Positions 1 through 33,430 of a stretch of 33,430 nucleotides of DNA are shown here, piece after piece. How positions within the stretch are numbered: the first letter of the stretch is position 1; every line of letters begins with the position of its first letter. Position numbers and translations under genes: made by a program. The notes under the pieces were generated by a model. The model saw only the letters and a list, made by a program, of their open reading frames with translations, made no database searches and was not told the DNA's origin. This DNA is from Phycisphaerae bacterium (GTDB taxonomy: Bacteria > Planctomycetota > Phycisphaerae > UBA1845). The stretch covers positions 1-33,430 of the forward strand of contig JAJDDX010000123.1 of assembly GCA_029260055.1 (NCBI GenBank), given 5' to 3'.

Positions 1-222
1 GCCCCCGTTGTTCACTAGGATCGATATCTTGTCCGGTGTTTCGCCCGTGACCGCGAGGTCCAAATCCAGATCGCCGTCCAGGTCGCCGATTGCCACCGTG
101 TCCGGGCGCGTGGGAAGTGGAATGACCGTTTCGGGTCCGAAGCTGATTTGCCCAAGGCTTGGCGCGGCAGAGACGACAAAGACGAAAAGGAAAGAAACGC
201 GGGTCAGTGTGTTCGGGCGCAT
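1..222 (-). CDS. Secreted FG-GAP/VCBS repeat protein, N-terminal part only
   Basis: The minus-strand reading frame runs open from ATG at 222 to the window edge, 74 codons with no stop. The first 24 residues form a signal peptide: a basic start (MRPNTLTR), a hydrophobic stretch (VSFLFVFVVSAA) and a likely cleavage at SLG-Q. An FG-GAP/VCBS repeat core follows, with alternating Asp/Gly/Leu (VAIGDLDGDLDLDLAV) and then a strand ending in ILVNNGG, which is the usual blade spacing. GGAG lies 8 nt upstream of the ATG and supports this start. FG-GAP blades bind calcium and build beta-propellers on exported proteins. No function beyond 'exported propeller protein' can be given, because the rest lies outside the window. 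Confidence 0.8.
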   Translation of the reverse strand, partial: MRPNTLTRVSFLFVFVVSAAPSLGQISFGPETVIPLPTRPDTVAIGDLDGDLDLDLAVTGETPDKISILVNNGG

Positions 223-646
223 CGTTGATTCTCCATTCTACTTACGGATGTGACTATCCGGCCGCGGCTGGCGGGTTAGTAGGTCGAAACACGTGGCTCC
301 TCCTTACGACTGCTCGGAAGTGCCTGTCGATGACTGTGACGTGCCGCGCCAGGCGATGGATGGGACTCCTCCGGTCCTCCCGACCCATAACAAGGCATGT
401 GCTGTGCCAGGCGCGGTGGCACCTCACGCGATGGGAACGCAACTGCCTGCGATAGCGATGCTTACATTCGGATCGGCAGCGGTGCCATGAAGCGGCATTG
501 TGCTCGGTGTGCGGCCGTTTGTGACCGTATTCGCAGCGTGGGGCAAATGCCCAAATTCAATCTAGCGCGACTCGACGATGCGCGGACGGGAACTGCAGAC
601 GAATGCGCGCGAAGTCGTGCGCTGTAGCGTGGTCAAACAGATTCAC
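223..646. other. Gene-free stretch between FG-GAP gene and histidine kinase
   Basis: These 424 bp separate the 5' end of the FG-GAP gene from the 3' end of the histidine kinase gene. The short frames here have neither codon structure nor a Shine-Dalgarno site. It should contain the promoter of the FG-GAP gene, but I see no convincing -35/-10 pair, no sigma-54 element and no terminator hairpin with a T run. Confidence 0.5.
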
Positions 647-2152
647 TCAGGAAGTGGTGTTGCCGCGGTCGTTCAAACCATGGCGCAGCTTCAACGCTGC
701 GTTGTGCCCTGTACATTGGGCTGCCGCGGAAGCATCGCTGCCGAACGGACATCCGCCGGGAAGCGTCAGGGTGGCCGTTGTGCCCTCACCGGCGACGGAA
801 GTCACGTCGACATCCCCGCCGTGCCGCTTCGCCACGCGGCGGACCATCGCGAGCCCGATGCCGGTTCCCTCGGCACGCGTAGTGAAGAACAGCTTGAAGA
901 TCCTCTCGAGCGTGGCTACCGCGATGCCGGCTCCGCGATCGGCCACTTGAACGCGCAGCGCGCGCGGGCTTCCGTTCGAGGGTTTGTCGCTCTGTCCCCT
1001 GATGACGACGGTACTTCCTTCCGGGCTGTGGTGGGCGGCGTTGACGACCAGTTCTGTCAGCGCCACGGTCACCTTCTCGCCGTCGAGGCACCAGATCCGC
1101 GGCCCGACATCGTCTTCTACCTCGAGTTCTACGCCGCGCGCCTCAAGCACGGACCGCGCCTCAGCCGCTGCCGCGGACGCGAGGTCCCGGAACGTCACGC
1201 AATCGCGCAACAACTCGGTCTGCCGACTGAACTCAAAAAGCTGTGTGATCCGATCATCCATCCGATCCGCCTGACCAATGACATCGCCCAGCATCCCTGC
1301 GAACGCAATGTCGCTGTCGCACTGACGCTGCGCGAGCTGAGCGCTCGCCCGAATAGAGGCAAGCGGGTTGCGCAGGCCGTGTGCCACGTTCGCACACAGC
1401 TCTCCGATGGCGCTGAGTTCCTTCGCCTCCACCAGTTCGGACTGTTGCTGTGACAGGCTGGACGCCATGGCGTCGATGCGGCGCGCCAGACCGGCCAATT
1501 CATCACTTCCGCTCAGCGGAACGCGGTGCTCCAGATCACCCGCGCCGATCGCGTCGGTCGATGCGCGCAGCACGTTGATCGGCGTGACGAGCCAGTCCCG
1601 CACGAGGACCAGGTAGGCCACAAACAGCACGACGATCAGTGCACAGGCTACGCCGACCGCCACTTGCGCACGCAGGCCCGCCTCGGCGGTCGCGACGATG
1701 GACTCGTGCTCCATGAGTTCGTACATGCTGCGCAGTTTGCGGAGGGCACGCTCGGCCTCTCGCAACGCGGCGTTGACCTCCGACTGCGAAGCCGGCGACA
1801 CGACCATCGCAGCGGCGAGCCTCGAGATCGCGGCCCGCACGGTGATCCACGCCTCACGTTCCGTGTCATCCTCGGCCAACCGGACTTGGACTTCGATATC
1901 ATCCAGCGTGTACTCGGGCCATGCCACACGCTGCGAGGCCGGCTCGGCGGGCATCGCCTCATCCAACCCGGCCAGCGTGAAGTACATATCCGTCCTGATG
2001 TCCGACGTCAGTTGCCCGAAGGAGCGAAGGCGTGAGTAGAGACGACCGTTCTCGGCCGCCGTGTTGACGGCGCTGACCGCTACGTACGATGCCCCGAGGA
2101 AGACAGCGAGGAACGCGAAGAACGTCAGGTTGAGCTTCCAACGGATCGCCAT
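647..2152 (-). CDS. Membrane sensor histidine kinase (HAMP-HisKA-HATPase)
   Basis: A 501-residue sensor kinase that should autophosphorylate and pass phosphate to a response regulator. A membrane helix at about 8-28 and another at about 163-185 bracket a periplasmic helical sensor region of about 135 residues. A HAMP linker follows (about 185-240, with PINVLRAST and GDLEHRV). The HisKA H-box is VAHGLRNPLASIR with the phospho-acceptor His258. The ATPase domain has the N box around Asn371 (ELVVNAAHHSPEG), G1 (DRGAGI, about 405), an F box (FKLFFTTR) and G2 (GTGIGLAMV, about 429). All catalytic boxes look intact. The start follows the pseudopilin stop by 29 nt, so the two are probably co-transcribed. 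The NtrC-type regulator across the divergent intergenic space at 3162 is the obvious partner (inference from position). The sensed signal is unknown. Confidence 0.9.
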   Translation of the reverse strand: MAIRWKLNLTFFAFLAVFLGASYVAVSAVNTAAENGRLYSRLRSFGQLTSDIRTDMYFTLAGLDEAMPAEPASQRVAWPEYTLDDIEVQVRLAEDDTEREAWITVRAAISRLAAAMVVSPASQSEVNAALREAERALRKLRSMYELMEHESIVATAEAGLRAQVAVGVACALIVVLFVAYLVLVRDWLVTPINVLRASTDAIGAGDLEHRVPLSGSDELAGLARRIDAMASSLSQQQSELVEAKELSAIGELCANVAHGLRNPLASIRASAQLAQRQCDSDIAFAGMLGDVIGQADRMDDRITQLFEFSRQTELLRDCVTFRDLASAAAAEARSVLEARGVELEVEDDVGPRIWCLDGEKVTVALTELVVNAAHHSPEGSTVVIRGQSDKPSNGSPRALRVQVADRGAGIAVATLERIFKLFFTTRAEGTGIGLAMVRRVAKRHGGDVDVTSVAGEGTTATLTLPGGCPFGSDASAAAQCTGHNAALKLRHGLNDRGNTTS

Positions 2153-2181
2153 GGCGCAGGTGCCCTGTGCAAGCGGTCGAT

Positions 2182-2964
2182 CTAGAACGGATCGGGACTA
2201 TTGTAGCAGAACGATCGCCACACGCGGAAGATGTCGAGACTGCTGCCGTACCCGCCGTCGTCCTCCGTGCTGCCGCCGCGGTAGAGCGTGTCGTAGTTCA
2301 CGTCGTCGCGTTCGTCATCCCAGCGCACCGCCCGTTTCCAGATGCTCTCGTCCGCGTCGTTGTACCACGACGCGCTGCCGTCGGTATAGAGAACGTTGTA
2401 GCCGACCTTGTGCGAGTGTTGGCCGATGCCTCCCGACGCGCCTCTGCGACCCGTGAAGTCATCCGAAATCAGAGCCAGGTGGCGCAAGCGCGCTACTTGC
2501 GGGCTCTTGCCGGCCCGCACATGTACGGCGTAGGCATAGCTCCCCGCGATCGTGGCTTGGGGAAGGTAGCTCGGGTCTGAGCCGTACCAGAACTGCTTTT
2601 GGCTCGGGCAATAGAAGATCGACGGGTCTTCCGTGATTCCCGTTTCGATCAGAAGGCCGAGGTTCACGTAGCGCCCCGTGCGTGACAGCAAAGAGCGCGG
2701 CGCGGTCGTACCGGCACGCTTCATCACGGCTGGGGCTCTGTCGTCGGCGTCAAAGGCGTAGGTGAAAACGGCAGCGCCGATTTGCTTCAGATGAGCCACG
2801 CACACCGTAGTGCGCGCGGCATTGCGCGCCTTGGCGAGCGAGGGTATGAGCAGCGACGTAAGCACCGCGATCACGAAGATGACCACGAGCATCTCGAGTA
2901 TCGTAAAGGCGGCGCGTCGATCGCGGCACATGCGCTTGGGCGATGCGGTTCTACATTTCATCAT
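2182..2964 (-). CDS. Type IV pilin-like protein with H-X9-DG signature
   Basis: A 260-residue prepilin-like protein. The prepilin cleavage site and helix are clear: basic leader (CRDRRAA), then FTILEMLVV with the conserved Glu5, then a hydrophobic helix to about residue 45. The residue before the cleavage point is Ala, where Gly is usual. Near the C-terminus, His, nine residues, then Asp-Gly (H-KVGYNVLYT-DG) matches the H-X9-DG domain very common in planctomycetes. The family is processed by a prepilin peptidase; its role there is poorly known. The ATG at 2964 is preferred over longer starts because AGGGAG lies 8 nt before it and it gives a normal leader length. The gene heads a minus-strand pair with the histidine kinase and faces a response regulator divergently, which suggests regulation by that pair. 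Confidence 0.85.
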   Translation of the reverse strand: MMKCRTASPKRMCRDRRAAFTILEMLVVIFVIAVLTSLLIPSLAKARNAARTTVCVAHLKQIGAAVFTYAFDADDRAPAVMKRAGTTAPRSLLSRTGRYVNLGLLIETGITEDPSIFYCPSQKQFWYGSDPSYLPQATIAGSYAYAVHVRAGKSPQVARLRHLALISDDFTGRRGASGGIGQHSHKVGYNVLYTDGSASWYNDADESIWKRAVRWDDERDDVNYDTLYRGGSTEDDGGYGSSLDIFRVWRSFCYNSPDPF

Positions 2965-2986
2965 GGCTGGCTCCCTCTCCCGTTCT

Positions 2987-3031
2987 TGGGCACCGAACGT
3001 GCAAAACCTTCTATTGCACCTCGCGTGCCCA
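2987..3031. promoter_or_regulatory. Nested dyad with two GCACC-N3-CGTGC motifs and facing sigma-54-like elements
   Basis: A 45-bp inverted repeat reads TGGGCAC-N5-GTGCAA-N9-TTGCAC-N5-GTGCCCA. Each half is itself a dyad, GCACC-N3-CGTGC, at 2990-3002 and 3016-3028, with centres 26 bp apart. Each half also fits the sigma-54 core GG-N10-GC: plus strand GG at 2989-2990 with GC at 3001-3002, minus strand GG at 3029-3028 with GC at 3017-3016. The minus-strand copy (GGGCACGCGAGGTGCAA) differs from TGGCACG-N4-TTGCA at only two fixed positions and would start transcription about 40 nt before the pseudopilin ATG. It may be a promoter, an activator site for the NtrC-type regulator, or both. Confidence 0.45.
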
Positions 3032-3070
3032 TTGCTCGATTCGTCATAAGCGACGACCAGGCAAGGACTT

Positions 3071-3085
3071 ATCCGCGAAGCGGAT
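3071..3085. promoter_or_regulatory. Palindrome ATCCGC-GAA-GCGGAT in the divergent promoter region
   Basis: A perfect 6-bp dyad with a 3-bp spacer lies 77 bp before the response regulator start and 107 bp before the pseudopilin start. Its size suits a dimeric DNA-binding protein, but it could equally be a short hairpin. No T run follows, so it is not a terminator. Confidence 0.3.
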
Positions 3086-3161
3086 TCGTCGAGCCGCCGG
3101 TGCCGCTGTGACGTAGTTCGCGTTTTGGGCGTACGTACCCAATCGAATCGGAGATGCCGAA

Positions 3162-4574
3162 GTGGCAACAGTCCTGATTGTGGAAGACGAACGAGTGCTG
3201 GGGCAGGCGTGTCAGTCCAGCCTCGCGGGCGACGGGCATGCGGCCCATTGGGTGGCGAACGCCGAGGAAGCGATGGAGTGGCTCGAGGGACGCCAAATCG
3301 ATTTGGCGCTAATCGATCTCGGCTTGCCCGGGATGGACGGCCTCGAGTTCCTCAAACGCGTTCGCGACAGCCACCCGGACGCGGCGTTCGTGATGATGAC
3401 CGCGCGCGGTGACGTGCCTACCGCCGTCCGGGCGATGCGGCTGGGCGCGTGTGACTTCCTTTTGAAACCCCTGGACCTGGAAACGGTCTCACTCGTCGCC
3501 AACAAGAACCTCAGCAACAGCCATCTGGCGCGGTCCTGGAAGCACGAACAAAAGAGCCGGACGCAGCGCTTCGGTCTGCATCAGCTTCTCGGCGAGTGCA
3601 GCGCCATCGAAAAAGCCAAGGGGCTTGTGCGTCGCCTCAGTTCGATGGACGTAGCGGCGAGCCAAGAGCCGCCGAACGTGCTCATCACCGGCGAGACCGG
3701 AACGGGCAAGGGTATGCTCGCCCGTGCGTTCCACTACGAAGGACCGAGGCGCGGCGGCCCGTTTATCCAGGTCAACTGCGCCGCGCTGCCCGAGGGGCTC
3801 GTCGAATCAGAGCTGTTCGGACACGTCAAGGGTGCATTCACCAGTGCCACGTCCAACAAACGCGGCCTGTTCGAGGTGGCAAGCCAAGGCACGCTATTCC
3901 TCGACGAAGTAGGCAGCCTGAGCCTGCCGTTGCAGGCGAAGCTACTCACGGCAGTCGAGACCCGACGGATACGCCCGATCGGGGCTACCGTGGAACAACC
4001 GATCGACATTCAACTCATCGCAGCGATGAACGAAGTTCCAACGGCGGTCGTGGCTGACGGCGGGTTCCGGGAGGATCTGTACCACCGCCTGTGCGTGATC
4101 CAGACCCACCTTCCGCCGCTTCGCGAGCGGGGCCGCGACATCGACCTGCTCGCGGAGCACTTCCTGGCGTCCCACTGCCGCAAGTTCGGCCTGTCTCTCA
4201 AGCGTTTGTCACCTCAGGCCAGAAATGCACTGCGCCGCTATCATTGGCCGGGCAACGTGCGAGAACTCGGCAATCAGCTCGAGAGTGCCGTCTTGCTGAG
4301 TGACGAGGCGATCGACGCGGATGTCTTGCCGCGCCCGCAGCGAACCGCCATTGACGACGATCCCGGCGCCGACGACACGGTGCTGAACGTCGATTTTTCG
4401 AAGGGGCCGGTATCCCTGGCCACGATGGAGCGAGAGCTCATCGTTCGCGCGATGGCCGCCACGGACTACAACGTGTCCCGGGCTGCCGCCTTGATTGACG
4501 TCTCGCGTGACACGTTGCGCTACCGCGTGGAGAAGTACGGAATACCAACAAGAAAGAACGGAGCGGGATCATGA
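3162..4574 (+). CDS. NtrC-family response regulator (REC-AAA+-Fis) with a GAFTSA loop
   Basis: A 470-residue enhancer-binding type regulator with the usual three domains. The receiver (about 1-120) has acidic residues at 8-10, phospho-acceptor Asp52 in IDLGLPGMDG, Thr80 and Lys102. The AAA+ domain (about 140-390) has Walker A GETGTGKG (177-184), Walker B TLFLDEV (244-250) and an arginine-finger region FREDLYHRL (about 302-310). A C-terminal Fis-type helix-turn-helix ends the protein (about 430-465, NVSRAAALIDVSRDTLRYR). The loop that touches sigma-54 reads GAFTSA (224-229) instead of GAFTGA. The start is GTG, supported by GGAG about 9 nt upstream. Its stop overlaps the ATG of the IPTL-CTERM gene (ATGA), so the two are translationally coupled. 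It probably takes phosphate from the kinase at 647-2152. Confidence 0.9.
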   Translation: MATVLIVEDERVLGQACQSSLAGDGHAAHWVANAEEAMEWLEGRQIDLALIDLGLPGMDGLEFLKRVRDSHPDAAFVMMTARGDVPTAVRAMRLGACDFLLKPLDLETVSLVANKNLSNSHLARSWKHEQKSRTQRFGLHQLLGECSAIEKAKGLVRRLSSMDVAASQEPPNVLITGETGTGKGMLARAFHYEGPRRGGPFIQVNCAALPEGLVESELFGHVKGAFTSATSNKRGLFEVASQGTLFLDEVGSLSLPLQAKLLTAVETRRIRPIGATVEQPIDIQLIAAMNEVPTAVVADGGFREDLYHRLCVIQTHLPPLRERGRDIDLLAEHFLASHCRKFGLSLKRLSPQARNALRRYHWPGNVRELGNQLESAVLLSDEAIDADVLPRPQRTAIDDDPGADDTVLNVDFSKGPVSLATMERELIVRAMAATDYNVSRAAALIDVSRDTLRYRVEKYGIPTRKNGAGS

Positions 4575-5473
4575 GCCTGCAATACCACTACAGGCGCACG
4601 AGGTTGTTCAGCGCCGCCCTCACCGCGGGACTCGCACTTGCCGGCATGAGTCACGCCGCGCTCGGCCAAATCGAGACCCTCGTAGAAGACTACGAATTCG
4701 CCACATCGGACGAGGCGGCGGAGGCCGGCGTGACCGACCTGACCGATGCAGCCAATCGCCCGACGTTCTATATCGACGGCGAGTGCGACCCCTTGCCTCC
4801 ACCTTGTGACGCCGTGTCGGAGGGATTTTTCAGTCTCGGCACCGATGCGGCCTTCTGCCAGCAGTGGTGTGACGCCGGCTCGCGGATCGGCTTCCGCCGC
4901 TGGGTTGACCAGGCGCGGTTCCCGTCCGTTTGCCAAAACGGACACCACTACGCGCCACTCCAGCATAGCTACGGCGATCCCAACTACCCTGGAACGGGCA
5001 TCCCCGATTACCTCCTCTCCGAGTTGCAGGTCATCTGCGACGCCTACGGCGACGGTTCTTACGCCGACGGGCCCACCGGCACGCACTTCTGGGTGAACCT
5101 GGTCGATTGCGAGGGCGAGGTCTTCGAGTTCATCAACCACTCCGAGGCGGCCCTCTACTCAGAGCTGTGGACGTACGACCTCCCGATGGGCCAGACGTTC
5201 CTCCGGCTATCGAGCCAGTCGATCGTGGACGGCCAACCAATCGGTGACGGATTGCTCACCGAGATCGCCGCCACCGAGACGTTCATTCAAGATGACGACG
5301 ATCCGCCAACCACGTTCGGGAAGTGGTATATCGACAACCTGCGCGTTCGAGAGCCCGCGGGCACCCAACCCGTTCCCACGGTCTCGCAGTGGGGGCTCGT
5401 CATCATGGTGCTCTTGTTGCTCTCGGCTGCAACCGCTGTCTTCCGAACCCGGAAGGTGCCGTGTCTGAAGTAA
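4571..5473 (+). CDS. Exported IPTL-CTERM surface protein
   Basis: A 300-residue exported protein. A signal peptide covers about 1-33 (RRTRLF, hydrophobic core, cleavage at ALG-Q). The central 230 residues are acidic and Cys-rich (several CxxxC pairs) and match no domain I recognise; PTTFGKWYIDNLRV near the end is typical of a beta-sandwich closing strand. The tail is a protein-sorting signal: motif VPTVSQWG, a hydrophobic helix (LVIMVLLLLSAATAVF) and a basic end (RTRK). This is the IPTLxxWG-CTERM type, which is associated with exosortase H in family classifications; no exosortase is encoded in the window. GGAG lies 8 nt before the ATG, and the ATG overlaps the regulator's stop. Co-expression with a dedicated NtrC-type regulator is unusual for a surface protein. 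Confidence 0.85.
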   Translation: MSLQYHYRRTRLFSAALTAGLALAGMSHAALGQIETLVEDYEFATSDEAAEAGVTDLTDAANRPTFYIDGECDPLPPPCDAVSEGFFSLGTDAAFCQQWCDAGSRIGFRRWVDQARFPSVCQNGHHYAPLQHSYGDPNYPGTGIPDYLLSELQVICDAYGDGSYADGPTGTHFWVNLVDCEGEVFEFINHSEAALYSELWTYDLPMGQTFLRLSSQSIVDGQPIGDGLLTEIAATETFIQDDDDPPTTFGKWYIDNLRVREPAGTQPVPTVSQWGLVIMVLLLLSAATAVFRTRKVPCLK

Positions 5474-5562
5474 GCACGTTCTTTGCATGGCGTCACGGTC
5501 AGGGTGGCACGCAAGCCGGGCATGTTGACGCCGTTGACGGGCAGACGAGCAAGGAGAGAGGG

Positions 5563-7271
5563 ATGATGTTGTCGATCAGATAATTCTGTGCGTTCATCAT
5601 GGCGGGCGTGTTTCTCTTGGCCGCCGGAAGACCGGCGCTGGGGCAGGACTGCAACGGCAATGGTGTCGATGAGACCACCGACATCACGCCGGAGACCGTC
5701 AACTTCGCCTCGGCCGCAAGCTACCCATTGGCGACGGGGTCTTCCGCGCATGCCATCACGAGCGGCAACCTCGACGGAAGCGCCGGCGCCGACCTGGCCC
5801 TCCCGACGGCGGACGAGGTGGTAGGCACGCTGGCGGTGTCCTTCTTCTTCAATACCGGCTCGGGTACGTTCGGGCCGGTGGTGGACCACGCGCTGGTGCC
5901 GGCCGCGGTGGATGTGGTTGCGGCGATTCTGGACGGGGACACCGACATCGATCGGGCCCGGGCGACGCGCGGAGCCACGGACGCCGTTGTGATCCTCTTG
6001 AATGACGGATCCGGAACCTTCGTCGAGGGTGGAACGTTTCCGATTCTCGGCACCCGCCCGCTCTCAATGACGGCCGGCGACTTCGACCGTGACGGCGACC
6101 TCGACCTTGCGACGGCGTGGCGGACGCGAGCGATCCTGTCGACCTCGATCCCGACCTGTGCGGCGACAGCGACGGCGATTCGTGCGATGACTGCACGATC
6201 GGTACGGACGACTTCGGGCCACCGCCTGACAACGATGCGAACAACGACGGGACGGATACCGACGGGGATGGCGCGTGCGATCAGGGCGACCCGTGCCCGC
6301 TCGACGACCCCGACGACACGGATGGCGACGGCGTCTGTGATTCCGACGACCCTTGTCCGCTCGATAACCCCGACGACCCGGACGGCGACGGAGTGTGCAC
6401 CACGGCTGACAACTGCGATCTTCCCAACCCGCAGCAGTTGGACTGCCAGCCGAACGGCGTCGGCGACGTCTGCGACATCGCGATTGGAACGAGCAGCGAT
6501 AACAACACCAACGGTGTTCCTGACGAATGCGAGGTTCAACCGCCCGTGGGCGAGGACAGCTTGGGGCTCACGTGCGGCGGCGACAACGATTGCGATCCGC
6601 CGGGATCGCTGTGCGTCGGTGGCGTGTGCTACGTGCTCAAGAATCGTCACCTTTCGGTCGACCCGAATCCCGGCAACGCTGGATCACTGACCGCACGTCG
6701 AATTAGCCTGTCCGACCTAGGCGGACAGAGCTTTGTGCTCGGCTGGGTCGGTGGGCCGATCGAGCTGACGATCGCGGGACCGGAGGGCAGTGCTCAGTTG
6801 CTCTCGCGAATCGAAGAAGTGCCGCACTACCGCGATTGCAGCGTAAACAGCCTCGGTCAACCGTGGGTCGATGCGACGGTTCACATCGGCGACTGCGAGA
6901 CGTCGCCGGGCGCCGCCTATCTCATCCAGTCGATCCTTGAGGGTATGAATGTGGGTGACGAGGCCAGCTACTCAGCGGCGCTTGCGCTGGGCACCGCCAC
7001 CGACTTCGGCGATGTCGTCGGCGGTACCACGGGCATGCCCCCGGATGGCTTCCGTAACTTCAAGGACATTTCCGCCGTTGTTCGCGGGTTTCAGAGCACC
7101 CAGACCGAGCCGAAGGTCTGGCTCGACCTGCAGGGCGGCACCGCCACCCCGGAGATCCCAAACTTCAGCGACATCAACTTCGCTGACATTAGTCACGCGG
7201 TCGCCGGCTTCCAGGGCGGCGTCTACCCGTTCGCCGCACCGTGCGATTGTCCAGGGCAGAGTTGCCTGTAG
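5563..7271 (+). pseudogene. Broken secreted FG-GAP / TSP3 / dockerin-tail protein
   Basis: A strong ribosome site (AAGGAGAGAGGG) leads to ATGATG at 5563, giving MMLSIR, then an in-frame TAA at 5581-5583. The same frame continues as FCAFIMAGVFLLAAG...ALGQ, a normal signal peptide split by the stop. FG-GAP blades follow to about 6108 (GDFDRDGDLDLATA). There the reading shifts frame: the next homologous part, thrombospondin type 3-like Asp-rich repeats (DTDGDGVCDSDDPCPLD and similar, about 6108-6450), lies in another frame. After that come a Cys-rich segment, a beta domain and a planctomycete dockerin-like tail (NFKDISAVVRGFQ ... NFADISHAVAGFQG ... YPF). Restart at the ATG at 5599 would lack a basic leader and a ribosome site. 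With two lesions the gene is probably dead, unless the second is an assembly error. Confidence 0.75.
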
Positions 7272-7279
7272 GACACCTT

Positions 7280-8929
7280 CTATATGCACATCAAGCCCCG
7301 GTCCTCGTAGACGCTACGAAACTCGGTGTGGAGCATTACGCGGGACAGGGCCATGATGAGGGCGACGATGCCGTCGATTCGGCCGGTGGAGCGGTCTTTG
7401 ACCGGGCGGATGTTCTCGTTGACGTCGGTCTTGACGGTGGCGCTTTCGGCGTGGGCGCGCAGGACTGGGTGGCCGCCGTGCTCGATGGCACCGGCTGTGA
7501 TCAGGGCTTCGAGCTTCTGCGTTGGTTCGTTGAACCGCTGGATCGTTTGGCGGAACTCGACTACCTCGAAGCCGTCATCCGCGAGGTTCGTGACCATCTC
7601 CGTAGCGCCGTATGGATCGAACGCGATCTGCACGATCTCGAAGCGTTTGCCGATGTTGTCGCATATCTGTGAGCGGATCGCGTTGTAGTCGGTGATGTTG
7701 CCCTCGGTGGCGGTGATCAGTCCGTCGCGAATCCACGTCGTGTAGGGTACGCGATCGCGCTTCTCGCGCTGCCGCACGTCGTCGGCCGGCATCCAGAAGT
7801 AGGGCACGACCTTGAACTTGTCGTCGCACTGGAACACCAGCACGAACGCCGACAGGTCCCGCTTCGGCGCCAGGTCCAGGCCGCCGTAGCACTTCATACC
7901 TTCAAGCTCGTCCGCGTCGACATCCCCCTCGCAGGCGTCCCACCTGTCCATCTTGAGCCAGCGCGTGTGTTGCTCGGTCCAGATGTTGAGGTGCAGCCGC
8001 TTGAACTCGTTCTCGAACGTGTTCGACTCGCGCGCCTTCTTGAACTTCCGCATAAGGTCATCCATCTTGACCGTGCGGTGCAGGTTCGGGTTCGCCTTGA
8101 TCCAGGTCGATGGGTCGGTCCAGTCGTCGCCCTCGTCGAGCGTACAGATGTAGGCGAAGAACGTATCGTCCTCGATCGTTCCGTCCAACACCTTGACGGC
8201 GTAGTCATGCAACTGCCAGCAGATCGACGTGCGGTCAAAGCCAGCCGTCGTGATACCGTAAAGCAGCGGTTGGCGACGGGCGGCTGTCGCCGTCTCCAAC
8301 ACGTTCCACACCTCAGCCGTCTTGTGGCGATGCAGCTCGTCCACGATTGCGCCGTGGACGTTGAGGCCGTCCATCGTGTCGGCGTCGGCTCCGAGCGGTT
8401 CGTACTTGCACCTGCCTCCCGGGATGGCGATGTTGTTACGGCTGATGACGATGCTTCTGGCAAGCCGCGGATCGTCCCTCAGGAGACCCTTGATCTGCGC
8501 TTTGGATTCCTCGTGCGCAATCCGAGCTTGGTCGCGCTTGGTGGCGGCTGTGTAGACTTCGGCGCCGGGTTCATAGTCGTTCAGGAAGAGCTTGTTGCCG
8601 ATGCCGGCTGCCTTGGTGGTCTTGCCGTTCTTCCGCGCCATCTCCTCGTAGGCCACGCGGAACCGCCGCATGCCGTCCTCGATCCGCTTCCAGCCGAACA
8701 GCGGGCGGATCACGTCGTGCTCCTGCCAAGGCGCAAGCTCGAAGTGCTGGCCCGCCCATTCACCCTTGGAGTGGCGAAGCAGATTGAAGAACTGCACCGC
8801 CTGGTCGGCAGCTTCCTCATCGTAGAAGTAGCCGCGCTTCTTGGCCGTCTTCAGGTCGCGCAGGTGGCGCTTCCGGGCCAACTGCACGTACTTGCAGACA
8901 TCCTTGTCATGCGGATCGAGGAACGCCAA
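7280..8929 (-). CDS. terL: Phage terminase large subunit
   Basis: A 549-residue packaging motor and nuclease of the Terminase_1 type, which pumps phage DNA into proheads and cuts concatemers. The ATPase part shows a Walker A-like loop RKNGKTT (about 99-105) after the typical FRVAYEEMARKN, and a Walker B IVDELH (Asp197-Glu198). The nuclease part shows the first acidic strand GGLDLAPKRDLSAF (about residue 355-370), a middle DPYGATEMV, and a late acidic RIDGIVALIMAL. It looks full length and intact. Its start overlaps the TerS stop by 23 bp, the normal phage arrangement. Downstream the portal and capsid genes are absent: only 8 bp separate its stop from the stop of the broken FG-GAP gene. Confidence 0.92.
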   Translation of the reverse strand: MAFLDPHDKDVCKYVQLARKRHLRDLKTAKKRGYFYDEEAADQAVQFFNLLRHSKGEWAGQHFELAPWQEHDVIRPLFGWKRIEDGMRRFRVAYEEMARKNGKTTKAAGIGNKLFLNDYEPGAEVYTAATKRDQARIAHEESKAQIKGLLRDDPRLARSIVISRNNIAIPGGRCKYEPLGADADTMDGLNVHGAIVDELHRHKTAEVWNVLETATAARRQPLLYGITTAGFDRTSICWQLHDYAVKVLDGTIEDDTFFAYICTLDEGDDWTDPSTWIKANPNLHRTVKMDDLMRKFKKARESNTFENEFKRLHLNIWTEQHTRWLKMDRWDACEGDVDADELEGMKCYGGLDLAPKRDLSAFVLVFQCDDKFKVVPYFWMPADDVRQREKRDRVPYTTWIRDGLITATEGNITDYNAIRSQICDNIGKRFEIVQIAFDPYGATEMVTNLADDGFEVVEFRQTIQRFNEPTQKLEALITAGAIEHGGHPVLRAHAESATVKTDVNENIRPVKDRSTGRIDGIVALIMALSRVMLHTEFRSVYEDRGLMCI

Positions 8930-9404
8930 TGCCTAAGAACTCCAAAATGCCACTGCCCTCGCCCGCGCGCTCAGCCGTGACGATTCGGCTCCGCGAGGCC
9001 GGGGTGAGGCCGAACTCCTGTTGATAACGGTTCAGCGCCGTCAGCAGGTTCCGCGCAATCGCTACCTGCGGGAACTGTTGGACGTACTTCACCCGACCGA
9101 CGTCATCCTTGATCGTGTAGACCTCGCCGTTCTCGTGGATGAACCGAACCGCCTGCTTCCACCTGGACCACGTATCGCAATAGACGGCCAGGGCGTCGCC
9201 ATCGACGCAGGTCAAGACGCCCATGTGCTTCAGCTCTGGTACAACGCGACGCCACGCGGCCTTGGCTTCCGAATTGAGCCAAGCGGGGCAGCGGGGAGCA
9301 TCCTTTTTGGGCTGGGGTTCACGCTTGTTGAGCGGCCGCTTGCCGGGGTTGCCTTCGAGTATCTTGAGCGCGGTCGGCTTGGGCGGCGGTCCTCTACGTC
9401 CCAT
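8907..9404 (-). CDS. terS: Phage terminase small subunit, P27 type
   Basis: A 165-residue protein that would recognise phage DNA and load the large subunit. The N-terminus GRRGPPPKPTALKILEGNPG is the hallmark of P27-family small terminases (Terminase_4). It is followed by the conserved RPLNKREPQP, the CPAWLNSEAKAAWRRVVPEL segment, and a helical region with YCDTWSRWKQA and FGLTPASRSR. The ATG at 9404 is chosen because GGGAGGT sits just before it and the family motif begins there. The gene overlaps terL by 23 bp. A 14-bp palindrome lies about 55 bp upstream and could be its operator. Confidence 0.92.
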   Translation of the reverse strand: MGRRGPPPKPTALKILEGNPGKRPLNKREPQPKKDAPRCPAWLNSEAKAAWRRVVPELKHMGVLTCVDGDALAVYCDTWSRWKQAVRFIHENGEVYTIKDDVGRVKYVQQFPQVAIARNLLTALNRYQQEFGLTPASRSRIVTAERAGEGSGILEFLGIGVPRSA

Positions 9405-9457
9405 GGCGTACCTCCCTGAACAGAGCCCCAGCACCCGCGCACTTTGCGCTCGATGTC

Positions 9458-9471
9458 ACGGTGGACACCGT
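9458..9471. promoter_or_regulatory. Palindrome ACGGTG-GA-CACCGT upstream of terS
   Basis: A perfect 6-bp dyad with a 2-bp centre sits between terS and the methyltransferase end, 54 bp before the terS start. The size and place suit a phage repressor or activator site. No matching regulator gene is present in the remnant. Confidence 0.25.
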
Positions 9472-9484
9472 TAGAGTCAGACAC

Positions 9485-9721
9485 ATGAGACCCGACCGTC
9501 GCAGGATCGAAGACGCATATCCGTATTTCAAGCTTGCGGTCTGGGATGATCGCAACGCCTGCTGGCGCGACGGCCGGCGAGCCCACCCGAGCCTCGACGC
9601 AGCCGTCGCGGAAGCCCAACAGACGCCGGGGCGGTACCGCATAAGCTGTGTGGAAGAATCAGGCCGCACTGACCTCGCTCCCTTCGTCATCGAGCCGCAG
9701 CTGCACTTCCACGGGCCCACA
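9485..9721 (+). CDS. Possible small phage ORF on the opposite strand (3' end unresolved)
   Basis: The frame from ATG 9485 reads RIEDAYPYFKLAVWDDRNACW, then HPSLDAAVAEAQ and GRYRISCVEESGRTDLAPF. This looks like real protein: aromatic-rich strands, a helix, and no skewed shadow composition, in a 250-bp space that has no other gene. I do not recognise it. Against it, there is no Shine-Dalgarno site, and the frame stays open well beyond 9659 into the methyltransferase, where it is antisense and has shadow-like composition (stop only at 10501). The end given here is arbitrary, at the point where the protein-like character is lost. It may be a gene whose true stop was lost when the module decayed. 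Confidence 0.25.
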
Positions 9722-11071
9722 GGCTGCCGTGGCTCGCCTTGCATCGCCCTTCACAAAGACGAGCACGTTCTGATGCGTTTTGCCCAGCTTGCGGGTCGCG
9801 CTGAACGGTTTGCCCGCGCGGATCGGCAGGCTGCCCAGGGCGGTGACGAGGACAGCCTCGTTGTAGAGCCGCAGGCCGGCGTCCAAGAATGCCGTGATCG
9901 TATCGCTCACGAAGTTGCGATAGGAACCTTCTGGGTCTCGCAGATCAGCCACCACGAAGCAGGCGAAGCGATCGTCCCGCAACCTGGCTGCCGATTCCGC
10001 GATGATCTGACGGTAGGCGAAGAGGAACTCGTCGTACTTGAGCGTGCTCAGGTCGGCTGGATCGTCGCTGTAGACCTCCAAGTCCGCGTACGGCGGGCAT
10101 GTAAAGAGCAGATCGTAGTCGCCCGGCGCCAGCGACTGGACGTGCCTGCTATCACCAACGATCCAACTCGGCGGGCTGTCTGGTGTGATGCTCTCGGCCT
10201 GCTCGACGTTCGCTTCGACCTGCTCAGCCCGAAGGTCGATACCGGTGTACGATCGGCCAAGGCACGATGCGACGATCCCCCGCACGCTACCTCCGGCGAA
10301 TGGATCGAGCACCGCGCCGTCCGGGGGGCAGAACCAGCGGTAGGCCAACTCGCAAAGGACCGGATCGAATACGCTGGTGTCGGTCTGAGCCGACAGCAAC
10401 GTACCGTCGGCCAGGCGATGCTGGGTGTCGTAGACCCTGCCGTATCCGTCCCCGCGCCGGGTACGGCCATCGCTCCCGAGCTTGGTGGCCGGGCGCGGTG
10501 AGCCGGCCGGGGCCGTGTTGTCGCCTCGCCCTACCTCGCTCTGGATACCCAACGCAAGCCAGGCCCGCTTGCGGTCCTGCCAGTAACCCTGGCGGGCATC
10601 CAGCACGCTGAACGGCGGCACGCCGAAGCGATCGGCCAGCGAGGCGTGACCGCCGTTCCCTCCGGCCCCGGAACCACTGGCGATCAGCTGCTCGATCTCC
10701 GCAGGCGTGAAGCCGGTGACCAGCTCGCTGATATCGGCATCGCCCTTCAGGCCCGCAAGGACGGCAGCTAACGAGCCCTTGTCCCAGGCAGCCAACTCAG
10801 CCGTCCGGTTGTCCGCGATGGCGTAGGCCGTCCGATCGGCCCCGACAAGCTCGGTGCCGACCACATCGACTTGCTCCCAGCCCAGCGTGCGGGCGGCCTC
10901 TACGGTCCCGTTGCCGGCCACGACCACGCCATCCGCATCGACCACGATCGGCTTCTGCTGACCGAAGCGAGCGAGGCTGCCCTTGATAGCCTCGAGGTTC
11001 CGTTCATCGTGCTGCCGGGCGTTGGCCGGGTCCAGCCTCAACTCCGAGATGTTGATCCGCCGCGTCTTCAT
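9659..11071 (-). CDS. ParB-domain DNA methyltransferase of phage type
   Basis: A 470-residue two-domain protein. The N-terminus is a ParB/Srx-like domain (about 5-90: LRLDPANARQHDERN, then PIVVDADGVVVAGNGTVEAA), which in this setting is thought to bind DNA or nucleotide rather than segregate plasmids. After a poorly conserved linker (about 135-230), the methyltransferase part has the S-adenosylmethionine motif LDPFAGGS (255-262) and then the catalytic motif FTCPPY (323-328). This suits an amino-methyltransferase acting on adenine N6 or cytosine N4. Motif I precedes motif IV, the reverse of most phage N4/N6 enzymes of the DPPY-first type. No restriction enzyme is next to it, so host mimicry or protection of phage DNA is likely. 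The ATG overlaps the stop of the small ORF upstream (ATGA). Confidence 0.88.
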   Translation of the reverse strand: MKTRRINISELRLDPANARQHDERNLEAIKGSLARFGQQKPIVVDADGVVVAGNGTVEAARTLGWEQVDVVGTELVGADRTAYAIADNRTAELAAWDKGSLAAVLAGLKGDADISELVTGFTPAEIEQLIASGSGAGGNGGHASLADRFGVPPFSVLDARQGYWQDRKRAWLALGIQSEVGRGDNTAPAGSPRPATKLGSDGRTRRGDGYGRVYDTQHRLADGTLLSAQTDTSVFDPVLCELAYRWFCPPDGAVLDPFAGGSVRGIVASCLGRSYTGIDLRAEQVEANVEQAESITPDSPPSWIVGDSRHVQSLAPGDYDLLFTCPPYADLEVYSDDPADLSTLKYDEFLFAYRQIIAESAARLRDDRFACFVVADLRDPEGSYRNFVSDTITAFLDAGLRLYNEAVLVTALGSLPIRAGKPFSATRKLGKTHQNVLVFVKGDARRATAACGPVEVQLRLDDEGSEVSAA

Positions 11072-11244
11072 GGGCGCCTCCGATCAAGGGGGTACCCCTC
11101 GAAACCTGCGGCCGGGAACGCGCATGGGCACAATAGGTTTGCGAAGCGTCCGTTCCAGCGATTGACCTCCCCCTCCCTCCGGTAGGGTGCCGAACCGAAG
11201 ACGGTAGCGGCGCATCCCGTTGACGACCGTCTTACGTCTTCCAT
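11068..11244 (-). CDS. Small phage ORF of unknown function (58 aa)
   Basis: The ATG at 11244 follows a very strong AAGGAGGAG by 6 nt. It lies inside the end of the HNH gene, and its stop overlaps the methyltransferase ATG (ATGA). This tight phage-style packing is the main support. The peptide (MEDVRRSSTGCAATVF, ... NRWNGRFANLLCPC ...) matches nothing I know. A competing frame in the same place reads MRRYRLRFGTLPEGGG, then SLERTLRKPIVPMRVPGRR, which looks at least as protein-like, so the frame choice is uncertain. Confidence 0.4.
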   Translation of the reverse strand: MEDVRRSSTGCAATVFGSAPYRREGEVNRWNGRFANLLCPCAFPAAGFEGYPLDRRRP

Positions 11245-11627
11245 GGCAACTCCTCCTTGACCTCGTCGCTTACGTTCCGTCGGCCCCGTCCAAAGGCACC
11301 GTCGTACCAGCACGTCTTGACCGCATGGTGATGCGCGCAGAGCCCTTGCAGGTTGGACAGCTCGTGGGTGCCACCGTCGCGTAGCGAGACGATGTGATCG
11401 ACCTGCTCAGCCGGCGCGGTGCAGTCGCTCCACCGGCAGATCGGCTGCTCCCGCAGCACCATCGCCCGCAGCTTGCGCCACGTACGCGTGTAGCCGCGGG
11501 CGTGCGAGCTGGGGCGGCGTTCGTCGGGCTTACTGGCGTGACGCTTGTGCGCCTCGCACCAAGTGCCGTTGCGCACCAGCGCCGGGCAACCGGGGAACGT
11601 GCAGGGCTTGGGGGCGCTATACGGCAT
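11232..11627 (-). CDS. Phage HNH endonuclease
   Basis: A 131-residue HNH nuclease. The N-terminus has a small zinc-binding knuckle (PCTFPGCPALV, then GTWCEAHK). The HNH fold follows with VDHIVSLRDGG and LSNLQGLCAHHHAVKT, which carry the metal-binding His and Asn residues. In phages such proteins commonly lie directly upstream of terS-terL and assist cos cleavage and packaging; here the methyltransferase has been placed between them. The ATG at 11627 is chosen over longer frames because GGAGGG lies about 6 nt before it and the conserved part begins at MPYSAPKPCTF. Its start overlaps the stop of the ORF fragment at 11617. Confidence 0.88.
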   Translation of the reverse strand: MPYSAPKPCTFPGCPALVRNGTWCEAHKRHASKPDERRPSSHARGYTRTWRKLRAMVLREQPICRWSDCTAPAEQVDHIVSLRDGGTHELSNLQGLCAHHHAVKTCWYDGAFGRGRRNVSDEVKEELPWKT

Positions 11628-11935
11628 CGGCACCCTCCGCTGGCTCGGGCCCGGAATCCGACGGGTCCGCAGCGGCCGAAGCGCCGTCTGACATGGCACT
11701 CGGTTGCGCCGCGTTGCATACACTCGCACCGGCCTGCACAGCGGGCACCACAGCCTGCACCATCGCCACGATGCCGCTTCGGAGAGCGAATGGAAGTGAG
11801 GGCCAGGCGTTGATCAGGCCCTGCAGTGCGGGGTCGGTCGCGTCGCTGAACGAACTGCTGGGACTACTGCTGGGGGTTGAGTCGGGGCGGTCGTAAGTCT
11901 GGTGTTGGAAATCGGTTACGGAATGGGGCGCCCGC
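11617..11935 (-). pseudogene. Truncated ORF at the prophage end, fused in frame to the tRNA-Gly fragment
   Basis: An open frame runs from the tRNA-Gly break point to a TAG at 11617 and overlaps the HNH start by 11 bp. It begins with a Ser/Pro-rich stretch and then has DPALQGLINAWPSLPFALRS followed by GIVAMVQAVV. This resembles an AWPxLPxxxRxGIxAMV helix that I recall at the C-termini of planctomycete element-borne proteins, often near integrase ends; this is memory, not a search result. No start codon with a ribosome site exists downstream of the tRNA break, and the frame is open through the tRNA fragment. It is best read as the C-terminal remnant of a gene cut at the attachment site. Confidence 0.35.
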
Positions 11936-11973
11936 TTGGAAGGCTGATGCTCTACCAATTGAGCTACGCCCGC
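11936..11973 (-). tRNA. tRNA-Gly(TCC), 5' half only
   Basis: Reading the minus strand: acceptor GCGGGCG, TA, D-stem GCTC with loop AATTGGTA and GAGC, then anticodon stem TCAGC and loop CTTCCAA with anticodon TCC. The match to tRNA-Gly stops there. The next bases (GCGGG...) pair only partly with the anticodon stem, no TTCRA T-loop appears, and the 3' acceptor CGCCCGC is missing nearby. The break lies immediately after the anticodon loop, a common phage integration point, and the prophage remnant begins right there. The fragment cannot make a functional tRNA. Confidence 0.8.
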
Positions 11974-12106
11974 AGCTTCCGTACGGCATGCCGCACCGGG
12001 CCGCATTATCGCGCTTACATCCGGAGCTGGCAAGGACCCATCCGCAGCGCCCGCTCGGTCAGCCTCCGAATTCGGTCTGCTACCGAACGCGATCGGCCGC
12101 GCCACG

Positions 12107-13795
12107 TTACCCTCGCGGGTGTCCTTGAGGCTTCCAACGATGCAGGAGATCGCTGTAGCGCTCACGCCAATCTCGGATCTCCCCGCGCACATAGTCTTCA
12201 CGGATGGCCGGATCCTCGAAGCTGAAGACGTCGCGGGCGCATCCATCTATCTCGATGGTCTCCGCCTCCGGCACCGGAAGAGGGCCACGCTCCGACTCCC
12301 AGTCTCGCACGGCCTCCCAGGCGGTCGGATCGCTCAGTTCGAGCAAAGCTGCCCGCGCCTCGTGGGTCTCTTCAAAACGTGTGTCGCGCAGCCGCTCGAG
12401 CAAGGCGCGCTTGGCTCCCTCAGTACCGATCGTCGCCAAGGCAGCAGCGGCTTCCACACGGTCATTGGGGACATCGCTGCGGAGTGTATTCCCTAGCCAT
12501 CGAATCCCGTCGCTCTCGTCGAGCAGGTACAACAGGAACGCCGCCGGTGGATGGCAACGGTCCGGGAACACCGACCGGGAACGGCAACGCTCATCGCTTG
12601 TCGTCAGGACCCCGACCAAGCACCTCCGAATACGCTCCGCCGGGGCCCGGCCAAGTTCGGGTTCCGTTGTCTGACGAATCTCAGGCCTGGCGCCGGTTCC
12701 GGGAACAGCCGCGTCCCGTTCATCCGTTGGAATGTGCCGTAGGAGGATCTCACATGCACGCACGCGCCAAGCAGGCACGGGGCCGCCGTCGCTCGGCTCT
12801 CGCTCGATCAGATCGAGCAGGAGCGGATTCAGCGACGGATCGTCCCATGCGGCAACAATCTCGAGGGCCAGCGGAACGGCACGATCCGCGGGGGTCTCGG
12901 TCAAGAGCACCCTTACGTCCTGCTCCACCGCCCCGCGGCCAAGAGCAGCGGTCGCAGCCAAGAAACTCCCGCCCGTAACCTCGCCCGCGCCCTCTCTCCT
13001 TCGTTCTCGTAGCGTCGTCATCCGTTCACCGATCTGCGAGTTTGCGTGAGCGCTAACGAGTCCGGTCACGGGGTGGCTTCCACGTCCGGCTAGCATGCTC
13101 GCAAGCACGTAGTCGCCAACCGATACCGCGAGATACACGGCTCCGCCCACGCTGCCCGAATCGGAGTCATCTGCGCCGTCACAGAGGCGTTGGACAATCG
13201 GCTCGATTCGCTCGCACAACTCGAGGCCGAGGCTCGCTACCTCAATCCGCTCCCCCTCCACCAGTAGCCCGAGTCGTCGCAGGGTCGGGACATCGACGCA
13301 CCAAGCGTCCTCCAGCGGCGGTGCGTGCGCCACAAGCCGCTCCGGTAGCGCCGGTTTCTCGAGCGAGTCGAGGAAATTACCGAAGAAGAACGGATCGACG
13401 ACGTCACATCGCCCATCAACGAAGTCCACGTCGATCACCGTCCCGTCGATACGACTCGTCAAGCAGCAACCGCATCCGTGGAAGAAATACTCCCACTCCG
13501 GCATCCCGGGAACGAGGCCTTCCTGATCCCGGTGTTGCGGGTGCCCGAAGGCCCCCATGTGCTCTATGGCTTCAAGATCGCCGCCCAAGCGCTCCGTCAC
13601 GACTCTCGCGACCCATTCCTGGCGCTCCCGGTAGCGCACCAGGGCCACGAGCAACCACAGCGCCCATCGATCCACGCCGGTGATCATAGGTGTTCGCAAC
13701 CGAGTCTCGGTCAACCCCTGAAGAGCGGGCGGCTCCGCCTCGGCCTCGTGTAGGACCCTGCGGACATCGTCGCGTTCGGGAAGAAGAATTGACAT
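12107..13795 (-). CDS. Uncharacterised 562-aa protein with HEAT-like C-terminus
   Basis: I do not recognise this protein as a whole. The N-terminal half has RWALWLLVALVRYRERQEW, a segment EWEYFFHGCGCCLTSRIDG, and IDVDFVDGRCDVVDPFFFGN. The HGxGC...DGxxIDxDF pattern faintly recalls DUF6896-like small domains, but that is a weak impression. The C-terminal half is helical with repeat character (VEAAAALATIGTEGAKRALL, RAALLELSDPTAW), as in HEAT or PBS-lyase repeats, which usually form protein-binding solenoids. There is no signal peptide or membrane helix, so it should be cytosolic. The ATG at 13795 starts the recognisable protein; the frame stays open further upstream but has no ribosome site there. 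The gene stands alone between the tRNA-Gly fragment and tRNA-Cys. Confidence 0.75.
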   Translation of the reverse strand: MSILLPERDDVRRVLHEAEAEPPALQGLTETRLRTPMITGVDRWALWLLVALVRYRERQEWVARVVTERLGGDLEAIEHMGAFGHPQHRDQEGLVPGMPEWEYFFHGCGCCLTSRIDGTVIDVDFVDGRCDVVDPFFFGNFLDSLEKPALPERLVAHAPPLEDAWCVDVPTLRRLGLLVEGERIEVASLGLELCERIEPIVQRLCDGADDSDSGSVGGAVYLAVSVGDYVLASMLAGRGSHPVTGLVSAHANSQIGERMTTLRERRREGAGEVTGGSFLAATAALGRGAVEQDVRVLLTETPADRAVPLALEIVAAWDDPSLNPLLLDLIEREPSDGGPVPAWRVRACEILLRHIPTDERDAAVPGTGARPEIRQTTEPELGRAPAERIRRCLVGVLTTSDERCRSRSVFPDRCHPPAAFLLYLLDESDGIRWLGNTLRSDVPNDRVEAAAALATIGTEGAKRALLERLRDTRFEETHEARAALLELSDPTAWEAVRDWESERGPLPVPEAETIEIDGCARDVFSFEDPAIREDYVRGEIRDWRERYSDLLHRWKPQGHPRG

Positions 13796-14167
13796 CGCCT
13801 GGGCCTTCCGGCTTGGATGTAGCGGCCGCGCTATTGTTGAGTTGCCTGAGTCGTTCGTCAACGGACCGCGTGCCTGCCGGACTCGGTCGGTAGCGCGGGG
13901 AAATCGTCCCTCCGGCTGCACAACGCGTCGGCACGCCTCGGGTAAACCGACATGCGTTTCCGCCGTGCGCTGCCACCGTCGAGCGTGAGGGTTGCCTCCA
14001 CAACGTACTCCTCCGCCCGCAGCAACCGGCGAAGGTGGCCTCACCGGGAAGACCCAGTGCGCCGGGGACCGCGCCGCGGCGAGGATGACCACGGAGGAGC
14101 ACTTTCCGATCCGCTCGTCGCGCGGTTATCCAGTCGAAGACCCACACGGGGATAGTACAGGCAGGAA
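13796..14167. other. Gene-free stretch downstream of tRNA-Cys
   Basis: These 372 bp hold the region upstream of the HEAT-like gene and the sequence 3' of tRNA-Cys. Both strands have open frames, but their composition is shadow-like and none has a ribosome site. I see no clear promoter, terminator or repeat. Confidence 0.5.
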
Positions 14168-14241
14168 AGGCGGCGGTCGGATTCGAACCGACGAATAACG
14201 GATTTGCAATCCGTCCCCTTAAACCACTTGGGCACGCCGCC
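14168..14241 (-). tRNA. tRNA-Cys(GCA)
   Basis: The minus strand folds into a full cloverleaf. Acceptor GGCGGCG pairs with CGCCGCC, the anticodon stem ACGGA pairs with TCCGT around loop TTGCAAA with anticodon GCA, and the T-arm GTCGG-TTCGAAT-CCGAC is perfect. The discriminator base is T, as expected for cysteine tRNAs. CCA is not encoded. Confidence 0.95.
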
Positions 14242-14631
14242 AAAGCGTGACCGCAGCCGCCGGCGATCCGCCCAAAAGGCGAAAAGACACGAGCTGCGAC
14301 GCCCGGGCCGACCGAAAAGGCACCAGGCAGGCACCTCCTATATCGGCCCGACGGCCGGATGGCAAGACCAACGCCGACCAACCGTCCGAGCCCGCCATTG
14401 TACGCGATTCCCGCCGCCAGAAAAGGGGCCGATAACAGCCGCGCCGGCGCGTTTTCCGCTCGGCCCGGGCGGCTGCGATCCGGCCTCAAGGCACGGACGG
14501 ACGCCCGTCATGCCCTACCGCCGCGCGCGAGGGCACGCGAGGTTGCGACGCATGCTGCTTTTGAATAGAGTCGCCGCCCTAAGGCCGGTGGGAATATACG
14601 ACCGCGCGCAACGAGTTCACGCCAAGAAAGC
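14242..14631. other. Divergent intergenic region between tRNA-Cys and the TolC-like gene
   Basis: These 390 bp should hold the promoters of tRNA-Cys (minus) and of the TolC-like gene (plus). AT-richer bases occur near 14567-14575 (TTTTGAATAGAG) and 14593-14600 (AATATACG), but no -35/-10 pair has acceptable spacing. I see no gene here. Confidence 0.4.
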
Positions 14632-16239
14632 ATGCAGAAGAACAGACGAAGACGACCCACCGGGACCACCCAGAACACCCTCGCCATCGCGCTTGCGCTG
14701 TTCGTGCAGGCCGGCTGCAACTCGACAATGCCGTCGGCGCATCTCGGCAGCCATATCCGACTGCCGGTGCCGTCCGCACAACCCGAGGAGACGCACGCGT
14801 CGATGCCGGACAACGACGCCGGTGAACAAGCCGCTCCCGATGACGCCGCCGCCGCAGAAAGCGAACACTACGTCCTGACCGCTCACAATCTGATCGCCCT
14901 GACGTTCGACACGCATCCCGATATCCGATCGAGCTATCAGCGATTCAAGTCCGAAGAAGCGCGATACGACTTCTTCTACGCCTCACGAGACTCGCTCACG
15001 CCCCGCCTGAGCGTAACGAACAACTTCAGCGAATCACGCGCCGACGAGACCGTCACACGGGACCGCAGCCACATCACCGAGCTGTCGCTGGAAAAACGCT
15101 TCTTCGACACGACCGAAATGAACGTCGGCGTCGGCTGGCGATCCGATGCGACCGATCAAGCCATCGGCGACAACCCATACATATCGGCGGACCTGCGATA
15201 CCCGCTCTGGGCCTCCCGCGAACGCCTCGAACGTACCAGTGAGGAGATCTTCCGCAGAAACGAACTCAATGACGCCCAACTCGATTACATCCAGAAGGTC
15301 CGACGGCAGATATCCTCGGCCCAGTTTCAACACCACGAACTCTCGCAGGTCGGACGGACCGCCGACCACAATCGCGCCTGGCTCTCCGACCTCGAGGCCC
15401 TGGCTCGACGGATGGACGAGGCCGCCAACCGCGACTTGGCGGAAGACCGCAAGCGCATCGAGGCCGAGATCACACGCATCGCGGCCGACGTGGGCGTGGC
15501 GGAAGGGTGGTACGATGTCCAGACCGCTCATCTCAAGCTCGAAACAGGCCTACCGTTCGAGGTGACGATCGAGCTTCGCGACGAGCACTTCAACCCGTTC
15601 AAAGGAGCCACGCTCGAGCAACTGCTGGAGGCCAGCACGAAGACGGACCCGGAGATCGCTACCCTGCGCAACGCCATGCAAAATGCCCAGACCCAATACG
15701 AATTGGCAAAGCGGGGCCGGTGGGACATCGCACTGCTGATGAACGGATCATCGAGCTTTGAGGGAAGAGGCGAGGACGAAGGGGTATCCGACTGGGCGGC
15801 ATCCGTCGGGATCGACGTGAGCGTCGTGGACTCGCGTGTCACCGACAGCCTCATGCGACAGGCACAGGCCAACATCGCCCGCTTCAAGTTCGCCATCGAC
15901 GAGCGGAAGAACGGCATCTACGTCGACACGCTCGAACCACTCATTCGCCTGGAGACGATCGGGGCAAGCCGCGACGAGTTGGTGGGTAACCTACCCCGCT
16001 ACGAACGTGACTATCAGCAGGGTGTCGAGGAATTCCTAGCCGGTGCGTTGAACGTGGACGACTTGCTCAAACGGCGTGAGGACCTGTTCGACCGACAGGA
16101 GAACATCTCACAGCAGACATTCCTGCTCCGCGCGAACGTCACCCAGTTGTGCCGCGCCACGGGTAAGTTCTTCGAGTTGCTCGACGGGCGCAACGGGCCG
16201 GCCTCCGCAACGGGAACCGGCTCACAACCCGCCGAATAG
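14632..16239 (+). CDS. TolC-like outer membrane efflux lipoprotein
   Basis: A 535-residue protein of the outer membrane efflux (TolC/OEP) type. It begins with a basic lipoprotein signal ending in FVQAGC, so it is probably lipid-anchored. A low-complexity acidic linker (about 45-75) follows. Then come the long helices and strands of the family: ALTFDTHPDIRSSYQRFKSE near the start of the fold, amphipathic helices about 190-290 (VRRQISSAQFQHHELSQ, RRMDEAANRDLAEDRKRIEA), a second repeat beginning ATLEQLLEASTKTDPEIATL, and a final helix pair to about 510. TolC proteins form the outer membrane exit of tripartite exporters. No inner membrane pump or adaptor is adjacent, so the partner is unknown. 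The Shine-Dalgarno is weak. It converges on the FG-GAP gene with only 4 bp between the stops. Confidence 0.75.
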   Translation: MQKNRRRRPTGTTQNTLAIALALFVQAGCNSTMPSAHLGSHIRLPVPSAQPEETHASMPDNDAGEQAAPDDAAAAESEHYVLTAHNLIALTFDTHPDIRSSYQRFKSEEARYDFFYASRDSLTPRLSVTNNFSESRADETVTRDRSHITELSLEKRFFDTTEMNVGVGWRSDATDQAIGDNPYISADLRYPLWASRERLERTSEEIFRRNELNDAQLDYIQKVRRQISSAQFQHHELSQVGRTADHNRAWLSDLEALARRMDEAANRDLAEDRKRIEAEITRIAADVGVAEGWYDVQTAHLKLETGLPFEVTIELRDEHFNPFKGATLEQLLEASTKTDPEIATLRNAMQNAQTQYELAKRGRWDIALLMNGSSSFEGRGEDEGVSDWAASVGIDVSVVDSRVTDSLMRQAQANIARFKFAIDERKNGIYVDTLEPLIRLETIGASRDELVGNLPRYERDYQQGVEEFLAGALNVDDLLKRREDLFDRQENISQQTFLLRANVTQLCRATGKFFELLDGRNGPASATGTGSQPAE

Positions 16240-16243
16240 ACGA

Positions 16244-17758
16244 TCAGTTGTTGTTGCGGAACCAGACGAGCGCGTCGTTGGTGATGCCGCTCAAACCGCT
16301 ACGATCCAACGTCGCGATGAAGTCGTTCGATCCATCCCCATCAAGATCGACCACCTGCACCGAGTTGATGAACGTCGTGCCCGCCACCTCAGCCGGCGTG
16401 ACGTTCGGATCGGTCGTGGCAGGATCGGTATTGGGGTCAGCCGGGGAATCGTCGATCACGAGCATCTCCACCCACTGATCGAACAAGCTCGGCGCCGTTA
16501 CCGAGTCGAACCACGCGATGCCGCCTTCCGCGGTGGCCACGAGTTCGAGCTGCCCGTCGCCGTTCAAATCGCCCAGCGCGATGGCTTCCGGCGTCCGATC
16601 GGTGAACTCCGCCAGGGTGTAGACCTGCCACGGAATGCTTCGCACCGGAGCCGTAGTCGGACCGGCTGGGCCCTTGAGCCACTGCACCAACGCGCCGGCC
16701 GTCGAGCGGACGACCACGTCGAGAATGCCGTCATTGTCGATGTCGCCGAGTTCCACCACGTCCGCCCCAGTCGCGATTTGTCCCACGGTCCCGACCTGCC
16801 ACTCACCCGTCGTGAAGTGAAAGTCGTCGGCCGCATCAATGGCCGGATTGCGGAACCAGCGAATGTTCATGCTCGGAGCGTCCGGGAAGGTCGCCACGAT
16901 GTCCATGTCGCCGTCGCGATCGATGTCACCCAACTTCACCGATTTGACGGTGTTCTTCGGGAAGTCGTTCTTGAGGACAGCAGCCCGCCAGGTCTTGTCA
17001 CGGACAGCCGCCGGACCCTGGTTCTCGAAAATGATCACATCAGCCGCCGTACCGCCGCACGCAATGTTCGAGGCCAGCACGATGTCCGGAGCCCCGTCGA
17101 GGTTGATGTCACCGATCGCCATACTCGTGTAGCCGGCCACCTCAGGCGTGCTCGGCACGGTCTCCGGCGCAGGCAGACGCGAGGTCTCGACGATGAGTTC
17201 CTCCCACGCCAAAGCCTGGTTTGCCGTTGTCGCATCGCCCGGACCCATGTAGAGCAGCACGAGGCCGCTCAGCGTGCCCTCATCCGGCACTTCGCTGTCG
17301 AGACAGCCAGCCTCTGCAAGAAGACTCATCTTGATCAACACCGCAATGTCGACGTTGCCGTCCTGGTCGAAGTCCGCCACGTCCAACGCGGCCACCGACA
17401 CCGCGGGGATGTTCCCCGCCAGCGTAACCGTCTCGAAGCTCACGTCCCCGTCAGCCGTGCGACGTTGCAGATGGATCTGCACCGGCTGCGACTGGTTCCA
17501 CGCGGAGACGAGGTCGAGCATGCCGTCACCGTTCAGATCGGCGGTCGTCACGAATTGCGGACCGGCCGAGTCCTCACTGCGCGGATCGATCTGGATCGGC
17601 GTGAAGAAGCTCAGCGACCGCCCCGAGGCGAGAAAGTCGTCGGGGTCAGCCGTGATCGTGTAGCGACCGCGACAGCCCGCGACCGACGAGACCGAGACGA
17701 GTGCCACGACCAGCGCGACTGCCACCAACCCGATTGTATATCGTTGCCAACCGTTCAT
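16244..17758 (-). CDS. FG-GAP/VCBS repeat lipoprotein
   Basis: A roughly 504-residue exported protein. A lipoprotein signal runs from NGWQRYTIG to the lipobox SSVAGC at about residues 25-30. It is followed by at least six FG-GAP/VCBS calcium loops: ADLNGDGMLDLV, ADFDQDGNVDIAV, GDINLDGAPDIVL, GDIDRDGDMDIVA, GDIDNDGILDVVV, GDLNGDGQLELVA, and a last VDLDGDGSNDFIA. This is enough for a seven-bladed beta-propeller at the cell surface or in the periplasm. An Asp/Thr/Pro linker (DPNTDPATTDPNVT) precedes the last blade. The ligand is unknown. ATG 17758 has GGGGA about 8 nt upstream; ATG 17773 in the same frame is the alternative. It lies downstream of the thioredoxin-NHL gene on the same strand (168 bp gap, containing palindrome CGGACAAGTCCG at 17874-17885). 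Confidence 0.85.
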   Translation of the reverse strand: MNGWQRYTIGLVAVALVVALVSVSSVAGCRGRYTITADPDDFLASGRSLSFFTPIQIDPRSEDSAGPQFVTTADLNGDGMLDLVSAWNQSQPVQIHLQRRTADGDVSFETVTLAGNIPAVSVAALDVADFDQDGNVDIAVLIKMSLLAEAGCLDSEVPDEGTLSGLVLLYMGPGDATTANQALAWEELIVETSRLPAPETVPSTPEVAGYTSMAIGDINLDGAPDIVLASNIACGGTAADVIIFENQGPAAVRDKTWRAAVLKNDFPKNTVKSVKLGDIDRDGDMDIVATFPDAPSMNIRWFRNPAIDAADDFHFTTGEWQVGTVGQIATGADVVELGDIDNDGILDVVVRSTAGALVQWLKGPAGPTTAPVRSIPWQVYTLAEFTDRTPEAIALGDLNGDGQLELVATAEGGIAWFDSVTAPSLFDQWVEMLVIDDSPADPNTDPATTDPNVTPAEVAGTTFINSVQVVDLDGDGSNDFIATLDRSGLSGITNDALVWFRNNN

Positions 17759-17926
17759 AGAGACGATCCCCATAGCGATAAGAGCACGCGAAAGGCGCGC
17801 ACCAGGATTCCGCTCTTGGTTATCGGTTCCCTGGGGTGGTCGCTTTGGAAGTGAGCAAGGCTGGCTGGCTCACCGGACAAGTCCGATAACGGTGCGTTGC
17901 AGGGTGTTGGGGCCGGGTACGAGGGC

Positions 17927-19831
17927 TCAGCCAGCGCCCGGATCGTCGGCGCTGTCCGGCGAGATCAGCGTGGCTTCGGTCTCCGTGCCGTCGCCATCGA
18001 CGGCGACGGCCCACGACAGCCGCACCGGCACGCACATCCCGCCGCCGGCTTCGGTGCAATAGGCCAGACTCGCAGTCACGCGCCAAGGCGCCCCGAACAC
18101 CACCGTCTCGGCTGGGATGCGCACCGACAGCGGCAACTTACCCGACTTACCCGTCTCCTGAAGCAGCGTCATGCCGTCGGCCTCGACATGCACCGACCAC
18201 GGCGCATCGGCGCTTAGGTGAGCGCCGGCCGGCAGCTTGATGTCGAGCGTCAGATCGATGTCACAACCGGAGGCGATCGACACGGGATCAACCCGGATCG
18301 CGTCACCGATCGAATCAGAGCCGTCACCCGGCGCCGTCAACCCCTCGAAGCTCAGTTCAAGCCAGTCGTGTGTCAGGAGGTTGATACCCACGATGCGATG
18401 GTTGTTGGTGTCCGCGACGAACACCGTATCGCCCGCCACGCTCAACCCACCGGGCTCGAAGAACTGGACCTGCCCGCCCGGCGTGGACGCGCCGGCCTCG
18501 CCCGTGCCGTAGAGCGTGCGTACCGATCGGCCAGCCGGGTCGACCATCTTGATCTTGTGGTTGTACGTATCCGCCACCAGCAGCGCGACCTTCCAAGCGT
18601 CGATGCCCAGCGGATGCTGCAGCTTGGCCTTGGGATGTTCGCCGTCCACGTCCCCGAAACTGAACAACCCCTCGCCGATGACGGTAAAGACTCGCTCGGC
18701 GCCCATGTCGATGCCGCGCACCGCGCTGACCTCGCTGTCGGCCACGTAGAGGTTTCCGCCCATCGAGCAGATACCCGAGGTTTGAGCCAAAGCGGCCGTC
18801 TCGGTCGGCCCATCGACGAGGTTCTCACGCCCGGTACCGGCGAACGCGCGACCGAACCCCACCGGCAAATCGACTCGCCAAATCTGATGCACACCGGCCA
18901 TCGCCACGTAGAGCGTCGCGCCTTCAATGCACAAGTCCCATGGTGAGTTGAGCCCCTGTTGCGTGCCCATCGCCCCACCGGCGCGATCGTTGGACATCTC
19001 GCCCGTGCCGACCACCGTGCTCGTCTCGAACGTACTCAGGTTGATGCTTCGAATCAGGTGGTTGTCGGTATCAGCAACGTAGAGATTCCCCTGACCGGCC
19101 GCCAATCCCTGTGGATGGTTGAACGTAGCTTCATCGGCCGGGCCGTCGTCGCGCCCGATGCGACCCGTCCCGACGACCTGCACGACCTGACATCGCCCCG
19201 CCTCGTCAGGCGGCTCGGCGATGACGATCCGATTGTGGTTCGCGTCGGCGACGTACAGACGTTTCGTCTCGGGATCAGCCAACACCTTGCCCGGAAACGC
19301 GAGGCCCGTCGTCGCGGGCACGTTCGACTCTCTAGGCAGTGTCAGCGGGCCGTCAGCCAGTTCGCCTTCCGCCCTGCCCTGCGCGAGCGTCTGCTCGATG
19401 GCCGTGTCGATGTCCTCACGGTGCCCCTCGCCGCCGACCGCACAGACGACGAAGCCCTGCGCATTGACGACCACCTGCGTCGGCCAGGATCGCACCGAGT
19501 ACGCTCGCCAGAGCTTCATCTCGTCGTCAATGACCACCGGGTGGTGGATCTCATAGCGCAGGACAGCCGCCCGAATTGTGTCGCGCGATGCCTCGTTGGT
19601 GAACTTCGCGCTGTGCACGCCGATGAAGGTTACCGGCTCGTCCTTGTACTTGTTTTCGAGATAGACCAGGTCCGGCAGGATGTGCATGCAGTTCATGCAG
19701 CAATAGGTCCAGAAGTCGAGCACGACCACTTGACCCGCAAGCTCGCCGCCAAAACTCAGCGGGCGATCCGTGTTGAGCCATCCAAGCCCGGCGCTCAATT
19801 CCGGGGCGCGTACCAAATCAACCATCATCAT
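17927..19831 (-). CDS. Thioredoxin-NHL repeat protein (NHLRC2-like)
   Basis: A 634-residue protein with three parts. A thioredoxin-like domain (about 1-160) carries FWTYCCMNCMH, with active Cys45-Met-Asn-Cys48 and an extra Cys44, plus SWPTQVVV with the cis-Pro. This WTYCCxNC form is typical of the NHLRC2 family. A six-bladed NHL propeller (about 170-500) has repeats such as LYVADANHNRIVIAEP, LYVADTDNHLIRSINL, and VFVADTNNHRIVGINL. The C-terminal domain (about 520-620) resembles a DsbD-like or FixH-type beta-sandwich (SADAPWSVHVEADGM) and has a Cys pair in the YCTEAGGGMCVPV region. No signal peptide is seen, so it is probably cytosolic unless the start is wrong. Three tandem ATGs (19831, 19828, 19825) follow CGAGG; the third has the best spacing. 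Its function in bacteria is unclear; a thiol redox role is likely. It follows the metzincin-like gene by 69 bp. Confidence 0.88.
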   Translation of the reverse strand: MMMVDLVRAPELSAGLGWLNTDRPLSFGGELAGQVVVLDFWTYCCMNCMHILPDLVYLENKYKDEPVTFIGVHSAKFTNEASRDTIRAAVLRYEIHHPVVIDDEMKLWRAYSVRSWPTQVVVNAQGFVVCAVGGEGHREDIDTAIEQTLAQGRAEGELADGPLTLPRESNVPATTGLAFPGKVLADPETKRLYVADANHNRIVIAEPPDEAGRCQVVQVVGTGRIGRDDGPADEATFNHPQGLAAGQGNLYVADTDNHLIRSINLSTFETSTVVGTGEMSNDRAGGAMGTQQGLNSPWDLCIEGATLYVAMAGVHQIWRVDLPVGFGRAFAGTGRENLVDGPTETAALAQTSGICSMGGNLYVADSEVSAVRGIDMGAERVFTVIGEGLFSFGDVDGEHPKAKLQHPLGIDAWKVALLVADTYNHKIKMVDPAGRSVRTLYGTGEAGASTPGGQVQFFEPGGLSVAGDTVFVADTNNHRIVGINLLTHDWLELSFEGLTAPGDGSDSIGDAIRVDPVSIASGCDIDLTLDIKLPAGAHLSADAPWSVHVEADGMTLLQETGKSGKLPLSVRIPAETVVFGAPWRVTASLAYCTEAGGGMCVPVRLSWAVAVDGDGTETEATLISPDSADDPGAG

Positions 19832-19900
19832 CCTCGAAAGTGGAAGCGTCGCCTCGCCGCGGGTACCCCCATCGATCCCCGCGAACTCCTATGCCATGTA

Positions 19901-21235
19901 CTATCGCTGGGAGACCGTCTCGGCAAGCAGGCGCGGTGCGTTCTGGAAACCGAGCGGAAAAACGCTGTCGGAAAGCGGAGCCACCTTGAATTCCTGATCA
20001 CCCAACAGAACGATAGCCGGTGAAGCTTCATCCATCAGCGCCGTCGCGTCGGTCACGTGGTGCAGACCAAGCAGGTGCCCCGCCTCGTGAGCGGTCACAT
20101 TGCCAATCGCCACGCCGAGCGACTCAGCCGTCGGCGGAAACCCGAACACCAGCGGCTTGAACGACTCCGTAAAGACGATGCCGTTGTCGCACGTGTCTTC
20201 GTTGAAGATGTCGACGCTCTCCGAAGCGCCGAACACCCGGCCGCTGAACGAGCCGAGCAGAAGCGTCGTCGCACAGTCCGGCGGTAAGGCCATCTCGTCC
20301 GACGTAATCACGTCCACGCCGAAGCCGTCGAAAGCGTGAACCACGCGGTCGATGATCGCCTGCTTGATGATCGCCGTATCGTCCGCGTAGCGGTCCGCGA
20401 TCGCCCCGCCGTCGAACGGCTCGACCGCACTCACGCCGAGGATCGAACGGTCCAGCGTACCGCCGTCGAAATCGAGAAAGACGGTCTGCGGCCGCGGCTC
20501 GAAACGAAGCAGCTCGCGCTCGATCTCGACGTGCAGGCGATAGGATCCGATCGTGATGATGTCGTCGGGATGCGTCACCGCGAGGAAGTAGGTCGGCGAG
20601 TCGTGCCGAATCTCCTGGTCCACCACCCGCACCCGGGACGAGCCGAGGGGCACGACACCCTCCATCGCCACGAAGACCTCGCCGATCTCGTCGTATACTG
20701 CCACAACGGGGCTTAGTGCAAAGTCGACGCGTTCGAAGTCGATCACGATGCCGTCCCCTGCCTCCAGGCCACCGAGTTCGAACACGTCGATGTCACCGGG
20801 CAGGTCGATGCGACCGTAGAACGCAAGTGTATCTTCACCGACTACGTCGAGGACGACCGCTTGTCCGAACGAATCGTTGGGTTCCAGATCGTTGCCCGAG
20901 CTGAAGGAGCCCGTCGCCGCCGTCGCGGAATCGCCGAAAGGATCGTCCAGGTCGGATACGCCGTCGTGATCGCTATCGGTCACGAGAGGCGAGGTGCCGT
21001 CGGACAGCTCGACACCGTCGGTGACCCCATCGCCGTCCGTATCCCGATCGTCGGGATCGGTGCCGATGGACCGCTCGAACACATCGGTCAGCCCGTCAGC
21101 GTCCCGGTCTGCCTCAACGCCCATCGCATTGAACGTGGCAGGACCGCATCCACTGACCAGCACAGCCAACTGCACAGCAGCCAAGGCCAACCCGCGAAGG
21201 CTGATCACTATCCGCCGGGGAGGTCTAATCATCAT
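19901..21235 (-). CDS. Metzincin-like metalloprotease lipoprotein with TSP3-like repeats
   Basis: A roughly 444-residue exported protein. A lipoprotein signal (IRPPRRIVISLRGL, hydrophobic core, LVSGC) precedes calcium-binding thrombospondin type 3-like repeats (DRDADGLTDVFE, DRDTDGDGVTDGVE, DSDHDGVSDLDD). A beta-sandwich resembling bacterial pre-peptidase C-terminal domains follows (LEPNDSFGQAV ... GRIDLPGDIDVFEL ... SYRLHVEIE). The C-terminal third carries AHEAGHLLGLHH, the full HExxHxxGxxH zinc site, and a Met-turn candidate TALMDEAS eight residues later, which together indicate a metzincin peptidase. Substrates are unknown. The start overlaps the stop of the zinc-ribbon gene (GATGATGATTAG); ATG 21235 and ATG 21232 are both possible. 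Confidence 0.83.
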   Translation of the reverse strand: MMIRPPRRIVISLRGLALAAVQLAVLVSGCGPATFNAMGVEADRDADGLTDVFERSIGTDPDDRDTDGDGVTDGVELSDGTSPLVTDSDHDGVSDLDDPFGDSATAATGSFSSGNDLEPNDSFGQAVVLDVVGEDTLAFYGRIDLPGDIDVFELGGLEAGDGIVIDFERVDFALSPVVAVYDEIGEVFVAMEGVVPLGSSRVRVVDQEIRHDSPTYFLAVTHPDDIITIGSYRLHVEIERELLRFEPRPQTVFLDFDGGTLDRSILGVSAVEPFDGGAIADRYADDTAIIKQAIIDRVVHAFDGFGVDVITSDEMALPPDCATTLLLGSFSGRVFGASESVDIFNEDTCDNGIVFTESFKPLVFGFPPTAESLGVAIGNVTAHEAGHLLGLHHVTDATALMDEASPAIVLLGDQEFKVAPLSDSVFPLGFQNAPRLLAETVSQR

Positions 21236-21686
21236 CCCTGCCACGCCGTGCGGGTGTCTGATCCAAATCGCCACTCATTCGGCCACCGCACTCCGGACAA
21301 ACGCCGGAGGTGTTGCCGGTCAGATTGTAGCCGCACGACAAGCATAGACCGCGTCGACGCCGGGAACGCCCGCGGATCGACGACGGAAGACGCAGCAGAC
21401 CGGGAACGACGAGTATCGCGAGCGAGGTCAGAGAGGCGAGTGCAATAACCTCACAAATGAGCCTCCCGATGCGCACCTGGAGGCCATAATAGGAAAAGAA
21501 GCGCTTCGGGTCGCTAGGCAAGGGCATGGGAACGATGACGCGCTCAGGCGGATTCCAGAGGAAGAAACGTCCGACGTCATGGCGATAAGTGGAGTCAAAC
21601 TGCGACGCCCACCACGGCGGGAACAAGGCAGCCAGTGCGATTAGAGAAAGGCCGAGACACAGAATACGACGTTGCGACTTGCTCAT
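21225..21686 (-). CDS. Small membrane protein with CPECG zinc ribbon
   Basis: A 153-residue protein with one membrane helix at about 8-28 (ILCLGLSLIALAALFPPWW), a periplasmic or loop segment, a second helix at about 85-108 (LICEVIALASLTSLAILVV), a very basic stretch (RGRSRRRRG), and a C-terminal zinc ribbon CLSCGYNLTGN...CPECG. The CxxCGYxLxG...CPECG tail is extremely common in planctomycete membrane proteins, but its role is not known. ATG 21686 is chosen because the recognisable protein starts there; the open frame upstream runs through an intergenic repeat. It is the first gene of a minus-strand cluster with the metzincin-like protein, whose start overlaps its stop. Confidence 0.75.
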   Translation of the reverse strand: MSKSQRRILCLGLSLIALAALFPPWWASQFDSTYRHDVGRFFLWNPPERVIVPMPLPSDPKRFFSYYGLQVRIGRLICEVIALASLTSLAILVVPGLLRLPSSIRGRSRRRRGLCLSCGYNLTGNTSGVCPECGGRMSGDLDQTPARRGRDDD

Positions 21687-21787
21687 ACCACCGTTCCCGA
21701 CTCGTTGCAGACAAAGGACTACGGCGTTTCCATTATGCCATCGCTTCGGCTTCGGACAATCCCGAAACGACCATGGGATGGAAACCC

Positions 21788-21864
21788 GGGTGGCATGGGC
21801 AAACTCGTTTCCCGTGCTTATCCCGGTTTCGACACGGGCAAGCTGCTGCTTGTCCATGCCACCC
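21788..21864 (-). repeat. Cloverleaf intergenic repeat, copy 1 (reverse orientation)
   Basis: Outer stem GGGTGGCAT / ATGCCACCC encloses two arms. Read in reverse these are an arm with AAGC-AGCA-GCTT and an arm with AAC-GA-GTTT, separated by a GTG...CAC middle arm. It is the reverse complement of the copy at 23683 with a few substitutions, some of which weaken the arms. It lies upstream of the zinc-ribbon gene. The following 283 bp up to the next gene hold no gene. Confidence 0.8.
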
Positions 21865-21922
21865 AGCATGTTCGGCTAGCGGCGCGTGTCAGGCGGAGTC
21901 CATCTTCTTATCAGGACGAAGG

Positions 21923-21937
21923 ACCCCGCTGCGGGGT
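21923..21937. repeat. Palindrome ACCCCGC-T-GCGGGGT
   Basis: A perfect 7-bp dyad around one base in the divergent region between the zinc-ribbon gene and the propeller lipoprotein gene. It could be a hairpin (ACCCC-GCTGC-GGGGT) or an operator. No T run follows on either strand. Confidence 0.3.
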
Positions 21938-22162
21938 TGGCCGGGCCGTCCCGTTCGGTTAGCCTGTTCGCACGTGCGACGCGTGACATTCGAACAAATC
22001 AGAGCCGCGTCGCCGTGGACACGACCCATGCTGGAGGAGCCCGGTCCGTGCCGCGTGGTATGGCAGGGGCGCCGCGTGAGTGCGCCGACGAATGCCCGTA
22101 CGTGAGGGCCAACTCGAGATGATCCGGAGGAAGCCCGGGTCAATAACATGGAGAAGAAATCG

Positions 22163-23554
22163 ATGTGGAAGGCAACTAATCTGCGATGTGGTGGTTTGTT
22201 CCTGGTTGCGGTCTTCGCGTTGGTCTTGACCGGATGCACCGCCGCCCCTCCCGCAGGAAACGGCAACGCTAACGATGGAAACACCAACGCCAACGAGGGC
22301 AACGAGAACGTCAACGTGAACGACAACGCCGACGAAGACGTGACCGCCAACGCCGGCGCGCATCAGAACGTCAGCGGCGCCGAAGTGGTCCAACTCGACG
22401 CTTCGGCAAGCAGCGGCGGCGGAGACGCCGGACTCAGTTTCTCGTGGATCCAGACCGAGGGCACCCCTGTGGCGCTAACCGGAGACAACACGGCCACGCC
22501 GAGCTTCACGGCCCCGAATTTGGACGAGACGCTCACCTTCGAGGTGACCGTCGATGGCGGCGGGGGCAATGTCGATGCCGACACCGTCGACGTGAATGTG
22601 ACGGCTCTGTCGGCAACCCTCTTCGTCGTCAACAACAATCAGCCGATGACCACTTACGACGACGCGACCGCGCTGGACGGTGAAATCGCCTTTACCACCC
22701 GCTTGAACCTCGGAAGCGCCACGTCCCTGTTCCAGCCTCGCTCGCTCGTGGTAACCCGCACCGGAAGGCTCCTCGTCAGCAGGCAAAACGGAGGAATCGT
22801 GGGATACGATTCCGCGCTGACCGCCACGGAGGACACGCCGGCCGACATCGTCACTGAGGGCGACAACTCGGGACTCGAAAGCCCCATCTCATTCGCGTAC
22901 GACGCGACGAACGACCGCCTCTACGTCGGCGACGCCAACGCCGACGGTGGCATCCTCGTCTTCGACGCCGTTTCCTCCTTCACGCTCGACGGTGATCGTG
23001 CCCCGGACCGCACTTTCGGACCTCCGGATCGCATACCGTTCAACACCGAGGCCATCACGATTTCCATGACCATCGACGCCATGGACCTCGATAGCGACGG
23101 GAACCTGTTTGTCAGCGATACGTCCGGCCTCAACGGAAACCAAAGCCGTATCCTCGTCTTTGTCGATCCCGGCACAGCCGACGGCGCCGCAGTGCCCGCC
23201 CAGGAGTTCACCAGCACGGCCTGGGACAACATCGAGGACCTGGTCGTAGACGCCAACGGTGCGCTCTACGTGGTCGCCAGCGGCGACGAGGTATGGATGT
23301 TCGCCGCTCCGACGACGCTCGAGGGAGACGTGTTGCCCGACACGACTCTCGTCGTTCAAGGTGATCGAGTCGATATCGAAGGGATCGTCGTGGGCTCCGA
23401 CGGCACGGGATACCTCGCGGACAGGGGCAACCACGCGATCTATTCGTACGACAACCTCGGCACCCTCTCCGGCACCCTCGTCCCGGACCGTACGCTGGAG
23501 GGATTCGGGACCCGCCTCAGCGGACCGCGACAGATGTTCCTCCTCGAGCAATAA
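22163..23554 (+). CDS. Lipoprotein with Asn-rich linker, PKD-like domain and NHL-type propeller
   Basis: A roughly 463-residue exported protein. The lipoprotein signal (LRCGGLFLVAVFALVLTGC) is followed by an Asn/Asp/Glu-rich linker (about 40 residues of NANDGNTNANEG type). Then comes a PKD/Ig-like beta-sandwich of about 95 residues (VVQLDASASSGGGDAGLSFS ... FEVTVDGGG), whose xLDASxS and LSFSW signatures fit PKD-type cell-surface domains. The remaining 300 residues form a propeller with NHL- or SBBP-like blades (LYVGDANADGGILVFD, LFVSDTSGLNGNQSRILVF, GYLADRGNHAIYSYD). ATG 22163 has GGAG 9 nt upstream; an in-frame ATG at 22148 has a GGAGG too far away (16 nt) but would extend the basic n-region to MEKKSMWK. 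Role unknown; probably a surface scaffold or binding protein. Confidence 0.82.
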   Translation: MWKATNLRCGGLFLVAVFALVLTGCTAAPPAGNGNANDGNTNANEGNENVNVNDNADEDVTANAGAHQNVSGAEVVQLDASASSGGGDAGLSFSWIQTEGTPVALTGDNTATPSFTAPNLDETLTFEVTVDGGGGNVDADTVDVNVTALSATLFVVNNNQPMTTYDDATALDGEIAFTTRLNLGSATSLFQPRSLVVTRTGRLLVSRQNGGIVGYDSALTATEDTPADIVTEGDNSGLESPISFAYDATNDRLYVGDANADGGILVFDAVSSFTLDGDRAPDRTFGPPDRIPFNTEAITISMTIDAMDLDSDGNLFVSDTSGLNGNQSRILVFVDPGTADGAAVPAQEFTSTAWDNIEDLVVDANGALYVVASGDEVWMFAAPTTLEGDVLPDTTLVVQGDRVDIEGIVVGSDGTGYLADRGNHAIYSYDNLGTLSGTLVPDRTLEGFGTRLSGPRQMFLLEQ

Positions 23555-23576
23555 ACACTTACCGCTATCCGACCGA

Positions 23577-23605
23577 CCCGGTGCCTGCAAGGCGCAGGCA
23601 CCGGG
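23577..23605. repeat. 12-bp perfect stem-loop 3' of the propeller gene
   Basis: CCCGGTGCCTGC, loop AAGGC, GCAGGCACCGGG. It lies 23 bp after the stop of the propeller gene. There is no T run, so an intrinsic terminator is unlikely by the standard rule. It shares the GGTGCC...GGCACC ends with the other hairpins in this window. Confidence 0.6.
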
Positions 23606-23656
23606 CCCGGCTACGGCGCAACGTTCGGGCAAGGCTGAACACTCCGGCGGGTGTGC

Positions 23657-23674
23657 CACTGCTCTTGAGCAGTG
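23657..23674. repeat. Hairpin CACTGCTC-TT-GAGCAGTG
   Basis: An 8-bp perfect stem preceded by GTGC. It is nearly identical to the hairpins at 28936 and 29140, so it is a dispersed repeat. It sits 8 bp before the cloverleaf repeat copy 2. Confidence 0.7.
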
Positions 23675-23682
23675 CTCTTGTC

Positions 23683-23760
23683 GGGTGGCATGGGCAAGCA
23701 GCAGCTTGCCCGTGTCGAACGTTGTGTCAGCACGGGCAAACAAGTTTGCCCATGCCACCC
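23683..23760 (+). repeat. Cloverleaf intergenic repeat, copy 2 (complete)
   Basis: A 78-bp element. Outer stem GGGTGGCAT (23683-23691) pairs with ATGCCACCC (23752-23760). Arm 1 is GGGCAAGC-AGCA-GCTTGCCC (23692-23711), a perfect 8-bp stem. The middle is GTG-N16-CAC (23712-23733). Arm 3 is GGGCAAAC-AA-GTTTGCCC (23734-23751), again a perfect 8-bp stem. The arms abut without spare bases, giving a closed four-way junction like a tRNA outline. It lies between the propeller gene and the epimerase gene. Confidence 0.85.
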
Positions 23761-23816
23761 GGTAGATTCACTCAGCGAGTCTGATGGCGCGTGACAAAGC
23801 AGCAGGAGTAACCGCG

Positions 23817-24707
23817 ATGCACATAGCTGTCACCGGCGGAACCGGATTCCTCGGCAGGTATATCCTCAATCGGCTCGCCGGTAGCGGCCATACCTGTCGC
23901 TGTTGGCACCGCCTCTCGTCCGACCGTGGCGGTTTCGATGAAGTGGAAAGCCTCATCGACTGGCTCCCGGGCGATCTGACCGACATCGACTCGATGAACG
24001 CCCTGGTCGAAGGCGCCGACGCAGTCGTCCACGCCGCCCTCGACCGACCAGGAGCCGGATTCCGCGGCGCCGAAGGCGACATACCCGCCTTCGTCGAGCG
24101 CAATGTCGTCGGAACCATCAGACTAATCGAAGCCGCCCGCAAAGCCGAGGTGAAGCGTTTCATCTTCATCTCGACTTGTGCCGTACACGAACGCATCCTT
24201 GATGACCGCAAGCTCGACGAAGCTCACCCGCTCTGGCCCGCGTCGCATTACGGCGCCCACAAGGCCGCCATCGAGAAGTTCATCCACAGCTACGGAATAG
24301 GCAACGGCTACGACATCTGTTCGCTCCGCCCGACCGGCATCTACGGCCTGGCTCGCCCGGCACCGGGAAGCAAATGGTATGACCTGGTCCAATCGATCAA
24401 GCGCGGCGAGCCCGTGTCCAGCCCGCTCGGCGGCAAGGAGGTCCACGCAGCCGACGTAGCGAAAGCGGTCGACATCCTCCTGACAGCAGACGGCATAGCG
24501 GGTGAAGCCTACAACTGCTACGACATGTACATCGCCCACCAACAAGTCGCCACGATCGCCAGGAAGATCACCGGAAGCGATAGCACCATCGACATGACCA
24601 ACAAGGGCCCGAAGCACCAGATCGACACCTCGAAGCTTCAGGCACTAGGCATGACGTTCGGCGGCGAGGCACTGCTCGAGCACACGGTCCGGCAAATCGC
24701 GGAGTGA
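23817..24707 (+). CDS. NAD-dependent epimerase/dehydratase-like SDR protein
   Basis: A 296-residue extended short-chain dehydrogenase. The Rossmann motif is VTGGTGFLGRYILNRL (GxxGxxG, residues about 5-20). The acidic loop GDLTDID, the VVHAAL strand, the FIFISTCAVHE strand with the catalytic-type Ser/Thr, and YGAHK (YxxxK) are all present, followed by LRPTGIYGLARP, as in sugar-nucleotide epimerases. The substrate cannot be read from sequence; the C-terminal half is short for a UDP-sugar epimerase, so a reductase or dehydratase on a small sugar is possible. ATG 23817 has AGGAG about 8 nt upstream and begins exactly at the Rossmann strand. The gene stands alone on its strand and converges on the transporter genes. 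Confidence 0.85.
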   Translation: MHIAVTGGTGFLGRYILNRLAGSGHTCRCWHRLSSDRGGFDEVESLIDWLPGDLTDIDSMNALVEGADAVVHAALDRPGAGFRGAEGDIPAFVERNVVGTIRLIEAARKAEVKRFIFISTCAVHERILDDRKLDEAHPLWPASHYGAHKAAIEKFIHSYGIGNGYDICSLRPTGIYGLARPAPGSKWYDLVQSIKRGEPVSSPLGGKEVHAADVAKAVDILLTADGIAGEAYNCYDMYIAHQQVATIARKITGSDSTIDMTNKGPKHQIDTSKLQALGMTFGGEALLEHTVRQIAE

Positions 24708-24716
24708 GCCACCCGG

Positions 24717-24860
24717 TACGAATTGCAGGTTACGAATTACCAGTTACGAGTTACAAATGACGCGTCACATCCAGCTTGGAAAGCGACCGGACGTCGCCTG
24801 CTCACGCCGCCTGCGTAATTCGTAACTCGTAATTCGTAATTCGCTATTCGCTATTCCGTG
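24717..24860. repeat. Mirror pair of 7-bp tandem arrays between convergent genes
   Basis: The left array (24717-24765) is seven exact 7-bp steps: TACGAAT, TGCAGGT, TACGAAT, TACCAGT, TACGAGT, TACAAAT, GACGCGT. The right array (24812-24860) is the reverse complement type: TGCGTAA, TTCGTAA, CTCGTAA, TTCGTAA, TTCGCTA, TTCGCTA, TTCCGTG. Aligned as an inverted repeat, about 28 of 35 bases pair. The arms would form a long imperfect hairpin with a 46-nt GC-rich loop. It fills the gap between two convergent genes, and the right array contains the stop codon of the transporter small subunit. Confidence 0.8.
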
Positions 24861-25054
24861 TCGCGCCTATCGATGTCCAGAGGCGAGTGATGATGCCCCT
24901 CGGGTTGGTCTTTCTCGCCGAGAATGCGCACCATGCAGAAGCTCGCCAGCCCCAGCACCATCAAGATGCTGCCGGCCATGATGACCGTACCCGCCACAGT
25001 GAGTCCACCCGGCTCGCCGCCCGCCTGTGCCAAAACCGCTACAACGTGATTCAT
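24851..25054 (-). CDS. NSS transporter small subunit (MetS-type)
   Basis: A 67-residue single-span membrane protein with the helix VAGTVIMAGSILMVLGLASF (about 17-36), a short basic turn (VRILGEK) and a polar His-rich tail (PEGHHHSPLD). It resembles the small subunit of methionine/alanine importers (MetS family), which is encoded directly after an NSS transporter. Here its ATG overlaps the transporter stop (ATGA), and GGAGG lies 8 nt before it. The family role is to make the large subunit work as an importer. The stop codon falls in the 7-bp tandem array. Confidence 0.8.
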   Translation of the reverse strand: MNHVVAVLAQAGGEPGGLTVAGTVIMAGSILMVLGLASFCMVRILGEKDQPEGHHHSPLDIDRRDTE

Positions 25055-26874
25055 GACCCAGCCTCCAGACCCGCTCCCTCTTTTTCGGCGACGGCGATCA
25101 TCCTGCCGATCCTGTTGCGACACGCGATGTCACTCAGCACCACGAGCAGAATGAAGAACACAATGATGCCCAAGAACACCAGACGCGCGATGTTCGCGTC
25201 GGCGGCGGCTTCCTTACGTGCCTCCGCGGCCGCGTCATCCGCCTCGCGCAGCCACTCCACGAGAGTCGTCGCGATGACCGTCTCACCCTCGGGCCCGAGT
25301 ATTCCCAAGATCTTGCCGTCCAGCACCTCTTGAGCGAGGTTCTCCGGCTCGAAGTGCGCCGTGATCGCCTCTACGTAAGCGGCACGCTCCGCGACTTCGC
25401 CCTGCTTCTCCGGGTTCATCTGCTCGAGGTAGCCCGGCAGCTTGTTATACGACCATGCGCCCAGGATCACGATCAGGAAGGTCGGCGTTACAAACCGGAT
25501 CATGATCGCCACGCCGCGCGGCACGCGCACGTCCGCCCCGCGGTTCATCTCCTTGACGCCCTTTTCCGCGCCGATCACCCAGCCGAAGATCAGCACCTGG
25601 AAGGTGGCTGCCACGATCATCATCAGGTTACACCAGAAGTCGGTGTGATCCATCGCAAGGGCGCCCTTGCTGAAGTACATCACGCCCGCGGCCCCGATCG
25701 CCGTGATGACACCGAGCATCGCCACGCTCGCCCGGCGTTTGACGCCAAATCCGTCTTCCATAAAGGCGATCGCCGGCTGCAGCATGCTCAGTGAACTCGT
25801 CACCGCCGCGAGGAACAGCAACCCGAACCACACCGCACCGAAGAAGTTCCCGCCCGGCATAAAGTGCATGATCGCCGGAATTGTGGTGAACCCGAGGTTG
25901 AACGTACTCTCCGACGCTGCGCCGGCCCCGAGGAAGAGGAAAGCCGTCGGCACCACGATCATGCCGCCGAGGATGACCTCGCAAAACTCATTGGTACTCG
26001 ACGCGCTCAGCGATGTCAGCACCACGTCATCGTTGCTGCGCAGATAGCTGGAGTAGCATAGGATCAGCCCGAATCCAACGCTGAGACTGAAGAATATCTG
26101 CCCCGACGCAGCCAGCCAGACTTGCGGATCATACAGCTTGTCCCATTGCGGGTTCCACATGAAGCCGAGGCCGACCGTGATGTCAGGTAGTGTCAGCACG
26201 CGAACCAGGATGATCACCGCACAAATCAGAAGCGCAGGCATGGCCCACTTGCAGAAGGTCTCGATCCCGCGCGTCACACCCTGATAGATGATGAAGAAGT
26301 TGACAAGGAAGCAGAACAGCACGAGCCAGATCATACGTCCGCCGCTAAACAGCGCGCCGTGCTCACCCATACCGGCATGTTCGCCGAAGTGCGTGCCCGT
26401 GGCGCCCACGATCGCATCGACCTCAGCCTGGTGGTTCGCCGTCTCAGCGGTGGCCTTCGCGAACGTCTCGGCGAACCCGCCTTTGAAGAACTCGATGCAG
26501 TAGTCGAGGCACCACGCCTCCAGCACCACGTAGTACATGTAGATGACGACGGGGATCAGCAGCGTCATCGCGCCGACGAACTTCGCCGGTGTCCGTCGGT
26601 AGAGCGCGTACATGATGCCCGGCGCGCTGTTCTGCCCGTAGCGCCCGCCCATGCGCCCCATCGTCCACTCACACCAAGCAATCGGGATACCCAGGACCAG
26701 AAAGCTGATGATGTACGGGATCATGAACGCCCCGCCGCCGTTATTCACAGCCTGACCGGGGAAGCGCAGGAAGTTACCCAGCCCGACAGCAGAGCCGGCC
26801 ACCGCCAGCACCACGCCGAGCTTCGAGTTCCAGTTTTCCTTCTTCGGCAGGGCGAGTTCGGGCGTATCGCTCAT
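25051..26874 (-). CDS. Sodium-dependent amino acid transporter, NSS family
   Basis: A 607-residue neurotransmitter:sodium symporter homologue. TM1 carries the family signature VAGSAVGLGNFLRFPGQAVN, with the unwound sodium-site region, followed by NGGGAFMIPY in TM2 and a run of about twelve hydrophobic segments. Further family marks are GQIFFSLSVGFGLILCYSSY (TM6) and SSLSMLQPAIAFMED (TM8-9). The loop between TM3 and TM4 is long (about 130-175, GGFAETFAKATAETANHQAE). A long extramembrane region (about 480-560) precedes the last helix. It probably imports an amino acid with Na+; together with the small subunit, methionine or alanine are the likeliest substrates (inference from the family). It is divergent from an AGCS symporter, with 180 bp between the starts. 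Confidence 0.92.
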   Translation of the reverse strand: MSDTPELALPKKENWNSKLGVVLAVAGSAVGLGNFLRFPGQAVNNGGGAFMIPYIISFLVLGIPIAWCEWTMGRMGGRYGQNSAPGIMYALYRRTPAKFVGAMTLLIPVVIYMYYVVLEAWCLDYCIEFFKGGFAETFAKATAETANHQAEVDAIVGATGTHFGEHAGMGEHGALFSGGRMIWLVLFCFLVNFFIIYQGVTRGIETFCKWAMPALLICAVIILVRVLTLPDITVGLGFMWNPQWDKLYDPQVWLAASGQIFFSLSVGFGLILCYSSYLRSNDDVVLTSLSASSTNEFCEVILGGMIVVPTAFLFLGAGAASESTFNLGFTTIPAIMHFMPGGNFFGAVWFGLLFLAAVTSSLSMLQPAIAFMEDGFGVKRRASVAMLGVITAIGAAGVMYFSKGALAMDHTDFWCNLMMIVAATFQVLIFGWVIGAEKGVKEMNRGADVRVPRGVAIMIRFVTPTFLIVILGAWSYNKLPGYLEQMNPEKQGEVAERAAYVEAITAHFEPENLAQEVLDGKILGILGPEGETVIATTLVEWLREADDAAAEARKEAAADANIARLVFLGIIVFFILLVVLSDIACRNRIGRMIAVAEKEGAGLEAGS

Positions 26875-27054
26875 GAATGGCTACTCGTGAAAGGGCCGCG
26901 CCAAAAACCTCGGAGAAGGTGACCTCCACGCCGGAAATATCCTACACGATAGCCCATCAGCCGCAACGGTTGCCTGAGCGCAGGTCAGCCGCTATCTTCA
27001 CGCCTTCATGTGGCCGCCCCGGCGGCAAGCGCAACCACAACCACGGAGATTCAC

Positions 27055-28905
27055 ATGCTCGCTTTCGCCCTCGACCTCGGGAAAATCGCCGGCGATATGG
27101 TGAACCTCGTATGGGGCCCATGGCTCTTCTTCCTGCTATTGGGCTGCGGCCTGCTCTTCTCCGTGATCAGCAAGTTCGTCCAGGTGCGTATCCTGACGCA
27201 CGGCTACGGTTGCATCAGCGGTAAATACGACAACCCCGATGACACCGGCCACATCAGTCACTTCCAGGCGCTTTGCGCGGCGCTGTCGGCGACGATCGGG
27301 CTGGGCAACATCGCGGGCGTGGCTGTGGCGGTCAGCGTCGGCGGACCCGGAGCCGTGTTCTGGATGTGGGTCGTGGGTGTCTTCGGCATGGCCCTGAAGT
27401 TCATGGAGTGCACGCTGGCGGTCATGTTCCGCGACGTACGTGACGTACCCGACCCCAGCGCCCCGGCACTCATGGAAAAAGACGCCGAGAGCCGCACGCT
27501 CGAATACGAGGGCGAGCAGCCGCCGGAGCCGGGAGCCAAGCCGACCGCGCGCGGCGAGGTCCGAGGCGGACCCATGTGGTACATGCAGAAAGCCCTCGTC
27601 GAGCCGCTCAAAGCTCGCGGGAACATCCTCTGGGTCGTCTTCAAGATACTGGCCGTCCTCTTCGCCGTCGCGACGATGCTCAACTCGTTCGGCGGCGGCA
27701 ACATGTTCCAGGGCTGGAACGTGTCGGACATGCTCACGCGACACGTCTTCGGAACCTACAAGGTCGCCGGGATCGAGCCGAAGTACCTTGTAGCTCTCGC
27801 GTTTTCGTTCCTGGTCGCGATGGTCATCATCGGCGGCATCAAGCGAATCGGCGAAGTCGCCAGCAAGCTCGTCCCCTTCATGTGCGTGTTCTACGTGGCC
27901 GGCGCACTGTTTGTCATTCTGAACCATGCAGCCGACGTGCCCCATTACATCGGTTTGATCTTCAAGTCCGCGTTCACGCCGACCGCCGAGGGCGGCGCGT
28001 TCGCCGGCGTGACCGTCTGGATCGCTTTCCAACAAGGCCTGAGGCGGGCCTGCTTCTCCAATGAAGCCGGCGAAGGATCAGCCGCCATGGCCCACGCCGC
28101 GGCGCAGACCGATGAGCCCATCCGCGAAGGCGTCGTCGCGGGCATCGGACCCTTCATCGATACGATCATTATCTGCACCATGAGCGCCCTGGTGCTCTTG
28201 ATCTCCGGCGTCTGGCAGCGCCCGGCCGTCGGCATTGTGGCATCGGTCGATAACGGCTCTATCGTCGTGGAACGCAACGACGACGTGCAAGAGAAGTACC
28301 AAGCACTCTACGCCGACATCGTCAACAACGACGACAAGCTGCGCGTGCAGTTGGCATCGGGTGTCGGCGTCGAGTTCGCCGACCTGGCTGTACCGATCGC
28401 CTCGGTCGACATGGGTGAAGGCGGCGCTTGGCAAGATGTCAAGACCGTGACGCTCGATGCCTCCGACCCTGACACCGTCGACCAGACGGAGGCGGCGAGA
28501 ATCCTGCCCGGCATGGAGGTCCACCTCGACATCGCCGGGGCGGACATGACCGCATTCGCGTTCGACACGACGTTCGTTGGCCTGGGCCGGTACGGCGTCA
28601 CGCTTGCCGTCTGCTTCTTCGCCTTCAGCACGATGATCTCGTGGAGCTATTACGGAGAGAAAGGCGCCGAGTACCTGCTCGGCCCCGGGGCGATCCTGCC
28701 CTACAAGTTCCTCTTCGTCATCTTCGTGTTCCTTGGCATGGTGCTCGAAGAATTCAAGACGGTGTACGACTTCTCGGATGCCACGACGGGCCTGATGGTG
28801 CTGTGCAACCTGCCGGCCGTCCTGATCCTGTCGCCGGCGGTCCTGCGCGCAGCCAAGAACTACTTCAAACGCCTAGATAGCGGCCAAATGAAGAAGTTCG
28901 AGTAG
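27055..28905 (+). CDS. Sodium:alanine/glycine symporter, AGCS family, with a large insertion
   Basis: A 616-residue AGCS transporter, where bacterial members are usually around 450-500. The family core is clear: LSATIGLGNIAGVAVAVSVG, GGPGAVFWMWVVGVFGMALK, LRRACFSNEAGEGSAAMAH, and FFAFSTMISWSYYGEKGAEY. Two extra soluble segments explain the length. The first is a polar segment at about 127-178 (PDPSAPALMEKDAESRTLEY...). The second, at about 388-500, lies between the helix ending LLISGVWQRP and the helix starting FVGLGRYGV; it has beta-rich, acidic character (ASVDNGSIVVERNDD, LPGMEVHLDIAGADM). It should import alanine or glycine with Na+. ATG 27055 has GGAG 7 nt upstream and begins just before TM1. 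Confidence 0.9.
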   Translation: MLAFALDLGKIAGDMVNLVWGPWLFFLLLGCGLLFSVISKFVQVRILTHGYGCISGKYDNPDDTGHISHFQALCAALSATIGLGNIAGVAVAVSVGGPGAVFWMWVVGVFGMALKFMECTLAVMFRDVRDVPDPSAPALMEKDAESRTLEYEGEQPPEPGAKPTARGEVRGGPMWYMQKALVEPLKARGNILWVVFKILAVLFAVATMLNSFGGGNMFQGWNVSDMLTRHVFGTYKVAGIEPKYLVALAFSFLVAMVIIGGIKRIGEVASKLVPFMCVFYVAGALFVILNHAADVPHYIGLIFKSAFTPTAEGGAFAGVTVWIAFQQGLRRACFSNEAGEGSAAMAHAAAQTDEPIREGVVAGIGPFIDTIIICTMSALVLLISGVWQRPAVGIVASVDNGSIVVERNDDVQEKYQALYADIVNNDDKLRVQLASGVGVEFADLAVPIASVDMGEGGAWQDVKTVTLDASDPDTVDQTEAARILPGMEVHLDIAGADMTAFAFDTTFVGLGRYGVTLAVCFFAFSTMISWSYYGEKGAEYLLGPGAILPYKFLFVIFVFLGMVLEEFKTVYDFSDATTGLMVLCNLPAVLILSPAVLRAAKNYFKRLDSGQMKKFE

Positions 28906-28935
28906 GGTGAATCGATGGATCCGCCGAACGGGTGC

Positions 28936-29207
28936 CACTGCTCTCGAGCAGTGTCCGGACTGGGTGCCACGGACAAGCGGAGCTTGTCCGTGCCGGTGCG
29001 GTGCGAACTCCCGCCGCCGGGTGCCACTGGTGGCTTGACCACCAGTGCCGAACCGCTGGCATGAGCCGGATGGGTGGCATGGGCAAGCAGCAGCTTGCCC
29101 GTGTCTTCACGTTGATTCCGACCGCAGGGCGCCGCGTGCCACTGCTATCGAGCAGTGTCCTACCTATACGATGGACGCCGGGTGCCACTGGTAACTTGCT
29201 ACCAGTG
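28936..29207. repeat. Cluster of five GGTGCCAC hairpins
   Basis: The 336-bp gap after the AGCS gene is packed with hairpins, each preceded by GTGC: CACTGCTC-TC-GAGCAGTG (28936-28953), CACGGACAAGC-GGA-GCTTGTCCGTG (28968-28992), CACTGGTGG-CTTGA-CCACCAGTG (29025-29047), CACTGCT-ATCG-AGCAGTG (29140-29157) and CACTGGTA-ACTTGC-TACCAGTG (29186-29207). The stems change in sequence but keep pairing, while the flanking (G)GTGCCAC...GTG(C/T)C frame is constant. A half copy of the cloverleaf repeat lies among them. Confidence 0.8.
29072..29105 (+). repeat. Cloverleaf intergenic repeat, left half only (copy 3)
   Basis: GGGTGGCAT (29072-29080), arm 1 GGGCAAGC-AGCA-GCTTGCCC (29081-29100) and GTGTC match the left half of the complete copy at 23683 exactly. 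The right half is replaced by unrelated sequence running into another hairpin. Confidence 0.75.
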
Positions 29208-29241
29208 CCGAAATCCCGTCACGTGAACACCGCGAATCGAA

Positions 29242-29481
29242 CTAGCCGCACTGGTCAGCCGCTCGCCGAAGCGATTCAGCCAACTCCTCAGGCCGCCCCA
29301 ACTCGCAGTGCGTAACCCCGTCCGATCCGGTCACCAGAACCTCGATCGAACCGACCGCGGGATTCACGACCTCGACCCGCAGGCCGCTTGCTTCCATCTC
29401 GCCGACCAGACGCCGTGACTCCGAATCCATCAGGTACCGTGGATATGGCTTCTTCGCGTCGGAAGTTCGAACCAGAAACAT
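29242..29481 (-). CDS. Hypothetical 79-aa protein
   Basis: I do not recognise this protein. It reads MFLVRTSDAKKPYPRYLMD, then SRRLVGEMEASGLRVEVV and a second strand EVLVTGSDG, ending in a helix PEELAESLRRAADQC. The alternating strand and helix pattern without signal or membrane segments suggests a small cytosolic alpha/beta protein. ATG 29481 has GGGGGGGA about 4-5 nt upstream. A TATAGT hexamer at 29591-29586 could be its -10 element, but no fitting -35 is seen. It lies downstream of the saccharopine dehydrogenase gene on the same strand, 179 bp away. Confidence 0.6.
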   Translation of the reverse strand: MFLVRTSDAKKPYPRYLMDSESRRLVGEMEASGLRVEVVNPAVGSIEVLVTGSDGVTHCELGRPEELAESLRRAADQCG

Positions 29482-29660
29482 CTCGTCCCCCCCTTTGCCG
29501 AAACTTACCCCCACGTCAAACGCGTGCGAGCCATGGCCCGAAGGAGAGCCGAGGCCACGCACAACGCCTACAATGCTCCACCTTGACTATACGAAATGAA
29601 ACAAAGCGGTGCGGCGGAATGCCGCTTGCGACATGTGAGAGGCGCTTTTCTCGGACGACG

Positions 29661-30995
29661 CTACCCGACCGTCTCGGTCTTCTCGACAAAGCGAATGCCC
29701 AGCGTCGCCAACTCGTCGAGCACCGGCTTGTAGATCGCCTCTTGTACCGGCACGCACACGCCCGGCAGCATGATCTCACCCGAGAGGGTCATCTTGGTCG
29801 CGATGGCCACCGGCAGCGTCACCGTGCGCGCCATCGCCGAATCCCCGTCAGGCTGACCGTACGCGATCAACGTCGAAGTGATATGTTCATCCGGCGCGTC
29901 GGGGAACGTGGCCGTGAAGTAGTGGCACAGCACGACCATGTCGCGCTCGCCCGGCGCGTACGCCAACGTCCGTTCCATGCGCAACGCCAGCACATCCAGC
30001 GGGGTCGTCTCCTGCTCCGTGATTGCGATCGGCTCATCACTCAGCAGCCCCAGCCACTCGAACCGGTCCAGGATCGCCGAACCCTCCTCGATGCCGAGGT
30101 GGTCCGCGAGCCTCTTCCGAAGGTTCCCGGTCGACTCCGCATCGAATAACGTCGCCATGAACTGAGCGTGCGTGGTGCCGGCCGGGTACGTCACCGGAGA
30201 CTCGTCCAGCAAGCCGAGCTCGGCGATCTTCTTCATCGTCTCGCACCAGCCCGGATAGCGGAACGTGCCACGAAGCATCGTGTCGATACCCGCCAGGCCG
30301 TAGGTGTCAATGTAGACGAGCGAATCACGATTCGGGTAGGCATCGAGTGTGCCGAGACCCTCGACCTCCATCTGGGCGACGTTCGCGAACAGCTCCGCCC
30401 CTGGAATGTCGATCTGCTTCCCGTGCTCGCGATACCTGGCCGCGTTCTTGCCCGCCGTGCAGACGCCTCGCGGACTCCAGGAGAACTTGTAGCCCATCGG
30501 GTTGTTGTTGTCGGCCGGCGCCGGCAGGCCGCCGCAATAGGACCTGAAACTGGTGACCTTGCCACCGCGACGCTTCACGTCGTCGATGATCCTTGTCGCG
30601 GACATGTGGTCGATCCCGGGGTCAGCGCCGATCTCGTTCAAGATCATGAGCCCCTTCTCGCGGGCCTGACCGTCCAACGCCTGCATCTCGGGGCTCACGT
30701 AGGACGCAGTGACCATATGCTTGCCGTGCCGGATGCAGTACTGTGCCACCATGGGGTGCAGCGGCGCGGGCAACAGGCTCACCGCCAAGTCATGCTCGCT
30801 GACGAGCCGTCCGATCGTCTCATTGTCCCCCGCAACCAACGCTTCAGCCGCCCCGTTAGCATGGCCCTCAACCAGCGCCTCAGCCTTGCTCGCCACGCAG
30901 TCCCCCACCGTCACGCGGTAGTCCGGCTGATCGAGCAAGTAGCGTACGAGAGGACGCGTGACAAAACCGGCACCGAGGACAAGGACTTTCTTCAT
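29661..30995 (-). CDS. Saccharopine dehydrogenase (glutamate-forming) type
   Basis: A 444-residue enzyme. With NAD(P)+ it would split saccharopine into glutamate and aminoadipate semialdehyde, the second step of lysine breakdown by the saccharopine route. The Rossmann start is KKVLVLGAGFVTRPLVRYLL. Family marks are the SLLPAPLHPMVA strand (as in eukaryotic SDH), NEIGADPGIDHMSATRIID, and SYCGGLPAPADNNNPMGYKF with SWSPRGV after it. The length fits a free-standing SDH domain. ATG 30995 is chosen because the conserved fold begins there, although the frame stays open upstream. It follows the LKR gene by 92 nt on the same strand, so the two activities that are fused in animal AASS are separate here. 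Confidence 0.92.
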   Translation of the reverse strand: MKKVLVLGAGFVTRPLVRYLLDQPDYRVTVGDCVASKAEALVEGHANGAAEALVAGDNETIGRLVSEHDLAVSLLPAPLHPMVAQYCIRHGKHMVTASYVSPEMQALDGQAREKGLMILNEIGADPGIDHMSATRIIDDVKRRGGKVTSFRSYCGGLPAPADNNNPMGYKFSWSPRGVCTAGKNAARYREHGKQIDIPGAELFANVAQMEVEGLGTLDAYPNRDSLVYIDTYGLAGIDTMLRGTFRYPGWCETMKKIAELGLLDESPVTYPAGTTHAQFMATLFDAESTGNLRKRLADHLGIEEGSAILDRFEWLGLLSDEPIAITEQETTPLDVLALRMERTLAYAPGERDMVVLCHYFTATFPDAPDEHITSTLIAYGQPDGDSAMARTVTLPVAIATKMTLSGEIMLPGVCVPVQEAIYKPVLDELATLGIRFVEKTETVG

Positions 30996-31087
30996 CAGCC
31001 AGTCATCCTGTGTGTGTAGCTTCCCGGTGTCATCCACCGGCTGCGTTCGTCGAGAGGAAACAAAGTCGCACGCCCGCGGCCACGCCC

Positions 31088-32383
31088 TTACGTATCGAGG
31101 CTCTCTTCCAAATATCGGTAAGCCTCGGTCAGTTCGCCATGGTAGAGGACCGTCGCAGCCGCCAGCTCCGGCGGCAACCCCGAATCGGCGAGTGGGGCGT
31201 TGAAATCGGTCTTGGCAAGACCCGGGATGAACGGGGCCAGCGACTCGCTGAATTGCCGCGACGCGTCGGCCGGCAGTTCGCACGGTAGGTTGTCGACGGC
31301 GAGTATCACCGGGCCGCTACCGGCTACGCCGTCGTGCGTCTTGCCGGTTGACGGATCGTACATGTAGACGGGGTTATCCGATTCCGTGGACCTGACCGTG
31401 CATTCGATCGAACCCTCTATATCGCACGAAATGTCGCCGATCACCCGCAAACGCGGCTGGGCGCCGTCACGGTACATACCCGTCAGCACGTCCTTCGTCA
31501 CCAGACGCGGGTACTTCGGTTCCCAGTAGATACCGGTCACCAACACCGTCAGGTGTGGAAGGTAGTTGGCAAAGACGCCGCGGTAGCGTTCGGGGTTCTT
31601 GTAGTACTCCTGCAACTCGAACGGCGACGACGTATCGATGCGTTCGACCATGTGCTCCTCGTGGAAGACGACCTTGTGGCACGTCTTCATCGAGCCGGAC
31701 ACGGACGCGAGGTCCGCCGGTGCCACCTCTTCCACCGGAAGAAGATCGAAGATCTCTTGGGCGCCTTGCGACACTTGGCCATAGCCGGCGAACCCGCAGA
31801 TCAGCGGCGAGCACGCCTCGGGCAGACCCTTCGTGCGGATGGCATCACCCGCGCTGGCTATGTCGCTCTTCGCCTCGTCAAGATTGTCGTATTGATACGC
31901 CCGACGGAGCGTCGAGAACGGATTGTCGATTCCTTCGTGCAACAAACGGCGCCCGAGTGCGGCGAGCGTGTCGATCATCCCCGCCAGGCCCGCGAAGCGC
32001 CCGAAGAAGACGAGACGGCGACCCTGCTCGTCGGCGATCCGCTCATAATCGATGAGCTGGCACTTCAGCTCCATCAGACGACGCAGCATGGGCATGTTCG
32101 CCGCTTGGCCCTTGATCGTGTGAGAGAAGAAGACGTACGTCCGCTCCGGTAGAAACTGCTCGGTCGGGATCTCCTTGACGCCGATCACGATCGGGCAGTC
32201 GGCCAGATCGTCCACCACGGAAGCACCAGCCTCGACATACTGCGGGTCGGGGAACACGCGAATCGGTGATGATTGCACCCGGAACGCAAGGCCGTAATCA
32301 CGGATCAAGGCACCCACATCATCCGGTATGAGCGGGACACGTGCCTCCCACCTGTTCTTGTCTTCGTGCCGAATGCCAATCAT
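31088..32383 (-). CDS. Lysine-ketoglutarate reductase (LKR) type
   Basis: A 431-residue protein matching the N-terminal half of bifunctional AASS. It would condense lysine and 2-oxoglutarate to saccharopine. The alanine dehydrogenase/PNT-like N-terminus reads IGIRHEDKNRWEARVPLIPD, then VIGVKEIPTEQFLPERTYVF. The very characteristic FFSHTIKGQAANMPMLRRLM follows, then LIDYERIADEQGRRLVFFG and FAGLAGMIDTLAALGRRLL. The second half has CGFAGYGQVSQGAQEIFDLL (the nucleotide-binding region) and VTGIYWEPKYPRLVTKD. ATG 32383 has GGGA about 8 nt upstream; an in-frame TTG 12 nt further up is the alternative. It leads the operon with SDH and is divergent from an aminotransferase. Confidence 0.92.
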   Translation of the reverse strand: MIGIRHEDKNRWEARVPLIPDDVGALIRDYGLAFRVQSSPIRVFPDPQYVEAGASVVDDLADCPIVIGVKEIPTEQFLPERTYVFFSHTIKGQAANMPMLRRLMELKCQLIDYERIADEQGRRLVFFGRFAGLAGMIDTLAALGRRLLHEGIDNPFSTLRRAYQYDNLDEAKSDIASAGDAIRTKGLPEACSPLICGFAGYGQVSQGAQEIFDLLPVEEVAPADLASVSGSMKTCHKVVFHEEHMVERIDTSSPFELQEYYKNPERYRGVFANYLPHLTVLVTGIYWEPKYPRLVTKDVLTGMYRDGAQPRLRVIGDISCDIEGSIECTVRSTESDNPVYMYDPSTGKTHDGVAGSGPVILAVDNLPCELPADASRQFSESLAPFIPGLAKTDFNAPLADSGLPPELAAATVLYHGELTEAYRYLEESLDT

Positions 32384-32772
32384 GGATAGTCCCAATTCCG
32401 AACGGTAGATCGTAGCGATGAACGCCGGAGTTCAGCCGACCGTGACACGTCGAGGGTATGCTCACGCGATACTTGGGTCCCTCTTTTCCCTACCCCAGCG
32501 GCGAGGGAGGCGTGATCCTAGGAAACTCGAACGACATGGTCAACCGCCCCGCGGCGCGCGCCGGAGCCCCCTGACGGCCCGCCCGATGGCAGCTCGGGTA
32601 AAGCATCCAGGACCACTTGGCCGACAAGTTATCGGGCATGCCCGCGTGTGGGCTGGACGGCATGCCGGGTCGGCCGCCGGACCATGAGACGAGTCGCGAC
32701 GACGATTCAACTGACGTTCCGGCGCAGCCGGGCCGATAGGCGTTAGGCTGAAGACTAAGAGGCAGCAATAGC
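32384..32772. other. Divergent promoter region of the lysine pathway genes
   Basis: These 389 bp separate LKR (minus) and the aminotransferase (plus). Apart from two palindromes (listed separately) there are short dyads such as CCCGA-N7-TCGGG near 32582-32598. No gene is seen on either strand, and no clear -35/-10 pair. Confidence 0.5.
32633..32667. promoter_or_regulatory. Two tandem palindromes, CGGGCATGCCCG and CGGCATGCCG
   Basis: CGGGCATGCCCG (32633-32644, perfect) and CGGCATGCCG (32658-32667, perfect) share the core GGCATGCC, with centres 24 bp apart. They lie about 110-140 bp before the aminotransferase start and 250-280 bp before the LKR start. Paired perfect dyads of the same core in a divergent promoter region suggest a dimeric regulator binding site. 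No regulator gene is adjacent in the window. Confidence 0.4.
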
Positions 32773-33430
32773 ATGCTCGGAATCAAGCAGGACGAGAAGT
32801 CTGAAAGGCCCGATGAAGGATGGATTGGGCCGGCACCCTGGCTCGAAACACCGCTTCCGGGACCCATCGCACGGGAAATCATCGCTCGCGACACGCGAGT
32901 CGCCTCGCCCTCCTACCCACGCTGCTACCCGCTCGTCGTACGCCGCGGCTCCGGCTCGGTCATCGAGGACGTGGACGGGAACCGGTTCCTCGACCTGGCA
33001 GCCGGCATCGCCGTGTGTGCCACCGGACACTGCAACCGGCATGTCGTCGAAGCCATCAAGCATCAGGCACAGACGCTCATCCATGCTTGCGGAGCGGACT
33101 TCTACTATCCGCCGATGGTTGACCTGATGGAAACGCTCGCGCGGATCGCCCCTGGCGACCACCGCAAACGCGTCTTCCTCACGAACAGCGGTACCGAGGC
33201 CGTCGAGGCCGCGTTCAAGCTCGCTCGCCATCATACGAACCGCAAGTGGGTCATCGCGTTCCACGGAAGCTTTCACGGCCGCACGATGGGTGCGTTGTCC
33301 CTTACGTCATCCAAGACGCTCCACAAGGAGCGGTTCGAGCCGCTCATCCCCATGGTCGCTCACGTCCCGTACCAGGACGTGGATGCGATCGAGTCGCAGC
33401 TCTTCAAGCACGAGATGAACCCGAAGGATG
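32773..33430 (+). CDS. Class III (PLP) aminotransferase, N-terminal part
   Basis: The frame from ATG 32773 is open to the window edge, 219 codons. It shows the class III aminotransferase pattern: VIEDVDGNRFLDLAAGIAVC (substrate and cofactor entry region), a GHCNRHVVEAI segment, FLTNSGTEAVEAAFKLAR (phosphate-binding loop), and the conserved WVIAFHGSFHGRTMGALSLT. The PLP lysine lies beyond the window. Such enzymes move amino groups from omega-amines such as 4-aminobutyrate, ornithine, lysine or 5-aminovalerate to 2-oxoglutarate. Beside LKR and SDH, a role in amino acid degradation is likely, for example on lysine or a downstream amine, but the exact substrate cannot be told. AGAGG lies about 11 nt upstream of the ATG. 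Confidence 0.88.
   Translation, partial: MLGIKQDEKSERPDEGWIGPAPWLETPLPGPIAREIIARDTRVASPSYPRCYPLVVRRGSGSVIEDVDGNRFLDLAAGIAVCATGHCNRHVVEAIKHQAQTLIHACGADFYYPPMVDLMETLARIAPGDHRKRVFLTNSGTEAVEAAFKLARHHTNRKWVIAFHGSFHGRTMGALSLTSSKTLHKERFEPLIPMVAHVPYQDVDAIESQLFKHEMNPKD

Follow-up and report, generated by a model that had tools for sequence, protein, structure and literature searches.

A sequence of 77-78 bp occurs twice, with a half copy farther on, in the window, the stretch of 33,430 nucleotides analysed here. A preliminary description had drawn it as a cloverleaf with fully stacked arms. What kind of element is it, and what, if anything, acts on it? The letters of its hairpins match both ends of a RAYT (REP-associated tyrosine transposase) element in the same genome, which makes a miniature mobile element of an already known kind the most likely answer. 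The cloverleaf is very probably a REPIN of a GTGG-footed REP family, whose likely partner in trans is the RAYT on contig C400, a Y1 HUH tyrosine transposase (TnpA_REP). With this reading, an unexplained intergenic structure becomes a REPIN with a likely transposase in the same genome, in a little-studied bacterial group. It also suggests that REPs with GTGG and GTGC feet occur across planctomycetes, and it supplies dozens of natural foot/RAYT pairs for testing the guide-reading rule proposed for TnpA_REP.

Anatomy and abundance of the repeat

The repeated thing is a hairpin unit of about 32 nt consisting of GG, a GTGG foot, a stem of 11 pairs (CATGGGCAAGC/GCTTGCCCGTG, with one T-G pair) and a small loop. 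In this family, called A, the foot stands directly 5' of the stem (CATGGGC...). Two forms of the unit occur: L, with AAGC and a loop of AGCA or similar, and R, with AAAC and a loop of TC or TT. The element of 77-81 bp is an inverted pair of these slightly different hairpins with their feet outward. By the definition of a REP in the consulted part of PMC6006769 (GTAG or GTGG 0-2 nt 5' of a stem), family A is a REP family, while the GTGC feet of three sibling families, B, C and D, would fall outside that definition.

Both full copies and the half copy lie where the preliminary description had placed them (Table 1), and the opposite orientation it gave the full copies is confirmed by an inverted-repeat pair between them. 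Its 9-bp outer stem consists of the two feet plus stem bases. There is no third arm: what was taken for a middle arm, GTG...CAC, is where the two flanking stems (CATGGGC...GCCCGTG) end on the inside. Copy 1 is imperfect, its R hairpin being one base short (GTTTCCC for GTTTGCCC) and its L hairpin having one mismatch. An ORF on the minus strand, 21225-21869, would begin within this copy; the codon-based gene caller did not call it. The single unit of the half copy may be a decayed doublet.

Table 1. REP units and doublets in the window, with the called genes on either side
Feature	Coordinates	Strand	Flanking called genes	Remarks
REPIN copy 1 (family A)	21788..21864 (77 bp)	-	19901-21175 (-) and 22196-23554 (+); divergent	R unit 21788-21816, L unit 21833-21864 on minus strand; slightly decayed
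REPIN copy 2 (family A)	23683..23760 (78 bp)	+	22196-23554 (+) and 23817-24707 (+); tandem	L unit 23683-23714 (+), spacer, R unit 23731-23760 (-)
Half copy, single L unit (family A)	29072..29105 (34 nt)	+	27010-28905 (+) and 29661-31037 (-); convergent	Matches nt 1-34 of copy 2 in every letter
Family C unit	23653..23674	+		GTGCCACTGCTC...GAGCAGTG; just upstream of copy 2
Family C unit	28930..28953	+		GGGTGCCACTGCTC...
Family D unit	28962..28992	+		GGGTGCCACGGACAAGC...; stem as at the ends of the C391 RAYT element
Family B unit	29019..29047	+		GGGTGCCACTGGTGG...; stem as at the ends of the C344 RAYT element
Family C unit, variant stem	29136..29157	+		GTGCCACTGCTATCGAGCAGTG
Family B unit, variant stem	29180..29207	+		GGGTGCCACTGGTAAC...

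Besides family A, units of all three sibling families occur in the window. At 28930-29207, within one convergent gap, all four families (A, B, C and D) are represented by a total of six closely packed REP units. An unrelated inverted repeat of 24 bp, 88% complementary and with 74 nt between its arms, lies at 24717-24838, directly after the epimerase gene.

The family extends through the genome. With up to two mismatches, the 15-letter head GGGTGGCATGGGCAA has 268 matches in the 7.63 Mb of the genome against 16 for a reversed control, and with up to one mismatch 216 against 1. These figures count units rather than elements, and the assembly has an estimated contamination of 4.84%. Among 118 loci, which overlap in part and in which identical elements were counted once, there are 22 distinct close inverted doublets (less than 130 bp apart), every one of them feet-out. 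Their lengths are 81 bp (13 doublets), 76-78 bp (six) and 91-112 bp (three). Twenty of them join an L to an R; in window copy 1 and in L163 the R is degenerate. A pyrimidine (C or T) precedes the foot, on either side, in 19 of the 22. Single units are no rarer than doublets, with 76 distinct ones counted. Several copies of a variant R unit (L060, L067, L174, L210, L212 and L227) have the upper stem swapped for the palindrome TCCCGGCGCGCCGGGA (GGGTGGCATGGGTCCCGGCGCGCCGGGATTTGCCCGTG).

Inverted pairs are in excess. A set of 84 stretches (0.98 Mb, 125 units) contains 22 feet-out pairs, where 500 random placements in intergenic DNA gave 1.0 on average and never more than 5. The other neighbours within 130 bp are ten tandem pairs and none feet-in. 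The stretches were partly picked for holding the repeat, and densities in them are therefore not estimates. Only 7 of the 125 units lie within called genes, against 81.5% expected from the coding share given by our own codon-based caller. The intergenic repeat family of the preliminary description is thus supported, and it is genome-wide and mostly intergenic.

A RAYT element with the same ends

A profile search gave eight REP_Tyr_transpos matches in the genome, and six of these were examined (C230, C191, C344, C391, C183 and C400). The match on C400 lies above the cut-off with 82.2 bits. It belongs to an element of 693 bp (G000:C400:16210-16902) that encodes a RAYT of 193 aa with the HxH and Y segments and has a family A unit at either end, L on one side and R on the other. 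The ends of this element, 32 nt on the L side and 30 nt on the R side, are letter-identical to those of window copy 2, which marks the copy as a REPIN, in effect the C400 element minus its gene. The C391 RAYT is bounded in the same manner by family D units and the C344 RAYT by family B units. The best sequence match of the C400 RAYT among solved structures is E. coli TnpA_REP (4ER8), a weak one (E 0.0024). The genome also holds GTAG families. An IS200-like gene on contig C64 was set aside; it fits IS200 rather than RAYT, and no GTG[GC]CA unit turned up on C64 in a search for tags. In three more distant A pairs (L183, L176 and L198), a search for RAYT remnants gave nothing above noise.

The preliminary description had named a mobile miniature element among its options, and had proposed, with other checks, copy number and a linked RAYT-like transposase. 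These two turned out in its favour: the copies are many, and a RAYT in the same genome is bounded by the same L and R units. Movement itself would follow by analogy. The doublet would be a non-autonomous pair of inverted REP hairpins, L and R, each with its GTGG foot directly 5' of the stem. On the model of TnpA_REP, as far as the consulted parts of PMC8266576 and PMC6006769 set it out, the RAYT would bind one strand of the folded hairpin in single-stranded DNA, the foot would serve recognition and the choice of cleavage site, and the RAYT would move or copy the doublet. The Marinomonas enzyme is reported to have cut GTGG substrates at CA or CC (PMC8266576), and for the C400 RAYT a cut at CC or CA would be predicted accordingly.

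Among the closest known elements are the REPINs described in the accessible text of Bertels and Rainey 2011 (PMC3116915), from Pseudomonas fluorescens SBW25 and from other genomes with a RAYT. These share with the present elements the inverted REPs with a spacer, the predicted hairpins, the excess of doublets, the mostly extragenic location and a RAYT in the same genome. Unlike them, the present elements have halves that differ in a fixed L...R order and stems of another sequence family. Population evidence of transposition intermediates is given for SBW25; here, in a comparison of genomes more distant than close strains, neither an empty site nor an intermediate nor recent movement was seen. 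Units in doublets are more alike than single units in SBW25; here there is a trend at most (L 0.918 versus 0.847, p 0.051; R 0.905 versus 0.880, p 0.26).

REPtrons, in which a TnpA_REP gene is flanked by REPs, are described in the parts of PMC6006769 and PMC8266576 consulted. Like the C400 element they have a single gene, inverted REPs of their own family and feet, GTAG or GTGG, immediately 5' of the stem. For E. coli, flanking REPs that are unequal (Y and Z2) are recorded there. The constant L...R order of the doublets is that of the ends of the gene-bearing element, which supports a view of REPINs as gene-less REPtrons. The differences are two. The C400 RAYT clade has E-H-x-H plus WQxGGGYDRN and matches no key motif of the subclass table printed in PMC6006769, the sole basis of this comparison, and families B, C and D have GTGC feet. 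In the text consulted of Di Nocera 2013 (PMC3733652), GTAG- and CGTC-tagged REPs, planctomycete ones included, share the tagged palindromes, the inverted dimers, the link to a tyrosine transposase and the avoidance of divergent gaps. Here, by contrast, the feet are GTGG in family A and GTGC in families B to D, and the RAYTs of these families stand apart from GTAG RAYTs on the tree. No description of GTGC-footed REPs was found in the running text of the open literature on REPs, RAYTs and planctomycetes, as far as it was accessible.

The REPIN reading draws on the repeat family, the excess of inverted feet-out pairs, the constant L...R polarity, the ends shared with a RAYT element and the association of feet with RAYT clades. 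On the features tested, likeness in working and membership agree, with mobility itself argued by analogy. Several observations count against it, the slight likeness of units in doublets included. Related genome G031 has 11 exact A heads among the matches listed, while the four of its five RAYTs that were examined carry other ends; G047 has 9 such heads in the same listing. Genome G060 has a RAYT with A ends, yet just 4 exact A heads. Moreover, 11 of the 13 copies of 81 bp carry flanking arms, and these are not explained by REPIN movement alone.

Arms, placement and folding

The arm (TAGTG[CT]TC[CT]GTCA...) extends the element to a palindrome of about 133 bp. In addition, an A doublet of 130 bp (L198:5143-5272) has a B unit in its spacer, which looks like nesting. 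The arms and the nested unit together make more than one route of spread possible. Much of the family might have spread as a MITE-like palindrome of about 133 bp, possibly inserting at TA, by way of an unrelated transposase and with the REPIN as a passenger. The left arm, allowing up to 7 mismatches in 25, does recur at unrelated sites in those 11 copies. However, the window copies and the other copies of 76-78 bp lack the arms, arms without a REP unit appear in the sampled stretches only as weak matches at chance level, and no autonomous element with such arms was found in those stretches. A very strict arm pattern had one match in the whole genome. This route is rather unlikely to account for much of the family.

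The placement of the units bears on a second alternative, namely that a host function at the level of RNA or chromosome (transcript ends, mRNA stability, protein binding) keeps the elements and that their mobility is past. The 96 A units between two genes comprise 66 in tandem, 20 in convergent and 10 in divergent gaps, compared with 62, 12.5 and 26% of random intergenic points; convergent gaps are enriched (p 0.02) and divergent gaps depleted (p 0.0003). These biases and the mostly intergenic location are what such a function would favour, and roles of this kind are reported for REPs elsewhere in the text seen of PMC3733652. The purging of harmful insertions, however, yields the same placement, and copy number and stem letters vary between related genomes. 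Retention for a host function is thus unlikely, and the REPIN remains the preferred reading.

Folding does not by itself single out one structure. Folded as DNA, either strand of each full copy does better than every one of 200 dinucleotide shuffles (z -4.7 to -6.0). The computed energy minimum is one long hairpin for copy 2 and a branched form for copy 1. Over 19 aligned doublets, 98.7% of cells pair in the cloverleaf, 94.7% in two hairpins and 95.3% in one long hairpin. What lowers the two-hairpin figure is a single R-stem pair, C-A on the top strand in 18 of the 19 copies; on its own foot strand this pair reads G-T, as would fit two units read from opposite DNA strands. No pair in any of the three models is changed on both sides, and the six changed cells of the outer stem (four unpaired, two G-U) include no compensated one. 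Family A is too uniform for covariation to choose among the models, and within it the case for structure is one of identity.

From one family to another the letters of the hairpin vary and its pairing stays. Strong stems stand right behind the foot in 74 of 159 units adjacent to RAYT genes and in none of 159 shuffled ones. In these 74 well-scoring units, stem pairs 3 to 9 each occur as several different standard pairs; the level of pairing is selected by this restriction, and the point lies in the variety of pair types. In favour of the suggestion that structure is under selection is the high pairing of the cloverleaf; against it, no compensated change occurs in the stems of family A. Compensated variety is seen in the unit hairpin, from family to family. 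A tRNA-like cloverleaf RNA under selection is extremely improbable in spite of the high pairing score, given that the arms are two hairpins plus feet, that compensated changes number zero, that the spacer between hairpins varies (doublets of 76 to 112 bp), that single units are at least as common as doublets (76 versus 22), and that ARAGORN and Rfam give no tRNA or known RNA at the repeats, their sole result in the window being a tRNA-Cys at 14168-14241.

Feet, RAYT relatives and RAYT domains in host genes

Feet were assigned to 56 RAYT segments of this and related genomes, short and weak segments having been left out: 20 have GTAG, 20 GTG[GC]CA, 7 GTG[GC]CC and 5 other feet, and 4 have no flanking repeat above threshold. 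A branch of the RAYT tree with support 100/99 divides them into 24 (20 GTAG, 3 none, 1 other) and 32 (20 GTG[GC]CA, 7 GTG[GC]CC, 4 other, 1 none). On this tree two changes suffice for the three foot states, which is the minimum. The C400 RAYT, the C391 RAYT and one from genome G019 form a clade (100/97).

The protein differs along with the foot. Residues contacting GTAG in E. coli are numbered around 94-104 in the part of PMC6006769 consulted, and the corresponding segment was matched here by spacing rather than by alignment to the E. coli protein. At this segment, all 20 GTAG rows have WQxR[FY]WE[HR], 19 of the 20 GTG[GC]CA rows have F-W-[QL]-x-[GD]-G-G-[YF]-D-[RH]-[ND], and all 7 GTG[GC]CC rows have R[GA][YH]DFN. 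The exception, L111, sits on a long branch that carries a warning on the tree.

Feet were also called in a wider sample. For the 80 best of 125 related loci, in named assemblies, a script with a loose foot rule called 37 GTG[GC]CA, 24 GTG[GC]C, 5 GTAG, 4 other and 10 none, at a threshold of 14 (80 shuffled flanks scored at most 13). By eye, four of the five GTAG calls (L252, L274, L280 and L297) go back to a GTAG inside a unit whose foot is GTGGC; L245 is ambiguous. Counted from their titles, 64 of these 80 loci are planctomycete, and within this set the RAYTs of the present genome are closest to Phycisphaerales and other planctomycete assemblies, which points to a planctomycete. The RAYT of JAATGM010000004.1 has the same L and R stems as family A. 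Three loci with Zixibacteriota titles (L260, L288 and L304) have such a RAYT but no callable GTG[GC] foot.

Across genomes, copies of A tend to go with the RAYT's ends. The exact A head was counted in 17 genomes: the two with RAYT ends that bear it have 48 and 4 copies, and the remaining 15 have 6 between them. Another sequence, GTGGCACTGACAAG, has 36 copies in the genome of the RAYT bearing it and occurs once in 17 others.

There is about an even chance, on these data, that REPs with GTG[GC] feet make up, with their RAYTs, a specificity class of its own, which has its centre in Planctomycetota and is present also in Armatimonadota and one Myxococcales assembly, in which foot and reading segment changed together (WQxR[FY]WE[HR] with GTAG, FWQxGGGYDRN with GTG[GC]CA, R[GA][YH]DFN with GTG[GC]CC). 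If true, a single-strand transposase and its guide would be linked in nature by a code that can be read, the foot being predictable from the protein, and REPINs like this one would be gene-less REPtrons with fixed left and right ends.

RAYT domains were also seen in frame within host genes. Short in-frame REPs inside genes, tRNA synthetases included, are described in the text consulted of PMC3733652; no report of in-frame RAYT insertions was found in the running text of the open literature accessible to us. In seven genomes purH carries a RAYT domain (L322, L323, L325, L326, L327, L328 and L331 in G048, G007, G005, G030, G011, G027 and G024, respectively), at the same place in the AICARFT/IMPCHase domain, at profile positions of about 130-150. 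The reading frame is continuous in five of the seven (781-965 aa), and in G024 and G027 the contig ends in purH and the second half lies on another contig. None of the seven genomes has a second purH match, and five other genomes tested have one uninterrupted purH each. The RAYT looks like an intein-like resident of a single-copy gene; the protein may be spliced or may tolerate the insert, or the arrangement may come from assembly.

In the genome of the window, valS (L055:11506-15585, on G000:C344) has an in-frame Y1 transposase domain, with an insert at about 12844-13505 bounded by identical 25-bp inverted ends (read by eye). Its frame of 1360 aa is open throughout, and it is the sole valine--tRNA ligase over the cut-off in this genome. 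Further in-frame RAYT domains occur in an isoleucyl-type class I tRNA synthetase (L321, G048), glycine dehydrogenase (gcvP; L320, G038), an MgsA/RarA-type ATPase (L329, G044) and, by eye, a restriction-modification-like protein (L324, G029). The flanks of these four domains encode repeated peptides, for example GSIGVPPV and VAQPPPAG, which are apparently REP units read in frame.
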